Part shown: piece by piece, positions 1 through 64,000 of the stretch
Layout of the letters: the number at the start of each line of letters is the position of its first letter
How positions within the stretch are numbered: position 1 is the stretch's first letter
NCBI GenBank assembly: GCA_012517865.1
Contig: JAAYUC010000001.1
Span: forward strand, 62,001 to 126,000
Source of the DNA: Chloroflexota bacterium
GTDB taxonomy: Bacteria > Chloroflexota > Anaerolineae > Anaerolineales > Anaerolineaceae
Length of the DNA: 64,000 nt
Direction: 5' to 3'
Notes under the pieces: generated by a model
Seen by the model: only the letters and a program-made list of their open reading frames with translations
Told to the model about the DNA's origin: nothing
Database searches by the model: none
Translations under genes and position numbers: made by a program

Positions 1-111
1 GTGCTGATTAACGACGAAGAAATCGCCGAAGGAATTGGCGGCAGCAAGCAGCTTGCCGAAAAATCTGCCGCGGCGGCCGCGATCTTGAAAATTGGATTAA
101 AAGAAAAATGA
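1..111 (+). CDS. rnc: Ribonuclease III, C-terminal end (partial)
   Basis: Only the last 36 codons are in the window, in frame 1 from the first base. The peptide holds the IAEGIGGSKQLAEKSAA stretch typical of the last helix of a double-stranded RNA binding domain, as at the C-terminus of RNase III, which cuts dsRNA during rRNA and mRNA maturation. The stop TGA overlaps the smc start (ATGA), and rnc-smc is a common bacterial gene order, which supports the call. The catalytic domain lies outside the window. Other dsRBD proteins cannot be strictly excluded. Confidence 0.8.
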   Translation: MLINDEEIAEGIGGSKQLAEKSAAAAAILKIGLKEK

Positions 112-3100
112 ACCAAATTAAGCTAGCATCGCTTGAAATGCACGGCTACAAAACCTTCGCGCGCCAGACCGTTCTGCGTTTCCCCGCGAATACCACCGCG
201 ATTGTCGGACCGAACGGCTCGGGAAAATCTAACGTGGCGGACGCGATTCGATGGGTATTGGGAGAACAGTCCTATTCCCTGCTGCGCGCAAAAAAAACTG
301 AGGACATGATTTATATCGGTTCCGACCAGCGCGCGCGCGCCGGTATGGCTTCGGTTTCGATTACCTTCAACAACGAGACCAATTGGCTGCCAATTGATTA
401 CAACGAAGTGGTTCTGACCCGCCGCGCCTATCGCGACGGCACCAATGAATACCTGCTCAATAACCAACGCGTGCGGCTGAAAGATTTTCATGAGCTGCTG
501 GCAAAAACCGGCCTCAGCGACCGGACTTACACAATTATTGGACAGGGATTGGTAGACCTGGCGCTTTCCATCAAGCCCGATGAACGCAGCAAGCTCTTTG
601 AGGAAGCTGCCGGCATAGGTTTATACCGCTCCCGCAAGGAAGAAGCCCTTAAACGCCTGGAAAGCACACAGCGCAACCTGGAACGCGCGCTGGATATTGT
701 GGATGAAATTCGACCCCGGCTGCGCAGCCTGGAAAGACAGGCTGCCCGCGTGGGCGAGTATAAAAAGGTCCAGGAAAGCCTCCAGGAAAAACTGCGAGCC
801 TGGTATGGATACCATTGGTTCAAAGCCCAGGAAGAAATCGCGCGCCTGAAACAGGAATTGGAAGCGGCAGAAGAATCTTCTGCCCGGGCGCTCGCGCTGC
901 TTCAGCAGAACCAGGAAACCTCCGCTTCTCTCAAGGAAAGCATGGCCGCTCAAAGGGAGATGGTAAACCAACTGCATCAAAGGCTCGGAAAGCTGCACGA
1001 TGCCATTCAAGCCGCCAATAGAGACCTGGCTGTGAACGATGAGCGCGAGCAGTCGTTGGTCAGGGCTCAGGCGCAGATTGGTGATGACCTGGCAAAATTG
1101 GAAGAAACGCTGGAGTCGGCTGAAAAGACGTTGGAGTTAATGCGGCAAGAAGCCGAGAAAGAGACGCAAACCCTGGCGCAGCTTCAGGAAAAACGCCGGC
1201 AAATCGAAGCAGAATTGACAGAAGAGCGAAAGAAGCGCAAAGACCTGCAGACCAGGCAAAACGACCTGCAGACCCGCCTCGTAAACCTCGATAAAGAGGC
1301 CCTTGTTCTTAAAAGCAGGAGAAATGAAATTGTCAACCGGCTGGAATCGCTTCAACGCGGTCTGAAGAGCAGCAGCGAGATTCTGGAGACCATCACGAAG
1401 GATGAACAAAACGCCGCGGAAACGCGCCGAAACCTTGAAAACAAATTGGCAGAACACGAGAGACAGCTTCTGGAACTGGATAATCAGCGCAAAGCGCACC
1501 AGGATAATCAGCTGAAGGCAAAGCGGGAGCGAGAGGAAAATTCCGCCCAAATAAACCGATTGAATCTTGAGAAGAATAAACTGACCAATCAGCTTCAGCT
1601 GATGCGTCAGGCTCAGGAGAGCATGGCAGGGTTTTCGGAGGGCGCGAAAACATTCCTGCAGCACCCGCGCGTCAGGCGGTATGGAAAAAAGATTACCGAC
1701 CTGGCCAGCAAATTGGAGGTTTCTGAAAAGTACGAAAAAGCGGTCAGCTCCGCTTTGGGTGAAGCTGTTGACCTGTTAATTCTCCCGGAAGACCGGCTGG
1801 ACAAGGACTTATTAACGACCCTGGCAGCTTATGCTGAAAGTAAAGTCGCGCTCATTGGTTTAGAAGGCCTGAGCCAAGCCAAAGCGCAGCCAGCGCCCTC
1901 AGGAGAAGGCATCCTGGGAAGCGCGGTAGCATTTGTTCAGGCCCCGGAATCAATCTCCGCCCTGGTGGAGCACTTGCTGAGTCAATATCTGTTGGTGGAG
2001 ACGTTGGACCATGCTCTTAGCCTGCCTGGTAAGGTTCGCGAAGCCTATAACCTGGTCACGTTAAACGGTGAAGTTTTGCTGCGCAGCGGTATCGCTGTGC
2101 TTGGCAAACAAAAGTCCGCCAGTAAGGTAAGCTTCGTGCGCACTCGCAAAGAACTGGAAGAGGCGCTTGTTGTGCTGGAACAAAAGCTTATCGAGCTGGC
2201 AGCTAAAGACAGTGAGTACCAACGCGTCCAGGCGGAAACTGACCAGCAAGTAACCAGAATTCAAAACGAGCAGCGCAGCCTGGAAAAACAGATAAACGAG
2301 CTGCGCCGAGAACTAAATACCGCGCTTGTGAACCTGGATAAAGCGCAAAACCGGCGGAAGTGGACTGAAAAGCAAATTGAGGATAATGAGCAGGAAAAGG
2401 CGCGTCTCGAAAGTGAACAGACCGCGCTGAAGGAAAAAGCTGAAGCAGTCCGTCTCCAGATGGAAAACCTAAACAAGTCGCTTGACGAGCTGAAAAACAG
2501 CATGGAAGAGCAAACTCTGGATGACCTGGAGCATCAGTACCAATACCTGCAGATGGAATGCCGCGTTCAGGAACAGGCTCTGCTGCACACCCAGGAAACT
2601 ATTAAATCCCTGGAGCGGCGGGTAGTTTCGGACCGTGAAAGGAAAGGTCTGCTCAATCAGCGCAGCAGTGCGAACAATGAAGAACTTGCGACTTTGCGCA
2701 TCAGAAAAGCGGAGTTCATCGAGGCAATTCGGCGTCTGAACGCTGAGGTTGAATCTGTGCGCGCTAATGAACTGTCCGTCAATCAGGAGCAGCTGCGCAA
2801 TTTGGAAGCTGAGTACAAAGTCTCAACGGAAGCGGAAGCCGAGCTGCAGAAAGACCTTTCGTTCAAAGAGCGTCAGACCACACACATCCAGCTGGAGCTT
2901 GGCCGGAAGATGGAGAGGTTGGAAAATCTTCGGTCGCACATTGAGGATGATTTTGGACTGATTGAGCTGGAGTACCGCAATGAATACTCGGTCTCTACGC
3001 CGCTGCCCTTCCCGGACATGGTTATAGAAACGCTCACGGAAACCCCCGCATTGCCTGCCGGAATTGAAGAGGAAATGCGCGACCTCAAGAATCATTTGCG

Positions 3101-3722
3101 CCGCATAGGGGTGGTGAATTTTGAGGCCGAAAATGAATACAACGAGGTCAAAAATCGTTACGAGAACCTGACGGCGCAAATCTCTGACCTTCAGGCTGCC
3201 ATTGTGGATATCCAGAGCATGATTTCCGAGCTAAACGAGGTCATGCAGCGCGATTTTCTGAACACCTTCAAATCAGTCAGCGCAGAATTCAGCAAGATGT
3301 TTGCCCGACTGTTTAACGGCGGCTCCGCGCGATTAATTCTTTCCGACGAATCTTCGCCTATTGAAGGCGGGATTGAGATTGAAGCGCGCCTACCCGGGAA
3401 ACGTGAGCAGGGATTGGTGCTCCTTTCGGGCGGGGAACGCAGCCTGACAGCAGTCGCATTAGTTTTTGCCCTGTTAAAAATCTCCCCAACACCGTTTTGC
3501 GTGCTTGATGAGGTTGATGCGATGCTTGACGAGTCGAATGTGGGTAGGTTCATCGAGCTGCTCAAGGATCTTTCTAACGAGACCCAGTTCTTGCTGATTA
3601 CTCACAACAGAAACACGGTGCAGGCAGCCGATGTCATTTACGGCGTCACGATGGGCAAAGACGGTGCGAGCCAGATTATCAGCCTGCGTCTTGATGAAGT
3701 GGATGAAAGCTACGTAAAATAG
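108..3722 (+). CDS. smc: Chromosome segregation ATPase SMC
   Basis: 1204 residues, normal for bacterial SMC, the core of the condensin-like complex that organises and segregates the chromosome. The N-terminal ATPase half has Walker A GPNGSGKSN near residue 36; two long charged coiled coils flank a hinge around residues 500-680; the C-terminal half has the ABC signature LLSGGERSLTA and Walker B CVLDEVDAMLD near residue 1130. The start overlaps the rnc stop by 4 bp, suggesting translational coupling. ScpA and ScpB genes are not in the window. A bidirectional terminator follows. Confidence 0.97.
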   Translation: MNQIKLASLEMHGYKTFARQTVLRFPANTTAIVGPNGSGKSNVADAIRWVLGEQSYSLLRAKKTEDMIYIGSDQRARAGMASVSITFNNETNWLPIDYNEVVLTRRAYRDGTNEYLLNNQRVRLKDFHELLAKTGLSDRTYTIIGQGLVDLALSIKPDERSKLFEEAAGIGLYRSRKEEALKRLESTQRNLERALDIVDEIRPRLRSLERQAARVGEYKKVQESLQEKLRAWYGYHWFKAQEEIARLKQELEAAEESSARALALLQQNQETSASLKESMAAQREMVNQLHQRLGKLHDAIQAANRDLAVNDEREQSLVRAQAQIGDDLAKLEETLESAEKTLELMRQEAEKETQTLAQLQEKRRQIEAELTEERKKRKDLQTRQNDLQTRLVNLDKEALVLKSRRNEIVNRLESLQRGLKSSSEILETITKDEQNAAETRRNLENKLAEHERQLLELDNQRKAHQDNQLKAKREREENSAQINRLNLEKNKLTNQLQLMRQAQESMAGFSEGAKTFLQHPRVRRYGKKITDLASKLEVSEKYEKAVSSALGEAVDLLILPEDRLDKDLLTTLAAYAESKVALIGLEGLSQAKAQPAPSGEGILGSAVAFVQAPESISALVEHLLSQYLLVETLDHALSLPGKVREAYNLVTLNGEVLLRSGIAVLGKQKSASKVSFVRTRKELEEALVVLEQKLIELAAKDSEYQRVQAETDQQVTRIQNEQRSLEKQINELRRELNTALVNLDKAQNRRKWTEKQIEDNEQEKARLESEQTALKEKAEAVRLQMENLNKSLDELKNSMEEQTLDDLEHQYQYLQMECRVQEQALLHTQETIKSLERRVVSDRERKGLLNQRSSANNEELATLRIRKAEFIEAIRRLNAEVESVRANELSVNQEQLRNLEAEYKVSTEAEAELQKDLSFKERQTTHIQLELGRKMERLENLRSHIEDDFGLIELEYRNEYSVSTPLPFPDMVIETLTETPALPAGIEEEMRDLKNHLRRIGVVNFEAENEYNEVKNRYENLTAQISDLQAAIVDIQSMISELNEVMQRDFLNTFKSVSAEFSKMFARLFNGGSARLILSDESSPIEGGIEIEARLPGKREQGLVLLSGGERSLTAVALVFALLKISPTPFCVLDEVDAMLDESNVGRFIELLKDLSNETQFLLITHNRNTVQAADVIYGVTMGKDGASQIISLRLDEVDESYVK

Positions 3723-3828
3723 GTCTTTTCAAAGTCATAGGACAGCGGGCATGGTCAAAATCCACTGCCTCAGAAGCGCCCAGAATAGATAAACGCTCTC
3801 AAATTAGAACCAATGAATTGCTGGAAAT

Positions 3829-3859
3829 AAAAAAGCGGCTGAAAAATCAGCCGCTTTTT
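3829..3859. terminator. Bidirectional rho-independent terminator between smc and ppiC
   Basis: A 9 bp perfect stem (AGCGGCTGA / TCAGCCGCT, loop AAAA) is flanked by an A-run on the left and a T-run on the right, so it can end transcription of smc rightward and of the foldase gene leftward. Confidence 0.85.
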
Positions 3860-3873
3860 CTGTCAATCGTGAA

Positions 3874-5244
3874 TTAATTGCCGCTAAAAATCGCGTTGTA
3901 GAGCTCGGAAGTGACGGCCGGTTTGTTGGGAGTGAACTCCACCCAACGGTCATCGAGCACAATGTCACTGCGGGATGCGCGCAAATCATTCAACCATTTG
4001 GTAAAGGTATTCTGTTTCAGCGTCGCGAAGGCGGAGGCGTCCAGGTCGTTGACCGCGTGACCAACACACTGGATGATGTGATAGCCGAAGTCAGATTTTA
4101 CGGGTTCGCTAATCTCGCCCGGCTTCAAAGCAAAGGCGGCATCTTCAAAAGCCTGTACCATCACACCGCGGCCAAACCAACCTAAATCACCGCCGTTATC
4201 TTTGTTGGACGTATCGGTTGAGTATGTGGCGGCAAGCGTGTTCCATTCTTCCCCGTTGTTCAGGGCTTCCAGCACGGATTTCGCTTCATCTTCGGTAGCC
4301 ACAAGAATGTGGCGCGCCCAAACCTGTTCTTCCTTGGGTTCGAGGTCAGCGGTAATTGCTTCCAATAATTTTTCCCGCAGCAGCTGCGTACGGAAAGAGC
4401 GTTCAACCACATCCCTTGGAATGCCGTACGTGTTGATGTTTTTATAATAGTCTTTCAACACGCCGCCGTAAACCTTGGTCGTGAAGGCAGTCGGGGTGGG
4501 GGTGATAGTTGGTACTTTGGTTTCAGTCGGAACGCTTGTCGCGGTTGACCCTTCGGGAACAGGCTCAGACGTGGCAGTCGGGGCAAGCGTGGGAGTGGAG
4601 GTGTTGGTGGGCACCCAACCTTCAGGCGTCGAGGTCGCGGTAGGCAGCGGCGTGGGCGTATCTGTTGGTTGGATGATGGCAATTTGCGTCAGTGAAAGCG
4701 TTGGGGTGTTAACAATAGTTGGCGTGATGGTCGGGGTGGGAGTGCCTTCCGGGAAGAAATCAAAAGCCGCTTGCATTGCTTTCGCGACCTCTTCTTGACT
4801 CACGGTGATACCGCGTTTGGCAGCTTCTTCCTCAATCAGAATATCCTCTATCATGGTGTTCAACACCTGCTCGCCAATGACTGCCGGGCTGTTTAGAGAG
4901 GTGACCAAATTTTGAGCGGTCGTAAGGAAATTCGAACCATAACTGCCCAGCATTTGGTAGTAATAGTAGTAATTGCTGGCCTGATTCAGCATGTTCAGAC
5001 GGGTGTACTTCACCACGGGCTGATAGTCGCGAACGGTAATCTTTTTATCACCGACGGTTGCAAGCACTGTTGAAGGCTTAACAATGTAGTTGTCAACCAA
5101 AACATAACCAAGCAGGCCAATCACGATCGCGGCAATGGAAAGCGTTCCGATAAGGATGGCTCTGGTCTCGCGGCGTTCCCTTTCCTGTTTGGCAAGGTGT
5201 TTTTTTGTCACTCCCTGCTTTTCTGGTATGCGGTTATTCGCCAT
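3874..5244 (-). CDS. Membrane-anchored parvulin-type peptidyl-prolyl isomerase (PpiC/SurA-like)
   Basis: 456 residues. A basic N-terminus and one transmembrane helix (about residues 29-52, AILIGTLSIAAIVIGLLGYV) anchor it outside the membrane. A SurA-N-like helical region follows, then an unusual Pro/Thr-rich linker (about residues 170-260, repeats of TPTxTPT), and a rotamase domain starting at WARHILVAT with GDLGWFGRG and FGYHIIQ, all parvulin hallmarks. Probable role: folding of exported proteins. The start is 12 bp after the rpsR stop on the same strand, so it may be read with rpsF-rpsR. The Pro/Thr linker gives GC-rich repeats that create false antisense reading frames. Confidence 0.88.
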   Translation of the reverse strand: MANNRIPEKQGVTKKHLAKQERERRETRAILIGTLSIAAIVIGLLGYVLVDNYIVKPSTVLATVGDKKITVRDYQPVVKYTRLNMLNQASNYYYYYQMLGSYGSNFLTTAQNLVTSLNSPAVIGEQVLNTMIEDILIEEEAAKRGITVSQEEVAKAMQAAFDFFPEGTPTPTITPTIVNTPTLSLTQIAIIQPTDTPTPLPTATSTPEGWVPTNTSTPTLAPTATSEPVPEGSTATSVPTETKVPTITPTPTAFTTKVYGGVLKDYYKNINTYGIPRDVVERSFRTQLLREKLLEAITADLEPKEEQVWARHILVATEDEAKSVLEALNNGEEWNTLAATYSTDTSNKDNGGDLGWFGRGVMVQAFEDAAFALKPGEISEPVKSDFGYHIIQCVGHAVNDLDASAFATLKQNTFTKWLNDLRASRSDIVLDDRWVEFTPNKPAVTSELYNAIFSGN

Positions 5245-5256
5245 AAGGAATCACCT

Positions 5257-5532
5257 CTATGCGTTCTGATCGTACCAGATGTCACCTTCAAAAGGAATTA
5301 AGGCGATGTGGCGCGCGTTTTTGATGGCTTTGGCAACTTCGCGTTGATGCTTGGCACAGGTGCCAGTCTGGCGGCGCGGGCGGATTTTGCCGGTTTCGTT
5401 AACGAAACGGGTCATCAGCTCAACGTTCTTGTAGTCAATGGCCAGATTCTTATCTGCGCAGAACTGGCAGAATTTTGGCTTGGAAACGTAATGACGGCGG
5501 TCACCGCCACCATTGGATTTGTAATCGGACAT
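5257..5532 (-). CDS. rpsR: 30S ribosomal protein bS18
   Basis: 91 residues. It has the bS18 core (IDYKNVELMTRFVNETGKI, RRQTGTCAKHQREVAKAIK) with a zinc-ribbon-like CxxC near residue 22 and CxxH near residue 58, the C-plus form that likely binds zinc. In the 30S subunit it pairs with bS6 on the platform. It follows rpsF by 12 bp. In many bacteria ssb lies between rpsF and rpsR; here it is absent, so the single-strand binding protein must be encoded elsewhere. Confidence 0.97.
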   Translation of the reverse strand: MSDYKSNGGGDRRHYVSKPKFCQFCADKNLAIDYKNVELMTRFVNETGKIRPRRQTGTCAKHQREVAKAIKNARHIALIPFEGDIWYDQNA

Positions 5533-5544
5533 TTCTATTCCTTT

Positions 5545-5829
5545 CTACTCTGCTCGGACAACGATAGAGCGCAGAATTTGTTCGTTGTAGCCCAACGTGC
5601 GGCGAAGATTGGCTACTTCGGCCGGGTCAAGCTTGAAGGACACAAAAACATAGTAGCCTTCAGTCAACTTGCGGATGGGATAAGCTAATCTGCGCTTACC
5701 CCAACGGTCCACTTTAATGATCTCACCGTTCGCGTTCTTGATTAAATTTTCTACGGTTTCGGCAAGCCCATTAAGCGTGGCTTCGTCCAGGTCTGCCTGG
5801 AGAATATAAACTAACTCGTAAGTATGCAT
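5545..5829 (-). CDS. rpsF: 30S ribosomal protein bS6
   Basis: 94 residues, typical for bS6: YELVYILQADLDE at the N-terminus, the KVDRWGKRRLAYPI signature and a final basic strand. It binds bS18 and 16S rRNA. First gene of rpsF-rpsR(-ppiC). The mRNA leader carries a hairpin that looks like the known S6:S18 autoregulatory element (5858-5887). RBS AAAGGAG lies about 8 nt before the ATG. Confidence 0.97.
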   Translation of the reverse strand: MHTYELVYILQADLDEATLNGLAETVENLIKNANGEIIKVDRWGKRRLAYPIRKLTEGYYVFVSFKLDPAEVANLRRTLGYNEQILRSIVVRAE

Positions 5830-5857
5830 AAGTATGAGGCTCCTTTCCTCGGGTTAG

Positions 5858-5887
5858 CTCCTGCTGTACGCCGTTGGCGGGCAGGAG
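5858..5887 (-). promoter_or_regulatory. S6:S18-type ribosomal protein leader RNA element
   Basis: On the minus strand CTCCTGC pairs with GCAGGAG (7 bp); the enclosed stretch CCGCCAACGGCGTACA holds the exposed CCG and a small inner GCC/GGC stem, as described for the S6:S18 complex-binding leader. It lies about 30 nt before rpsF. Binding of surplus S6:S18 would repress translation of the operon. Assigned by eye from the stem and the CCG motif. Confidence 0.65.
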
Positions 5888-5925
5888 TGGAAGGTATCAG
5901 GTATTTCCTGAATTTAACGGGAGGT

Positions 5926-5953
5926 AGTTTATCACAAGATTGAAAATTTGCAA
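5926..5953 (-). promoter_or_regulatory. Predicted promoter for rpsF operon
   Basis: Minus strand TTGCAA (5948-5953), 16 nt spacer, TAAACT (5926-5931). It lies upstream of the S6:S18-type leader. Match to consensus is moderate. Confidence 0.4.
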
Positions 5954-5967
5954 GCCAGTTTTTTCAT

Positions 5968-5993
5968 AAAAAAGTGCCGGCAGAAGCCGGCAC
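5968..5993 (-). terminator. Rho-independent terminator after holin-like gene
   Basis: Minus strand GTGCCGGC / GCCGGCAC, 8 bp perfect stem with a 4 nt loop, followed by six T. It ends the leftward gene at 6012 and separates it from the rpsF promoter. Confidence 0.85.
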
Positions 5994-6011
5994 TATCAGG
6001 TCTCCAGAGTA

Positions 6012-6380
6012 TTAATCGTTTTCTTTTCGCTTTTCGCGGCTGAAGAGGATGGTGATGATGCTGACAATCAGCGAGCCAAACAGAGCCGGCCAGAAACCGT
6101 TCACCTGAAAGCCGACATGGAAAATATTCTGGGCAATGTTGGAGGAAAGCAGGAAAACCGCTGCATTCAAGACAAGGCTGAACAAACCCAGGGTAAGCAC
6201 TATCAGGCCGCAAGACAGGAATTTGAGCAGCGGTAGCAGCGTCGCGTTTAACAATGCGAGAATGGCGGCCATTACCGCGTAGGCAATCCAACCATTACCA
6301 GTGACTTCAATCCCAGGAACCAGGCAGGCTGCCAGGAAAAGGGCAAGCATGATAACTAACCAACGCGTAACAAATTTCAT
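6012..6380 (-). CDS. Four-helix membrane protein, phage holin family 4 / YvlD-like
   Basis: 122 residues from the ATG preceded by AAAGGAG (6 nt spacing); a longer frame starts at 6407 but lacks a ribosome site. Four hydrophobic helices span nearly the whole protein, with a short charged tail REKRKEND. The pattern (ALLNATLLPLLKFLSCGLIVLTLG in the middle) matches the YvlD / mycobacterial 4-TMS holin superfamily, small inner-membrane proteins that are widespread in non-phage contexts and of unclear role. Nothing nearby suggests a prophage. Single gene with its own terminator. Confidence 0.75.
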   Translation of the reverse strand: MKFVTRWLVIMLALFLAACLVPGIEVTGNGWIAYAVMAAILALLNATLLPLLKFLSCGLIVLTLGLFSLVLNAAVFLLSSNIAQNIFHVGFQVNGFWPALFGSLIVSIITILFSREKRKEND

Positions 6381-6468
6381 TTGATGCTCCTTTGCAATTA
6401 GGTTCACTCTGATTATGGCACAGCCCCAACGGAACGGCGCTAGAAAATATAAGGTTTTAAACAGTGAG

Positions 6469-6541
6469 CGCCCTTGACAGGATTCGAACCTGCAACCAAC
6501 AGCTTAGAAGGCTGGTGCTCTGTCCATTGAGCTACAAGGGC
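6469..6541 (-). tRNA. tRNA-Arg (anticodon UCU)
   Basis: Minus strand 73 nt cloverleaf: acceptor GCCCTTG/CAAGGGC, D arm GCTC/GAGC, anticodon loop CTTCTAA giving UCU, T arm with TTCGAAT. The 27-43 pair is a mismatch. CCA is not encoded. Decodes AGA/AGG. Confidence 0.95.
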
Positions 6542-6573
6542 GTACGAATATTTATTATATCAAAGTCAGCAAG

Positions 6574-6999
6574 CTATGCCGGTTTAATACCTTTGTAGAC
6601 CCTTCCGGTTCCAATTGTTCGCAGGATTGTCTCCGCGGGTTTGGAAAGCAAGGCTGAAAGTTCCAGGGCGTTCAAAGGAGTATTCCCGTTCACAAGGAAA
6701 ATCTTGAAAATCGAGTCCACCAGCGCGCTGCTGCCAGAAAGGAAGTCTGGCTGTTTGGCGCAGTGCTCTGTGAGTGTGTAAAGCAGCGCGTCAACCCGCG
6801 TCACCTCTCCTGTGGTCGAATCAATCAGGTCTATTTGGTCGGTATATGAGTAATCCGCAAGCAGTTTTTGGTGTTCAGGACAAAGGAAAGCTTGAAGATA
6901 GACTTTCCAATTGCTGTCTTGCGACTTCCACCACTCGAAATCAACATGAAATTTTGTTTTCAATGTCGGTTTGATTAAGGAAGAAATTCTCGAATCCAT
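6574..6999 (-). CDS. Uncharacterised protein, 141 aa
   Basis: No family recognised. A soluble, mixed-composition protein. The C-terminal part (GNTPLNALELSALLSKPAETILRTI) could form a winged-helix-like fold, but this is only a pattern impression. The start has GGAG 7 nt upstream. It follows the 528-residue gene at 7011 by 11 bp on the same strand, so the two are probably one operon and may act together. Lies just upstream of tRNA-Arg. Confidence 0.65.
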   Translation of the reverse strand: MDSRISSLIKPTLKTKFHVDFEWWKSQDSNWKVYLQAFLCPEHQKLLADYSYTDQIDLIDSTTGEVTRVDALLYTLTEHCAKQPDFLSGSSALVDSIFKIFLVNGNTPLNALELSALLSKPAETILRTIGTGRVYKGIKPA

Positions 7000-7010
7000 T
7001 CCCGCTCCAA

Positions 7011-8597
7011 TTATTCGCTTTCTGTTAGGTGATAATAATGGTCGCCTACGTGTGTAATTTCGTCGCTGGTAGAAAGAACCGAGAGCAAGTCCTGAGGCGG
7101 CGTGCGCCGAATGATATTCATCGCCGCGTACAGGTCGAGGAAGTGAACATGCCTCTGCGTGTTCAATTTCGAGAGTTCATTCATCATTCTCATTACGTCC
7201 ACTTTGAGAGGGATATTTTTAGACTTGCGGTCCTCCCAGAGTTTATCGATTGTGCTCAGGTCAGGAATGGCGATGGCCATGCGGTCGTGAAAACCAGCAT
7301 AAATTGGCTGACGCAGCAGCGCGATAACCAGACCTCCGTCCGCGCCAACCAAGACTGTCTTAATCCACTCCTTGTTCGAGCGCTTTTTCTGCGGGCGAAT
7401 TTTTACAACAGCCGGGTTATCTGTCGCAAAAAGCTCAATAATACTTCCTGGGATAAGGTTCTGAGCTTCGTACCAATCTCTCAGGCCGTAAACATAATTT
7501 TGTTTGCGGACTACCCACGCTGAAATCAGTTCACCGCTGGCGGCATCCTTAAGCGAAAACTTAACGTGTTCAGTCTCCAGCGCGGAGGGGAAGATTTTTC
7601 TGGTCTCAGTATTGATTGGCAGCGTGCCGGAGCGCCAATGCGGAAAGTTCAGAACCACAGAAGCTTGCGCGGCTGCATCTTCCTCGCCGTTTTGTGAGCC
7701 GTATTTGAAAAGTTCATCAGAGGTGCTCAGCATCATTTTTGCTGTCGCATCCGGGATTTCTTCAATCTCGGGTAATCGCGCAGGGACCCTCAGATAGATG
7801 GGGGTTTCCAACACCGACTGCGGCTCCAGTCTTTTCAGGAACCAGGCTATCACACCGGTAGTACCCACCTCATCAAAGCGCGGGTCTTCCTGCAGCTCGT
7901 AATTCAGCGAAAACTCCATCAATTTATCGTTTTCACCGTTGGACAGCTCCAATTGGCTCATCAGCTCGGCGGAGCTCATTGGACCGCCGTCTTTGGCATC
8001 CAACAATGCTTCTGCCAGGTTCAGATGTCCCGGTCCGATATCAATTAATAATGACTTTGGAAACCAGGTGTAGCCAATGCGCACCAGGTCCGATTGATTG
8101 TCGAGGGCTGCGCGCAGTTTGGTCTTAATGTCAGCTCCGAATTGCTGCCAGATTTCTTCCAAAGCGATAGCGCTGTCGGAAGCGGCTTCGTAATCCACGG
8201 TGTTCAGCGGATGGTCCTCAACATTGGCAGCATATTCCTTAATGGCGCCATCGGAGAATTCCACAGTCATCACGGTGAAGTCGCCAATCTCGGGGTTATT
8301 ACCTGGATGTGTGGCGGTTACCGTTCCGCTTTCCCAGGAACGCTGAGGGAAAACAATCCGTTCGCCAACCGCATGGGTATCCTTGGGTAGGTAGATTTTC
8401 CCAAGATCCTTTTGTTTTTTCTTGAGTTCCGCCCGCGCGTTTTCTAATCGGGTGGAAATCAACACGCGCGCCAGGCCTTCAATTGGCCGAGGTGACTCCT
8501 TTTCAAACAGAAAAGCTGAGATGGCCTGCAAATCTTCGGATGTAGCCTGAAGATCTTTCCACTGCTGCTCCTGAATCGGATTGTTTGGTAATGCCAT
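7011..8597 (-). CDS. Uncharacterised protein, 528 aa, with SH3-like segment
   Basis: No named family recognised. Around residues 75-130 the text GERIVFPQRSWESGTVTATH with a following VEFSDGAIKEY resembles a CarD/Tudor-type SH3 barrel. The rest is acidic, soluble and without signal or membrane segments. The C-terminal part (LNTQRHVHFLDLYAAMNIIRRT) is helical. RBS GAGGGAATT precedes the ATG; a TATAAT lies about 35 nt upstream (8629-8634). Operon with the 141-residue protein downstream. Function unknown; a nucleic-acid or protein scaffold role is only a guess. Confidence 0.7.
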   Translation of the reverse strand: MALPNNPIQEQQWKDLQATSEDLQAISAFLFEKESPRPIEGLARVLISTRLENARAELKKKQKDLGKIYLPKDTHAVGERIVFPQRSWESGTVTATHPGNNPEIGDFTVMTVEFSDGAIKEYAANVEDHPLNTVDYEAASDSAIALEEIWQQFGADIKTKLRAALDNQSDLVRIGYTWFPKSLLIDIGPGHLNLAEALLDAKDGGPMSSAELMSQLELSNGENDKLMEFSLNYELQEDPRFDEVGTTGVIAWFLKRLEPQSVLETPIYLRVPARLPEIEEIPDATAKMMLSTSDELFKYGSQNGEEDAAAQASVVLNFPHWRSGTLPINTETRKIFPSALETEHVKFSLKDAASGELISAWVVRKQNYVYGLRDWYEAQNLIPGSIIELFATDNPAVVKIRPQKKRSNKEWIKTVLVGADGGLVIALLRQPIYAGFHDRMAIAIPDLSTIDKLWEDRKSKNIPLKVDVMRMMNELSKLNTQRHVHFLDLYAAMNIIRRTPPQDLLSVLSTSDEITHVGDHYYHLTESE

Positions 8598-8628
8598 AAT
8601 TCCCTCGAAAAATCAAATTATTGTTTCG

Positions 8629-8634
8629 ATTATA
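8629..8634 (-). promoter_or_regulatory. -10 element for the 528-aa gene
   Basis: TATAAT on the minus strand in context GGTATAATCG, 31 nt before the ATG at 8597. No convincing -35. Confidence 0.45.
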
Positions 8635-8726
8635 CCTGATATGAAACAGACTTTGCCTTAAGAAATCCAGAAGCTAATCTTGTTGACACGGCCAATGTTG
8701 CGCGTAGCCACTATAAAGAAGGGAAA

Positions 8727-8749
8727 AAAGAACTGGCTTTTATGCCAGT
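8727..8749 (-). terminator. Terminator of ftsZ gene group
   Basis: Minus strand stem ACTGGC/GCCAGT with a 6 nt loop, followed by TTCTTTTTTCCC. It lies 24 nt after the stop of the 132-aa gene, closing the leftward group 11915-8773. Confidence 0.7.
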
Positions 8750-8772
8750 CCTTAATTCAATGGAGGTTTGAG

Positions 8773-9171
8773 CTATTTGAGGAAGAACGCGATCAGAACG
8801 CCAATGAGCAGGCCCAGAAATGAAGAACTTACAACCATAAACGCCTGAGATTTTTTGATAGCGTCAACGACCACTTTGGTGGCGACAGTTGCGCCTTCGA
8901 AAACTGATATCTTATTGGTTCCCACGGACACGCGCACTGTGGGCTGCAGGCTTTGTTCCTCCAATGGCGAAAATTTTCGTAATAGCGAGTGCACCGGCTC
9001 GGCTTGCGCGGGTTCATTGGCGGCCTTCGTGAGAAAAGCCAGACGGACTTCATCGGGAGCAAAGCGGGGAGGTGCCTCATTGCTTTGTGTGCGCGCTTTT
9101 CTTCTGCGAATTGGCATGAGCGCGTTCCAAATTCCAATTTCTATAGCGTTCATCATCTGGCTCATGGGCAC
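8773..9171 (-). CDS. Small tail-anchored-like membrane protein, 132 aa
   Basis: Start is GTG at 9171 or ATG at 9165; an AAAGGA lies upstream. The N-terminal half is basic and Pro/Ala-rich. The last about 22 residues form one hydrophobic helix (FMVVSSSFLGLLIGVLIAFF) ending in LK, so the protein is probably anchored by its C-terminus with the body in the cytoplasm. It sits 3 bp after the 73-aa gene and shares the ftsZ transcription unit, which makes a cell-division accessory or membrane-tether role conceivable. No homologous family recognised. Confidence 0.6.
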   Translation of the reverse strand: MPMSQMMNAIEIGIWNALMPIRRRKARTQSNEAPPRFAPDEVRLAFLTKAANEPAQAEPVHSLLRKFSPLEEQSLQPTVRVSVGTNKISVFEGATVATKVVVDAIKKSQAFMVVSSSFLGLLIGVLIAFFLK

Positions 9172-9174
9172 CTG

Positions 9175-9396
9175 CTATCCTTTGGAGCCTGAAAGCTTAA
9201 GCACATTTCCCTGGCTGTCCGCGATGACCCTGATGGTTTGTTCCATTTTTCGCCCGGCAGCCATCTCTACGCTTTTTGTGTAAAGCAGCAGATACCGATC
9301 TTCCGTTTGCTGGCTGACTTTGGGATTAATGCCGGCCATTTCGGGATGTCTATGGCAGACTTCCTGGTTGACTTTTTTGACTGCCGCGGTGTCCAT
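9175..9396 (-). CDS. Small uncharacterised protein, 73 aa, in ftsZ group
   Basis: 73 residues, no signal or membrane segment, several basic residues and two Cys/His-containing stretches (CHRHPEM near residue 15). AGGAG lies 6 nt before the ATG. Located 8 bp after ftsZ and 3 bp before the 132-aa membrane protein, so it is co-transcribed with them. The middle part (DRYLLLYTKSVEMAAGRKM) is followed by a beta-rich C-terminus. No family recognised. Confidence 0.55.
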   Translation of the reverse strand: MDTAAVKKVNQEVCHRHPEMAGINPKVSQQTEDRYLLLYTKSVEMAAGRKMEQTIRVIADSQGNVLKLSGSKG

Positions 9397-9404
9397 TGGT
9401 ACTC

Positions 9405-10610
9405 CTATTTGGGCTGAAATGAGCGGCGGCGTAGAAACGCCGGCACATCCAGCCGTTCATCCTGGTCAATCCTTGGTCCCACCAGGCTGCTGGTATCAAC
9501 CTCCCTGATTCCAGCCAGTATCGCTGTTTTTTCCGGGTAGACTGGCTGTGGGAGAGGCGACTGGGCCTGTATCGTCGCGGGTTCAGAGGGCTGTCTGAAG
9601 GTCATCTCCGGCTGAACTACGGCTGGAGTGTTTTTTTTCACGCCAATTCCAGTGACAATCAGGATCAACTGGACTCTATCTTCCATTCTGGGGTCGGTAA
9701 TCACGCCGGGAATGATTTCCGCGTGGAACCCAGAAGCTTCCTGTAGCAGCTGCAGCGCGTCGGTTACGTCTCTGAAGGACATATTCGCGCTGCCTGTGAA
9801 ATTCGCGATCATATGCGTCGCTGAATACAGGTCAATTTCATCCAGAAGCGGGTGGTGCAGCGCCTTGTCAATCGCCTGCTTGATGCGGTCGGGACCAGAG
9901 CCGGTGCCCATTGCAAGCAGAGCGCCGCCGCCCTGCTGCATAACCGTCTTGATATGCGAGAAATCGACATTAATCAAGCCGGTTTCCGTAATTAGCTCCG
10001 AAATACCCTGAACGCCTTGCCGCAGGACATCATCTGCAAGCGTGAAAGCCATCTCCAGTGGCAAATCGCGCGGGGCAACTTCTATAAGCTTGTCATTAGG
10101 AATGACAATCAGGGTATCGGTATATTGCCGTAGTTTTTCCAGGCCGGCCTCGCAGTTCTTTTGTCGTCTTCCCAACTCAAAGGAGAAGGGGCGGGTAACG
10201 ATGGCAATCGTAACAGCTCCAACCGCTTTTGCTACCCGAGCTGCCACCGGAATGGCGCCTGTACCAGTTCCGCCGCCCATTCCCGCGGTCAGAAATACCA
10301 TTTCCGCGCCTTCCATAATGGAGGCCAATTCGCGGTAGCTTTCCTCCGCGGCAGTCTCGCCGACAGCCGGCAGGCCGCCTGCTCCCAGGCCTCTGGTGGA
10401 TTTGGGACCCAGCTGGATTTTGTTGGGGGAAAGATTGTTCGCCAATGCCTGCGCATCGGTGTTGCACGCGACAAATGTGACACCCTGCATTCCATTTTCA
10501 ATCATGCGATTAATCGCGTTACAACCGCCGCCTCCCAGGCCAATAACAACAATCTTGGGAAGTGAACTGGAAATGGGGGTTCGCATTGAATAAACTGGAT
10601 GGTTGCTCAT
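9405..10610 (-). CDS. ftsZ: Cell division GTPase FtsZ, variant T7 loop
   Basis: 401 residues. Tubulin/FtsZ features: glycine loop GLGGGGCNAINRM near residue 25, signature GGGTGTG near residue 115, T7 synergy loop near residue 214, a variable linker and a C-terminal peptide LDVPAFLRRR like the FtsA/membrane-tether binding tail. FtsZ polymerises with GTP into the division ring. Oddity: the T7 loop reads NVDFSH, so D216 is kept but the second catalytic aspartate (E. coli D212) is His219. This should weaken GTP hydrolysis, or it marks a second, specialised paralog. It is not in a dcw cluster; it lies between a TIM-barrel-like gene and two small genes. RBS AGGAGA. Confidence 0.92.
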   Translation of the reverse strand: MSNHPVYSMRTPISSSLPKIVVIGLGGGGCNAINRMIENGMQGVTFVACNTDAQALANNLSPNKIQLGPKSTRGLGAGGLPAVGETAAEESYRELASIMEGAEMVFLTAGMGGGTGTGAIPVAARVAKAVGAVTIAIVTRPFSFELGRRQKNCEAGLEKLRQYTDTLIVIPNDKLIEVAPRDLPLEMAFTLADDVLRQGVQGISELITETGLINVDFSHIKTVMQQGGGALLAMGTGSGPDRIKQAIDKALHHPLLDEIDLYSATHMIANFTGSANMSFRDVTDALQLLQEASGFHAEIIPGVITDPRMEDRVQLILIVTGIGVKKNTPAVVQPEMTFRQPSEPATIQAQSPLPQPVYPEKTAILAGIREVDTSSLVGPRIDQDERLDVPAFLRRRSFQPK

Positions 10611-10634
10611 GGGTTCTCCTCTTTATCAAAACTA

Positions 10635-11915
10635 TCAAGCTGCAACGCTGAGACTTTTGCTGACTTTTTCATCGATAATGCAGCCGGCGTCTCTCAGCAT
10701 CTGAATGTCATTGTCGGTAAATGCGGAATCTTCATTCCACACAGTCACTTTGCGGGCGTTCATGGCTTCAATCAGGGAGAAACCAATCGTCGGACGCAGC
10801 TCCCGAATGATTGGCCGCACGCGTTCCAGAATGTTTTCTGGTATTCCCCAATCGTAAGAAGGCAGCAGCAGATAATGGTCAATCGGGTACATCCACTGCG
10901 CGACCCGGTCTGCCACAGGATATTCCAATTGCTGTTTCCTGGTTTGTTCGATTTTTTGTTTGTAAGAGGCAAGTTCTTGCTGTTTTGGCTGGCCGTTTTC
11001 GGTAAACCAGGCTGTCTTTCCCATCGGGTCATTTTCCGGAGAACTTAAGAGCCAGAATAAACACCCCAAGACTTCATTTGGCAGCGCGTTTTCAGCCCCC
11101 GACTTGGCATTATCTTCCAGGGTATAGTTCACCAAATCATCAAAGCGTAAGTTCGGGTCCAATATGTTCTTTTCAACGCTGGCAGCTCCAAACCAGAACA
11201 GAAAGATTTTGGGGGTAATGTTGAGAGTAGATTTGACCAGTTCCGTATACCACTGCCAGGTGTTAAAGCCCAGATGGTCCTCTTCGCCTAATTCGGTCTT
11301 GCTGTAAGGACGGAGGGTTTTCCAGCGTTTCGACGCGCCATTCCCCCAGCTTAGCGGCCTGGAGAAGGTTTGCGCAGAGACGGCCATATGCAGGTTCGCG
11401 CTGAAATCCAAAGATTTGCGCTGCTGAACAAGCTGAAGCATTTTCTTCAGGAAGGATAAATCCCAGTAGTCTCCGCCAGGCTGCAGAGCAGGGAAAATGG
11501 GAATCAGATTGTTCTGTTCAGCGACCCGCACAAATGGGAGATAGCGGTCAAGAAATCTTTCCACCAGGTCGCCTTGAGACCAGGTTCCGTCCAGCCACGA
11601 GGATTTTACATTGGGGCTTCTGAAGAAGGTCACATATTTAACCCCCCAACGGGCATAGGCAGCCAGAATTACCTTCAGGTCATCCGGTTTGATATCTGAG
11701 TTTACCGGCATGTCAAACTGAATAATTGGCTGAATGCCGGCCTTTACAAGACCCTGGATAAAATCTTCGGGGATAGCCTGCGCGGTAGGGCTTTTAAGAA
11801 CCAGCCACGAAGCATTCAGCGCCTGTAATTCAGGGAGCCAAAGGCTCAAATCCCGAGCTTGATAGTGGTTCAAGTCCTGAAAGTAATGAAATCCAAGTCG
11901 TTTGTTCATAGTCAC
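10635..11915 (-). CDS. Putative TIM-barrel protein, glycoside-hydrolase-like, 426 aa
   Basis: Start is GTG 11915 or ATG 11909. The N-terminal 300 residues have alternating strands and helices with motifs such as LGFHYFQDL, IQPIIQFD and YVTFFRSPN, reminiscent of cellulase-like TIM barrels; no signal peptide is visible, so it may act in the cytoplasm or be non-enzymatic. The C-terminal 110 residues are a separate part (IGFSLIEAMNARKVTVWN, MLRDAGCIIDE) that looks like a small alpha/beta domain. It ends 24 bp before ftsZ on the same strand. Function not assignable. Confidence 0.6.
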   Translation of the reverse strand: MTMNKRLGFHYFQDLNHYQARDLSLWLPELQALNASWLVLKSPTAQAIPEDFIQGLVKAGIQPIIQFDMPVNSDIKPDDLKVILAAYARWGVKYVTFFRSPNVKSSWLDGTWSQGDLVERFLDRYLPFVRVAEQNNLIPIFPALQPGGDYWDLSFLKKMLQLVQQRKSLDFSANLHMAVSAQTFSRPLSWGNGASKRWKTLRPYSKTELGEEDHLGFNTWQWYTELVKSTLNITPKIFLFWFGAASVEKNILDPNLRFDDLVNYTLEDNAKSGAENALPNEVLGCLFWLLSSPENDPMGKTAWFTENGQPKQQELASYKQKIEQTRKQQLEYPVADRVAQWMYPIDHYLLLPSYDWGIPENILERVRPIIRELRPTIGFSLIEAMNARKVTVWNEDSAFTDNDIQMLRDAGCIIDEKVSKSLSVAA

Positions 11916-11983
11916 ATCCGTGATTAGCGCCTCGCGTTATCGGAATAAGTGCAAGTATTATGCCAAAACGAGATAGAAATACC

Positions 11984-11992
11984 TGCTATAAT
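11984..11992 (+). promoter_or_regulatory. Extended -10 promoter, leaderless start
   Basis: TGCTATAAT ends 7 nt before the ATG at 12000. The expected transcription start coincides with the start codon, and no ribosome site is present, so the mRNA is predicted leaderless. Confidence 0.65.
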
Positions 11993-11999
11993 TGCGCCG

Positions 12000-12905
12000 A
12001 TGATTTTAATTACCGGCGGCATCGGATTTATTGGGGGGGAGTTAGTCAGGCAGTTAACTGCCATGGGATTGCCTTACCGTTACCTTTTGCAGCCTGGTGA
12101 CCGCGATTATCTGCTGCCTAGAAATACCAGTTTCGACATCGTTGTCAGCGCACTCTCTGATGAACGGGGGTTAAAAGCAGCACTTAAAGACGTGGATGCC
12201 ATATTCCATCTGTCCTCTGTGGAGCAAATTGCCGGACATCAGGATTTGCAGCAGGTGGAGGTGGGCAATGTGGAAACGCTGGCGAAAACAGCCAGCACCG
12301 CAGGAATAAAGCGCTTTTTTTATCTTAGCCATTTGGGCGCCGACCGCGCTTCGGCCTTTGGTTTAATGAAAGCCAAAGGCATCGCTGAACACGCAATTCA
12401 AAAAAGCGGCGTCCCATACACAATTTTCCGCAGCAGCATGGTTTACGGCCAGGGAGATGTTTTCAGCTCGTACCTGCTGGGATTGTTCAAGGTTTTCCCC
12501 TTCTTTGTCCCGATTCCCGGAGACGGCAGCGTTCTGCTGCAGCCAATCTGGGTGGGTGACCTTACTGCCTGTATGGCATGGTCGCTGAGCATGCCGGAAA
12601 CCACCAATACAATACTCGAAATCGGGGGGCCGGAGCACCTCAGTTTCAGGGAGATTTTGACCCTCATTTCCGCAAGAATAAAGTCAAACAAGAAATTTCT
12701 TGAACTTAATCCATTACGAATGAACCGACTTATTCAGTTTATTCAAAGTACACGCAAAGGGTTCCCTGGCTCGGCCTTCTGGCTGGATTATCTTGCCGAA
12801 AACCGCATCTGCGCGTTAGATTCCCTGCCGCGCGTGTTTGGCATTAACCCTGCAAGATTTCAACAAAAAATTGATTATCTGACTGCGTCACAAAGGAAAA
12901 AATGA
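12000..12905 (+). CDS. NAD(P)-dependent epimerase/dehydratase-like (NmrA-type) protein
   Basis: Start chosen at ATG 12000, where the Rossmann motif begins at once (MILITGGIGFIGGELV) and a TATAAT lies 7 nt upstream; the frame is open to 11949 but that part lacks signals. 301 residues. Features: TGGxGFIG nucleotide loop, KDVDAIFHLSS, a SHLGADRASAFG region and FRSSMVYG, as in the extended/atypical SDR family acting on nucleotide sugars or as NmrA-like sensors. The classical YxxxK is not clear. Its stop overlaps the GH57 start (ATGA), suggesting a shared carbohydrate-related role. Confidence 0.75.
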   Translation: MILITGGIGFIGGELVRQLTAMGLPYRYLLQPGDRDYLLPRNTSFDIVVSALSDERGLKAALKDVDAIFHLSSVEQIAGHQDLQQVEVGNVETLAKTASTAGIKRFFYLSHLGADRASAFGLMKAKGIAEHAIQKSGVPYTIFRSSMVYGQGDVFSSYLLGLFKVFPFFVPIPGDGSVLLQPIWVGDLTACMAWSLSMPETTNTILEIGGPEHLSFREILTLISARIKSNKKFLELNPLRMNRLIQFIQSTRKGFPGSAFWLDYLAENRICALDSLPRVFGINPARFQQKIDYLTASQRKK

Positions 12906-14290
12906 ATCTCTGTATCCACGGCCACTTTTATCAACCACCTCGAGAAGACCCTATCTCAAATTACATTCCCGATGAAATCGGAGCCCAGCCTTTTGGCAAC
13001 TGGAATGAACGGATATTGTCGGAATGTTACGCGCCAAATGCCCGCAACGGCAGCTTCCAAAAAATCAGTTTTAACGTGGGTCCGACCCTTATGCGCTGGA
13101 TGGATGACTTCGCGGAAGAAACCTACGCGGCCATAACAGAGCAGGAACGCTGGAATTATGAGCAGTTTGGCGTAGGCAACGGCATGGCTCAGAGTTACAA
13201 CCACAGTATCCTGCCGTTGGCCAACACTCAGGATAAGATCACTCAGGTGCGTTGGGGCATCAAGGATTTTGAAAAACGCTTTGGGCACAAGCCCGCCGGA
13301 ATGTGGCTGCCGGAAACCGCCGTGGATACAGCGACCTTATGCGTATTATCTGACAACGACATCAAGTTTACAATTCTTGCCCCCTGGCAAGTCATTCCCG
13401 AAAATGGCGCAGAAGGACCCTACCTCATTAATTTGCCTGATGGAAGAGACCCTTTTGTCGTCTTCACTTACGACCAGGAACTCAGCACGCGCGTTAGTTT
13501 TCACCCTTCCTCGACGGTGAATGGCGATTTGTTTTTGGAAAGTATTTTGAGCAACCGCGCTAACAACGAAGATGGGCTGCTCTTGATTGCAAGTGACGGG
13601 GAATTGTACGGGCATCATCAGCCCTTTCGCGATTTATTCCTGAGCTATGTTTTGAACGGCGCGGCAGAAAAGCGGGGCGTACAGTGGACATATCCTGGTA
13701 AGTGGCTTAAGGAACACCGCGTCACCAGAAAAGCAACACTGGTGGAGAACACCTCCTGGTCCTGCATGCATGGAGTGGACCGTTGGCGAAGAGTCTGCGG
13801 ATGCACACCAAAAGCAATCTGGAAAAACCCATTTCGCGCTGCCTTGAACCAGATTGGGGAATGGCTGGATGCGGCCTTTATCGATGTCATTGCTCCCATC
13901 TTTCCCGAACCGTGGGAATTGCGCCACCGATATATCGATGTCATGAACAAAGAATTGAACGTAGAGGAGTTGTGTCAGGAGCTTTCGGACGGAAGATGGC
14001 GGCCGGACCAGCTGCCCCGAATTGAGGATTTGCTTTCCGCTCAGTATGAACGACAGCGAATGTTCACTTCCTGCGGTTTTTACCACGATGAATTTCACCG
14101 GATTGAACCGCAGAACAATATCGCATATGCCGCAAAGGCAGTATTCCTGACCGAACGTGCTACCGGTCTGGACCTTGTGCCGGCGGCGTTGAACTTGTTA
14201 GGCCAGGTGCACAGCCAAAAAACAGGTCTGAGAGGAGATACAGTCTTCTCTCAGACCTTGCTGCGCGCTAAAGAGGAATGCGTGAGCTAA
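12902..14290 (+). CDS. Glycoside hydrolase family 57 protein
   Basis: 462 residues. The N-terminus MNLCIHGHFYQPPREDP is the classic GH57 opening (HxHxYQPP), and GMWLPETAVD near residue 140 and SDGELYGHH near residue 237 match conserved motifs of the DUF3536-associated GH57 group. GH57 enzymes act on alpha-glucans (amylase, branching or glucanotransferase activities) with retaining chemistry. Cytoplasmic: no signal peptide. Coupled to the upstream epimerase-like gene by a 4 bp ATGA overlap and convergent with a large GH13 gene, sharing CTAA. The pair suggests storage-glucan metabolism. Exact substrate unknown. Confidence 0.88.
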   Translation: MNLCIHGHFYQPPREDPISNYIPDEIGAQPFGNWNERILSECYAPNARNGSFQKISFNVGPTLMRWMDDFAEETYAAITEQERWNYEQFGVGNGMAQSYNHSILPLANTQDKITQVRWGIKDFEKRFGHKPAGMWLPETAVDTATLCVLSDNDIKFTILAPWQVIPENGAEGPYLINLPDGRDPFVVFTYDQELSTRVSFHPSSTVNGDLFLESILSNRANNEDGLLLIASDGELYGHHQPFRDLFLSYVLNGAAEKRGVQWTYPGKWLKEHRVTRKATLVENTSWSCMHGVDRWRRVCGCTPKAIWKNPFRAALNQIGEWLDAAFIDVIAPIFPEPWELRHRYIDVMNKELNVEELCQELSDGRWRPDQLPRIEDLLSAQYERQRMFTSCGFYHDEFHRIEPQNNIAYAAKAVFLTERATGLDLVPAALNLLGQVHSQKTGLRGDTVFSQTLLRAKEECVS

Positions 14291-17200
14291 TCCAGCGCTC
14301 TCTGCAATTTTTCCAGTTGGTATTCCGAAGCTTTTAAGCCATCCTGTAGGCGGGAGAAGTGCGATTCTGCCTGGATATTCTTTTCCAGCAGTTCCACAGT
14401 CGTCGTATCCGCCTGGGACGCGAACCAGAGAATGGAAGCCACCCGCATGTACCAGAGCATGTCTTCAAACTTTTCCTGATTAAACCAGAGCACTTTGTTG
14501 TACTCGTTCACTTCAATGTATTCCCGCAGCTGCTCATCCTGAAGCCATTTATCGAGAAGCTGCGGTGTCTTGAGGGTCTGAATCTCTTCCAGCCAGGAGG
14601 TATTCGTAATCATCCAGCGCACAGCTTGGCAGGCTTTCCAGGCTTCATAGTCGCCAAAGCCGAGCTGACTCAGGGCTTTTGTGACCAGGCTGACAGCCGG
14701 TTCCTCATCCAAAACCTGACGGCTTCTTTGCCGGCATTCTGCGCTCGCGCTGCTGCCGGCCAGATTGGAGAAGAAAGCCCATACCAGCAGGACGATCTTT
14801 CGCCGCGGGTCATCCAGGAGTTCAGGACCAAGCGCTTTTGTGAAACGCGGGGTCATGCGCGTCAGAGATAGGCCGGCGTTTTTAGAGAAGTTCTCGAGGT
14901 CCAAAATCTGCCGCAGCTGTTTCTCCAGAATAGAGCGCATTTTGGCATCGCCACATTCGGGAACGCTGCCTGTACGGCGCAGCCCTTCCTGCGCCCGGGC
15001 AGTAAGGTCAAGGTTGTGATTGAGCAGGGAATCAAACGACTCAGCTCGCAATGGGTCCTTGCTGGCAGTCAAAAGATTATTCAGGTTCTCAGCGTTGATG
15101 ATTTCCCCCAAAGGCTGGAGGATGGGACCGAGTGCGATTTCCCGTCTGGCAATGTCCAGATTTGGAACGCCTCTGCCGTTCAGATGGCTGTTTAGTTCCG
15201 CGTAATCGCGGCCATAGACCACGGAGAAATCCATCAACACCTGGTGCCCGTACGCATTGAGATTGAAATACATGCCCCGCTCGTGAATATCCTTGGCAGA
15301 CCGTATATATTCAAGATGGTGCGTGTAGTCACGGAAGGTTACAAATGCGTCAGAGTCATTTGGAAGCCCAAGAGCGTGGGCAAGGTCCCTGGTCTCCTGA
15401 TGTGAGCCTCCGGCACTTTTCACTAGGAAAGGAGCCGATTGTTTAATCCACCCGGCGGTATCCCCAAAGCGGTTGTTATAAACTACCAGCGCACGCTGAT
15501 CTCCATCGCTGTTGGAATACGCGTAAACGTTTTCATCGACGCCTTGCGCGGTGTGGAAGTCGTAGAGCATGAAGTTTTCGACGTTGGCAAACAGTCGCCG
15601 TCTGTGCAATATCGGGAAAATGTCTGATTCGTGCCGCCTGACCAGGTAGGGGTCAGGGGTCTCGTCCCAGTATGGGCGGTAGTATTCCATTCCATATTTC
15701 TCCGCGTATCCTTCAACCTGTCCGTGCCCGAACATGGGCAGTCCCGGCATGGTGGACATTACGGTGCAAATGCCAAAATATTTATCGCCCTTCCCGAATT
15801 GCTCCACGGCCGTCTTTTCATCCGGGTTGTTCATAAAGTTGACATACCGTTTGAGAATTTGCGGGTCGTAGATTAATGTGTTTTTTATCAACTGACGGTA
15901 TTTGTCGTTTTCCTCATTGCGCAGCATGTTCATAAAGGCGCTGTTGTACACGCGGTGCATGCCCAGGGTGCGCACAAAGTAACCTTCCATCAGCCAGAAG
16001 GCTTCGGCCAGGAGCAAAGTGTCCGGGACTTCCCTGGCAACCCGTTCAACGACTTCGCGCCAGAATTCCTCGGGCATGGCGCGGTCAAATTCCTCGCGGG
16101 TCATCGCGTGGTCGGCTCGGGAGGGGATATCCCCGCCGGTACCGGGCTGTGGGAACCAGAGACGCTGGTAATGTTTTTTGGTCAGCGTCATCGCCGCGTC
16201 AAAGCGGATGATTGGGAATTTTCTTGCCACTTCCAGAATAGTCTGGATGACTGCCTCGCGCACGGTGGGATCAAGGTAATTTAGCTGCGCTGTGTCATTC
16301 CAGGGCATGCTTGTACCGTCGTTGCCGTGATAGATGTATTTGGTCTGCCCGTTTCTATGGTCGTAACGTTTAAAGACCACTGCCGCGTCGCTGCGGGTGT
16401 AGTAGTGGTCCTCGAGGTTTATGCTCACATCAGGATTCCTGGACAGGTCAGGACCGTTGAATGTGTAACCAGGAAAGGGACTGTAATCCAAAGAAATGAA
16501 CCATTCTGGATGTTCATAAACCCAATCGGAATCAATGCCCATGTGGTTGGGCACCATGTCACTGGCCAGGCGTATACCGCGCTGCCCGGCGCGGTGGCTG
16601 AGATTGCGGTAGGCTTCCTCTCCGCCCAGCCGTTCGGCGATTTGATAACGCGCGAGAGAATAGGCTGAGGAAACCGCGTCTGGATTGCCGCAGCGCTGTT
16701 TAATCTCTCTGGAGGCTTCGCTTCTCTCCCACAAGCCAATCAGCCACAAACCTGTAAATCCCCAGGCAGCAAGCCGGTCCAGCGTTTCATCGGGGATTTG
16801 GTCAAGGCGTTCGATTGGCCGCTGGTACTGCCTGGAGAGCTGATTGAGCCAGACAAAGCTGTTTTTTGCGATCATTACCACGCGCGGCATCCAATCGCTG
16901 TCGGGGCTGAAGCGCTCCACCTCGGAAAGCCCTTCCGCGCGGTAATCAGGCACCAACGTTGGGCCGGGTCCGGTGAACGCCATGCGTTGTTCTTCTTTGA
17001 GGAAGTCGAGGCTTCCCAGGAGTCGGTAAAGAAATTTTCCAAGCAAATTTCCCCAATGCTGGCGGATATATTCCAGCTGTCCGCTTAACGACTGCGGAAC
17101 CACAATCGCCGGCGTGCGCAGCATCGTGACCAGGTCCTGATGCTCCGGTCCAAATTCGGGCTGTCTGGCAAAGAAGACCTTAATTCCATCAACGACCTGT

Positions 17201-17727
17201 TCGTAAGCGGTTTTTTTGCGCAGATTTTCATCAGAAAAGAGTTCCGAATACACGGCGGCGGCAGGATTCTGGTTGGTCAGCCACAACATCAAAAGCTCTT
17301 CGAGCGCAATCTTTGAGTTTGCCACTCCATCGGTGGAACCTTTGAGGTAATCTTGTACTGAAAGCTGCCCTTGATACACCTGAACAGGCGGGAACTCCCT
17401 GGAAAAAGCAGTAAGCGTTGCCAGTAATTTTTCTTCCCCCAGCTTGTGCGAAATTTCGGTGTAAAGCGCGTCACGCAGGTCTTTTCCGTATTCCTTGTAA
17501 TATTCGGATACGACCAGATGGAAGATTTCGTCAATTAAACCAAGTGCGTTCATCTGTCCGGCCGAAACGAACCCGGCATCACCAGGTTTTTTCGTCGCGT
17601 TTATCTGTTGGGCGAACTTTCGGGCAGCCTGAAAATTGGCAAAAATGACATTGCCGTTCGTTGAAAAAAGCAGTTGGTCGAATCCGTATTTCTCACGGGA
17701 CAGGCGTGAAACATGAAACTCCATCAT
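14287..17727 (-). CDS. Large alpha-amylase family (GH13) protein, 1146 aa
   Basis: Start at ATG 17727, preceded by AAAGGAGAG; the frame extends to 17763 without a site. The first 280 residues are helical and of unknown fold. The GH13 barrel follows with region I SDMVPNH, region II RFDAA (nucleophile Asp), region III LLAEAFW (acid/base Glu) and a region IV-like NNPDE in place of the usual NHD. A long C-terminal helical domain (about 350 residues) completes it. No signal peptide, so it acts inside the cell, probably on maltodextrin, trehalose or glycogen-type glucans. The altered region IV leaves activity uncertain. Stop overlaps the GH57 stop. Confidence 0.85.
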   Translation of the reverse strand: MMEFHVSRLSREKYGFDQLLFSTNGNVIFANFQAARKFAQQINATKKPGDAGFVSAGQMNALGLIDEIFHLVVSEYYKEYGKDLRDALYTEISHKLGEEKLLATLTAFSREFPPVQVYQGQLSVQDYLKGSTDGVANSKIALEELLMLWLTNQNPAAAVYSELFSDENLRKKTAYEQVVDGIKVFFARQPEFGPEHQDLVTMLRTPAIVVPQSLSGQLEYIRQHWGNLLGKFLYRLLGSLDFLKEEQRMAFTGPGPTLVPDYRAEGLSEVERFSPDSDWMPRVVMIAKNSFVWLNQLSRQYQRPIERLDQIPDETLDRLAAWGFTGLWLIGLWERSEASREIKQRCGNPDAVSSAYSLARYQIAERLGGEEAYRNLSHRAGQRGIRLASDMVPNHMGIDSDWVYEHPEWFISLDYSPFPGYTFNGPDLSRNPDVSINLEDHYYTRSDAAVVFKRYDHRNGQTKYIYHGNDGTSMPWNDTAQLNYLDPTVREAVIQTILEVARKFPIIRFDAAMTLTKKHYQRLWFPQPGTGGDIPSRADHAMTREEFDRAMPEEFWREVVERVAREVPDTLLLAEAFWLMEGYFVRTLGMHRVYNSAFMNMLRNEENDKYRQLIKNTLIYDPQILKRYVNFMNNPDEKTAVEQFGKGDKYFGICTVMSTMPGLPMFGHGQVEGYAEKYGMEYYRPYWDETPDPYLVRRHESDIFPILHRRRLFANVENFMLYDFHTAQGVDENVYAYSNSDGDQRALVVYNNRFGDTAGWIKQSAPFLVKSAGGSHQETRDLAHALGLPNDSDAFVTFRDYTHHLEYIRSAKDIHERGMYFNLNAYGHQVLMDFSVVYGRDYAELNSHLNGRGVPNLDIARREIALGPILQPLGEIINAENLNNLLTASKDPLRAESFDSLLNHNLDLTARAQEGLRRTGSVPECGDAKMRSILEKQLRQILDLENFSKNAGLSLTRMTPRFTKALGPELLDDPRRKIVLLVWAFFSNLAGSSASAECRQRSRQVLDEEPAVSLVTKALSQLGFGDYEAWKACQAVRWMITNTSWLEEIQTLKTPQLLDKWLQDEQLREYIEVNEYNKVLWFNQEKFEDMLWYMRVASILWFASQADTTTVELLEKNIQAESHFSRLQDGLKASEYQLEKLQRALD

Positions 17728-17802
17728 GGAATTCTCTCCTTTGTTAATCGCGCATGGGTTCACAGTAGAACCGGTAATAAACAGCCTACCAGAGAAATTG
17801 TA

Positions 17803-18948
17803 TCATTCCTGATGCAGTATGTGGGTAGTAATATTCGAGCCTGACCCGCCAATATTCTGTGCCAGCCCCCAACGGGCGCCGCTCACCTGGTTTTTTCCAG
17901 CCTCACCGCGCAGTTGGAGCGTAAGCTCGACCAACTGATAGATACCGGTGGCGCCGACGGGGTGGCCGCGGGCTTTCAGTCCCCCCATTGTTGCTACAGG
18001 AATCCGGCCGTTTATGGCTATTTCACCTTCGTTGGCAAGTTTTGGAGCCTGACCGGGAGCACAAAATCCCGCTGCTTCCAGAGACAACGCTGCCATGATT
18101 GAGAAAGCGTCGTGATATTCAAACAGGTCAATATCCTGCGGGGAAATGCCGGCTTGCTGATAGGCTGCACGCGCGGATTTTTCTGCCGCCGTCAGACGCA
18201 GTGGGTTGGGGCGGTTCTGCAAAGAGATTGTGTCTGTCGCGGAAGCGGAAGCTGCCACGCTGACAGTTTTGCCGGAGGACGGCTTTTTACTGGTAATAAG
18301 GATGGCTGCAGCGCCGTCGCTTACCGGGGAGGCGTCCAGCAGGTTGATTGGCTCGCAAACCATACCTGCCCGCTCATAATCCATCATGGTAATTGCCTTC
18401 TGGAAGCGGGCGTTGGGATTGGAGACCGCGTTCGCGTGGGCGTTGATGGAGAAGGCGGCAAAGTCTGTTGTTTTCCAGTTGTATTCATGCATATAACGCT
18501 GCATGACGAGCGCGTTCAGAGCGACAAACGACACGCCAAGATCGACTTCAAGGTCAGCGTCCGCGGCTGTAGCAAGACTGGCTGTAATTTCCGAGAGAGG
18601 CGAGTCAGTCATTTTTTCCACGCCCACCACAAGCGCCGTGGAGAGCTCGCCGGAAGCCACCGCCATTACAGCCGCTCTGAATGCGGCAGACCCGGACCCG
18701 CAGGCGGATTCAATGCCGAGCCCTTCCCGATGATGCATTCCCAACCAGTCAGCCATCAAGGCTCCCAGTTGGAGCTGATGATTCGCCGTGCCAGACATCA
18801 TATTGCCCACAAAAATGCCGTCCGGATACCCCAGGTCAGCATCCTGCAGTGCCAGCAGGGCGGCCTCGCCAGCGAGTTCTTTCAAGGATTTTTCCCAATT
18901 CTCGCGAACCGGCGTCTGACCAATGCCGGCGATATATATCTTTTGCAT
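17803..18948 (-). CDS. Thiolase-family protein (acetyl-CoA acetyltransferase, archaeal/SCP2-like type)
   Basis: 381 residues. Thiolase marks: ESACGSGSAAFRAA (acylated Cys, near residue 84), FEYHDAFS (catalytic His region, near residue 276), GGLKARGHPVGATG (near residue 320). The sequence style with an N-terminal IAGIGQTPV fits the archaeal/SCP-x-like thiolases rather than bacterial FadA/AtoB. These are usually paired with a DUF35 OB-fold partner; none is next to it here. Likely acetoacetyl-CoA formation or breakdown of a CoA thioester. RBS GAGG. Confidence 0.85.
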   Translation of the reverse strand: MQKIYIAGIGQTPVRENWEKSLKELAGEAALLALQDADLGYPDGIFVGNMMSGTANHQLQLGALMADWLGMHHREGLGIESACGSGSAAFRAAVMAVASGELSTALVVGVEKMTDSPLSEITASLATAADADLEVDLGVSFVALNALVMQRYMHEYNWKTTDFAAFSINAHANAVSNPNARFQKAITMMDYERAGMVCEPINLLDASPVSDGAAAILITSKKPSSGKTVSVAASASATDTISLQNRPNPLRLTAAEKSARAAYQQAGISPQDIDLFEYHDAFSIMAALSLEAAGFCAPGQAPKLANEGEIAINGRIPVATMGGLKARGHPVGATGIYQLVELTLQLRGEAGKNQVSGARWGLAQNIGGSGSNITTHILHQE

Positions 18949-19029
18949 AAAAACCTCGCTGTGTTGGTTATTCAGTAGGTATTTTAGCCCACATTCCTAT
19001 CCAAAACTCTCAAATCCTGTTTCTGTTTG

Positions 19030-19035
19030 TATAAT
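19030..19035 (+). promoter_or_regulatory. -10 element for cyclase-family gene
   Basis: TATAAT 27 nt before the ATG at 19063, with TTGGAG as ribosome site between them. Confidence 0.5.
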
Positions 19036-19062
19036 TCCTGCATCTAGAAGATTGGAGCGACC

Positions 19063-19695
19063 ATGAGAATATTCGATATCAGCGTGGGGATTGATGAAAA
19101 CCTGCCAGTTTGGCCAGGCGACCCGGAACCCGTGATTAAATGGATAGGCAGGCTCGAGGCGGGGGATCAGGCGAACATTAGCGCGCTGAATTTTGGTGCG
19201 CATACCGGCACGCACATAGACGCCCCTTTTCATTTTCTCCCGGATGGACAAGCTCTGGATGCTATCCCGTTATCCACATTGATTGGCGATGCACAGGTGC
19301 TCGCGGTACCTGAAGATGTGTTCCTGATTACAGCCGACGTTCTCAGGAGTTTGCAGAAAATTAAAAGCGAAAGGCTACTGCTTAAAACCCGCAACAGTAG
19401 GTTTTGGTCAGAGAGTCAGGCGCAATTCCGCACAGATTTCACAGCGCTCGATTCCTCAGCGGCTGAATATATAGTACAGGCCGGCGTCAGATTGGTCGGG
19501 GTTGACTATCTCTCGGTCGCGCCTTACGACAATCCCGCACCGACCCACGAAATTTTGTTGAGAGCAGGCGTGGTAATTTTGGAAAGCCTGGACTTAAGCC
19601 AGGTGAGCGCTGGCCGATACGAATTGATTTGTCTCCCGATAAAACTAACCGGCCGGGAAGCCGCCCCCGCGCGGGCAGTGCTAATCCCTCAATAA
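19063..19695 (+). CDS. Cyclase family protein, kynurenine formamidase-like
   Basis: 210 residues. The metal-binding signature HTGTHIDAPFH at about residue 48 is that of the KynB/cyclase family, and the C-terminal GVDYLSVAPYD...THEILL segment holds the further conserved His and Glu. The family hydrolyses N-formylkynurenine or related amides/lactones using zinc. No tryptophan catabolic genes lie nearby, so the substrate is open. Single gene with its own TATAAT and TTGGAG site. Confidence 0.85.
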   Translation: MRIFDISVGIDENLPVWPGDPEPVIKWIGRLEAGDQANISALNFGAHTGTHIDAPFHFLPDGQALDAIPLSTLIGDAQVLAVPEDVFLITADVLRSLQKIKSERLLLKTRNSRFWSESQAQFRTDFTALDSSAAEYIVQAGVRLVGVDYLSVAPYDNPAPTHEILLRAGVVILESLDLSQVSAGRYELICLPIKLTGREAAPARAVLIPQ

Positions 19696-19729
19696 ATAAA
19701 AGTATTGCGCGTAGGCATTATATTAATTG

Positions 19730-20512
19730 TCAAAATTCTATTGTTGGCATTGTCAAAAGATGAAAGGCAAGGGTTTCCAAATCCTTAGCCTTCTTCGAGG
19801 TTCCCAATTCATCCAGGATTTCTTCCAAATGCTTAAGAATCACCGGATCATCGCCGACAAAGCGGGAAGGGTCAATTTCCCCGCTGAAGATATCTTCCAG
19901 GCCCAGCCGGCTGTACAGTTCACTGACCATCCCGTAACTCCACTGGTCAGATATTTTCAGCTCATCAGCCAGGTCCCGCCTTCCAATGGAAAAGATAATC
20001 GCCAGGCGCGCGATTTCTTCCTGTCGGTCTGTCAGCCCGGGAAAACTGCGGCCGGATATGATTAATTTATTCGCGGGCAGTTCATACGGATTATTCTTTA
20101 ATGCATCGAGGACGCCCGGTGTGAAAACAACTTTATTTTCGTAGGCAAAAGTGATGGCCCATGCCAGCGATGAGGATATTTCGGATTTAATCAGGTAACC
20201 CGCAAAAATGCGCGGGTTGAGTCGAAAGAAAACACTATCAATCACCTGCGTGCCGACGCATAAGATTTTTGTCTGTTTGCCCGCCTGCTCGTTCAGGGAA
20301 CTTACCATGGTCGGATTATCGCGATAGGAATCCAAATCGACAAGGAAAAGATCGGGGCTGGGGTGGCCGGGTTCGCGCAGTTTCTCGAAATCTGCGTGGC
20401 AGGTGATTTCCGCGATCACGCGGGTTCGCCAATCTCGAACAAGCAGCAAGGACATCCAATTCCTGGCATAAATGTCATCGCTTACAATCGCCACCAAAAT
20501 ATCTTTTGCCAT
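19730..20512 (-). CDS. Degenerate response regulator-like protein with LuxR-type HTH remnant
   Basis: 260 residues. The N-terminal 120 residues follow a receiver fold (ILVAIVSDD; DLFLVDLDS; ILCVGTQ; GYLIKSEI), with the last Lys of a receiver but a changed acidic pocket. The part after residue 155 starts LTDRQEEIARL like a LuxR/NarL HTH, and continues RRDLADELKIS. The recognition helix region is atypical and a 70-residue tail follows. No histidine kinase is adjacent. Probably an atypical, phosphorylation-independent regulator. Family call moderate; targets unknown. Confidence 0.6.
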   Translation of the reverse strand: MAKDILVAIVSDDIYARNWMSLLLVRDWRTRVIAEITCHADFEKLREPGHPSPDLFLVDLDSYRDNPTMVSSLNEQAGKQTKILCVGTQVIDSVFFRLNPRIFAGYLIKSEISSSLAWAITFAYENKVVFTPGVLDALKNNPYELPANKLIISGRSFPGLTDRQEEIARLAIIFSIGRRDLADELKISDQWSYGMVSELYSRLGLEDIFSGEIDPSRFVGDDPVILKHLEEILDELGTSKKAKDLETLAFHLLTMPTIEF

Positions 20513-20549
20513 AAGCCAATTCCTTCATTTTTCTGATGCAGTCTTGAAT

Positions 20550-20555
20550 TATAAT
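20550..20555 (+). promoter_or_regulatory. -10 element for pfkA
   Basis: TATAAT 39 nt before the pfkA ATG; the leader carries a GAGGTG ribosome site 4 nt before the ATG. Confidence 0.5.
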
Positions 20556-20594
20556 TGTGAAAACTTATTTTAAGTCCAGATAAAGAGGTGCCTT

Positions 20595-21566
20595 ATGGTT
20601 AAGAGAGTAGCTATCCTGACAAGCGGCGGTGACGCCCCCGGCATGAACGCTGCCATCCGCTCGGTAGTACGCTGCGGTATCAGCAAAGGCTGGCACATGT
20701 ACGGCGTTCAACACGGATACAAAGGTCTCATTTCCGGCAATATTGATGAAATGACCACCCGCGATGTGGGCGGCATTATTCAACGCGGTGGAACTATCCT
20801 GGGCAGCGCGCGCTGCCCCGAATTTATGACGGTAGACGGCCGAAAGCTGGCCATCCGAAATATGCACCAGCTTGGTATCGACGCCTTGGTGGTCATTGGG
20901 GGCAATGGCTCCCAAACTGGTAATTACGAACTCCACCGCATGGGTTTCCCGGTGGTTGGCATCGCCTCCACGATTGACAACGACCTGTGCGGCTCGGATA
21001 TCACCATCGGCGTGGATACCGCCCTCAATATCGCGCTTGAAGCGATAGACCGCCTCAAGGTGACAGCCTCTTCCCACCAGCGCGCTTTTATCCTGGAAGT
21101 GATGGGACGGAAATGCGGTTATATCGCCTTAATGTCAGGTATCGCGGGCGGCGCGGAAGCGATTACACTGCCCGAAGTTCCCACGGACCCGGAAGAACTC
21201 GCGCAAACCCTGCAGCAGGCCTATGAGCATGGAAAATCCCATGCTTTGGTTGTAGCCGCGGAGGGAGCTGATTACAATGCCGCAAAACTGACCGAATTCT
21301 TTGTCAATAACAGAGACCGGCTTGGTTTTAGCGTCCGGAGCACCATCCTTGGACACGTTCAACGCGGCGGCACCCCCAGCGCGTACGACCGCACTCTGGC
21401 CAGCCGCCTGGGGCTTGGCGCCGTGGAAGCCCTGGATCGCGGCGAAACCGGCGTATTGGTCGGTCAGATTGCCTCAAAAATAACCACGACGCCGCTTGAG
21501 GACATCGTGGGAAAAACCAAAGGCCTGGATATGGAATTGGTGCGTCTGGCAAAAATGTTGGACTAA
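20595..21566 (+). CDS. pfkA: 6-phosphofructokinase
   Basis: 323 residues, the normal size of bacterial PfkA. Motifs: LTSGGDAPGMNAAIR, catalytic TIDND (near residue 128), GRKCGYIA, HVQRGGTPSAYDR. It phosphorylates fructose 6-phosphate, the committed step of glycolysis. Oddity: the nucleotide loop reads GGNGSQTG, with Asn104 where E. coli has Asp103 (GGDGS); the following Gly is kept, which favours ATP over pyrophosphate. TIDND is followed by GVDTALN rather than the FFTAL-type text. The 3' end overlaps prfB by CTAA. Confidence 0.93.
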   Translation: MVKRVAILTSGGDAPGMNAAIRSVVRCGISKGWHMYGVQHGYKGLISGNIDEMTTRDVGGIIQRGGTILGSARCPEFMTVDGRKLAIRNMHQLGIDALVVIGGNGSQTGNYELHRMGFPVVGIASTIDNDLCGSDITIGVDTALNIALEAIDRLKVTASSHQRAFILEVMGRKCGYIALMSGIAGGAEAITLPEVPTDPEELAQTLQQAYEHGKSHALVVAAEGADYNAAKLTEFFVNNRDRLGFSVRSTILGHVQRGGTPSAYDRTLASRLGLGAVEALDRGETGVLVGQIASKITTTPLEDIVGKTKGLDMELVRLAKMLD

Positions 21567-22646
21567 ACCTTCTTCATTCGCAAATACGCTTCGATAAAAC
21601 CGTCAATACCCCCGTCAAGGACGCCCTGGGTATTGGCGGTTTCATATTCTGTGCGGTGGTCCTTGACCATCTGATAGGGATGCAGGACGTAAGAACGAAT
21701 CTGGCTGCCCCACTCGACCTTTTTAAACTCGCCTTTCAATTCCGCGACAACTTCATCATGCGCCTGCATCTGAAGCTCGAACAGACGTGAGCGCAGCACT
21801 TTTAGCGCGTTTTCCCGGTTTTGGGTCTGAGAGCGTTCGTTTTGGCAGGTCACAACCAGACCGGTTGGCAGATGGACGATACGAACCGCCGTCATATTTT
21901 TCTGCACATTTTGTCCGCCGGCGCCGGAAGATTTATATACTTCAATGTTGATATCTTCCGGTCGAATGATTACCTCATCGGTATCCTCAAGTTCGGGCAG
22001 GACTTCCACCAGGGCGAACGAAGTGTGCCTGCGGTGTGCCGCGTCAAAAGGAGACAGCCGTACCAGACGGTGAACGCCTTTTTCGGATTTTAGAAGGCCG
22101 TAGGCAAGCTTGCCCTGGACCAGGATTGTCACCGATTTTATGCCGGCTTCTTCCCCAACGGTGCGATCCAGGATTTCTGTCTTGAAACCGCGCTGTTCTG
22201 CCCAGCGCAGGTACATTCTCTCGAGCATGGCAGCCCAATCCTGCGAATCAGTGCCGCCAGCGCCGGAGTGGACAGCCAGGAGCGCGTTGCCGTGGTCGTA
22301 CTTTCCGGAAAGTAGAAGCTCTGTTTCTTTTTTCGCGAGAGTCTCTTCCAGCGCGCTGATTTGGGCGGTGATTTCTTCCGTCAGCGAGCCGTCATCCATT
22401 TCGATAAGCGCTTTGAGGTCCTGGATTTCCGCGTTGAAGGCCTGCCATTCTTCCACAACCCCGGTCAGGTCCGAGATGCGTTTCATCACCTGTTGGGCCG
22501 CGTCCGGCGCGTTCCAAAAGTCGGGGGATTCTGAGGTCTTCTGAAGGGTCAGCAGTTCCTTTTGTTTCGCTTCGAGGTCAAAGATGCTCCTGAAGGGAAC
22601 GGCACTGCGCTTCGATGGTCTCAATACGGTCGGAAAGGTCTGACAT
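21563..22646 (-). CDS. prfB: Peptide chain release factor 2, with programmed +1 frameshift
   Basis: The continuous frame begins only at about 22624 without a ribosome site, but an upstream frame starts at ATG 22646 (TCTGGAG 9 nt before) and runs 22 codons to CTT TGA C at 22583-22577. Skipping the T at 22580 joins MSDLSDRIETIEAQCRSLQEHL to DLEAKQKELL, restoring a normal RF2 N-terminus of about 360 residues. The tryptic GGQ loop SGAGGQNVQKN is at about residue 258. RF2 ends translation at UGA/UAA, and the in-frame UGA makes synthesis self-limiting. Follows ftsY by 17 bp. Confidence 0.95.
22577..22593 (-). promoter_or_regulatory. prfB +1 recoding site
   Basis: Minus strand TCAGGAG, then CAT, then CTT TGA C. 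The slippery CTT, stop TGA followed by C, and an SD-like AGGAG a few nt upstream match the classical RF2 frameshift signal. Confidence 0.93.
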
Positions 22647-22663
22647 GAAGTATCTCCAGATAA

Positions 22664-23572
22664 TTAATGTTCAAGAATGCCGTTGACAAAGGCTTCCCGA
22701 TTGAAAAGCTGCAAGTCTTCCACGCGTTCACCCAGGCCGGCATATAGAATCGGCAAACCCAACTGTTTTTTGATGGCAAAGGCCATCCCGCCTTTCGCAG
22801 AGGTATCCAGTTTGGCCAAAAGCGCCCCGTTCAGGTGGACGGCCTTGCTAAAAGCAGCAGCCTGCTGCAGCGCGTTTTGACCGGTAGTGGTATCCAGGAC
22901 TATCCAGGAGTAATGCGGCGCGCCGGGCAAAGCTTTGCCAGCAACACGGTATACCTTCTTGATTTCTTCCATCAGATTGTAGCGGGTGTGCAGCCTGCCG
23001 GCAGTGTCAATCAAGACCACCTCGCTCCCGCGGGAAACGGCGGATTTGATGCCGTCGTAGGTTACCGCGCCCGGGTCGCTTTCAGGCTGCGCGGTTATGA
23101 TGGGGACATCGATGCGCCTGCTCCAGACCTCCAATTGGTCCACAGCGGCAGCACGGAAGGTATCCGCTGCTACCAGCAAGACTTTTTTCCCCATGTTCTT
23201 GTAACGGGCGGCGAGCTTGGCAATCGTCGTCGTTTTTCCTGAGCCGTTTACGCCTGCTATCAGGATAACCGTTGGTTGAAAATTCATCAGCGGTTCTTCC
23301 GGTTGGTCTAAAAGCCTGATAAGCTCTGATTTGAGCAGGGAATACAGCTGCTCGGTCTTGGTTAAGCCCTGCCTCGCGACCTGTTCCTGGCAATTGTTGA
23401 TAAGGGTTATGGTTGTTTCTACACCAATATCTGCCTGGATTAAGAGAGCTTCCAGCTCATCCCAGGTGTCGTCATTAATTTGGGTGGCGCCAAAAAAAGT
23501 GGATACTTTGCCGAAGGCAACGTCGCGCGTTTTTGTCAGGCTTTCACGCCATTTCTTCAGTAAATCGCTCAT
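22664..23572 (-). CDS. ftsY: Signal recognition particle receptor FtsY
   Basis: 302 residues: NG domain only, without a long acidic A domain. Motifs: G1 GVNGSGKTTTIAKLA near residue 109, DTFRAAAVDQLEVW, G3 DTAGRLHT, and LAKLDTSAKGG with the specificity Asp. It docks SRP-ribosome complexes at the membrane. The start has no clear ribosome site; TATAAT ends 9 nt before the ATG, so the mRNA may be nearly leaderless. It follows rlmN in the leftward series. Confidence 0.95.
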   Translation of the reverse strand: MSDLLKKWRESLTKTRDVAFGKVSTFFGATQINDDTWDELEALLIQADIGVETTITLINNCQEQVARQGLTKTEQLYSLLKSELIRLLDQPEEPLMNFQPTVILIAGVNGSGKTTTIAKLAARYKNMGKKVLLVAADTFRAAAVDQLEVWSRRIDVPIITAQPESDPGAVTYDGIKSAVSRGSEVVLIDTAGRLHTRYNLMEEIKKVYRVAGKALPGAPHYSWIVLDTTTGQNALQQAAAFSKAVHLNGALLAKLDTSAKGGMAFAIKKQLGLPILYAGLGERVEDLQLFNREAFVNGILEH

Positions 23573-23581
23573 AGGTTGTGT

Positions 23582-23587
23582 ATTATA
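23582..23587 (-). promoter_or_regulatory. -10 element giving near-leaderless ftsY mRNA
   Basis: TATAAT on the minus strand, 9 nt before the ftsY ATG and overlapping the rlmN stop region. The expected start of transcription lies 0-3 nt before the ATG. Confidence 0.5.
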
Positions 23588-24626
23588 ACGGGTTTTGGCT
23601 GCTGGCTAATTGGCCGCATCCAGCCTGGATTTCAATTCCCCGGCGCAAACGCACCGTGACCGGTATTCCACGTTCAGCAAGCGCGTCCGCGAAGGCCTGC
23701 ACTTTTTCCTTTGAGGAACCCTGCAAGGGATAGGCTTTGCTGGGGTTTAGGGCAATCAGGTTTACATGGCAAAGCATGCCCTTCAATAAGCCAGCCAGTT
23801 GGGCTGCTGCAGGCTGGGTGTCGTTCAGGTCTTTAATAAGGGCGTACTCAAAGCTGATGCGGCGGTGGGTAAGTTCGGTGTAAGCCCGGCAGGCGGAAAT
23901 CAGGTTCTTTAATGGGTAGATCCGATTGGCCGGCACAATCTGGCTGCGCAGCTCGTTATCAGCTGAGTGAAGGCTGACAGCCAGGTTCACCTGGAGGGAT
24001 TCGCGGCTGAATTTTTCAATTTTTGGGATGATGCCAACAGTGCTGATAGTGATGCGGCGCGCCCCGAAGTTCATGCCAGTGGAATCTGTCAATCGCCGCA
24101 GGGATGCCATGGTCGCGTCATAATTCAGGAAAGGTTCTCCCATTCCCATATAAACGATATTTGTCAGCTTCTTGCCTTCTGTTTGCAAATGCCGCATGTA
24201 ATGAATTACCTGCGCAAGGATTTCTCCGGTGGAGAGGCCACGCTGATATCCCATCTGACCGGTGGCGCAGAAAACACAGCCCATTGGGCAGCCGACCTGC
24301 GTGGAAATGCAGAGAGAGTTCCGTTCTTCGTACCGCATCAGCACCGTCTCAACGCTCAGGTTATCATGAAGGCCGAACAATGTTTTTTCAGTCAGTCGGT
24401 CTTTGGAATGCAGGGAGGCGCGCGGGGAAAGAGGGCTCAGTGTGTAACGCTGCGCGAGCGCTGTGCGCAGATTGGAGGGAATATTTGAGAACTGTGAAAA
24501 ATCATCGTAAAGATGCTCATAAAGGCCGCTCCAAATTTGCCTGGCGCGAAATAGAGGCTGGCCAAGCTCATTCAGAGCCTGAACCAATTCCTCAAAATCC
24601 AAATCGTAAATCAGGGCGTCAGCCAT
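23583..24626 (-). CDS. rlmN: 23S rRNA/tRNA adenine C2-methyltransferase RlmN
   Basis: 347 residues. Radical SAM motif CxxxCxxC in QVGCPMGCVFCATGQ near residue 112; the methyl-carrying C-terminal Cys is in IQAGCGQL. The enzyme methylates A2503 of 23S rRNA and A37 of some tRNAs. Its start overlaps the HAD phosphatase stop by 8 bp, implying coupling; its stop region holds the ftsY promoter. Confidence 0.95.
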   Translation of the reverse strand: MADALIYDLDFEELVQALNELGQPLFRARQIWSGLYEHLYDDFSQFSNIPSNLRTALAQRYTLSPLSPRASLHSKDRLTEKTLFGLHDNLSVETVLMRYEERNSLCISTQVGCPMGCVFCATGQMGYQRGLSTGEILAQVIHYMRHLQTEGKKLTNIVYMGMGEPFLNYDATMASLRRLTDSTGMNFGARRITISTVGIIPKIEKFSRESLQVNLAVSLHSADNELRSQIVPANRIYPLKNLISACRAYTELTHRRISFEYALIKDLNDTQPAAAQLAGLLKGMLCHVNLIALNPSKAYPLQGSSKEKVQAFADALAERGIPVTVRLRRGIEIQAGCGQLASSQNPL

Positions 24627-25416
24627 AAATTAGCTCAGTTAAATCAGCCGCGATAATATTCGGCTTGGGCTGCCAGGCTTCGGCCTGAGGCAGCGTCGAA
24701 ACCCCGGAGAGAACCAGGCCAGCAAGGCAGCCGGAACGCTGAGCGCCTGCGATATCCGTCTCCAGTCGGTCACCAATTCCCATCACGTTCTCTGGGCGGA
24801 GCCCCAATATGCGGTACGCGTGTTCGTACATCGCGGTGAAAGGCTTACCAATAATCAGCGGGTCCCGGCCGGATGCCGTTGCGATGGCAGCCACCATCGT
24901 GCCCGCGCCTGGGAATAACCCCTGAGGGGTGGGGAAGGTGGCGTCTGCGTTGGTGGCGATAAAAGGCGCGCCAGCCCGAGCGAGAAGCGCTGCGTTGCGG
25001 ATTTTTTGGTAAGTCAGCCTGACATCCATCCCGACCACGATAATTTTTGCATCGTGATAATTATCTTCCTGGGAGATGGTGAACCCGTGCTCCTGCAAAA
25101 CCAGTTTCAGGGAATCCGAGCCGACCACATAGACGCACGTCCCTTCAGGATAGTGATTCTGAAGGTACAGCGCGGTTGTCCCTGCGGACGTGATAATGTG
25201 CTCCTCTTTAACAGAAAGGCCAAAGCCCCGCAGCTTTTCCTGATACTCCGCCGCGGTTTTGGTGGCATTATTGGTCGCGAAGACATAACTTAAACCTAAA
25301 TCGGAGATCTTCCGAAATAAGGCTGGAAGATCCCCGATGGGTTGTGTATCCCGCCAGAGGACGCCGTCCATGTCTAATATAAGCCCCTTCAGATGGGGGA
25401 ACTTATCCGTGAGCAT
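24619..25416 (-). CDS. HAD-IIA family phosphatase (NagD / phosphoglycolate phosphatase-like)
   Basis: 265 residues. Motif I LDMDGVLWRD near residue 15, motif II FATNNATKT, and motif IV GIGDRLETDIAGA, with the C2A cap in the middle. Such enzymes dephosphorylate small metabolites (nucleotides, 2-phosphoglycolate, p-nitrophenyl phosphate in vitro). GGAGG precedes the ATG. Between clpP and rlmN on the same strand. Confidence 0.9.
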   Translation of the reverse strand: MLTDKFPHLKGLILDMDGVLWRDTQPIGDLPALFRKISDLGLSYVFATNNATKTAAEYQEKLRGFGLSVKEEHIITSAGTTALYLQNHYPEGTCVYVVGSDSLKLVLQEHGFTISQEDNYHDAKIIVVGMDVRLTYQKIRNAALLARAGAPFIATNADATFPTPQGLFPGAGTMVAAIATASGRDPLIIGKPFTAMYEHAYRILGLRPENVMGIGDRLETDIAGAQRSGCLAGLVLSGVSTLPQAEAWQPKPNIIAADLTELIYG

Positions 25417-25440
25417 TAATCCTCCGGCAATTGATTTTTT

Positions 25441-26046
25441 TTACTTGACCGGCGGTTGAAGCACTTTATCAACGATACCGTAGCTGACCGCTTGTTCCGC
25501 TGTCAGGAAGAAGTCGCGTTCTGTGTCCCGTCTGATTACCTCAATGGGCTGGCCGGTAACGTCGGCGAAGAAACTGTTCAGGGCATTCTTAAGGCGCATG
25601 ATTTCGTGCGCCATAATTTCGATATCCGTGGCCTGACCTTCCGCGCCGCCAAGCGGCTGATGCATGTGTATGGTCGCATGCGGGAGCGCGTAGCGCTGAC
25701 CTTTGGCGCCGCCAGCCAGCAGTACCGTTCCAAAACTGGCGGTAACGCCAACCGCGACCGTGCTGATTTTGTTCGGAATCATCTGCATCGTGTCAAGGAT
25801 TGCAAGGCCCGAATAGATGGAGCCGCCGGGCGAATTGATGTACATCTGGATGGATTTATCCGGGTCTTCCCGGCTCAGATAAAGAAGCTGTGCGACGACC
25901 AGGTTGGCCACCTGGTCGTTAATGGCTGACCCTACGAAAATAATGCGTTCTTTGAGCAGAAGCGAATAGATGTCATAGGCGCGTTCGCCGCTTCCGGAAG
26001 ATTCCACAACCATCGGAATCACTGATTTGATTAGGTTGGTATCCAT
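25441..26046 (-). CDS. clpP: ATP-dependent Clp protease proteolytic subunit
   Basis: 201 residues. The catalytic triad is visible: Ser in [13 protein letters not shown] (ASF where ASM is common), His in IHMHQPLGG, Asp in [15 protein letters not shown]. ClpP forms a tetradecamer that degrades proteins delivered by ClpX/ClpC. The tig-clpP order is common; clpX is not adjacent. A strong hairpin separates it from tig, so it probably has its own promoter. RBS AAAGGAAA. Confidence 0.97.
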
Positions 26047-26118
26047 AGGTTTCCTTTTCTTCGAAGAGATTTTGAAGAGTTTAGCGTACGACTATTAGAT
26101 TCTTGTTATATAAAGGCA

Positions 26119-26143
26119 GGCGCCTGATAAGAAATCAGGCGCC
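26119..26143 (-). terminator. Terminator after tig
   Basis: GGCGCCTGAT / ATCAGGCGCC, 10 bp perfect stem, 5 nt loop; on the minus strand followed by TGCCTTTATATAAC, a weak T-tract. Confidence 0.65.
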
Positions 26144-26157
26144 GCTCAGTAAAAGAG

Positions 26158-27573
26158 TTAATCGGCAGTGGTGTCGTCTTCAGCAACCTGCGGTTGGGGT
26201 TCTGTCTCTGCTTCCGCTTCTGTTGGCTTTGGCGGAATAGATTCAGGGCTGGCAATGGTGCGCAGCTGCATGCGAATAGCATTTTCCAGAGCCCGATTGG
26301 CCGCTTCCATTGAAATCGCGTTGGCGAATTTCTTCTCTCCAAGCTCTTTCTGAACTTCCTGGAGCTCGCCGCTCATGATGAGCTCGTTGATGATTGTAGA
26401 AATCTGTTTCTCGAGCGTTTCATTACTGATTTTTATATCAAATTTTTTGCTCAAGGCTTCCATAACCAGCGAGCGTTCCAGGCGGTTAATTGCGGTCGGG
26501 GTGACTTCTTGCTTGATAAATTCTTCTCTTTCAAGCTTGCGCATCTTCAGGTAGACATTGAGGTCAAGATTCCGATGGGAAAGCTCGTGCTCGAAACGAT
26601 GCAAAACCTGTTCTTCTTCTTCCTTCAGCATCTGAGGAGGATATTTTATCTTGGCGTCTTTCCGAACACGATCGACCAGACCAAGATAGTACTTATCTTC
26701 ATATTCCGCGGTCGATTCAGCCTTCAGCCGCTCCATAACGGCCGCTCTCAGCTCCTCAACACTTTTGAAATTCCCCATCTCGGTGAGGAAATTTTCATCA
26801 ATTTCAGGCAGCTGCATTGCCTTGACGGACTGGATATTAATAGTGAAACGGACTTTTTTACCGCGCAGTTCTTCATCAGCCGCGTCTTCAGGGAATTCAT
26901 GGATGATAACGGCGTTTTCGCCGGCTTTGTATCCAAGCAGAGACCGCGCAAAACCTTGGAACGGCCATTCAGTTTCACGCTGTTCAGCTTCTGTCGGAAT
27001 GAGCACCTGCTGGGGCGCTGCTTTAATTAAATCCGGGTTTTCACCCTCTGCGGGTTCCAGGTTGACCGCTTCAAGGGTAACATAAAGCAGGTTGCCTTCC
27101 GCGGCAGGTGTCTCAAGGGGAACAATCGTGCTCGCGTTCTGTCGAGCGCGCAAGATAAAGTCGTCAATTTGCTGCTCGCTTACTTCCGGAAGAACGTAAC
27201 TCTCCCTAAGGCTTTCAACATCGCCCAGCTCTACTTCGGGTTCCAACGGAATTGTGAAGAGGAAGATCGGAGGGTTTTCGCTCTTGATTTCGTCCAAATT
27301 GCCCGGTCCATAAGGCTTTACCTGTGCTTCCTCGAGCACCTCCGGATAAACCTTATCCAGAAGCAGTTCTATGGCTTCCTCTTTGATGCTTGCTTCGCCA
27401 ACGTGGCTGAGCACCATCGCGTAAGGCGCCTTGCCCGGTCGAAACCCTGGGATGCGGGTGCGCTGGGATATTTTTCGAGCTGCTTTGTGCATGTACTGCT
27501 CAAAAAGCTCAGGCTCAAATTCCGCGGTAATCCTAACCTGATGATCGTCTGTAAACTCTTTTTGTAATTTCAA
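26158..27573 (-). CDS. tig: Trigger factor
   Basis: Start placed at TTG 27573 (preceded by GAGAGG, 8 nt): the longer frame to 27642 would run into tRNA-Leu, and family homology starts here (KLQKEFTDDHQVRITAEFEP). 471 residues. The ribosome-binding loop GFRPGKAPY is near residue 40; a central FKBP-like domain and a long helical C-terminal domain follow, ending in an acidic Glu-rich tail. It is the first chaperone for nascent chains and a prolyl isomerase. Located 30 bp after tRNA-Leu on the same strand. Confidence 0.95.
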   Translation of the reverse strand: MKLQKEFTDDHQVRITAEFEPELFEQYMHKAARKISQRTRIPGFRPGKAPYAMVLSHVGEASIKEEAIELLLDKVYPEVLEEAQVKPYGPGNLDEIKSENPPIFLFTIPLEPEVELGDVESLRESYVLPEVSEQQIDDFILRARQNASTIVPLETPAAEGNLLYVTLEAVNLEPAEGENPDLIKAAPQQVLIPTEAEQRETEWPFQGFARSLLGYKAGENAVIIHEFPEDAADEELRGKKVRFTINIQSVKAMQLPEIDENFLTEMGNFKSVEELRAAVMERLKAESTAEYEDKYYLGLVDRVRKDAKIKYPPQMLKEEEEQVLHRFEHELSHRNLDLNVYLKMRKLEREEFIKQEVTPTAINRLERSLVMEALSKKFDIKISNETLEKQISTIINELIMSGELQEVQKELGEKKFANAISMEAANRALENAIRMQLRTIASPESIPPKPTEAEAETEPQPQVAEDDTTAD

Positions 27574-27603
27574 AATATACCTCTCGTTAGTTAAAAAATG
27601 CTG

Positions 27604-27685
27604 TGGGGAAAGAGAGGCTCGAACTCTCACGCCTTGCGGCACATGATCCTAAGTCATGCCTGTCTGCCAATTCCAGCACTTCCCC
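27604..27685 (-). tRNA. tRNA-Leu (anticodon UAG)
   Basis: Minus strand 82 nt class II tRNA: acceptor GGGGAAG / TTTCCCC, anticodon stem CATGA/TCATG with loop CTTAGGA (UAG), variable arm TGCCGCAAGGCG, T arm GAGAG TTCGAGC CTCTC, discriminator A. CCA not encoded. Decodes CUA and likely all CUN. Confidence 0.95.
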
Positions 27686-27906
27686 TCGAACTGAAAATTA
27701 TAAGCGAGAGAGGAAGTCAAGTCAACAAATGGACAACCAGAAGAACTCGCAGGTGGAAAATGAAGACCGAAAAATGCGTATAGACATATTACCTTAGTAA
27801 AAAACAATTAAAGCTGCACCTCGAATCAAAACCAAACAACATGTGCCCATCACTTGCCCAATACCAAGCCCAGCGGCATTTACCGAATGTTTGTAGCTCT
27901 ATCTCA

Positions 27907-30408
27907 CTATCTGGTCAGGTAAGGCAAGAACACGCTGTTGCCGCTTACAAAAACATGCGTAAAAGACGGAACGGAGATAAATCCTGCCGCGTCTGTCACA
28001 ACCAATGAGAATGTCAGCGTTGCCGTTTGCCAAGGGGCAACATATGAGGGCGCAGCTGTATTCGCGTTTTGCAGCAGGACGGTTGGGCCGCTTACCTGGG
28101 TCCAGGCATACGTCAATGGATAATTCCCATCGGGATCCATGCTGGCAGAGCCGTCCAGCGTCACATTAGAAAGCATGCTCACGGTTTGGTCTGGACCGGC
28201 ATTCGCGATTGGAATTTGGTTCGCAACCACATTAATTGTGACTGAGTCGGGACCCGAACCCTGCCCGAGGCTGTCTGTCACATGCAAATTAAAGGTCAGC
28301 GTGCACGGTGAAGGCGGCGCAATGAAATTTGGATTTACAGCGTTTGGATTGCTGAGAACCACGCCGGGGCCGCTGGTTTGCAGCCATGAATAGATAAGCG
28401 GGAGATTCCCATCCGGATCATAGCTGGCGCTTCCATCAAGAATTACTGAGGCATTAATACTCACAAATTGGTCCGGACCCGCGTCAGCAATGGGAGGTGT
28501 GTTTAGCACGGTCACATTGACATAATCCGGGTTGGATATTCCGCCGGCGCTGTCGCTAATAACCAGCTGGAAGGTCAGAATGCATGGGCTGGAGGGCGCG
28601 GAAAAGGATGGATTAACGGACCCGGGATTGCTTAATGAGACTGCCGGTCCTGCCACCTGGCTCCAGAGGTAAGTCAGCGGATAATTGCCGTCAGGGTCGT
28701 AACTGCCGCTGCCGTCCAGCGTCACCAGGACCATTGTGAAAAGCACCTGGTCGGGTCCCGCGTTGGCAACCGGCATTTGATTGGTCGAACCGGTATAACT
28801 GAGCGTCGCCGTCATGTTCGAGCCGCTGTTGCTGATGCTTGTCGCAGAAGCGTAACTATCAGCGCCAGAATAAAGCCGGCTGTTCGGGGAGGAGTTGTAA
28901 TCAAAAGTGCGGTTGTTTGTCACCCCGGGATAAGGATCGCCGTTATCACCGCGTTCAGCATCATAGGAATCGCCTTGCATAAGCTCGTCCAGGCCGTCGG
29001 CTTGTATAAATTTCATCAATGGGTGGTATTCATTCGCGTTGGCATTGTTATAAAAAGTCACCCCCTCATCAATGTGCAGAATATTGAGTCCCGCGCCTGG
29101 CAGAGCCGCGTCGTAGCCCGTGAGCTGACGGTTTTCCACCAGAAAGTACTCCCCGGAACCAGAATGCTGCATCCATTCCCAGTCAATGCCGCCCGGATTG
29201 GGACGCAGCAGATACGCAGAGGCGTTGGTTTCCGCCAGGGGGATCGATACGCTGCTGATCGTACCAGTTATTGCCGTGGGGGTGATCCACCCCTGATACC
29301 ATTTCAACCAGGCGTCCGGAAATGCAGGAGTGCTGCCCGGATAGCTTCCACTGAGGTAATTCCAGCTTCCGGAACCCATGACAGACCACTGCCCGACGCC
29401 GTCCGACGAGCCGTCTGTATCATAAAGATCCGGCCAGGTGAGGTCGTGCCCCAGTTCGTGGACGATAATGCCCATTGTAGCCATATGGTCCTGATGGATT
29501 TCCCCCACCTGGGCGTACCCGCCGTTGTGATTGGGATCTCCAATAATTTTCCCATCCAACGTAGGCGGCGTCGTGTCATAAAAGTAATAGCGGTGCGCCC
29601 AAATACTGGGGGAGTTATTGGAGTAGGAACGTTCATAACCCGCCACGACCACAATCAGGTGCAGTTCATTAAGCGAAATGCAACCGTCTGCGTTGCTGTC
29701 AAAATTCGCAAAATTTACATAAGAATCAGCTGCTATCAGGGCATTTTTTGTAATCAGTTGATTGGCGACTGACCAGCTATTGCCGGTATTCGGATGGGTA
29801 TACCCGAGATTCAGCCAGCCTATAACCCCGTCGTTAGCGGTTCCGTAAGATTCTGCTGCCGCATTAAGACTGAGCTGATTAAACGATGAATCCAGATAAT
29901 AATCCCGCACGCTGTTGCTGCTGGCGCTGAAAACAAGCGAGGCAAAACTTGATGCAGTGTATATACCTGAACGGTCGGAAAAACTGGCAAGCAGAACGAG
30001 TGTTGGCTGCGTGCCGATATTCTGGGCGTTCAGCCCGACATTCTCAATTTGTGGATAGGTTGGGATGAACGAAGGGCGCAGGTGCTTCGGTATTCCCTGC
30101 GGCACGGAGAGATTTGCGGGAATGTACAGCCCTTTTACCCGTGCCGGAACCAACTCCCCGGCCTCCGAGAGCTGAGCATACACCCACCACCCGGATGGCA
30201 ACTGCAGGACGGCGTACCCCTCCAGAGTGTCATAACCGTTGGCCCATTCATCACCCCACTGGCGCGCCGCAAAGGTTGTGCCATCCGGTTGTTCCAACAC
30301 CTGCTCCACCGGAGCCGCAGGTGAAGCAGACGCGGACTCGATTGGGAAAAGAGCGATGAGCGCGCAGAGAACGATGCCGACACATACGCAGACAACAGTT
30401 CTGTTCAT
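27907..30408 (-). CDS. Secreted M6-family metalloprotease with three PKD-like repeats
   Basis: 833 residues. Signal peptide VCVGIVLCALIALFPIESASA at the N-terminus. The catalytic zinc motif HELGH is near residue 318 (IIVHELGHDLTWPDLYD), followed by a WSVMGSGSW Met-turn-like stretch; this matches the immune-inhibitor-A (M6) family. An EF-hand-like FDSNADGCISLNEL lies near residue 240. From about residue 545 three near-identical modules of about 93 residues begin ANAGPDQ and hold SYDPDGNYPLTY: PKD/REJ-type beta-sandwiches. The protein ends NSVFLPYLTR. Role: degradation of extracellular protein. Single gene. Confidence 0.9.
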   Translation of the reverse strand: MNRTVVCVCVGIVLCALIALFPIESASASPAAPVEQVLEQPDGTTFAARQWGDEWANGYDTLEGYAVLQLPSGWWVYAQLSEAGELVPARVKGLYIPANLSVPQGIPKHLRPSFIPTYPQIENVGLNAQNIGTQPTLVLLASFSDRSGIYTASSFASLVFSASSNSVRDYYLDSSFNQLSLNAAAESYGTANDGVIGWLNLGYTHPNTGNSWSVANQLITKNALIAADSYVNFANFDSNADGCISLNELHLIVVVAGYERSYSNNSPSIWAHRYYFYDTTPPTLDGKIIGDPNHNGGYAQVGEIHQDHMATMGIIVHELGHDLTWPDLYDTDGSSDGVGQWSVMGSGSWNYLSGSYPGSTPAFPDAWLKWYQGWITPTAITGTISSVSIPLAETNASAYLLRPNPGGIDWEWMQHSGSGEYFLVENRQLTGYDAALPGAGLNILHIDEGVTFYNNANANEYHPLMKFIQADGLDELMQGDSYDAERGDNGDPYPGVTNNRTFDYNSSPNSRLYSGADSYASATSISNSGSNMTATLSYTGSTNQMPVANAGPDQVLFTMVLVTLDGSGSYDPDGNYPLTYLWSQVAGPAVSLSNPGSVNPSFSAPSSPCILTFQLVISDSAGGISNPDYVNVTVLNTPPIADAGPDQFVSINASVILDGSASYDPDGNLPLIYSWLQTSGPGVVLSNPNAVNPNFIAPPSPCTLTFNLHVTDSLGQGSGPDSVTINVVANQIPIANAGPDQTVSMLSNVTLDGSASMDPDGNYPLTYAWTQVSGPTVLLQNANTAAPSYVAPWQTATLTFSLVVTDAAGFISVPSFTHVFVSGNSVFLPYLTR

Positions 30409-30718
30409 GCTTCACCTCCGAAGTTCAGAATATCAAAGAACAAAGCAATCGGATTTAGGCCAATCCTGGCAGGGATTTTGATTCTCCCCGCCAACGTGGA
30501 ATTTTCGTACATTATCTAAATGCGGCTTCACTGAACGATGGACGACAGCCCCTGAGAGCTATGCGTGCGTCATTCTCAAGGCTGCTTATATTTTTAGTAT
30601 ATAAGAAAATTTGGAAAATCAGAAATTTCGTGCGCGTATCGAAATCCCAAACCACTTTTTTTCAGCAGGCCGCATAAACGGTTTGCCATCTTCATTCAGA
30701 GCGAAGCGCAAGGTGGCC
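30409..30718. other. Gene-free stretch with an AT-rich inverted repeat
   Basis: 310 bp between the M6 peptidase start and the polB-like stop. No convincing gene on either strand. It contains CTTATAT-N7-ATATAAG (30585-30605), which may belong to the leftward peptidase promoter region. No clear terminator for the polB cassette was found here. Confidence 0.5.
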
Positions 30719-32956
30719 TTAAACCACGGCTAAATCGAAAGCCTGGACTGGGAGCGGCAGCTGGATGCCGCCTTTCAGCGTCCATTCCATCAGTACCTCC
30801 GGGGCAATGCCAAACGGCAGCAGCACGCTCCCTCCGGCTTTTGCCAGCAATTCCATGTATTTGCGCAGGTCCAACGAATGCGGGTCGACTTTTCCGCTCA
30901 ATTCCCAGGCGCGCACGTCCGGTTCGCCCTGCATAAACAGAAAACGCACGCGCTGGCCGGGGCGGACTTGCATGCCGGCTTTGACCAGCTGCCGCGCCGC
31001 GCGCACGGCCGCGGTCGCGCTTTTGTACGCTTCGAGCGCGTAGCTGACTTTGCCGTTGATTACCAGCAATTCCAGCGGGACGCGCCCCGCTTTTAAGGCT
31101 GCCAGCGCGTCCTGGTAAACCTCAAAGGCAGCGTTAAGCGCCTGGGGGAGTTCCGAGCGGTTCCTTGCCTGCCCAAGCCGCGCAATCATCTCGGTTTGCA
31201 CCTGCCCAATCCAGCGCGGGGTATCCCTGCGGCGGGCTTCCAGGCCGCGGACTTTGATTTCCCCGCTCTGGAACACGCCAAAATAGCGGTTGGCAATCGG
31301 GATGCGCGCGTCCATTTTGGAGGGAAGAAAAGCAACCCAGCGGAAAACCCCATCCAGAGCAATGGCAAGTCCGGTGCGGTTCACAATTTTATGCATCACT
31401 TCCTCAAAATGCTCTGGTTTGCTGCAGCCTTTCTTTTTGAGCCAGAGCGCGTCCACGTACATCTGCAGCACTTCAAAACCTTCTTCCTCAGCCACCTCCT
31501 TGGCGAGCATCAGCACCTCGCGTCCGCCCCTGGTCACCGCTTCGTGCGCTTCAATGCGTCCGTAGCGGGCGTTTTTGTAGCCAAGAAAGCCAAAACAAAC
31601 CACCAGCAGCCACTTAAGCGCCGATGAGCGCGCTTTGAGCATCTTTGCCATGGGATGGTCCGGCGGATACGAACGTGTTTTAGCCTTCAGCGCCACGCGT
31701 TTTTCGTAAATTGGTTTGAGCGTGAGCGGAACCACGCCCAGTTCCTCACTGGCGGGTGTCAGCACATCCGGGAGAGGAACTTCCGGCGAGATGTTTCCGC
31801 GGATAATTACCGCGGGATACATAGAAACAAAATCTACCTCGGCTACATCGCTGTGCAGCCCCAGCTTGGGCTGGTAAATCATTCCGCCGCGGTCTGACTG
31901 GATAAGCTGCATACCGCTCTTAAATTCTTCCACCTGGCGTTTCTGGTAGGGCACCAGAATATCCTTTTGCAGCGCGGTGATGACCTGCATAGCGGAGATG
32001 CCCTGACCAGGCGAGACGCGCGCCGCTTTCTCGATTGGCAGGGTGGTCACACGCGCCATTTCCAGCGTGCCTGCCAGGCTGTAATCCGACCACATCATCG
32101 CAGATTTGCGGTCAATATGGCAGCGCCCGAACAGATGCGCCTCTTCCGGGCGGTAAATGATGTGTCCGTAAGAAAAATAAGTGATTTCTTTCTGCCAGCG
32201 CACAGGGCGGCTGTCATCACGGTTAAGCTTCAGAGTGACCTGATGCTCTTCCATCTGCTTTAAGAGGAAAGGCAGCAGCCAGCTGTCGCCCCAGTCGGTG
32301 ATGAGAATATCGGGGTCGTAGTCCAGCAGCGCAGCGTTCAGGGTGGATAAAAAAGCGCCGTCCGGCGTGAGCGGCAGAGTCTGACTGAAGCGGTCCGAGC
32401 GCATGGCAAGCGCGCGCACCGACCCGTGCGCGGGGTCAACATCCGGAACCAACTCCATCACGCGCAGTGGTGGGAGCGCCGGCATCAAATCCCAGCGGCT
32501 GTTGAGCACGGAAATGGATTGGATGCGGTTCTGGGCGTCCGCCTCAAGCTCGCACAGCGCCAGCGGAAACGCGCCGTACCGACTGATATAACGCGTGCTG
32601 ATGGTGACATCCGAGTCGTACCAGGTAAGGTCCTGGAATTCCTCTTCGAGCTGGCGGAACAACGCGGCCTGATGCGCCGGGGTGTCAACGTCGATGCGCA
32701 GCACGGTTACAGGGTCCGCCGCAAACACATCCTGCTTTTGCTGGCGCGCAAGCGCGGTTACGCACGCCTCTTTGCGCAGCCGCTTCCACAGTTGGCGCAG
32801 CTGCTCCTGCGGGCCGGCGGCGTAAAACGCCACGGGAAACGCCTGTGTGAAACACAGCCGGCGGTCGTCCGTTTCCGAGATAAACCACAGCGTCAGGCCG
32901 TCCTGTTGATTCAGGTACAGGTCGAGCAGCCAGCCGCGGAAGCTTGTGTTGGTCAC
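30719..32956 (-). CDS. Divergent family-B DNA polymerase-like protein, likely inactivated (PolB2-like)
   Basis: 745 residues, GTG start that overlaps the upstream stop (GTGA). Polymerase motif A is DFVSMYPA (D375), motif B is K448-WLLVVCFGFLGYKNARYG, and motif C is MYVDALWL (D502, A503, L504) instead of YxDTDS, so the second catalytic Asp is missing. The exonuclease half is also degenerate: the second Exo block reads YDPDILITDWGDSW without the usual GxN..FD. This recalls the archaeal/bacterial PolB2 group, noted for damaged catalytic motifs. Last gene of a three-gene unit with a LexA-like promoter. Likely a structural, weak or specialised polymerase in DNA-damage tolerance. The DNA looks GC-richer than the flanks. 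Confidence 0.82.
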   Translation of the reverse strand: MTNTSFRGWLLDLYLNQQDGLTLWFISETDDRRLCFTQAFPVAFYAAGPQEQLRQLWKRLRKEACVTALARQQKQDVFAADPVTVLRIDVDTPAHQAALFRQLEEEFQDLTWYDSDVTISTRYISRYGAFPLALCELEADAQNRIQSISVLNSRWDLMPALPPLRVMELVPDVDPAHGSVRALAMRSDRFSQTLPLTPDGAFLSTLNAALLDYDPDILITDWGDSWLLPFLLKQMEEHQVTLKLNRDDSRPVRWQKEITYFSYGHIIYRPEEAHLFGRCHIDRKSAMMWSDYSLAGTLEMARVTTLPIEKAARVSPGQGISAMQVITALQKDILVPYQKRQVEEFKSGMQLIQSDRGGMIYQPKLGLHSDVAEVDFVSMYPAVIIRGNISPEVPLPDVLTPASEELGVVPLTLKPIYEKRVALKAKTRSYPPDHPMAKMLKARSSALKWLLVVCFGFLGYKNARYGRIEAHEAVTRGGREVLMLAKEVAEEEGFEVLQMYVDALWLKKKGCSKPEHFEEVMHKIVNRTGLAIALDGVFRWVAFLPSKMDARIPIANRYFGVFQSGEIKVRGLEARRRDTPRWIGQVQTEMIARLGQARNRSELPQALNAAFEVYQDALAALKAGRVPLELLVINGKVSYALEAYKSATAAVRAARQLVKAGMQVRPGQRVRFLFMQGEPDVRAWELSGKVDPHSLDLRKYMELLAKAGGSVLLPFGIAPEVLMEWTLKGGIQLPLPVQAFDLAVV

Positions 32957-33372
32957 GGCGCCTCTTCAAAGTCGGTATACGCGGCAGACGCGAGCGGTTC
33001 CTCCGCTTCTTCCAGCATTGCCGCGCTCGGGGACGCTTCCGGGGATAAAACTGCCAGGGTTTCATTGAGCAGCGTGAGAAAACGCGCCTCTTTTCCGCTG
33101 TCCAGTTTTACGCTGGGATCCGCGCTTTCCGGAAGAATCTGCTTTTGGAGCGACTTCAGCTGCTTATACACCTCCAGCAGAATGGCAATCAGATACATAT
33201 CCAGCGGGTATAGATTGGAGGCGTACGAAGCTTCCGCCAGGTGCAGGCGGGAGAGCACCAGAAGTTCATCCAGCAGCAGCTGGTCCTCTTTGCGCAGCGC
33301 GCGCTGAAAGCGTTTGAGGGCGGCTTCTTCCTGCTGCCAGGTTTGGGTAATGGAAGCAATTGTGCGGCCCAT
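32953..33372 (-). CDS. Small helical protein of PolB cassette, 139 aa
   Basis: Start placed at ATG 33372, with AAAGG 6 nt upstream; the frame is open to 33480 but would overlap the upstream gene. About 139 residues, mostly amphipathic helices (ASITQTWQQEEAALKRFQRA; LLLDELLVLSRLHLAEASYA), with an acidic tail. No family recognised. Tightly packed: 11 bp after the RecA-like stop, and its TGA overlaps the polymerase GTG. By position it is a candidate bridging or adaptor subunit between the RecA-like and polymerase-like proteins. Confidence 0.65.
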   Translation of the reverse strand: MGRTIASITQTWQQEEAALKRFQRALRKEDQLLLDELLVLSRLHLAEASYASNLYPLDMYLIAILLEVYKQLKSLQKQILPESADPSVKLDSGKEARFLTLLNETLAVLSPEASPSAAMLEEAEEPLASAAYTDFEEAP

Positions 33373-33383
33373 CGGCATCCTTT

Positions 33384-33950
33384 CTAGAACAATGCCGGCT
33401 GCAGGCCGAAGCCGGCCGGCAGAGAAATGGGTTCCTCCCATACGGCGCTGGCGCTGGCGCGCAGCTGCTCCATCAGACATTCGCGCGCCGCGGATATGGG
33501 CGGAATGGGTTTGAGACTGACTAAAACCGGCGCGGCCTGGCTGAGGCGCTCCAGGCAGGCAATGCTGCGGGTAAGCAGGCGCTGACAGTCTTTCAGCTTC
33601 ACATCCTCATCCAGGAAGGTCGCCAGAAGGTCCAGAATCACCAGCGGTTCGCGCGGCGGGGCGGCAGAGACAGCTTCCAGCATGGCCAGAACCTGATAGC
33701 AGGTAAAGGCGCGCGAGAGGCGGATTCTGTTCATCACACCGACCGGGTCGCTGGTAAAAGGCCGGATCGCCCGCGCAACCGCGTACATATTGGAACGGTT
33801 GCCGCAGTCCAACAGGGTCACGCGCTGTTTCAGGGCTAATGCGGCGACCAGCTCCAGCATTTTTTCAGACATCGCGTGGCTGCCAATAACCAGCAGCAAC
33901 TGCGGCGGCAGGGGGTGGGAGAAGGGGAGTAACGCGGCGTCTGTTCTCAT
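33384..33950 (-). CDS. RecA/RadA-like ATPase paralog lacking Walker A
   Basis: 188 residues. The fold order resembles the RecA core: a strand VIGSHAMSEK where Walker A should be (no GxxxxGKT), TLLDCGNRSNMYAVARAI, then NRIRLSRAFTCYQVLAML, much like the RadA/Rad51 segment around ARAFNSDHQ, and a Walker-B-like LVILDLLATFLDE. Similar in idea to ImuA and SulA-like RecA relatives that do not hydrolyse ATP. First gene of the cassette; -10 TATAAT ends 6 nt before the ATG, so translation is probably leaderless. Family assignment rests on pattern, not on a search. Confidence 0.65.
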   Translation of the reverse strand: MRTDAALLPFSHPLPPQLLLVIGSHAMSEKMLELVAALALKQRVTLLDCGNRSNMYAVARAIRPFTSDPVGVMNRIRLSRAFTCYQVLAMLEAVSAAPPREPLVILDLLATFLDEDVKLKDCQRLLTRSIACLERLSQAAPVLVSLKPIPPISAARECLMEQLRASASAVWEEPISLPAGFGLQPALF

Positions 33951-33956
33951 ACCTCT

Positions 33957-33984
33957 ATTATATAGAATATTTGTTCTATGTCAA
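33957..33984 (-). promoter_or_regulatory. Near-consensus sigma70-type promoter of PolB cassette
   Basis: Minus strand TTGACA (33979-33984), 16 nt spacer, TATAAT (33957-33962). The ATG follows 6 nt later. Both hexamers are perfect, so the promoter should be strong unless repressed; the palindrome in its spacer offers a repressor site. Confidence 0.8.
33963..33978. promoter_or_regulatory. LexA-like operator 1, inside promoter spacer
   Basis: TAGAACAAATATTCTA (minus strand): perfect 5 bp arms TAGAA/TTCTA, filling exactly the space between -35 and -10. Compared with the Gram-positive-type SOS box GAAC-N4-GTTC it reads GAAC-AAAT-ATTC, one mismatch. Confidence 0.5.
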
Positions 33985-33993
33985 GAGATTATC

Positions 33994-34007
33994 AGAACAA
34001 TTGTGCT
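33994..34007. promoter_or_regulatory. LexA-like operator 2, upstream of promoter
   Basis: AGAACAATTGTGCT: near-perfect palindrome (6 of 7 pairs). Core GAAC-AATT-GTGC differs from GAAC-N4-GTTC by one base. Located 10 bp upstream of the -35, about 30 bp centre to centre from operator 1, so three helical turns apart. Confidence 0.5.
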
Positions 34008-34059
34008 AATTATATGCGATGATTGGCGGTTTGACAGCGCGCGGAGCAGGGGAGTTGGG

Positions 34060-34065
34060 TATAAT
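34060..34065 (+). promoter_or_regulatory. -10 element of divergent small gene
   Basis: TATAAT 27 nt before ATG 34093. A TTGACA at 34031 is 23 nt away, too far for a normal -35. The region between it and the cassette holds both LexA-like palindromes, so the two directions may share control. Confidence 0.45.
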
Positions 34066-34092
34066 TGGGCGCTAAACGACCTGTGCAGAGGA

Positions 34093-34509
34093 ATGATGAC
34101 CACGATTAAAGGTAGTGAAAGCGGCGCGACCGTACGAAATCGATTATCCAAATCCATTGTTTTGGCAATCCGGCTGCTCATGCGGCAGCAGTCGCCGGAC
34201 GCCTTAAGTCGCGATTTGGCAGCATATGTTGTGCTGGCTTTGGAAAAAATCGCCGAATCGGTCGAGGTTAGCGCCAGCGCCTGGGAAAAACGCGATTACT
34301 GGCTTAAAGCGGATCGTTTTCGTCAGGAATGGGCGTGGTGTGAACGCAGCGCGAAGGCTTTGGCAAGCGCTCTGCGTTCGAATGACTGGACGGGCACGGC
34401 TCAGAGCCTGGCGGAAATCGGCCAGCGCCTGAGCGCAGTGGAAGTCAGCCAGAATAATCGGCTGGGAGAGCCCTGGAAAGGCGCGTGGGAGATTTTCCTC
34501 CGCCGTTAA
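34093..34509 (+). CDS. Uncharacterised helical protein, about 138 aa
   Basis: Start at ATG 34093 or 34096 (tandem ATG ATG; AGAGGA just upstream); the open frame extends left to 33790 but overlaps the RecA-like gene and lacks signals. 137-138 residues, Trp/Ala/Arg-rich, predicted all-helical (LSKSIVLAIRLLMRQQ; LKADRFRQEWAWCERSAKAL). No signal peptide, no recognised family. Divergent from the polymerase cassette across about 140 bp that carries the two operators, so it may belong to the same regulon. Confidence 0.6.
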   Translation: MMTTIKGSESGATVRNRLSKSIVLAIRLLMRQQSPDALSRDLAAYVVLALEKIAESVEVSASAWEKRDYWLKADRFRQEWAWCERSAKALASALRSNDWTGTAQSLAEIGQRLSAVEVSQNNRLGEPWKGAWEIFLRR

Positions 34510-34581
34510 CCCTCCGGATTTTCGATGCACAGCAATTCGCGCTTAAACCGGGCAGGGGAGTAATTTTTTCCAAAAATTTCC

Positions 34582-34613
34582 GTTATGGTTGTGATAAGTA
34601 TCATTATCATAAC
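34582..34613. repeat. AT-rich inverted repeat, Fur-box-like
   Basis: GTTATG...CATAAC encloses TGATAAGTATCATTATCA (34592-34609). Reverse strand reads GATAATGATACTTATC, close to Fur hexamer arrays (GATAAT GATA). No gene starts nearby, so it could equally be a plain hairpin after the 34509 stop. Confidence 0.35.
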
Positions 34614-34686
34614 CTAATACGCTTCAATAAAAAAATCTGGGGCGGTGTATAAGGGCCTACGGCACAGCCCTGTTATGTTTTATTGC

Positions 34687-34752
34687 GTCACACTCCGCGC
34701 GCCGCGAAACACAAATGCAACGAGGCCGTTTGCGTTCTAAGTTCGGTGTGAC
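34687..34752. ncRNA. Possible structured RNA or repeat element
   Basis: GTCACAC at 34687-34693 can pair with GTGTGAC at 34746-34752; between them GCAACG (from 34717) can pair with CGTTTGC allowing one bulge, giving a 66-nt two-stem structure. No promoter or terminator identified. Speculative. Confidence 0.2.
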
Positions 34753-35077
34753 TTCCTCTTGAAAAATCAATAAACGGAATTTGTCCTGACAGATAGAGGG
34801 TAATTCCAAGCCTCAGGCAATACCTGGCGGCTGCACAGGCTGTAGATGCCGTGTTCTCGCGCGGCGCGCGGCTTCCCCGTGCAAAGCCAGCGAAAAAGCA
34901 GGCCGCCCCCCCGTGCGTCGAAAAAACCGTAGCTTTGGTATGCCAAAAGGGCTTGGATAAAAGATAATCTTAATGAGAAACGAGTGAATTAGCAATACTA
35001 TGCGAAACACTAAAGAAATAAGGCTGTATTTTATTAATTAAATACGAATTTATCAAAACCATCACCGCGAATAGCTG

Positions 35078-35083
35078 TATAAT
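35078..35083 (+). promoter_or_regulatory. -10 element, leaderless recombinase start
   Basis: TATAAT ends 7 nt before the ATG at 35091 and no ribosome site intervenes; the transcript probably begins at the start codon. Confidence 0.55.
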
Positions 35084-35090
35084 TAGTGGT

Positions 35091-36068
35091 ATGGAAAGAT
35101 CAGAAACAATCAGCCAGGCCATCTCCCGCTACCTCGCCTCTGTGCGCCTTTCTCGCAGCGCGAACACCGCCCGCACCTATGCCAACGCGATGTCCGTTTT
35201 CAGCCAGGTTCAATGCGGTCACAAGCTGGATGTGGATAGCCTGCCAATCTCTGAATTGACAGAAGAACCGGTGATTTGGGTCATCCGGGCCCTGAAAGAT
35301 ATGTCGCCATCCACCGAGCAGTGCTACCTCACGGCTGTCGTCGGTTTCTACGAATTTCTTGCCGGTGAAAACCTGGCCCCAATTAACCTCCCCCGCGTGC
35401 GGCTGCTAATTAAACAGCGGGCGCGCAAACCCGGCATCCGCCTCCCCCAGTTTCCAAAATCCGCGATTGAAAAGGTGTTGGAATATGTGTCCGACCTGAG
35501 CGCCGCGGATAACAAGGATGCCAACGCGCAATTAATCAACCTGCGCGACAAAGCTTTCCTGCTCACGCTGGCCGATACCGGACTGCGAGTGCACGAGGCC
35601 TGTAATTTGCGCCGCGGGGATATCGATTGGGATGAGTACCGGGCGGTCATTATCGGCAAAGGCAATCGTGAGGCCGTTCTGCGGTTTTCCAGGCGCAGCC
35701 TGCAGGCTATCAAAGAATATCTGCGCCTGCGCGCTGAACTTGACGGCGCCAGCGGAAAAGCCCTGGCTTCTCTCCCTGTTTTTGCCCGTCATGATAAGGG
35801 CAGCGGAAAAAAAGTTAAACCAATATCAACCACAACCGGCCGCGCGATTGTGCAGCAGCGCGTCCGGGAAGCGGTTGGTCCCGAAGCGGTCGGCTCCATT
35901 ACGCCGCATTCCTTCAGGCATTACTTTGTCACGACGGTGCTGCTTGCGTCTGGCAACCTCAAACTCGCGCAGGAGCTGGCACGGCATCAAAACATCGCCG
36001 TCACCCAACGCTACAGCCACCTGAGCGACGCGGAGCTGGATAAAAAATATCTGGAAATCTTTGGATGA
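35091..36068 (+). CDS. Tyrosine recombinase, XerC/XerD-like
   Basis: 325 residues. N-terminal SAM-like core-binding domain (SRYLASVRLSRSANTARTYANA) and C-terminal catalytic domain. Catalytic residues: Arg in DTGLRVHEA, Lys in IGKGNREA, HxxR in PHSFRHYF, second His in ELARHQN, and Tyr in TQRYSH. Size and simplicity fit either chromosome dimer resolution (XerC/D) or a small integrase. No phage or plasmid genes or att repeats are visible; the AT-rich upstream stretch and the neighbouring cassette leave an accessory-element role open. Predicted leaderless mRNA. Confidence 0.88.
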   Translation: MERSETISQAISRYLASVRLSRSANTARTYANAMSVFSQVQCGHKLDVDSLPISELTEEPVIWVIRALKDMSPSTEQCYLTAVVGFYEFLAGENLAPINLPRVRLLIKQRARKPGIRLPQFPKSAIEKVLEYVSDLSAADNKDANAQLINLRDKAFLLTLADTGLRVHEACNLRRGDIDWDEYRAVIIGKGNREAVLRFSRRSLQAIKEYLRLRAELDGASGKALASLPVFARHDKGSGKKVKPISTTTGRAIVQQRVREAVGPEAVGSITPHSFRHYFVTTVLLASGNLKLAQELARHQNIAVTQRYSHLSDAELDKKYLEIFG

Positions 36069-36118
36069 GCATCTTGGTGGTATCATAATTGCCGACAACC
36101 AAATTTGGAGTTTGGCAA

Positions 36119-38245
36119 TTGGAACCTAACCTCGAATATCGGATAAACTCTCACCCAATCTTACCGATTAAGCCAGAGCCTTACCTTACTTTTTATTGGA
36201 AAAACCAGGAATTCCACGCAAAACCCAATGAGATGATTTCCTCGGCGCTTTTCGCCAATGGAATTCATATCTTTGGCCATCATCCAAAAGACAGCGCTCC
36301 CCAGGGCATTTTTTGCGCCAACGGACAGTGTTCACAGTGCATGGTCATCGCGGATGGACTGCCTGTGAAGGCGTGCATGACTCCTGTCAGGTCTGGGATG
36401 CGGGTTTTCCCTGCAGAAGGACTGCCAACGCTTCCGGATGTGCCGGCAGCAGCAGTTGAGTACGGTCCGACTCCCCGGAAACAGGTGGAGGTCCTGATTA
36501 TCGGCGGCGGTCCTGCCGGGCTTTCGGCGGCGCAGGAACTGGGAAAAGCCGGCGTCAGCGTCCTGCTTGTGGATGATAAAGACCATCTGGGCGGAAAGCT
36601 TGTTTTGCAGACGCACCGCTTTTTTGGCTCCTCCGAAGCCGTGTTCGCGGGGACCCGCGGTATTGATATCGCGAAGAAGCTTGAGGCGCAGGCCTGCTCT
36701 TTTGCAAACGTGGAAATATGGAGACGCAGCACCGCGCTGGCTATTTTTGAGGACCAGAGCGTGGGGATTCTGCGGGAAGGAAGCAGTTACGCGCTGGTTT
36801 ACCCGCAGGTCTTGTTGGTCGCCTCGGGCGCGCGAGAACGCGGCCTGGCCTTTCCGGGCAACACCCTGCCTGGGGTTTACGGCGCCGGCGCTTTTCAGAC
36901 CCTGGTCAACCGCGACCTGATACGTCCCTGCAAGAATCTTTACATCGTTGGCGGGGGAAATGTCGGATTGATTGCGGGCTACCATGCCATCCAGGCGGGC
37001 ATCCATGTTGCCGGACTCGTAGAAGCGGCTCCTGCTTGTGGCGGGTATCGGGTGCATCTTGACAAACTTGTGCGCTCGGGTGTGCCGGTATTCACTTCGC
37101 ATACCGTGGTGGAAGCTCTGGGCGCGGAGCATGTTGAAAAAATCCGCGTTGCCAGGGTCGACGATAACTTCAGACCAATAGCATCCACCATGCGGGAATA
37201 TGCCTGCGATACCGTCCTAATCGCGGTCGGCCTGGACCCTGTAAATGAGTTCATCAAAAAGGCTGAAGAAGTCGGACTGCCGGTATATGCCGCCGGCGAT
37301 GCTCGCGAAATCGCGGAAGCTTCGGCTGCGATTTTTTCCGGCCGTATTGCCGGCGAGCAAATCGCGGAGAGGTTGGGGAAAAGCCAGACGCAAGTGCCAG
37401 CTGAATGGCTTCAGCTGGAAAATATCCTGAAATCCAAGCCCGGAGAGCTGCGCGAAGAACAGCTGCCCAGGGCGGCTGAAGGCGTTTTTCCGGTACTGCA
37501 CTGCAACCAGGAAATCCCTTGCGACCCCTGCACGACAATTTGCCCAAAGCACTTAATTCAAATTGATGGGCAGGATATTCGCGCGCTGCCCCGCTTTTTG
37601 CGGAGTGAAGCCGAAGCCTGCATCGGCTGTTTGCGCTGCGTGTCTATTTGCCCGGGGCTCGCCATCACGCTGGTCGATTTCCGCAAGCGCTCCGGGACCG
37701 CGCTGGTTTCCCTGCCTTACGAACAGGAGGCGGAGCATCTAAAGCCCGGCGATTTAATCACCGTGACAGATACCAGCGGCGCGGCGTTGTGTTCTCTTCC
37801 TGTTCAGAACATTCGAAAGCTGGCGGGTTTTAGCGGCACGCAGATTGTCAGCGTGGAAGCTCCGGCCGAGATAGCCGCGAAAATCGCGGGGCTGCGTCTG
37901 ATCTCCTCCACCGAACCTCTGAAAACATTCGACGGAACAGGTGAATTCACCCCGGACCTGGCGGATAACGCGTATGTCTGTCGCTGTGAGAGAGTTACCG
38001 CCGGGGAAATCCGCGCGCTGATTCGCTCTGGCATAAGGGATATCAATCAAATCAAGGCAATTTTGCGGGTCAGTATGGGCGCCTGCGGAGGTAAAACCTG
38101 CCTGAACATAGTCAAGCGCATGTACCAACAGGAAGGAATATCGCTTTCGGAGGTCACAGAACCGCCGATACGGCCGGTTTTCGTGGAGATGCCAATTTCC
38201 CTGCTCGCGAATGTTCCAGGCCGCCCGAGTGGAGGTGAGGAATGA
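36119..38245 (+). CDS. FAD/Fe-S oxidoreductase, sarcosine-oxidase-alpha / HcnAB-like
   Basis: Start at TTG 36119, with GGAG 8 nt upstream; an upstream in-frame TTG at 36089 lacks a site. 708 residues. Domains in order: plant-type [2Fe-2S] (CANGQCSQC...KAC), FAD-binding GGGPAGLSAAQEL, a second nucleotide loop VGGGNVGLIAG, two [4Fe-4S]-type clusters (CDPCTTICP and CIGCLRCVSICP), and a C-terminal BFD-like [2Fe-2S] (VCRCERVT...CGGKTC). This arrangement is that of large subunits of amine/imino-acid dehydrogenases (HcnA-HcnB fused, proline or hydroxyproline dehydrogenase). It passes electrons from the DAO-type partner encoded next (ATGA overlap). Confidence 0.85.
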   Translation: MEPNLEYRINSHPILPIKPEPYLTFYWKNQEFHAKPNEMISSALFANGIHIFGHHPKDSAPQGIFCANGQCSQCMVIADGLPVKACMTPVRSGMRVFPAEGLPTLPDVPAAAVEYGPTPRKQVEVLIIGGGPAGLSAAQELGKAGVSVLLVDDKDHLGGKLVLQTHRFFGSSEAVFAGTRGIDIAKKLEAQACSFANVEIWRRSTALAIFEDQSVGILREGSSYALVYPQVLLVASGARERGLAFPGNTLPGVYGAGAFQTLVNRDLIRPCKNLYIVGGGNVGLIAGYHAIQAGIHVAGLVEAAPACGGYRVHLDKLVRSGVPVFTSHTVVEALGAEHVEKIRVARVDDNFRPIASTMREYACDTVLIAVGLDPVNEFIKKAEEVGLPVYAAGDAREIAEASAAIFSGRIAGEQIAERLGKSQTQVPAEWLQLENILKSKPGELREEQLPRAAEGVFPVLHCNQEIPCDPCTTICPKHLIQIDGQDIRALPRFLRSEAEACIGCLRCVSICPGLAITLVDFRKRSGTALVSLPYEQEAEHLKPGDLITVTDTSGAALCSLPVQNIRKLAGFSGTQIVSVEAPAEIAAKIAGLRLISSTEPLKTFDGTGEFTPDLADNAYVCRCERVTAGEIRALIRSGIRDINQIKAILRVSMGACGGKTCLNIVKRMYQQEGISLSEVTEPPIRPVFVEMPISLLANVPGRPSGGEE

Positions 38246-39402
38246 GCCACCTCCCCGCGTACGATGTGATTATCGCGGGTGCCGGTTCCATTGGCACACC
38301 AACCGCATTTTATCTGGCCCGGGCCGGCCTGAGCGTTCTGGTCCTGGAAGCTCTCCCAAGCGTCGGGCAGGCGTCTAATAAACACGCCATTGGCGGCGTC
38401 CGCGCCACGCATTCAGATGTTTCAAAAATATATCTATGCGCAGAGAGCATTAAAGTTTTGTCCACCTGGCGGGAAATTTACGGCGATGACATTGAGTGGC
38501 GCGCAGGAGGATATTGTTTTGTCGCCTACGAACAGCAGGTAAAGAAGACCTTGCAGGATTTGTTGGCATGCCAAAAATCTTTTGGCCTCAACATTGGTTG
38601 GCTGGAAGCCGAAGGTATCCGCGCCATAATCCCTGATATCCAAATGGAAGGACTCTTAGGCGGAACTTTTTCTCCGGAAGACGGCTCCGCTTCGCCCATG
38701 AAAACCTGTTTTGCTTTTTACAGGCACGCGAAGGAAGCAGGAGCTGAATTCCACTTTAACGAGCCGGTAATACAGATCGGAACAGGCAGCGGTCAGATTC
38801 AAAGCGTGACGACGGCGCAGGGAACTTACGCCTGCAAGTATTTAATCAACGCCGCCGGCTCCTGGGCCGCGGATATTTCAAATCTGGTCGGTATTCCGCT
38901 GCCGGTAAAACCTGAAGCCCATGAAGCCGGCATTACTGAACCGGTTCAACCAATGTTTTCCCCGATGATTGTGGACATCCGCCCAAGGGAAGGCTCGAGC
39001 AATTTTTACTTTTACCAACACCCGACGGGCAAGATAATTTTCTGTCTTACCCCCAACCCGCCCATCCTGGGAAATTACTGTCAGGATACCAGTGCATTCC
39101 TGCCGTTGGCTTCCCAGCGATTGATTGAGCTGATGCCGAAGTTGATGAATTTGCGGGTTCGGCGCACCTGGCGCGGCACCTACCCTATCACTCCCGACGG
39201 TCTGCCAATTTTTGGCAGAACTGAGGCTTTGGATGGATATCTCTTAGCCGCCGGCGTTTGCGGGCAGGGTTATATGCTGGGTCCGGGTGTGGGTATGCTG
39301 CTGACGCACTTAATCGAGGGTCGTTTGAACGCCGCGGAGGAAGAATGCCTGCGCGCTTTGCGGTTGGATAGATCTTTTACAAGCGCGGAAAAGCTGAAAT
39401 AA
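38242..39402 (+). CDS. DAO-family FAD oxidoreductase, sarcosine-oxidase-beta / HcnC-like
   Basis: 386 residues. N-terminal Rossmann loop IIAGAGSIGTPTAFYLARAG, then a DAO-type fold with AGGYCFVA, NAAGSWAADISNLVG, and C-terminal ITPDGLPIFG...GVCGQGYMLGPGVG. It would oxidise an N-methyl or cyclic amino acid, giving electrons to the preceding Fe-S flavoprotein, with which it overlaps by 4 bp. The substrate (sarcosine, proline, hydroxyproline, glycine) cannot be told from sequence alone. Confidence 0.85.
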   Translation: MSHLPAYDVIIAGAGSIGTPTAFYLARAGLSVLVLEALPSVGQASNKHAIGGVRATHSDVSKIYLCAESIKVLSTWREIYGDDIEWRAGGYCFVAYEQQVKKTLQDLLACQKSFGLNIGWLEAEGIRAIIPDIQMEGLLGGTFSPEDGSASPMKTCFAFYRHAKEAGAEFHFNEPVIQIGTGSGQIQSVTTAQGTYACKYLINAAGSWAADISNLVGIPLPVKPEAHEAGITEPVQPMFSPMIVDIRPREGSSNFYFYQHPTGKIIFCLTPNPPILGNYCQDTSAFLPLASQRLIELMPKLMNLRVRRTWRGTYPITPDGLPIFGRTEALDGYLLAAGVCGQGYMLGPGVGMLLTHLIEGRLNAAEEECLRALRLDRSFTSAEKLK

Positions 39403-39436
39403 ATTTTTGGTTTTATGGCATACTTTGCTTAACACC

Positions 39437-41635
39437 ATGGATTTCGAAAAAGTATTTCATAAATTTCCAGCCGCGTACACCAGCGCGGACATCGACCTGA
39501 TTAAATCAGCGTACGTGATGGCCGAAGAAGCTCACCGCGGCCAAAAACGCGCCTCCGGGGTGCCGTACATTTCTCACTGCGTCGGCGTGGCGAATATCCT
39601 GCTGGATATCGAAGTCGCGCCCAGTTTGGTGGTGGCCGGCCTGCTGCACGACGTTGTGCTGGATACAGCGGTCACGCTGGACCAGATACGCGAAAAGTTT
39701 GGCGACACAATCGCGAAATTCGTGGAAGACCTCACAATGATCACCAGTCTGCCGCAGGTTTCCCGTGGAGATCAACATCCCGAGGAAATCACCGGCCCGC
39801 TGCTGCCAGATCTTGCAACAGACAGCCGCAAAGCGGACTACGTAATGGAAACCTTGCGGAAGCTGCTGCTCGCGATTGGCAGCGATTTCCGCGTCATCAT
39901 CGTCAAGCTGGCAGACCGACTGCATAACATGCGCACGCTCAAGGATATGCCTCCCGAGCGTCAAAAGCGCATCGCTGAAGATACTCTCGAGATTTACGCT
40001 CCCTTGGCCAACCGCCTTGGCATCTGGCAAATCAAATGGGAACTGGAAGACCTGGCCTTCCGGTATGTAAATCCCGAAGAGTACAACAAAATTGCGGAAA
40101 AGCTGGCCACCCAAAGAATTAAACGCCAGGAAGAAATCAATGCCATCATCGCCAACCTGACCAGCCTGCTCGAAAAATCTGAGGTAAAGGCCGTCATTAC
40201 CGGCAGACCCAAGCACATTTACTCCATTTACCGAAAAATGCAGCGCAAGGACGGGAATTTTGACGCCATCCGCGATTTGCGGGCTGTGCGCATCCTTGTG
40301 GATGACGTTGAAACCTGCTACAAAGTGCTTGGAATCATGCACATGCATTTTACGTACATCCCAGGCGAATTCGATGACTATATCGCTGCCAAAAAGCCGA
40401 ATAACTATCAATCCCTCCATACAACGGTGATTTACAAGGATGGAAAGCCGCTCGAAATCCAAATACGGACGCATGAGATGCACCGCAACGCGGAATTCGG
40501 CGTCGCAGCACATTGGCGATATAAAGAGAAATCCGGGCTAATCAGTGATGATTACGAACAGAAGGTCAGTCTGATTCGCAACCTGCTCTCCTGGAGTCAG
40601 GAAGTCGAGGAAGATTCGGATGAGACAGGTGTGCTGCCGGCTGACCTTTTTGGCGACCGAGTCTATGTGATTACCCCCAAAGGCGATGTGATTGACCTGC
40701 CTTCCGGTTCCACCCCGATTGATTTTGCCTACATGGTCCACACGAATGTAGGCCACCGCTGCCGGGGAGCGAAAGTCAACGGAAAACTGGTACCACTGGA
40801 TTATCAACTCCAAACCGGCGATAAAATCGAAATCCTGACAGCCAACCGCGGAGGTCCAAGCCGGGACTGGCTGAATCCCAGTCTGGGATTGGTAAAAAGC
40901 GCCCGTACGCGCTCAAAAATCAAACAATGGTTCAAGCAGCAGGACCGCGAACAGAACCTTGAGCATGGAAAACTCTTGATCGAGAAGGAGTTCAAACGAC
41001 TCGGCATCGGTCAGATTGATTTGCTTGAATTCCTGGATTACTTCCACGTTCGCACCCTCGATGACCTGTATGTTGGCATTGGCTGCGGGGATATCCCGAT
41101 AGGCAGGCTGGTTAATCGCATCGCGGAAACCCAGCACGCTCCGGAAACTGAGACCATTGAACTGGTTCCCACTATTCCAAGCAAGGCAAAACCAGGCGAT
41201 ACCGTCATCGTGATGGGGTTAAAAGGTCTGGCAACCACCATGGCGCGCTGCTGTAATCCGATGCCAGGGGACGAAATCATCGGTTACATTACCAGAGGGC
41301 GCGGGGCCACCATTCATCGTTCAGATTGCCCGAATGTGCTGCGGGTTATCGATAAAGAGCGTCTGGTTAAAGTGGACTGGGGGACTGAAGAAAAGACCTT
41401 CCCGATTCCGCTGCAAATCAAAGCTTACGATCGGCAGGGATTAATGACGGATATTTCCGCCATCATTTCAAGCGAACCAGTAAGGTTGATTGACTTATCA
41501 CTGAACAACCGGCAAAACCTGGTGGTTATCAACCTTGTCCTCGAAATCAGCGGCATCAGCCAATTAAGCCGACTGTTGGCGCGACTGGAAAACCTGCCCA
41601 ATGTTATTCAGGCAATCCGCGTCCGACCGGGTTGA
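39437..41635 (+). CDS. rel: (p)ppGpp synthetase, Rel family with RelA-like features
   Basis: Start at ATG 39437, where homology begins; no ribosome site. 732 residues: HD hydrolase domain, synthetase domain, TGS (VYVITPKGDVIDLPSGSTPID), conserved Cys (RCCNPMPGDEI) and C-terminal ACT. The HDxxED motif reads H71-D-V-V-L-D76 (Glu to Leu), and the synthetase loop near residue 311 reads EFDD, the acidic EXDD of proteobacterial monofunctional RelA, not the RXKD of bifunctional Rel. EIQIRT is intact. So synthesis of the alarmone is expected and hydrolysis doubtful. Located between the amine dehydrogenase and small-protein genes. Confidence 0.93.
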   Translation: MDFEKVFHKFPAAYTSADIDLIKSAYVMAEEAHRGQKRASGVPYISHCVGVANILLDIEVAPSLVVAGLLHDVVLDTAVTLDQIREKFGDTIAKFVEDLTMITSLPQVSRGDQHPEEITGPLLPDLATDSRKADYVMETLRKLLLAIGSDFRVIIVKLADRLHNMRTLKDMPPERQKRIAEDTLEIYAPLANRLGIWQIKWELEDLAFRYVNPEEYNKIAEKLATQRIKRQEEINAIIANLTSLLEKSEVKAVITGRPKHIYSIYRKMQRKDGNFDAIRDLRAVRILVDDVETCYKVLGIMHMHFTYIPGEFDDYIAAKKPNNYQSLHTTVIYKDGKPLEIQIRTHEMHRNAEFGVAAHWRYKEKSGLISDDYEQKVSLIRNLLSWSQEVEEDSDETGVLPADLFGDRVYVITPKGDVIDLPSGSTPIDFAYMVHTNVGHRCRGAKVNGKLVPLDYQLQTGDKIEILTANRGGPSRDWLNPSLGLVKSARTRSKIKQWFKQQDREQNLEHGKLLIEKEFKRLGIGQIDLLEFLDYFHVRTLDDLYVGIGCGDIPIGRLVNRIAETQHAPETETIELVPTIPSKAKPGDTVIVMGLKGLATTMARCCNPMPGDEIIGYITRGRGATIHRSDCPNVLRVIDKERLVKVDWGTEEKTFPIPLQIKAYDRQGLMTDISAIISSEPVRLIDLSLNNRQNLVVINLVLEISGISQLSRLLARLENLPNVIQAIRVRPG

Positions 41636-41715
41636 CATCTGGCTTACTTTACGCCTGCTTGACTCTAAGGTAAAATGCCATCCGAAATTAGCATTCCCAT
41701 CAAAAGGAGATTTTA

Positions 41716-41970
41716 ATGCCAAAAATTCGTTGCCACTATCTTGATTGTCTGTTTCTTGACGACCGTTATTGTTCTGCAGCAGCCATCGAGCTAAATCCCG
41801 ATACTGGCTGTCAGACCTATACCCCTGATGAGGAAGCGGAAATCGACAACTGGGAAGAAGAAGAATTGGATGATTGGGAAGCCATGGGAACGCCGGACGA
41901 CCTCAGCGTTGACTGGGACGACGACGATGAAGACGATGAGGACCTCGACGACGACGCGGATTCTTTCTAA
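41716..41970 (+). CDS. Small Cys-containing acidic protein, 84 aa
   Basis: 84 residues; AAAGGAG 7 nt before the ATG. The first 35 residues have four cysteines (positions 6, 11, 19, 32), a spacing suited to a zinc site, with text CHYLDCLFLDDRYCSAAAIE. The last 45 residues are almost all Asp/Glu and Trp, a highly acidic tail (WEEEELDDWEAMG; DDDDEDDEDLDDDADSF). No family recognised. The strong ribosome site and composition suggest a real, well-translated protein, perhaps RNA-polymerase or basic-protein binding; that is a guess. Confidence 0.65.
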   Translation: MPKIRCHYLDCLFLDDRYCSAAAIELNPDTGCQTYTPDEEAEIDNWEEEELDDWEAMGTPDDLSVDWDDDDEDDEDLDDDADSF

Positions 41971-42048
41971 GATTTTATTCCGTCAGTCTGATTAGTAGCC
42001 CGACCGGCGGCTGAAAATCGCCGGGCGGTCTGGAAAACGCAGGCTTTT

Positions 42049-42576
42049 ATGGATAATTTACAACCGATGATTGCGCTGAATATTTACCTCCTCCCTGGGT
42101 TTCGGCAGGAGATTCTGGACGAAGTCTTGTCCGGCTTATCCTCGCTTCCTGAGGAAGACCGGCGCGAGGTCATGTCTTCCGTGCGGGAAAATGTGAAAAT
42201 AAGCGGTTTTCGCAACCCATTCAGCGCCCCGAAAGCGGTTCTCATGCGCCGTATGGAGGCAGTTTTCTTCAAACAATCGCGTTTCGTGAAATCCATGCTA
42301 AAAGCCTGGGCGGCTGGGCAGGAACCATTACAAAACCCCGTGAAGGCGGTCATTGACACCCTGAATTTTCAACCCAATCCTCAGGCTCCTGATTACCCCG
42401 ACCCGGAAAACGCGTTCTTAACCGGCTGGCCCGAAAAAACGAGCTATCAAAAGATTGCTGACCTTATCCGCGCGCAGGAACCATCCCTCAATGCCAGCAC
42501 AGACACGTTGGCTCTGATGACTGTCTGGTTATCCGGTTGCCTGCCTGACCCAATTTCAGCCGGCGAAACTGCCTGA
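42049..42576 (+). CDS. Uncharacterised protein, 175 aa
   Basis: No family recognised. Soluble, no signal. N-terminal half: LPGFRQEILDEVLSGLSSLPEEDRREVMSSV, helical; Pro-rich middle; helical end with ASTDTLALMTVWLSGCLP. It lies upstream of the Asp23-nusB pair in the same direction (23 bp), so it may be in that operon. A small GC-rich hairpin (CCGGCG/CGCCGG, 42004-42024) precedes it. Confidence 0.6.
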   Translation: MDNLQPMIALNIYLLPGFRQEILDEVLSGLSSLPEEDRREVMSSVRENVKISGFRNPFSAPKAVLMRRMEAVFFKQSRFVKSMLKAWAAGQEPLQNPVKAVIDTLNFQPNPQAPDYPDPENAFLTGWPEKTSYQKIADLIRAQEPSLNASTDTLALMTVWLSGCLPDPISAGETA

Positions 42577-42599
42577 TCTGCCTAGTACTGGAGTAAAAC

Positions 42600-42932
42600 A
42601 TGGAAGAGAAACATTCAGGATCAACAACCATTGCCCCTTCGGTGTTGAATACCATTGCCCGCCTGACAGCCCTTGCCACTCCCGGTGTCACAGCCATGGC
42701 GCCGGTTTTTCCTGGCGCGGGCAGAGGCGGCCACGAGACTGAAGGCGTTAAGATTGCCATCAAAGACTCCGTCATCTATGTCGATGTGTATGTTGTGATT
42801 AATGGCGCTGAAAATGTTCGCGTGGTGGCCGAAGCAGTCCAGCAGCGTGTGACCAGGGCAATTTCCGAGATGGTTGGCATGGAAGTTGCTTCTGTTAATG
42901 TTCATGTTACTGATATCGAAATCGAAGCTTAG
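42600..42932 (+). CDS. Asp23/Gls24 family protein
   Basis: 110 residues. The pattern TIAPSVLNTIARLTALATPGV, a beta hairpin VKIAIKDSVIYVDVYVVINGAENV, and VASVNVHVTDIEIE at the end is that of the Asp23/Gls24 family (YloU, AmaP partner), linked to envelope stress and membrane association. It sits directly before nusB, as in many Gram-positive-like genomes. Confidence 0.9.
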   Translation: MEEKHSGSTTIAPSVLNTIARLTALATPGVTAMAPVFPGAGRGGHETEGVKIAIKDSVIYVDVYVVINGAENVRVVAEAVQQRVTRAISEMVGMEVASVNVHVTDIEIEA

Positions 42933-42938
42933 GCACTT

Positions 42939-43367
42939 ATGAAATCGCGAACCAAGGCCCGCGTCGCAGCCTTGCAAACTTTGTACGAAGTGGATCTGAC
43001 TGACCACCTGTTGGGCAGCGTGCTGGCCGACCGGGCGGTCGATAACGACCTGGATGAAGCACAATACAATTTTGCCCAACTGATCGCGCAGGGAGTTTTT
43101 GAAAACCGCGAGCGCCTCGACGAGTTAATCGCAGCGCACGCGCCGGAATGGCCGCTGGACCAGGTCGCGGTGATAGACCGCAATATTCTGCGTATCGCGC
43201 TTTGGGAAGTTGCCTATTATCGGAAAACCCCGCTAAAAGTCGGCATTAACGAAGCTGTTGAACTGGCCAAATCTTTTGGAACAGACAGTTCCCCGCGTTT
43301 TATCAACGGAGTGCTCGGCAGCCTCGCCGAAAATTTTGACGCGCTGCTGAAATCAATACCCAGATAG
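42939..43367 (+). CDS. nusB: Transcription antitermination factor NusB
   Basis: 142 residues, all-helical. Typical NusB text: RTKARVAALQTLYEVD at the start, VIDRNILRIALWEV in the middle and PLKVGINEAVELAKSFG...FINGVLGSLAE at the end. With NusE (S10) it binds boxA in rRNA operons. 6 bp after the Asp23 gene, 9 bp before the lipoprotein gene. Confidence 0.96.
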   Translation: MKSRTKARVAALQTLYEVDLTDHLLGSVLADRAVDNDLDEAQYNFAQLIAQGVFENRERLDELIAAHAPEWPLDQVAVIDRNILRIALWEVAYYRKTPLKVGINEAVELAKSFGTDSSPRFINGVLGSLAENFDALLKSIPR

Positions 43368-43376
43368 AGGTGGTCC

Positions 43377-45785
43377 ATGCGGCATAAAACGGTTAAGACG
43401 CTCATTGTAATTATCCTCTTCGCGACCGTTTTAAGCCTGACATCCGGATGCGCGCTGAATGTTGTGCCAAAAGGAGCTGTCGTTCAGGAAGAGAAATTAG
43501 ATTTTCCCTCCAAAGTGCAGCCGATGGAATTGGTGCCGGTTGTTTTTAATGTCGACTTGCGTGAAAGCTACTCAGCGGACACGGTGCTTGCGCTGAACGT
43601 GCTTGATGAGGTTACCGGCCTGGATTACAACATCACCCGCTATGAGCTGACCAATATCTCCGAGAACCGATACAGCGGCACCTTAATGCTTCCTTTGGGC
43701 GCTGTCGTGAAATACCGCTATCAGAGCACTTTTCCGATTGACCAGCCCGAAGTGGCGGCCGACGGCAGCAGTGTCATCTATCGCATCATTGTGGTATCGC
43801 AAAACCTGCAGGTCTTTGACAGCATCGCGTCCTGGCCGGAACTCCCATATCAGGGTTCTACCGGAAAATTGACTGGCATCGTTTCGGATAAAACCACCCA
43901 AAAGCCTTTGGCCGATTGTCTTGTCGCGGTTGCCGGTTATCTGACCTTTACGGACATGACTGGACGTTTCTTTTTTGACCATGTCCCCGAAGGCGTCCAT
44001 ACCCTCACTGTACAATCCCTGGACGGCAGATATCAGGTCTTTCAACAGCAAGCCAATATCATCGCGGACCTTTCAACGCCCGCGGTCGTTGTTATGACGC
44101 CGCTTCCGGAAGTGACTGTTAAATTCGTGGTCTCGCTGCCGGAGGAAGCTCTCAGCGCTCCAGTGCGCATCGCCGGGAACCTTTACCAGCTGGGAAATAT
44201 TTATAGCAAGTTAGAAGAAAGCCAGAGCACGCTTGCCGCCCGGATGCCATTGCTCACGAGGATGGACGACGGTCGTTATACCATCTCCCTGAAACTGCAC
44301 TCCGGGAACGATTTGGTCTATAAATACACTCTTGGCGACGGACTGCTGAACGCGGAACGTGATAAGGAAAACAAACTGGTGCTCCGGCGCTTTATTGTGC
44401 CCGATAAAGATGTCACAGTTATTGATAAAGTCGCAACCTGGCAGCCCGAAATGGGCACGCCTGTAAATATTAAGATATCCGCTCCGGCAAACACTCCGCC
44501 CGGAGATTCAGTGTCCATCCAATTCCTAGTGAGGAATTCCTGGCGTCAGCCCATTCCGATGTGGCCTGTTTCCGCCAACGAGTGGATGTACCTTCTTTTT
44601 GTCAATTCGCGAGAAGCTGAGACTTTCCAATACCGCGTATGTCGGAATGACCAATGCGACCTGGCGTTCGACGAAACCAGCGCTTTGGCAGCCATTCCGC
44701 TTGGTATAGAACAATATAACAATTATGCGGTAGCAAACTGGCATCTATGGGGACCGCCATCAGCCCCGGGCCTGAATTCTGGCGGCGCTTCGCAGAGCGA
44801 GCAGCTGTTCGGCCTTGAGTTCACTGAAGCCTATCAGCCTTCGGATTTGAACCGCTACCGCAACGTCTTCCCCGAGCTGAAACAGATGGGAGTGAACTGG
44901 GTTATCTTTTCGCCCTCCTGGAAGGTCACAAATCTGGATTCACTGCCCTATCTGGACCCCGACCCCGCCGGCGGAATGATGATGATGGACCTACTGCAGC
45001 TGATTCAGCTGGCAAAAGAACAGGGCCTTTCGGTCGGCCTTTATCCCAAGCTGATATTCTCCCCTGATGCCTCTTCCTGGTGGAAGTCCAGCCAGAGAAA
45101 CGCGCTGTGGTGGCAGCAGTGGTACCAGGAATACGACCATTTTATAATGAACTACACGCAATTGGCTGCTAATTCAGCAGTAGACCAGTTTATTGTTGGC
45201 GGAGCATCGGTCGGTCCCAGTTTGCCGGGCGCGCTCATCACTACCGCCACAAATTCCGGCACCCCGAAAACCTCAGAAAAAATCTGGACAGAGCTTTTAC
45301 GGAAAGTGAATACCTATTACTCCGGCCAGGTGCTTTGGGCTGTGCCAGCGCAAAACCAGGAACTCCCCGTCTACAGTTTTTACTCTGAGGTAGATGGTTT
45401 TTACATTCAGCTTCAAATTCCTGCCGAAAGCTACACATACTACGATGCCAACACCGCTTCGGGTTTCTTGGAAGGTACGCTCTCGGAATTCCGTGCCAGG
45501 TTTGAGCTCCCGATGTACGTCGGCCTGAATGCTCCATCTTTCAGCGCAGAAAGCTTCAGCTGTCAGTCCGCGGACTGCCTGATAAGCCCGATTGACGGAG
45601 CCTGCTCCCCGCAAGACGTAGATTTGGAAAGACAAAACTACTTTTACCAATCCTATTGGCCCGCTTTGCGCGACAGTACCTGGATAAAAGGGGCGGTTTC
45701 GCGCGGTTTCTACCCGGTGGTGATGCTTCAGGATTGTTCTTCGTCTGTTTATGGAAAACCCGCGCTGGAGACAATTCTCCGATAG
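43377..45785 (+). CDS. Large lipoprotein with carbohydrate-binding-like domains, 802 aa
   Basis: Lipoprotein signal with lipobox LTSGC at residues 22-26. Then a beta-rich N-terminal region, a carboxypeptidase-regulatory-like domain (GKLTGIVSDKTTQKPLADC), a CBM20-like part (GRYTISLKLHSGNDLVYKY) and a C-terminal TIM-barrel-like region (ELKQMGVNWVIFSPSWKV; GLSVGLYPKLIF). It could be a surface glycan-binding or -degrading protein; catalytic acids were not assigned. The style resembles the cytoplasmic barrel protein at 10635-11915. RBS GAGGTG. Confidence 0.65.
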   Translation: MRHKTVKTLIVIILFATVLSLTSGCALNVVPKGAVVQEEKLDFPSKVQPMELVPVVFNVDLRESYSADTVLALNVLDEVTGLDYNITRYELTNISENRYSGTLMLPLGAVVKYRYQSTFPIDQPEVAADGSSVIYRIIVVSQNLQVFDSIASWPELPYQGSTGKLTGIVSDKTTQKPLADCLVAVAGYLTFTDMTGRFFFDHVPEGVHTLTVQSLDGRYQVFQQQANIIADLSTPAVVVMTPLPEVTVKFVVSLPEEALSAPVRIAGNLYQLGNIYSKLEESQSTLAARMPLLTRMDDGRYTISLKLHSGNDLVYKYTLGDGLLNAERDKENKLVLRRFIVPDKDVTVIDKVATWQPEMGTPVNIKISAPANTPPGDSVSIQFLVRNSWRQPIPMWPVSANEWMYLLFVNSREAETFQYRVCRNDQCDLAFDETSALAAIPLGIEQYNNYAVANWHLWGPPSAPGLNSGGASQSEQLFGLEFTEAYQPSDLNRYRNVFPELKQMGVNWVIFSPSWKVTNLDSLPYLDPDPAGGMMMMDLLQLIQLAKEQGLSVGLYPKLIFSPDASSWWKSSQRNALWWQQWYQEYDHFIMNYTQLAANSAVDQFIVGGASVGPSLPGALITTATNSGTPKTSEKIWTELLRKVNTYYSGQVLWAVPAQNQELPVYSFYSEVDGFYIQLQIPAESYTYYDANTASGFLEGTLSEFRARFELPMYVGLNAPSFSAESFSCQSADCLISPIDGACSPQDVDLERQNYFYQSYWPALRDSTWIKGAVSRGFYPVVMLQDCSSSVYGKPALETILR

Positions 45786-45815
45786 CGCAAAAAATAAAAT
45801 TAAAAGGAATTAGTG

Positions 45816-47402
45816 GTGATACCTCAAGTATTGATTGCAGAACTATCCAAAATCGGCATCAACGGCCCGAAAAATGTGCTTTTCAACGCGAGTCGGGCAG
45901 AGCTGATTGAGGAGGCGGTCAGAAATAATGAAGGCGGTTTTTCTTCCAGCGGCGCGTTTGTTGTGAACACCTCCCCTTATACAGGCAGGTCGCCCAATGA
46001 CAAGTACCTGGTGACCAATGGAGACCCGGACCTGTGGTTTGCTGCGGGTACCCAGGCCATGGATAAGCAGACATACGCGAGCCTGAAGGAGAAAGTCACG
46101 TCGCATCTCGAAAGTAGCAAACTTTACGTGCGGGATGTGATTGCCGGTGCGGATTCCGCCCAAAGGGCGCGCATCAGGATTATTACGGACCTGGCCTGGC
46201 AGAACCTGGCTGCTTCCAACATGTTTATTCAGCCGAATGAAGAAGTGCCATTCGATAACCCTGACCTCACTATCATCGCAGCAACCAGCTTTGCCGGAAA
46301 CCCTCAGGCCGATGGATTGCGTTCGCCAGTTTTTGTCATCATGAATTTTGATGAAAAGACTGTTTTGATTGGAAACACCTCCTACGCGGGCGAGATAAAA
46401 AAATCTGTCTTTACCTATATGAACTACGTGCTGCCAAAACGCGGGGTTCTTTCCCTGCATTGTTCCGCTAACAAAGGCCGCCGCGGAGATACCGCTCTGT
46501 TTTTCGGCCTTAGTGGAACCGGAAAAACAACGTTATCCTCCGACCCTGAGAGGGCCCTGATTGGGGATGACGAACACGGCTGGGGAAATGAAGGTATTTT
46601 CAACTTTGAAGGCGGCTGCTACGCGAAAACCATTCGCATCAATCCTGAGTATGAACCTCTGGTTTGGTCGGCGATTAATCGTTTTGGCTGCCTGATTGAA
46701 AACGTGCCGCTCAATGCCAGCCGCGTTCCGGACTTCGACAGCAGTGAGATAACTGAAAACACCAGAGCGGCCTACCCATTGTATTTCATCCCGAACTACG
46801 AACCTTCCGGGATGGGTGGCCATCCCGAGCATATTTTCTTCCTGACAGCCGACGCGTTTGGTGTGCTCCCACCTCTGGCGCGGCTGAACACGGACCAGGC
46901 AATGTATTATTTCCTCAGCGGCTACACCTCTAAATTGGCCGGCACCGAACGCGGATTAGGCGAAAAACCTGAAGCGACTTTCTCCACGTGTTTCGGAGCG
47001 CCGTTCCTGCCGCTGAAGCCCGCGATTTATGCCAATTTACTGGCCAGTAAGTTGGAAAAACATCACACCAGGGTCTGGCTGCTCAACACTGGCTGGTCCG
47101 GCGGAGGATTTGGAGTCGGCAATCGCATCGCGCTCCCCCTCACCCGCGCCATGATCAGCGCTGTCCTGAGCGGCAGCTTGAATGACGCCCCCACCCATCT
47201 GCATCCTATCTTCAGGGTAAACATTCCTGATGAAGTCGCCGGCGTGCCGCGGTCAGTGCTTAACCCCGAGCAGTCCTGGTCCGATACGCAGGCTTACGAG
47301 CGCGAAGCGCTCGCGCTGGCAGGAAAATTCGCGGAAAACTTCAATAAATACAAGGCTTCGGTGCCCGAAAGCGTTGCTGCTGCCGGCCCGATTCAGCCGT
47401 AA
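45816..47402 (+). CDS. pckA: Phosphoenolpyruvate carboxykinase (ATP)
   Basis: 528 residues from GTG 45816 (AAAGGA 7 nt upstream; GTG 45813 also possible). Motifs: PYTGRSPNDKY, the kinase-1a P-loop FGLSGTGKTTLS, and GDDEHGWGNEGIFNFEGGCYAK. ATP-dependent decarboxylation of oxaloacetate to PEP, or the reverse direction in anaerobes. Cytoplasmic; single gene. Confidence 0.96.
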   Translation: MIPQVLIAELSKIGINGPKNVLFNASRAELIEEAVRNNEGGFSSSGAFVVNTSPYTGRSPNDKYLVTNGDPDLWFAAGTQAMDKQTYASLKEKVTSHLESSKLYVRDVIAGADSAQRARIRIITDLAWQNLAASNMFIQPNEEVPFDNPDLTIIAATSFAGNPQADGLRSPVFVIMNFDEKTVLIGNTSYAGEIKKSVFTYMNYVLPKRGVLSLHCSANKGRRGDTALFFGLSGTGKTTLSSDPERALIGDDEHGWGNEGIFNFEGGCYAKTIRINPEYEPLVWSAINRFGCLIENVPLNASRVPDFDSSEITENTRAAYPLYFIPNYEPSGMGGHPEHIFFLTADAFGVLPPLARLNTDQAMYYFLSGYTSKLAGTERGLGEKPEATFSTCFGAPFLPLKPAIYANLLASKLEKHHTRVWLLNTGWSGGGFGVGNRIALPLTRAMISAVLSGSLNDAPTHLHPIFRVNIPDEVAGVPRSVLNPEQSWSDTQAYEREALALAGKFAENFNKYKASVPESVAAAGPIQP

Positions 47403-47426
47403 AAGCACGCAGTAAAGGAGACTTTT

Positions 47427-48710
47427 ATGGAAAAGTTTATTATTCGCGGTGGAAAACCGCTTTCTGGCACGATGCTGCCCTCTGGCAATAAGAACGCAGC
47501 CCTCCCATTGATGGCTGCCTGTCTCTTGACGGAGGAGCCGGTCGTGCTCCATAACTTACCAGATATTACCGATACCCGCACGATGCGGCGGCTGCTTGAA
47601 AGCCTCGGCGTAAGAATCCGCCGGATTGGTGAAAGTTCTTCCTACGAGCTGCACGCCAAGGAGGTCCATCCTTCTGACCTTGACCCTGATATCTGCAGGC
47701 AAATCAGGGCGTCCATTCTTCTCGCGGGTCCGATGGTTTCCCGCTCTGGAGGTCTTGTGCTGCCGCCTCCTGGGGGCGATGTGATTGGCCGGCGGCGCGT
47801 GGATACCCACATTCTTGCCCTGAGCAAACTGGGTGCGAACTTTGCATATAACGGAACTTTCCAATTCTCCGCCCCAAAACTCGTTGGCGCGGATATCCTG
47901 CTGGATGAAGCCAGCGTGACGGCAACTGAGAATGCCATTATGGCCGCTGTAAAAGCGGAAGGACGCACTATCATCAGAAATGCCGCTTCGGAGCCCCATA
48001 TCCAGGAACTGTGCCACATGCTCAACTTGCTTGGAGCGGATATCAAGAATATCGGCTCAAACACGCTCATCATTGACGGTGTGAAAGAACTGGGCGGCGG
48101 CGAGTTTACCGTTGGACCGGATTATCTTGAAGTAATCAGCTTTGTGGGCGCCGCGGTGGTAACCCACGGCGAAATCAGGATTAAAGATGCCGGCGTTGAG
48201 CATCTGGGCATGATCAGGCTCGTGCTCCGCCGTCTCGGCGTGGATTTTGACTTTATTGGTGATGATATCCTGGTCGGAGCCAATCAGCGCCTGGTAATTG
48301 AGCCCGACCTTGGGAACGCTATTCCGGAAATCAGCGTCATGCCGTGGCCTGCCTTCCCGACCGACCTGATGAGTATCGCGATCGTCATAGCCACACAATC
48401 GACCGGCAGCATCCTCTTCCACGACTGGATGTACCCCAGCCGGATGTTCTTCACGGATAAGCTGGTCTCGATGGGCGCGCAAATCGTATTGTGCGACCCT
48501 CACCGCTGCATCGTTCAGGGTCCCACCCGGCTCAACGGCGAAAAGTTGGACAGCCCGGATATTCGCGCGGGTATCGCGTTGGTACTGGCAGCGCTCTCCG
48601 CGAACGGCACTTCAACGATACGGAATATCACCCAGATTGAGCGGGGTTACGAGCGCATAGACCAAAAGTTAAAAGCGCTCGGAGCGGACATTACAAGAGA
48701 AGATTCCTAA
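47427..48710 (+). CDS. murA: UDP-GlcNAc 1-carboxyvinyltransferase MurA, Asp-type loop
   Basis: 427 residues. Typical text: NKNAALPLMAA near the N-terminus (Lys22/Asn23 equivalents), RASILLAGPM, and a final GYERIDQKLKALGA. First committed step of peptidoglycan synthesis. The active loop reads GGDVIGRR, so residue 118 is Asp where most bacteria have the fosfomycin-target Cys (E. coli C115). Asp variants are active and fosfomycin-insensitive in Mycobacterium and Chlamydia. AAAGGAG before ATG; followed by a strong terminator. Confidence 0.95.
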   Translation: MEKFIIRGGKPLSGTMLPSGNKNAALPLMAACLLTEEPVVLHNLPDITDTRTMRRLLESLGVRIRRIGESSSYELHAKEVHPSDLDPDICRQIRASILLAGPMVSRSGGLVLPPPGGDVIGRRRVDTHILALSKLGANFAYNGTFQFSAPKLVGADILLDEASVTATENAIMAAVKAEGRTIIRNAASEPHIQELCHMLNLLGADIKNIGSNTLIIDGVKELGGGEFTVGPDYLEVISFVGAAVVTHGEIRIKDAGVEHLGMIRLVLRRLGVDFDFIGDDILVGANQRLVIEPDLGNAIPEISVMPWPAFPTDLMSIAIVIATQSTGSILFHDWMYPSRMFFTDKLVSMGAQIVLCDPHRCIVQGPTRLNGEKLDSPDIRAGIALVLAALSANGTSTIRNITQIERGYERIDQKLKALGADITREDS

Positions 48711-48722
48711 AGGCAACAAAAA

Positions 48723-48747
48723 AGAGGGCAAACGCCCTCTTTTTTTT
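48723..48747. terminator. Terminator between murA and trxA
   Basis: AGAGGGC/GCCCTCT with AAAC loop, eight T on the right and an A-run on the left; can act on both convergent genes. Confidence 0.88.
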
Positions 48748-48759
48748 ATGATTGCCTGG

Positions 48760-49110
48760 TTATTTAGGCTGTGTGTTTACTACCTCAAGAAACTGATTGA
48801 CCACATCCCGTAGCATAGGTTCAGGAAGCGCGCCGACCTGACGGTGCACAATCTTGCCTTTGGCAATCATCAGCATGGTCGGGATGCCTTCCACGTGATA
48901 CTTGCTGGCCCATTCCTGGTTTTCGTCGGTGTTCACCTTCGCGACGATTAGTTTGTCCGCGTAATCTTTGGCGATTTTTTCCAGGATTGGCGCGACCATA
49001 CGGCAAGGTCCGCACCACGGAGCCCAAAAATCCACAATTACAGGAACAGGCGACTCAAGGACGGTTTTCTGGAATGCGGCGTCGGTTACATTGATTGGTT
49101 CACTGATCAT
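48760..49110 (-). CDS. trxA: Thioredoxin
   Basis: 116 residues, with the redox motif FWAPWCGPCRMVAPILEKIA near residue 33 and the cis-Pro in VEGIPTMLMIAKG. General disulfide reductant in the cytoplasm. Good Shine-Dalgarno (GAGGAG) before the ATG. Thioredoxin reductase is not in the window. Confidence 0.96.
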   Translation of the reverse strand: MISEPINVTDAAFQKTVLESPVPVIVDFWAPWCGPCRMVAPILEKIAKDYADKLIVAKVNTDENQEWASKYHVEGIPTMLMIAKGKIVHRQVGALPEPMLRDVVNQFLEVVNTQPK

Positions 49111-49187
49111 GATAATTCTCCTCTATTGATGAATGCTTACTAGTGTACTCGCAACTTTTGTTAGATGTTTATTAACCTTATTCAAGC

Positions 49188-49586
49188 TCAACCCCACCCC
49201 AGTTTCTGAAACAGGGATGGTCCGAGAATGATGATTCCCACGGCGACGGCAACAACCGCCGCGATTAAAACCGCAGCCGCCCCGACGTCCTTGGCAATCC
49301 TGGCAAGAGGATGGCGCTCCGGACTGGCGATATCCAGGATCGTTTCCAACGCAGTGTTGAGGAATTCCGCGATCCAGACAATCCCGATCACCAATAGAAT
49401 GATAGCCCATTCATAACGGGAAATACCTAGCCAAAGGCCTGCTGCAATTACCAAAGATGTGGCAGCCAGGTGAATCCAGGCGTTTTTTTGTGTGCGTAGC
49501 ACAAACGCCCAACCCCTGAAGGCAAATTTAAACGAATTGAATCGGGAAACCAGAAAACTTCTCAGTGCAGTGGAAATCTTTTTCAT
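49188..49586 (-). CDS. dgkA: Diacylglycerol kinase family protein (undecaprenol kinase-like)
   Basis: 132 residues. Three membrane helices; signature WIAEFLNTALETILDIASPE with the catalytic Glu, and AKDVGAAAVLIAA after it, as in DgkA. In Gram-positive-type bacteria the enzyme recycles undecaprenol; DAG specificity is also possible. An extended cytoplasmic N-terminus carries basic residues. Confidence 0.9.
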   Translation of the reverse strand: MKKISTALRSFLVSRFNSFKFAFRGWAFVLRTQKNAWIHLAATSLVIAAGLWLGISRYEWAIILLVIGIVWIAEFLNTALETILDIASPERHPLARIAKDVGAAAVLIAAVVAVAVGIIILGPSLFQKLGWG

Positions 49587-49684
49587 CGCGTACTATCCAA
49601 ACCCGGGTTAACTATAATCCAAAAAAGATAATTTGATATTGCAATATTTGGGGAAAATGATTATTGAAAAATCCAAAAATGAGA

Positions 49685-49690
49685 TAAAAT
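49685..49690 (+). promoter_or_regulatory. -10 element of tRNA-Gly
   Basis: TAAAAT 9 nt before the tRNA; a TTGAAA at 49664-49669 is 15 nt upstream and may be the -35. Confidence 0.45.
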
Positions 49691-49699
49691 AGAGACCGC

Positions 49700-49772
49700 G
49701 CGGGTGTAGCCAAGCGGTAAGGCAGTAGCTTCCCAAGCTACCATTTCGTGGGTTCGAATCCCATCACCCGCT
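49700..49772 (+). tRNA. tRNA-Gly (anticodon CCC)
   Basis: 73 nt cloverleaf: acceptor GCGGGTG/CACCCGC, anticodon stem GTAGC/GCTAC with loop TTCCCAA (CCC), T arm with TTCGAAT. CCA not encoded; six T follow immediately. Confidence 0.95.
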
Positions 49773-49805
49773 TTTTTCCTTTAGTCTTTCCAGAATTCCC
49801 CTGCT

Positions 49806-50522
49806 TTATTTACCGGCTGCAGACTTGCCAGACTTCGCGGGTTGCTTCGATTTCCGGTGCTTACGGAAATATGCCAGCGGAATGCCTGTCAGGATGAGCG
49901 CGATTGGTGCGGCGATGCTCAACGTTGTTTTTGCCTGGGTACGGACCTTCCGGGCGATTTCCTCAGGCGAAACCACCTTAACCCTAAAAGGAAAGGAAAT
50001 ATCGGCAGTTTGGTCTTCCTGCTCTCCCGCCGCGGAAATAACCGGGAATGTAATCCTGCCGTTCAAATTACCCGCCAGTTCTCCCCCAATAGGCGCGTCC
50101 GAAGACAATGTGAACGCGGCAGACACAAAAATGGGGTCGCGCCGCTCAAAAATGGCGTTGTGCTGAATGTTTGCGTCCCAGCTTTTTTCTTTAGTAATCG
50201 CGGCTTCCGCTTTAACTGAGCCAGTGTCGCTATCTGATACGACGACGTCCAAAGTGTCGGTACTCCACAACCCTTTAATGGACTTGCCAGCCTGGATTTG
50301 AAGGTTAACAATTTTGGCAGGCGCGGCAAAAATGAGCTGCTCCTGATGAGCTTCGTTGGTAGATACTTTCAGACGCTGTGAATACGAGCGGATTAATGCC
50401 TCGTCGCCAAGATAGGCCAGATTGTACAGGGCGGCCAGCGAAATTACCAGCGCAATCAGCCCAACCCCGAGCATAAGCAAAGGCCAACTTGGTTTTTGTT
50501 TGGGAAGAGTGGATGCTGTCAT
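49806..50522 (-). CDS. Uncharacterised membrane protein, 238 aa
   Basis: Two membrane helices (about residues 15-37, LLMLGVGLIALVISLAALYNL, and about 203-222, IAAPIALILTGIPLAYF) flank a 160-residue extracytoplasmic beta-rich part (STNEAHQEQLIFAAPAKIV; ITFPVISAAGEQEDQTAD). The basic Ala/Lys tail is cytoplasmic. No family recognised. Single leftward gene between tRNA-Gly and the PTS operon. Confidence 0.65.
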   Translation of the reverse strand: MTASTLPKQKPSWPLLMLGVGLIALVISLAALYNLAYLGDEALIRSYSQRLKVSTNEAHQEQLIFAAPAKIVNLQIQAGKSIKGLWSTDTLDVVVSDSDTGSVKAEAAITKEKSWDANIQHNAIFERRDPIFVSAAFTLSSDAPIGGELAGNLNGRITFPVISAAGEQEDQTADISFPFRVKVVSPEEIARKVRTQAKTTLSIAAPIALILTGIPLAYFRKHRKSKQPAKSGKSAAGK

Positions 50523-50836
50523 AAGAACTCCTGTGCTGGCAGGTATTCTATCACTTTGCCCCTGGTTTTGCCGCGGATTGACGGGTCAGACCGTCAAATA
50601 GCAACAATAAACTTATAGGTTTTCGTGAAAAAAAACCATACAAAATTGAAAAATTACCTATAATTAGATGTAATGTGTGACCTGACACACGCATTTTCTT
50701 GCTTTGTTTAGCGCCTGAGTTTTAGCGAGGCAGCGACGCGCGATAAACATTGCTGGGAAATTGAATCCAGGAACTGGCAAGCGATATTTCTTTTCTTGTG
50801 TCATCAACAAATTTTGACTTAAACAAGGAGAGCGCA
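50523..50836. promoter_or_regulatory. Control region of the PTS operon
   Basis: 314 bp without a gene between two divergent units. Holds TTGACGG-N6-CCGTCAA (50578-50597), an A/T-rich stretch with TATAAT (50659-50664), and a GTGTG-N6-CACAC palindrome (50675-50690) just at the expected transcription start. The leader to IIA is then about 165 nt. Confidence 0.55.
50675..50690. promoter_or_regulatory. Operator-like palindrome at PTS transcription start
   Basis: GTGTGACCTGACACAC: 5 bp arms, partly extended by ATG/CAT outside. It starts 11 bp after the TATAAT, so a bound protein would block initiation. Half-site resembles a CRP-type TGTG-N6-CACA. Confidence 0.45.
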
Positions 50837-51292
50837 GTGAACATAAAGGATTTACTGAGACCAAACCTGGTGGAGCTGGGAGTAACCGTCGCGGATTGGC
50901 AGGATGCTATCCGTGCGGTGGGCAAGCTTCTGGTTGCCGATGGAGCTATCGAACCGCGGTTTGTGGATGCGATGATTCGAGTCGCCAAAGAGTTTGGGCC
51001 GTACATTGTCCTTGCCCCAGGTTTTGCCATGCCGCATGCCCGCCCCGAAGATGGATGCATCAAGTCCAGCATGGGGTTGATTACTCTGGCCGAGCCGGTA
51101 AATTTTGGCAATCCGCAGAACGACCCTGTAAAAGTAGTTGTGGCTCTGGCTGCCGTAGATAATAAAGGGCATATAGAAGGGCTCTCCGATCTGGCGGAAG
51201 TCATGAGTGAGGACGGAATTGTGGAAAAAATCGCTGCCGCAACCACCATTGACGAAGTGTTATCGATTATGTACGGGAATAACCCGGCATAA
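50837..51292 (+). CDS. PTS sugar transporter subunit IIA (ascorbate/mannitol-type)
   Basis: Start at GTG 50837 with AAGGAGAG 4 nt upstream; the longer open frame is unsupported. 151 residues. The phosphorylated His lies in APGFAMPHARPEDG (about residue 66), typical of the EIIA-Man/Fru-superfamily type 2 domain used by UlaC. It receives phosphate from HPr and passes it to IIB. First gene of the PTS operon. Confidence 0.88.
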   Translation: MNIKDLLRPNLVELGVTVADWQDAIRAVGKLLVADGAIEPRFVDAMIRVAKEFGPYIVLAPGFAMPHARPEDGCIKSSMGLITLAEPVNFGNPQNDPVKVVVALAAVDNKGHIEGLSDLAEVMSEDGIVEKIAAATTIDEVLSIMYGNNPA

Positions 51293-51325
51293 CGGCCAAA
51301 TCTAATCTTCCCACTCCAATCCGAT

Positions 51326-51344
51326 TTACCATTTCCAATGGTAA
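51326..51344 (+). other. Hairpin between IIA and IIB
   Basis: TTACCATT-TCC-AATGGTAA, 8 bp perfect stem. Not followed by T-run; may set mRNA stability or the ratio of IIA to IIB. Confidence 0.5.
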
Positions 51345-51414
51345 CCGGGCAGGAAGCGCAACTATTATCTGACCAGATGGTTATATTAAGTAGTATCGGT
51401 AAAAAAGGAGAAAT

Positions 51415-51702
51415 ATGATTAAAGTATTCACATTGTGTCCTCAAGGCCTGGGCAGCAGCATGATTGCCAAGATTAATGTTCAAAAAGCGCTGGATGCTTT
51501 GGGACTTGAAAGCGACATCGAATGCTCTGGCGTCGCCTCGATTGTTGGTCAGAAGTACGATATCATCGTGACCATTGAAGAAATGCGCAGCTCATTGGAA
51601 CGCGCTGACCAAAGCCGGATCGTCTACATTTCCAACTTCTTCAAGAAAGACGAAATCGCGCAGAAGGTGGAAGCCAAGCTGAGAGAACTTAAGCTTATCT
51701 AA
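51415..51702 (+). CDS. PTS subunit IIB (ascorbate-type, UlaB-like)
   Basis: 95 residues. The phosphocysteine is Cys8 in FTLCPQGLGSSM, the signature of lactose/ascorbate-type IIB. It takes phosphate from IIA and gives it to the sugar bound by IIC. AAAGGAG precedes the ATG. 122 bp after IIA. Confidence 0.9.
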   Translation: MIKVFTLCPQGLGSSMIAKINVQKALDALGLESDIECSGVASIVGQKYDIIVTIEEMRSSLERADQSRIVYISNFFKKDEIAQKVEAKLRELKLI

Positions 51703-51789
51703 TAGCTGGGGCAGGTTCCATCACAATTATGATGGATTTTAGCTTTTCGCAATTAATCGCCAACGCAAAACCGGGGTAAAAGCCCGCGG

Positions 51790-51819
51790 AAGGAGGTGAT
51801 ACGGGTGAATAGAACTTGA
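51790..51819 (+). promoter_or_regulatory. Perfect Shine-Dalgarno with 4-codon ORF before IIC
   Basis: AAGGAGGTGAT (51790-51800) is fully complementary to the 16S 3' end. It is followed by GTG AAT AGA ACT TGA (51805-51819), a four-residue ORF. The true IIC start is 80 nt further down with its own AAAGGAG. Possibly a translational standby or control site. Confidence 0.45.
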
Positions 51820-51898
51820 ATAGATGCTTGATGCATCGCGAAATTTGCTGTGCTTGTTTTGTGAAACCATCAATTCTATTAATTCTAAAGGAGTCACT

Positions 51899-53299
51899 AT
51901 GCAAATAATTCTTGATATTCTTGATTTTATTGGCACGCAGATCCTGTCCGCGTACAGTATCATTCTCGGTATTGTCGCGCTGGTAGGTCTCCTGCTGCTC
52001 AAGCGCCCTGCCCATCAGGTTGTCAGTGGCGTCATCAAGACCATCGTCGGCGTCCTGATCATCAGCGCTGGCGCTGGTGTCTTGGTTGGCGGTATCTCCC
52101 CCCTGACGAACATCATCAACCATGTGCTGGGTGTGGAAGGCGTCCTGCCCACCAACGAAGCGGCACTTCCCTTCGCGCTTGAGAGATTTGGTCAGATTGG
52201 TTCGCTGGTTATGGTTGGCGGCTTCATTCTCAATGTCATCCTGGCCAGAATTACCAAGTACAAATTCATATATCTGACCGGCCACATTATGCTTTATGTC
52301 TCCCTGTTTGTGGTGATTGTTCTGAATGCCACAACGGGCATTAACGGCTGGCTGCTCTGGCTCATTGGTACGATTGTGATGGGTCTGTATTTCACCCTCA
52401 TGCCCGCTCTGACCTATCCCGGCACCAAAGCTATCACCGGCGGAGAAAAATTCTCAGTCGGCCACACGGGCGATTTCTCCTACTGGTTCTCATACCAGGT
52501 TGGCAAGCTCTTCAAGAAGGGCACCAAATCCGCTGAGGAATTCAATCTGCCCAAGAGCCTGAGCTTCTTCCGCGACACCACCTCTGGTCTGGCTGTCACC
52601 GTTCTGCCCATCTACCTCATTTTGACCCTGGTTTCCTACAAGTACGTCGCGGCCGAAATCGCGGGCACACAGAACCCAATCATCTTCGCGATTATGAGCT
52701 CCCTGACCTTCGCGGCAGGCATGACCATCGTCCTGGCTGGCGTCCGCATGATGCTCGGTGAAATTATGCCCGCCTTCGCTGGTATCTCCGAAAAACTGGT
52801 TCCCGGCGCTATTCCCGCCTTCGACTGCCCGGTTGTCTTCCCGTACGCGCCGACCGCACTGCTCTTCGGGTTCCTGGCCATGTTCGTTGGCATGATCGTC
52901 GGCACCGGCCTGCAGTTGGGTCTTGGCGCGCTGTACATCATCCTGCCCGGTGTTGTTCCGGCCTTCTTCGCGGGCGGCACTTCCGGTATCTTTGGCAACG
53001 CCACCGGTGGTTGGAAGGGCGCAGTCCTTGGCCCCTTCATCATGGGTGTGGTGATGGCCATCGGCACCGGCTGGCTGATTCCTCTCACTGGCGACCTCTA
53101 CAAGACCGGCGCGACCTTTGGCGATCCTTTCTATGCCACCGTTGGTTTGGCATTCGCCAAATGGGGCGACTTTGTTGGTAAGGGCGGCGTGATTGGCATC
53201 ATCGCCATCGCTGTTGCCGTTGCCCTCGTTATCCTGGTATTCGCGCTTGGCCGCAAATACAAGGAAATCGAGGAAGAAGTGAAGGAAACTGTTGAATAA
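51899..53299 (+). CDS. PTS subunit IIC (ascorbate-type permease, UlaA-like)
   Basis: Start at ATG 51899 (AAAGGAG 7 nt upstream); an open frame to 51824 lacks a site. 466 residues with about ten hydrophobic helices and a central cytoplasmic loop (GHTGDFSYWFSYQVGKLFKKG). Text such as MPALTYPGTKAITGG and the Gly-rich re-entrant loops fit the UlaA/AG superfamily. It moves and phosphorylates a sugar or sugar acid, with IIB. The true substrate is unknown; the next gene, tkt, suggests one feeding the pentose phosphate pathway. Confidence 0.9.
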   Translation: MQIILDILDFIGTQILSAYSIILGIVALVGLLLLKRPAHQVVSGVIKTIVGVLIISAGAGVLVGGISPLTNIINHVLGVEGVLPTNEAALPFALERFGQIGSLVMVGGFILNVILARITKYKFIYLTGHIMLYVSLFVVIVLNATTGINGWLLWLIGTIVMGLYFTLMPALTYPGTKAITGGEKFSVGHTGDFSYWFSYQVGKLFKKGTKSAEEFNLPKSLSFFRDTTSGLAVTVLPIYLILTLVSYKYVAAEIAGTQNPIIFAIMSSLTFAAGMTIVLAGVRMMLGEIMPAFAGISEKLVPGAIPAFDCPVVFPYAPTALLFGFLAMFVGMIVGTGLQLGLGALYIILPGVVPAFFAGGTSGIFGNATGGWKGAVLGPFIMGVVMAIGTGWLIPLTGDLYKTGATFGDPFYATVGLAFAKWGDFVGKGGVIGIIAIAVAVALVILVFALGRKYKEIEEEVKETVE

Positions 53300-53311
53300 A
53301 CAGTTTCTTTT
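53285..53311 (+). terminator. Hairpin overlapping IIC stop, terminator-like
   Basis: GAAACTGTT/AACAGTTTC, 9 bp, loop GAATA, followed by TTTTC. It includes the stop codon region of IIC and could partly end transcription before tkt. Confidence 0.5.
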
Positions 53312-53337
53312 CAACTTTTGAATCGCTAAATTAAGTC

Positions 53338-53381
53338 AGTCGGGCACTCACAAGGTTAAAACTTGAATTGAGTGCCCGACT
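53338..53381 (+). other. 13-bp hairpin between IIC and tkt
   Basis: AGTCGGGCACTCA / TGAGTGCCCGACT, perfect 13 bp, with an inner CAAG/CTTG in the loop. Followed by AAAATAC, not a T-run, so rather an mRNA-processing or attenuation structure. It lies 27 nt before tkt. Confidence 0.6.
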
Positions 53382-53407
53382 AAAATACTTACAGATTGAG
53401 AGCAGAA

Positions 53408-55420
53408 ATGGACAAAGAAAAACTTCAGAATGACGCCATAAACACAATCAGGTTCTTATCCGCGGACGCGGTGCAGAACGCAAACTCTGGGCATGCCGGG
53501 CTGCCAATGGGTACTGCAGCAATTGCCTATACCCTTTTCAAAAAGCATCTCAAATTTAACCCTCGTAATCCTGATTGGTCGGATAGGGACCGCTTTGTGC
53601 TTTCTGGCGGACACGGCTCCATGCTGCTGTACAGTCTGTTCTATCTGACTGGTTACGACCTGGCGCTTGAGGAGCTCAAGAACTTCAGACGTTGGGGCAG
53701 CCGCACGCCTGGGCACCCGGAGTACGGCGTCACCAAGGGCGTGGAAATTACCACAGGCCCCCTGGGTCAGGGTCTGGCAACGGCTGTCGGGATGGCTATG
53801 GCGGAAGCGCATCTGGCAGCTGTCTACAACCGCCCCGGCCACGAAATTATTAATCATTATACTTACGTCCTTGCCTCCGACGGCGATTTGATGGAAGGCG
53901 TCACCTCCGAAGCCTGTTCTCTAGCGGGCCACTTGCGCCTGGGCAAATTGATTGTCTTTTACGATGACAACCGCATCACCATCGATGGAAGCACTGACAT
54001 TTCGTTCACGGAAGACCGCGCCAAACGTTACGAGGCCTATCACTGGCAGGTGCTGCACGTGGAGGATGGAAACAATGTCGAGGAACTCGACGCGGCTCTT
54101 CGGGCGGCAAAAAGCGATCCCCGCCCTTCCATAATCATCTGCCGCACGCACATCGGTTACGGCTACCCCACCTGGCAGGATAATTCCGCTGCTCACAGCG
54201 GCATCCCCAGCAAAGAGGAATTGGAAGGCGCGAAGAGGAACCTCGGATACCCGACCGAGCCGCTATTCTACGTTTCCGACGAAGTGCTCGCGCATTATCG
54301 CGAAGCTGTTCCTGCCGGTGAAAAACTGGAAGCTGAATGGAACGTGAAGTTCGCCGCGTACGAGCAGGCCTATCCCGAACTCGCGGCTGAACTTAAGCGC
54401 GTTCTGGCCGGAGAACTTCCTGCGGGCTGGGAAGAAAAACTGCCCGTTTTCAAGCCTGATGTCAAGGGTACACCTACGCGCAGCGCGTCCAATAAAGTCA
54501 TAAACGCCTTATCCGCCGTCATCCCGGAATTAATGGGCGGTTCCGCCGACCTGACGACTTCCAATTCTACCCTCATCGAAAACACCAAGAGCTTCCAGGC
54601 CGACCAATACGATGGAAGGTACATCTACTTTGGCGTCCGGGAACACGCGATGGGCGCCATCATGAACGGCCTGGCTGTCCACAAAGGAATTGTCCCCTTC
54701 GCTGGTACTTTCCTGGTTTTTTCCGATTATCTGCGCCCTGCTCTCAGGCTCTCCGCGCTGTCGCATCTGCCGAGTATCTGGTTGTTCTCGCACGACTCTT
54801 TCAATCTCGGCGAAGATGGGCCAACCCATCAACCGGTGGAACACCTGACCTCTCTGCGGCTCATTCCCAATCTGGTGACGCTGCGCCCAGCCGACGCCAA
54901 CGAAACCAGCGAAGCGTGGCGAATTGCCATCCAGCGCAGACACGCGCCGACTGCGATTGCCTTATCCAGGCAACCCCTGCCCGTATTTGACCGGGAGAAA
55001 TTTGCTCCTGCCAGCGGCCTGCAAAATGGCGCTTACGTTCTGGCGGATTTGGGAGAGGGAAAGCCCCGCTTAATATTGATTGCCTCCGGTTCTGAAGTCG
55101 AGCTCATCGTCAGAGCTGGCGAACAGCTCGCCTCCGAAGGGATTCCGGTGCGCCTGGTCTCCTTCCCTAGCTGGGAACTGTTCCGCGCAAAAGACCAGGC
55201 ATACCAGGACAGCGTGCTCTTGCCTGACGTAAAAGCCAGATTGATGGTGGAAGCCGGCACGAGCATCGGATTCGAAAAATGGGTCGGCCTCGAAGGTGAT
55301 TTCATTGCCATGGACCGTTTTGGCGCTTCCGCTCCCAACGCGGTACTTTTCGAAAAGTTTGGCTTCAACCTGGAAAATGTGCTCGCGAAGAGCCGCGCGC
55401 TGCTCGCGAAGCACGGATAA
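53408..55420 (+). CDS. tkt: Transketolase
   Basis: Start at ATG 53408 (weak GAGAG upstream; TTG 53396 possible). 670 residues. Thiamine-diphosphate motif GDGDLMEGV-like ([19 protein letters not shown] near residue 155), substrate His and Arg in GHGSMLLY, and [15 protein letters not shown] with the catalytic Glu in the second half. Exchanges two-carbon units between sugar phosphates. Its place inside the PTS operon implies the imported substrate enters the pentose phosphate pathway. Confidence 0.95.
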
Positions 55421-55430
55421 TCGTTAAAAA

Positions 55431-55455
55431 AACCGGCCTGAAAATCAGGCCGGTT
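55431..55455. terminator. Strong hairpin after tkt
   Basis: AACCGGCCTGA/TCAGGCCGGTT, 11 bp, loop AAA. It has an A-run before but no T-run after, so rightward it is more likely a stability or partial-termination signal. Confidence 0.5.
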
Positions 55456-55486
55456 GGAAAATTAATCCTAAAGAAAGGGACCCAAA

Positions 55487-55690
55487 ATGCCAGACAAAAA
55501 AGATTTACCCCGCACCTCAGCTCCAAAACATGGAGAAATCCAGGCAATTGTGTTTGGAGATAAAGTCATCACTGTCAAGGATAAGTGCTCCTGCGGCGGC
55601 AGTGTGCATGTGCAGCCCGACCCGGAAACTGGCGGAAAGATTGCGAAATGCGTCAATTGCGGCGCGGAATTGAAGTGGGGAGGCAAGTAG
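55487..55690 (+). CDS. Small zinc-ribbon protein, 67 aa
   Basis: 67 residues. Two Cys pairs, CSCGG near residue 34 and CVNCGAELKWGG near residue 55, form a zinc-ribbon-like knuckle; the second looks like rubredoxin- or DUF-type ribbons. AAAGAAAGGG upstream. It sits between tkt and ptsH, 2 bp before the ptsH start, so it is part of the PTS operon, which is unusual. Function unknown. Confidence 0.65.
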   Translation: MPDKKDLPRTSAPKHGEIQAIVFGDKVITVKDKCSCGGSVHVQPDPETGGKIAKCVNCGAELKWGGK

Positions 55691-55692
55691 TC

Positions 55693-55962
55693 ATGGAAAC
55701 CGGTAAAGTCAAAGTAATCAATGAAGTCGGCCTGCATGCCCGGCCGGCCGCCCTTTTTGTTGCCAAGGCTGCCAGCTTTAAATCTGATATTCGAGTGCAT
55801 AATGTCACGAAGGCCGGAAAATGGGTCAGTGCCAAGAGCATCCTCGGCGTCCTGACTTTGGGCGTGGAAAAAGACCATGAAATTGAGATAACCGCTGAAG
55901 GGGAAGACGAAGCGCAAGCTGTAAAAGAAATCATCGCGCTGATAGAGAGCGATTTTGCCTAA
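55693..55962 (+). CDS. ptsH: Phosphocarrier protein HPr
   Basis: 89 residues from ATG 55693. His15 in GLHARPAALF is the phosphorylation site; Ser49 in AKSILGVLTLG corresponds to the regulatory Ser46 used by HPr kinase in Firmicutes. General PTS protein between enzyme I and IIA. Next to ptsI. No HPr kinase in the window. Confidence 0.95.
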   Translation: METGKVKVINEVGLHARPAALFVAKAASFKSDIRVHNVTKAGKWVSAKSILGVLTLGVEKDHEIEITAEGEDEAQAVKEIIALIESDFA

Positions 55963-56008
55963 AAGCGGCAGGTAAATTGGATAATTGGCCATAGAAATGA
56001 GGGAGAGC

Positions 56009-57727
56009 ATGATGAAAATTATTAAAGGCATTCCTGCTTCCGGTGGCATAGCTGCCGGTCCCGCATATATCTTCAAACCTACCGAAATCGGCGTGAAGCG
56101 GGAAACTATCCAGAACCCGGCTGCTGAACTCTCCCGTTTAGAATCCGCCCGAAACGTTGCCCGTGAGCAGCTCAAGGCGCTAAAACTCAAAACTGAGAAT
56201 GAGGCCAGCGCTGACGAAGCGGCAATATTTGACGCCCATGCAATGTTTCTGGATGACCCTTCGCTTTTGGAGCTTGTCGCGGATACTGTCAACGCAGAAA
56301 AAGTAAATGTGGAAGCAGCCTGGGCCGACGGAATCGAAAACTTTGCGCGGCAGATGGAAATGATGGGGGACGAATATCTGAGCGCTCGCGCCGCGGACAT
56401 CCGCGACGTCGGGAAAAGAGTACTTCGCATCCTCAGCGGGCAGTCTGAAACAGACCTTTCAGGGCTGAACGCCCCTTCCGTCATTCTTGCGCAGGACCTG
56501 ACACCTTCCGATACCGCGCGCTTGAATAAAGATTTCGTGCTTGGATTTGCCACTGCAGAAGGCGGACCAACTTCTCATACCGCTATCCTGGCAAAAGCGC
56601 TCGGCCTTCCAGCCGTGGTCGGCTGCGGGCCGGCGCTGATGGAGATTAAAAGCGGTTCGGAGATGCTCATTCACGGCGGAAAGGGAGAGTTAATCGCTGA
56701 CCCTGACGAAAAGACCAAGCAGCTCTACCAGAAGCTTACCGGAGAGGCGACGCGCGTTGCCGGCGTGGAGCTGGAAGCCGCTGCGGAACACGCGGTTACC
56801 AGGGACGGCCGGCAGGTGGAAATCGTCGCAAACGTCGGCAGCCCAAGCGATGCGGTCTCAGCGCTCAAATACGGCGCTGAAGGAATCGGGCTGCTGCGAA
56901 CCGAATTCCTTTACCTGGAACGCACCACCGCCCCGACTGAGGAAGAACAGCTGGCCGCCTACAACGCGGTTTTGGACGTCATGGAAAAGCGCCCGGTCGT
57001 TGTGCGGACGCTTGACGTGGGCGGGGATAAACAACTGGATTATCTGGACCTCGGCAAAGAGGCCAATCCTTTCCTGGGATGGCGCGCCATTCGAATGTGC
57101 CTGGATAAACCAGACTTCTTCAAAATCCAGCTGCGAGCCTTGCTGCGCGCCAGCCCAAACCACGATTTGCGCATTATGTTCCCCATGATAGCTACCCTGG
57201 AAGAAGTCCGGCGTTCAAAGGCCTTGCTGGCTGAAGCGCGAAAGGAAGTCCTCGCCGCCGGGCATCCTGTCGCGGATAATATCCAGGTGGGGATCATGGT
57301 CGAAATTCCGGCAGCCGCGCAGATGGCTGACTTCTTTGCCAGGGAAGTTGATTTTTTCAGCATCGGCACCAACGACCTCACTCAATACACCATGGCAGCC
57401 GAACGCACCAGTGAAAAGATGGCTTACCTGGCCGACCCCTGTCATCCGGCGGTGATCCGTCAGATTAAGCGCGTGATTGAAGAAGGGCACAAGCAAGGCA
57501 TTTGGGTTGGCGTTTGCGGAGAAATGGCTGGCGACCCGGAAGCAGCTCCGATATTGTTGGGGCTGGGACTGGATGAGTTCAGCATGGCGGCACCTGGAAT
57601 CCCGCACCTGAAAGCCATTCTGCGCGAATGGTCCTACGCGGACGCCCAAAAACTCGCGGAGCATGTGCTCAATTTAGAAAACGGTACAGCCGTCAGGGAG
57701 TATGTGCGCGGCTTTACGCACGCATAA
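56009..57727 (+). CDS. ptsI: PTS enzyme I, phosphoenolpyruvate-protein phosphotransferase
   Basis: Start at ATG 56009 or 56012 (GAGGGAG upstream). 572 residues. The N-terminal swivelling domain has the phosphohistidine in GGPTSHTAILAKALG (near residue 190); the PEP-binding barrel has GAEGIGLLRTEFLY, and the signature DFFSIGTNDLTQYT. Transfers phosphate from PEP to HPr. Last gene of the operon, with a clear terminator after it. Confidence 0.96.
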   Translation: MMKIIKGIPASGGIAAGPAYIFKPTEIGVKRETIQNPAAELSRLESARNVAREQLKALKLKTENEASADEAAIFDAHAMFLDDPSLLELVADTVNAEKVNVEAAWADGIENFARQMEMMGDEYLSARAADIRDVGKRVLRILSGQSETDLSGLNAPSVILAQDLTPSDTARLNKDFVLGFATAEGGPTSHTAILAKALGLPAVVGCGPALMEIKSGSEMLIHGGKGELIADPDEKTKQLYQKLTGEATRVAGVELEAAAEHAVTRDGRQVEIVANVGSPSDAVSALKYGAEGIGLLRTEFLYLERTTAPTEEEQLAAYNAVLDVMEKRPVVVRTLDVGGDKQLDYLDLGKEANPFLGWRAIRMCLDKPDFFKIQLRALLRASPNHDLRIMFPMIATLEEVRRSKALLAEARKEVLAAGHPVADNIQVGIMVEIPAAAQMADFFAREVDFFSIGTNDLTQYTMAAERTSEKMAYLADPCHPAVIRQIKRVIEEGHKQGIWVGVCGEMAGDPEAAPILLGLGLDEFSMAAPGIPHLKAILREWSYADAQKLAEHVLNLENGTAVREYVRGFTHA

Positions 57728-57747
57728 TCCACTCACTTTTCGCTCAG

Positions 57748-57793
57748 GAGCTGGAAATCCCCGATGGCGCGGGGAATTCCAGCTCTTTTTTTT
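57748..57793 (+). terminator. Terminator of the PTS operon
   Basis: GAGCTGGAA/TTCCAGCTC with a further CCCC/GGGG inner stem, then eight T. Strong rho-independent form. Confidence 0.92.
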
Positions 57794-57897
57794 CTGTCAG
57801 CCCTTCAGGGATGTTTTTTCATTGCTTGCGGTATGGTCGCAGAAAGCCTGCCGTTTGTGGTGGATGAATTTATCAAGAACGCTGAGTAATCATGATT

Positions 57898-58866
57898 CTA
57901 ATTGATACTGTCCGGCTGGCCATCTGAAATTGCTGGTATTTTCCGCGCAAATTGGCCGGGCAACTGCGCGATGACAACAGCGGCGAACATCACCGCGCAG
58001 CCGGTAATTTCACGCAGGCTTAGCAATTCCCCAAGCAGTATCCAACCAAAAAGCACTGCAAAGACGGATTCTGTGCTCATGATTAGCGCGGCAATTGTGG
58101 GATGCACTGACTTCTGTCCCAGAACTTGAAGCGTGTATCCGCCGCCAACTACCAGGATTCCGGAATATAGAATGGTCCATAAACCCGCGCTGAGCTGAGC
58201 CAGGTGCGGCTTCTCAAAAATCAGCGCCGCGATCAGCGCGAGAAACCCCGCGGCGAAAAACTGCATGATTGCAAGGGCAAGCCCGTCGACTTTTGGCAAA
58301 AATCGGTCCAGCGTAAGAATATGCGCTGCCCAAAAAAGTGTCCCCATCAGGACGAATAAGTCCCCTCGTTCAATTCGAAATTGGTTGGTAAAGCTGAGCA
58401 AGTATACCCCCGCCACGGCCAGCAACACACCCAGCCAGACGGTGCTGTTGGCGCGCTTACCAAGAGGAATCCCCAGCAGCGGCACCAGGACGACATACAG
58501 CGCCGAAATGAACCCCGCTTTGCCCGCCTCGGTGTACTGGATGCCCGTTTGCTGAAAAGAAACTCCTAAAAACAGCAGGCTTCCGCACAAAAGCCCGGCG
58601 AAAAGATAGGTCTTCAGGTCGGCCGCGCGCGATTCAGTTTGCTTTGTCCGATTTCGTAAAAACAGCACCGGCAGAAGAACTGCGGCACCAAGCAGAAAAC
58701 GAGCGGCAGTGTACGTAAATGGCCGCATGGATTCCATAGCAACGCGCTGGGGAACAAAAGAAGAACCCCAGATGATTGAGGTAAGCAAAAGAATGAAACT
58801 GCCGTTTCGCGGCCGCCTGGTGTCGGGTTCTGTCACGGGTGCGGTTCCCTGATTGCCTACAATCAT
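57898..58866 (-). CDS. EamA/DMT family transporter
   Basis: 322 residues with ten hydrophobic helices in two repeated EamA halves; opening text FILLLTSIIWGSSFVPQRVAM and second-half GGGYTLQVLGQKSVHPTIAALI are typical. Drug/metabolite exporter superfamily; substrate unknown. The ATG (58866) and its GGAG lie inside a 13-bp hairpin, so translation may be controlled; a GTG start at codon 11 is an alternative. Confidence 0.85.
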   Translation of the reverse strand: MIVGNQGTAPVTEPDTRRPRNGSFILLLTSIIWGSSFVPQRVAMESMRPFTYTAARFLLGAAVLLPVLFLRNRTKQTESRAADLKTYLFAGLLCGSLLFLGVSFQQTGIQYTEAGKAGFISALYVVLVPLLGIPLGKRANSTVWLGVLLAVAGVYLLSFTNQFRIERGDLFVLMGTLFWAAHILTLDRFLPKVDGLALAIMQFFAAGFLALIAALIFEKPHLAQLSAGLWTILYSGILVVGGGYTLQVLGQKSVHPTIAALIMSTESVFAVLFGWILLGELLSLREITGCAVMFAAVVIAQLPGQFARKIPAISDGQPDSIN

Positions 58867-58898
58867 TCAGGCTCCGTATAATACGCGGAGCCTGAATG
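58864..58898 (-). promoter_or_regulatory. Hairpin covering the RBS and start of EamA gene
   Basis: CATTCAGGCTCCG (58864-58876) pairs perfectly with CGGAGCCTGAATG (58886-58898). On the minus strand the 3' arm contains the GGAG ribosome site and ends in the EamA start ATG. In the leftward mRNA the whole start would be paired. It may also stop readthrough from the gene at 58927. Confidence 0.6.
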
Positions 58899-58926
58899 CC
58901 TTTTTAGCGCGCAGAAAACAAAGGAT

Positions 58927-60054
58927 TTACGCGATTGTTTTCTGGTACACGCGGTGATTTTTATAGAAAATACAGCCCAAATTCAGCAAATCCTTCCGCA
59001 TCTGCACGGCTGTCTCGGCGACCTGCGTCAGCTCCCCGTGCTTGTAGCGTTTGTTCTGATGCACCGAGTCGATCAAAATTTCATAGATGAGCGCGTTTCC
59101 GCCAAAACCCTGCGCTTCAGGCAGGATGCCGATGCCGTTGAAGTCAATCCAGTCGGTTTTCTTGATTTCAGCCAGCAGACGGAGGATTTCTATCGGACCA
59201 AGTTTGCCTTTGTTTTTCTGGAAAGCCCTGGAAACATCCGGGAATGGCAGCACAAAACCGACCACCTTGTTATCCTTGACAATCATCTTCAGCATTTCCG
59301 GAATGACCAGAATTAAGGCATTCGAAACCACAAAATCCATTTCTCGTTCCGTGAGCGGATAATATTCCCAGTTCTGCACAAAAGAACCGTTGTAAGCCGC
59401 CCTCAGCTGCGGTACCCACTTCTTCAATTCGGCTTTGTTTTTGAAAGTTTTGATGGCCAGCGAACCGCGTTTCTTCGCGATCGCGGCAGCTTTGGCTACC
59501 TTTTCTGGCACTTCGATTTTCTGCGGATCGACGTAACTTGAGACAAAATCCACCGCCTTGCTGAAGCCGTAGGTTTCCACCAGTCTTTGGTAATACGGGT
59601 AGTTGTAATTCATCATGTTCATCATCTGGCGGTGCTCATGACCTTCTATCTGGATGCCGTAGCCATCCAACGGGCCAAAACCTTTGGGGCCGACCAGTTT
59701 GGTCATCCCCCGTTCGCGCGCCCATTCAGCCACCCGGTCCAGAAGCGCGTTGGCGACTTCCTGGCTGTCAATTAGGTCAAACAGATAGAATTCCGCGTCT
59801 TTGGTCTGGTGGTAAGCATTGAAAGGTCTGTTAATCAGCGCCGCTATACGCCCCACCACCTTGTCTCCGTCCATTGCCAAAAAGAAGTCAGCTTCCGAGT
59901 GGTCGTAGAACGGATGCTTTTTGGGATTCATCATGGCATAAATATCGCTCTTGATTGGAGGAACAAACTGCGGGCAGTCCTTATAAAGTTCGTATTGGAA
60001 TTCTACAAATTTCCGCTGAAGAGGCTTCGTGTTTACAGGGATGACAGAAATCAT
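58927..60054 (-). CDS. GNAT-fold acyltransferase-like protein, 375 aa
   Basis: 375 residues. Two GNAT-like halves can be sensed: an N-terminal part with FFLAMDGDKVVGRIAALIN (acetyl-CoA-pocket-like strand) and RERGMTKLVGPKGFGPLDG, and a C-terminal part with MIVKDNKVVGFVLPFPDVSRA and AQGFGGNALIYEILIDSV. It is a soluble enzyme of the widespread, uncharacterised N-acetyltransferase-like family. AAGGAA precedes the ATG. Substrate unknown. Confidence 0.7.
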   Translation of the reverse strand: MISVIPVNTKPLQRKFVEFQYELYKDCPQFVPPIKSDIYAMMNPKKHPFYDHSEADFFLAMDGDKVVGRIAALINRPFNAYHQTKDAEFYLFDLIDSQEVANALLDRVAEWARERGMTKLVGPKGFGPLDGYGIQIEGHEHRQMMNMMNYNYPYYQRLVETYGFSKAVDFVSSYVDPQKIEVPEKVAKAAAIAKKRGSLAIKTFKNKAELKKWVPQLRAAYNGSFVQNWEYYPLTEREMDFVVSNALILVIPEMLKMIVKDNKVVGFVLPFPDVSRAFQKNKGKLGPIEILRLLAEIKKTDWIDFNGIGILPEAQGFGGNALIYEILIDSVHQNKRYKHGELTQVAETAVQMRKDLLNLGCIFYKNHRVYQKTIA

Positions 60055-60171
60055 AAGATCAGTTCCTTTGTTTCTCTTAGGATGGATAAACTAATGCATT
60101 ATATCCCTATTTTCCGGCAAAATGAGATATCTGCTACGTCCGTATTACTTGCCAGCCAGGCTTCGCTGATA

Positions 60172-60177
60172 TATAAT
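60172..60177 (+). promoter_or_regulatory. -10 element of efp
   Basis: TATAAT 36 nt before the efp ATG; an AGAGG ribosome site lies between. Confidence 0.55.
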
Positions 60178-60213
60178 AGAAAAGTTGTTAATTTGTTTCT
60201 GTCAGAGGTAAAA

Positions 60214-60771
60214 ATGATTGATGTTAATGAATTGCGCAAAGGCGTGACGTTTCAGATTGACGGTGAGTTGTACAAAGTTTTGGATTACACCCATAACAAA
60301 CCCGGCCGGGGCACGGCCACGATCCGCATCAAAGCGCGCAACTTACGCAAGAGTAATACTTTGGAAATGACCTTTATTTCGGGAGACCGCGTTCAGGATA
60401 TCCGTCTGGATTATCACAACGTTCAGTACCTCTATCGGGATGAAAATTTCTTCTATTTCATGGACATGAACACCTTCGAACAGCCCGCGGTTCCTGCCGA
60501 GTTGGTCGGGGACTATGAAGGTTATTTGAAGGGTGACATGGAAGTCAAGCTCACTTACTTTGGTGATGAGCCATTGGATATCGAACTGCCGACCAGCGTT
60601 GACCTCTTGGTTGTTTCCGCTGAGGCCGCCGCCCGCGGAAACACTGCCACTGGCGTCACCAAACAGGTAATTACCGAGACCGGTCTAAAGGTGCAGGTTC
60701 CTGCCTTTGTAAATGAAGGCGATGTCATCCGGGTGGACACGCGCACAGGCGCGTATGTGACCCGGGTCTAA
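60214..60771 (+). CDS. efp: Translation elongation factor P, Arg32 type
   Basis: Start at ATG 60214, with AGAGG 5 nt upstream; the open frame extends far left (59809) without signals, antisense to the preceding gene. 185 residues, three OB-like domains. The tip loop reads KPGRGTA, with Arg32 where E. coli has Lys34. EF-P relieves ribosome stalling at polyproline. The Arg form is known to be rhamnosylated by EarP in some proteobacteria; no earP, epmA or ymfI is seen here, so the modification is open. Confidence 0.95.
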   Translation: MIDVNELRKGVTFQIDGELYKVLDYTHNKPGRGTATIRIKARNLRKSNTLEMTFISGDRVQDIRLDYHNVQYLYRDENFFYFMDMNTFEQPAVPAELVGDYEGYLKGDMEVKLTYFGDEPLDIELPTSVDLLVVSAEAAARGNTATGVTKQVITETGLKVQVPAFVNEGDVIRVDTRTGAYVTRV

Positions 60772-60784
60772 GCCTCTTCTGACC

Positions 60785-61087
60785 ATGAAAACGCCTTTCG
60801 GGCGGGAATGCCGTTATTTTTACGGGGATTATTACCGCGGCCGCAATTTTGAAGAGTGCCGCCTGATTCAATCCAGGGAGGATGGGCGGAAATGGGAATC
60901 CGCCCTCTGCAAAAATTGCGCGGTCCCGGTCATCCTGGCCAATAATGCCTGCCCGCACATGGTATTGAGCGCCTCGATTAAGACATTTTTAGGTCGCAAA
61001 AGCGTCCGGGTGGACGCTTATTGCACCAAATCCCACCAGGTCGTCCGGGATCCAAACACTGGCTGTGACATTTGCCATACCCCGTAG
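60785..61087 (+). CDS. Cys-rich small protein, 100 aa
   Basis: 100 residues with eight cysteines (9, 25, 42, 45, 56, 80, 94, 97) and several His, including CKNC and CDIC pairs, suggesting one or two zinc sites. Text VILANNACPHMVLSA and CTKSHQVVRDPNTGCDIC. No signal peptide or membrane part. 13 bp after efp with a weak ribosome site, so probably co-transcribed. No family recognised. Confidence 0.6.
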   Translation: MKTPFGRECRYFYGDYYRGRNFEECRLIQSREDGRKWESALCKNCAVPVILANNACPHMVLSASIKTFLGRKSVRVDAYCTKSHQVVRDPNTGCDICHTP

Positions 61088-61170
61088 TTGCATGGCTGGA
61101 CCTGGTTTATTAGATATTTGTAAGAAAGATTTCAACGGTACGCCCTTTTATCTTTTCCGTTGTTCCGACT

Positions 61171-61179
61171 TGGTATAAT
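61171..61179 (+). promoter_or_regulatory. Extended -10 promoter of ftsH
   Basis: TGGTATAAT 42 nt before the GTG start. No good -35; extended -10 type. Confidence 0.6.
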
Positions 61180-61180
61180 C

Positions 61181-61209
61181 GTTTTTGACGCGTTTGAAGC
61201 GTCAAAAAC
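61181..61209 (+). promoter_or_regulatory. Leader hairpin or operator before ftsH
   Basis: GTTTTTGACGC / GCGTCAAAAAC, 11 bp perfect stem, 7 nt loop. It starts one base after the TATAAT and ends just before the GGAGG ribosome site at 61211. It could be an operator over the transcription start or a 5'-terminal RNA structure controlling translation or stability. It does not match CIRCE. Confidence 0.6.
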
Positions 61210-61220
61210 CGGAGGAATTT

Positions 61221-63077
61221 GTGAATTCACGCAATAGATCGTATGCAATTTACATCCTGCTGTTTCTCGCGATTATCAGCATGGTGTATTTCAATATGCA
61301 GCAGCAGGCTTTGGAAACGCGCGTTATCGCGATAAACCAGCTTGCCGCGGATATTGAAGCTGGAAAAGTTTCCAAGGTAACCGCGGTCGATAACGACCTT
61401 ACCATCGCCTACAAAGATGGAACCAACAAAGAATCCACGCTCGACTCTCAGTCCGGATTGGTGGAGCAGTTGGTTCAGCTGGGCGTTTCCACCAGGCAGC
61501 TTCAGGACCCGGGCCTCGAAATTGTTATCAGCAAACCCGGCATGATGGATACCGTCCTGAACATTCTGGTGTATATTCTCCCCTTCATCTTTATGCTGGG
61601 AATTTTCTGGTTCTTTATGCGCCAGGCGCAGGGCTCCAATAACGCCGCCATTGCCTTCTCCAAATCCCGCGCGCGTATGATGTCCGGCGAGCACCCCACT
61701 GTCACCTTCGCGGACGTAGCCGGCGTGGATGAAGCCAAAGAAGAACTGCAGGAAGTGGTTGAATTCCTGAAGGAACCCCAAAAATTCATCAGCCTCGGCG
61801 CGCGCATTCCCAAAGGGGTTCTCTTGGTGGGTTCTCCAGGTACAGGCAAGACTTTGATGGCAAAAGCAGTCTCCGGAGAGGCCGGTGTGCCATTTTTCTC
61901 CATTTCCGGCTCGGAATTTGTCGAAATGTTCGTGGGCGTAGGCGCCAGCCGCGTCCGGGATTTGTTCGACCAGGCAAAAAAGCATTCTCCCTGTATCGTC
62001 TTTGTTGACGAGATTGACGCTGTTGGCCGCCACCGCGGCGCGGGCCTGGGAGGCAGCCACGACGAACGTGAACAAACCCTGAACCAGCTGCTTGTTGAGA
62101 TGGACGGTTTTGATACCGACACCAATGTGATTATCATGGCAGCCACCAACCGACCGGACATCCTCGACCCCGCCCTTTTGCGCCCCGGCCGCTTTGACCG
62201 CCGAGTAATGCTGGATAAGCCGGATATGGCCGGCCGTATCGCAATTTTAAAGGTGCATGTGCGCGGAAAACCCCTCTCCCCGGCTGTTGACCTGGAACTG
62301 CTTGCCAGAGCCACACCCGGTTTTGTTGGCGCGGACCTGGAAAACCTTGTGAACGAAGCCGCGATTCTGGCTGCCCGCCGGAATAAGAAAGTCATCGAGC
62401 AATCAGAATTTGAAGAGGCAATCGAACGCGTTATTGCCGGTCCGGAACGCAAGAGCAGGCTGATCAATTCGGAAGAGAAAAAAATCATCGCCTACCACGA
62501 AGCCGGACACGCGGTGGTCATCAACACCCTCCCCGAAGGCGACCCTGTTCAGAAGGTCTCGATCATCTCCAGAGGTATGGCAGGCGGCTTCACGCTATCT
62601 CTGCCCGAAGAAGACCGCGTCCTGGACTCCAAAAAGAAGCTGATTGCCACGATGGTTGGCATGCTTGGCGGCCGCGCGGCGGAAGAAGTCATTTTTGATG
62701 ACATCACCAGCGGCGCCTCCAGCGATATTGAGAACGTGACCAAGCTGGCCCGCAGAATGGTGACCCGCCTTGGAATGAGCCAGGAACTTGGCCCTATGGT
62801 TTACGGCCAGAAAGAAGAATTGGTCTTCCTTGGGCGCGAAATTTCCGAGCAGCGCGATTACTCGGAATATGTCGCTCAGAAGATTGACCAGGAAGTCCGC
62901 GATATCGTCAGCCAGGCGTACGCTCAGGCCAAGCAAATCCTGATTACCTACAAGGATAAATTGATTGAGGTGGCGGAAAAGCTGCTCGAAGTGGAAACGC
63001 TTTCCAGAGAGCAATTCGAAGCGATATTCCCTCCGCCGGTGCAAAAGAATCAGGGCATACCGGCCATTCAGAGCTAA
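61221..63077 (+). CDS. ftsH: ATP-dependent zinc metalloprotease FtsH
   Basis: Start at GTG 61221 with GGAGG 5 nt upstream; the longer frame from 61185 overlaps the leader hairpin. 618 residues. Two membrane helices (about residues 8-25 and 114-134), the AAA module with Walker [14 protein letters not shown], Walker [14 protein letters not shown] and the SRH RPGRFDR, and zinc motif HEAGH (near residue 430). Membrane-bound hexamer degrading misfolded membrane and regulatory proteins. Convergent with miaA, sharing CTAA. Confidence 0.97.
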
Positions 63078-64000
63078 CCCTGAAGTTTATAGTAGCCGTT
63101 AATCAGATCCAGCATTTTTTCAAGCACCGCTGGATCTGATGCTTTAATCCAATGAATTTGGGGGTCTGTAGGTTTAAACCAATTTGCCTGCCTGCGTACA
63201 TAAATCCGCGTGTTTCGCCTGATTAAACTCACAGCCTCTTCCAGGCTGATTTCCCCCTCCAGATGCCTCAGGATTTCCGGGTAACCAATGATTCCCATGC
63301 GCCTTAAGAGCTCGGATTTTCCTGCGTCCCTGAGCGTCCGTACTTCTTCCACGAACCCCTGCGCGAGCATGCTGTCAATTCGCGCGTCAATGCGGGCATA
63401 CAGCTCTTCTCTTGGCCATGAAAGCCCCAGAACAATCGCGTCGCAGGGTGAGGCGGATTTTTTCCGCTGGCTCGAAAAACGCATTCCAGTCGCAAAAATC
63501 ACCTCCAGCGCGCGAATCGTGCGGCGCTTATTGCGGAAATCAATATTGGCTGCTGCTTCCGGGTCAATGCGCTCAAGGCGCCTGTGAAGCGCATCAAAGC
63601 CAATGCGTTCGCCCCAGGCTTCTATGGCCGCACGCATATCTTCGAGGGGAATTTGTGCCGGAATTTCCCAATTTTCGAGGATTGCCCGCACATATTGACC
63701 GGTTCCACCCACGAGAATCGGAAGGCGTTGGCGGTTGTTGATGGCGTTAATCAGGGCGCGGGCTTGCTGTTGATATACACCGAGGCTCCACGGCGCGTCA
63801 AGCGTTGTGACGTTAATCAGATGGTGAGGTACACTCCCAAGCTCCTCCGGACCTGGTTTGGCTGTGCCGATATTGAGCTCCTGATACAGGTACCTCGAGT
63901 CCGCAGAGATAATTTCGCCGGGGAGCGCTTTGTAAAGTTGAATCGCCAGAGCTGATTTACCTGAACCGGTAGGGCCAACCAGCACAACCAGGCGCGGACT
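63074..64000 (-). CDS. miaA: tRNA dimethylallyltransferase MiaA (5' end outside window)
   Basis: The frame is open to the window edge ([16 protein letters not shown] at the end), so the start lies beyond 64000; an in-window GTG at 63985 lies inside the first strand and is unlikely. Motifs: P-loop [30 protein letters not shown], and [13 protein letters not shown]. The C-terminal part has [14 protein letters not shown] and RRQANWF. Adds the dimethylallyl group to A37 of UNN-reading tRNAs. The stop overlaps ftsH by CTAA. Confidence 0.95.

Follow-up and report, generated by a model that had tools for sequence, protein, structure and literature searches.

The window analysed here, a 64,000-nucleotide stretch of a Chloroflexota bacterium genome, carries three tightly packed genes on its minus strand (30719-33950) in the order iRadA-PPB2-PolB2 (Table 1). 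The iRadA stop codon is separated from the PPB2 ATG (33372) by 11 bp, and PPB2 and PolB2 overlap by 4 bp (32953-32956). These coordinates, verified on the minus strand, agree with the three leftward ORFs described in an earlier sequence-only reading of this DNA, which proposed a family-B, LexA-controlled analogue of a mutasome that was possibly not described as a unit.

Table 1. Features of the iRadA-PPB2-PolB2 operon and its promoter, in window positions.
Feature	Position	Strand	Evidence or remark
Second, weaker LexA-like site AGCACAATTGTTCT	33994..34007	-	kept only in the window's closest relatives (L001-L005)
-35 element TTGACA	33979..33984	-	promoter 12/12
Primary LexA operator (putative) AGAACAAATATTCT, in promoter spacer	33964..33977	-	kept in 24 distinct relatives
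-10 element TATAAT	33957..33962	-	promoter 12/12; 16-bp spacer; 6 nt from iRadA ATG
iRadA, 188-aa inactivated RadA/Rad51 homologue, operon gene 1	33384..33950	-	profile, AlphaFold2 model
Beta-clamp-binding-like motif QPALF, extreme C-terminus of iRadA	33387..33401	-	sequence
PPB2, arCOG07300-type small helical protein, 139 aa	32953..33372	-	MGRT start, family profile
MGRT N-terminal arm of PPB2	33361..33372	-	M1 G2 R3 T4 invariant in alignment A3
PolB2, 745-aa family-B polymerase, GTG start	30719..32956	-	PF00136, PRK05761, model
D(K/R) motif D282-R283 of PolB2	32108..32113	-	D282 invariant 80/80
PolB2 motif A catalytic Asp D375	31832..31834	-	invariant 80/80
PolB2 motif C QMYVD, residues 498-502	31451..31465	-	profile alignment to 5mdn

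Neither iRadA nor PPB2 is recognised by Pfam or NCBIfam, so we turned to family profiles and a structure model. The iRadA family profile (A2) matches RadA structures (E = 3.5e-5), and an AlphaFold2 model of the protein (pLDDT 89) likewise places it with RadA/Rad51 (probability 1.00, E = 6.5e-7). Profile, model and alignment together describe a RadA/Rad51 fold that lacks both the ATPase site and the N-terminal domain. The sequence-only reading had called this protein RadA-like and devoid of Walker A, and we found GxxxxGK[ST] in 0/26 aligned iRadAs; as a simple string match, it occurs in one of the 74 iRadA open frames in a set of 80 loci. A Qxx[LFIM][FL] motif resembling the QPALF of the window protein lies near the C-terminus in 58/74 homologues.

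The second protein, earlier described only as small and helical, is indeed helical and is homologous to archaeal PPB2. Its N-terminal MGRT is present in 70/74 homologues. Because MGRT is the conserved N-terminus, the start is best placed at 33372; another in-frame ATG at 33378, 6 nt upstream, is not the conserved start.

PolB2 matches the family-B polymerase domain PF00136 (E = 6.8e-24) and the PRK05761 family (E = 4e-109), and scores 366 bits with an archaeal-type model versus 57 with a Pol II model. Its structure prediction (pLDDT 89) matches archaeal PolB structures at E = 4e-38, with 5mdn as the best match. Membership of the E. coli Pol II group was ruled out, as the exonuclease is degraded and motif C is non-canonical. 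In the alignment to 5mdn, VPD stands in place of the ExoI motif DIE and Leu in place of the ExoII Asp, from which we infer that the proofreading exonuclease is inactive. All 80 Chloroflexota PolB2 loci retain D282, D375, K448 and D502. The D(K/R) motif is reported as the contact of the PPB2 arm; its second position is R or K in 52/80.

The sequence-only reading had called motif C damaged. That the motif is non-canonical holds: QMYVDALW aligns with YGDTDSLF of 5mdn, so that Tyr takes the place of the first Asp, and position 500 is Y or F in 80/80 loci. The second Asp, D502, is retained, and a damaged motif C is not to be taken as an inactive one because the Dpo2 polymerase of Sulfolobus islandicus has lost the first Asp in the same way and is nonetheless active. 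That enzyme is specialised in extending mismatched and lesion-containing termini, and damage-induced mutagenesis depends on it (PMC8764526). We consider it unlikely that PolB2 is catalytically dead and that its complex has a structural or regulatory function, such as holding stalled forks or bringing in a different polymerase. The missing first Asp and the degraded exonuclease site would fit such a role, and both Makarova et al (2014; PMC4104785) and Rogozin in 2008 saw the archaeal family as inactivated, but the invariance of D375, K448 and D502 speaks against it, as does the finding that S. islandicus Dpo2 is as active as the replicase despite the same loss (PMC8764526). Residue 498 of the window protein is Gln; among 80 relatives this position is His in 75 and Gln in five, and the activity of a polymerase with QMYVD in place of HMYVD could differ. 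Since the motif-C His has been proposed to stand in for the missing Asp (PMC8764526), the Gln498 variant is a natural test of that proposal.

The linkage of the three genes, with their order and close spacing, is conserved among relatives and was seen in nearly all loci compared. PolB2 is present in 27/29 genomes of the genus (the organism's own included), in six of eight sampled others of the family, and in 10/24 of the order. Across 80 named Chloroflexota loci we found iRadA in 74, PPB2 in 74, the MGRT arm in 70 and the correct gene order in 70; some of these loci share genomes with the 29/8/24-genome sample, and the two sets are not independent. Cultured carriers of the operon include Flexilinea, Longilinea, Levilinea and Leptolinea.

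We examined the promoter of the operon (CTTGACAT-AGAACAAATATTCT-ATATAAT), whose -35 and -10 elements had been noted as perfect and are so by score, as a 12/12 sigma-70 promoter. The two palindromes likened to GAAC-N4-GTTC are also both present, each one mismatch away from AGAAC-N4-GTTCT, and the primary site lies between the two promoter elements. One LexA gene above the cut-off, for a protein of 235 aa, is encoded in the organism's own genome, where the lexA promoter reads CTTGACAG-TGAACATTTGTTCT-GTTATTAT and the recA promoter CTTGACAGGT-CGAACAATTGTGCT-ATATTTA. The operator of the window operon thus matches the boxes of these two genes, and all three lie at the same place in the promoter. Relatives repeat this placement in the iRadA promoter, in lexA and in recA (for recA, in all sampled members of the genus, and in fewer outside it). 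Over 24 distinct iRadA promoters, information content is 1.3-2 bits at each half-site position and 0.4-0.8 at the first three bases of the centre. In 36/74 homologous operons the stretch just upstream holds a site with one mismatch or none, versus 0.5 expected after shuffling. The operon of Flexilinea flocculi TC1 has a relaxed box, AGAATAATTGTTCT. More distant Chloroflexota operons often have no recognisable box, and LexA control is therefore not universal.

In the organism's own genome, the pattern TTGAC-N2..5-GAACNNNNRTKCT occurs in exactly three places, which are the promoters of recA, lexA and the window operon, while a reversed-pattern control gives 0. Across nine genomes of the genus, 26/29 matches, assigned to genes by coordinate comparison, are recA, lexA and iRadA promoters, and the other three equal the three control matches. 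The pattern was written after these promoters had been seen, so that the counts speak to exclusiveness and not to independent discovery, and it leaves room for SOS genes with boxes placed elsewhere. Simple frequency is no guide to the palindromes: GAAC-N4-GTTC-like sites number 27 within the window versus 23.5 expected, no excess over chance, and searching the whole genome loosely for AGAAC-N4-GTTCT, with two mismatches allowed, is uninformative (538 sites versus 530 in the control). These chance-level counts are what would be seen if the palindrome were a coincidental match, or the operator of another repressor, and the operon lay outside the SOS response. We find this hardly credible given the strict pattern's return of recA, lexA and the window operon only, the near-invariant half-sites, and a box position that is shared with lexA and recA, both here and in relatives. 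The significance of the palindromes rests on their conservation and their presence at lexA and recA, not on their frequency in the window. Regulation through a promoter element common to recA and lexA is what the present analysis adds to the known mutasome.

The short distance between the -10 element and iRadA is also conserved: 28/33 distinct promoters place the first in-frame start codon exactly 6 nt past TATAAT, and one further promoter of the 33 has starts at both 0 and 6 nt. With a gap of 6 nt, transcription would begin at the start codon, and the iRadA mRNA is therefore probably leaderless. TA-like signals ~12 bp upstream of start codons have been described as a sign of leaderless genes in bacteria, including some Chloroflexi (PMC3160421). 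The lexA and recA genes have normal leaders. Three other gene-like ORFs in the window show a similar -10/start arrangement, which is thus not unique to this operon.

The three family profiles also detect haloarchaeal homologues of PolB2 (E about 1e-135 to 3e-135), PPB2 (E = 1.5e-15) and iRadA (E = 2e-6), whose genes follow a Cdc6 gene in the same order. The mutasome is an acquisition by bacteria from archaea, and this lineage shows an archaeal repair module fitted to a bacterial cell, with a clamp motif of bacterial type and a bacterial SOS operator. The cdc6 linkage of the archaeal operons might suggest, by analogy, that the complex acts in replication initiation or restart instead of translesion synthesis, an option raised by Makarova et al (2014; PMC4104785). 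We judge this very unlikely, as archaeal Orc1/Cdc6 homologues are regulators of the damage response (PMC11791011), S. islandicus cannot do without Dpo2 for damage-induced mutagenesis (PMC8764526), and in bacteria the operon is coupled to LexA.

None of the outcomes that the sequence-only reading named as refuting it was seen: the linkage is kept, the LexA box of the genus matches and motif C is non-canonical. A B-family, LexA-controlled mutasome analogue is thus well supported, and we conclude that the cassette is very probably a PolB2 mutasome of the bacterial kind, controlled directly by LexA, that would be induced by damage and act in translesion synthesis. The cultured carriers make the LexA and mutasome prediction testable. 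The 2025 description of the PolB2 mutasome (PMC11791011) builds on Makarova et al (2014; PMC4104785) and reportedly on Rogozin in 2008. The suggestion that the unit might be undescribed does not stand: the operon of PolB2, an inactivated RadA and arCOG07300 was published in 2014 (PMC4104785), with the three-gene linkage in bacteria and, in some of them, lexA within the same operon, and was modelled in 2025 as a heteropentamer (Timinskas et al, 2025; PMC11791011), when PolB2 mutasomes were described as the first multimeric family-B translesion polymerase in prokaryotes. We identify the cassette with this system because the defining published traits are all present. It shares with the bacterial G2 group the order iRadA-PPB2-PolB2, the only one reported in bacteria, as well as the MGRT arm, the altered motif C, a seemingly dead exonuclease, a dead RadA ATPase site, the iRadA clamp motif and a link to LexA. 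It differs in that the operator is inside the core promoter and common to lexA and recA, whereas there lexA itself lies in the operon, and further in its predicted leaderless mRNA, the Gln for His in motif C, and a genus-specific acidic tail of PPB2 that ends in YxxFEEAP.

In an undamaged cell, LexA bound to the palindrome between -35 and -10 would block RNA polymerase. Upon DNA damage, RecA filaments would trigger LexA self-cleavage, and the operon would fire together with recA and lexA. The mRNA would begin at the iRadA ATG, with PPB2 and PolB2 translated through tight coupling. Lacking proofreading and keeping the metal-binding D375 and D502, PolB2 would join iRadA and a PPB2 trimer in a PolB2:iRadA:PPB2(3) heteropentamer, as in the published models, and QPALF at the iRadA C-terminus may tether this complex to the beta clamp. 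The complex would extend mismatched or lesion-bearing primer ends, providing damage tolerance at the cost of mutations. We infer both the complex and its extender activity from archaeal Dpo2 and the published models.

Other damage-inducible polymerases offer partial parallels. The Sulfolobus Dpo2 operon has a homologous polymerase and three genes and is damage-inducible, as we predict for the window operon, but its regulation is archaeal (of the Orc1/Cdc6 type) and it works with PCNA and not with the beta clamp. ImuA-ImuB-DnaE2 follows the same logic of a degenerate RecA-like protein and an error-prone polymerase under LexA, but the window polymerase belongs to family B. Pol V (UmuD'2C-RecA) is a multimeric translesion polymerase under LexA; its partner belongs to the RecA family, and an arm of its small subunit reaches into the polymerase. 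We would expect these features of the window complex, although the polymerase family and small subunit of Pol V are unrelated. E. coli Pol II (polB) is an SOS-controlled family-B extender, as PolB2 is predicted to be, but has a single subunit, an active exonuclease and a canonical DTD.

We found no umuC, imuB or dnaE2 in the organism's own genome (a 99.8%-complete assembly). It has a single Y-family (IMS) gene, which is DinB-like and has no LexA box, and the only DnaE found, cut by a contig end, is DnaE1-like; thus, the mutasome is the sole LexA-linked translesion candidate seen in this assembly. Identity with ImuA-ImuB-DnaE2 was ruled out on the same two genes. We tentatively raise the idea, which we hold to be somewhat doubtful, that the SOS response of the genus is almost purely mutagenic, the only promoter-embedded LexA operator beyond lexA and recA being that of an archaeal-derived B-family mutasome with a leaderless mRNA. 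If true, a lineage that lacks UmuC, ImuB and DnaE2 would have the mutasome as its chief inducible mutator.

A role in anti-phage defence was considered and rejected, as PADLOC yields only a match of the polymerase region to a homing-endonuclease model. In PHROGs, unnamed families match iRadA and PPB2. As a direct BLAST query PPB2 gave no phage match, but its family profile does match phage PPB2. With the few box types tried, the regions upstream of the Leptospira phage operons yielded no box, and the main text of PMC11791011 makes no mention of phage. Phages of the Leptospira LE1 type carry complete PolB2 mutasome operons, with all three genes in order, a PPB2 that begins with MGRT, and AITDSLF as PolB2 motif C. 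The copies in phages point to spread of the module on mobile elements too, as is the case for umuDC-type genes.

We found the full iRadA-PPB2-PolB2 operon, encoding an inactivated RadA homologue, a small helical protein and the polymerase, in Leptospira LE1-type phages (KF114879.1 and KF114878.1), where iRadA and PPB2 each match their profiles with E-values of about 1e-15 to 1e-17. PPB2 of these phage operons starts with the conserved MGRT, and existing annotation of the genes lists only hypothetical proteins and a DNA polymerase family B. A PolB2-like polymerase also occurs in 101 plasmid records, of which those listed are haloarchaeal (e.g. loci L290 and L291), and the gene order is Cdc6-iRadA-PPB2-PolB2 at the two haloarchaeal plasmid loci inspected.

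In the genus of the window, PPB2 carries a variable, acidic C-terminal tail of ~50 aa that closes with a conserved YxxFEEAP-like motif and is absent from most other genera. The PolB2 ribosome-binding site overlaps this tail and may constrain part of it. Beside the operon promoter, with the second LexA-like site in between, lies a divergent gene whose product gave no family match above the cut-off.

Further palindromes are found elsewhere in the same genome. One, the perfect LexA-type AGAACTTATGTTCT, spans the ATG or other initiation codon at which mraZ, the first gene of the division/cell-wall cluster, begins, and a one-mismatch palindrome lies 3 bp upstream of a gene for a LuxR/GerE-type regulator (148 aa). 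Another perfect palindrome, AGAACTTTTGTTCT, is positioned 20 bp upstream of a gene that adjoins a YgjP-like metallopeptidase and encodes a helical protein (163 aa) not assigned to a family. The box AGCACGAATGTTCT stands in front of a cassette whose RecA-like ATPase resembles a phage recombinase; this cassette is possibly an SOS-controlled prophage.

Coordinates of the features described (L, extracted loci; C, contigs of the same genome)
Feature	Position	Strand	Contig position or product
PPB2 C-terminal tail	window 32953-33100		
Divergent gene	window 34093-34509	+	138-aa helical protein
mraZ palindrome	L048:1970-1983		C33:29769
LuxR/GerE-type regulator palindrome	L064:1918-1931		C28:44417
163-aa protein palindrome	L047:2040-2053		C28:40539
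RecA-like ATPase cassette box	L074:2018-2031		C41:61917
KF114879.1 operon	L288:2689-5945		
KF114878.1 operon	L289:2719-5771
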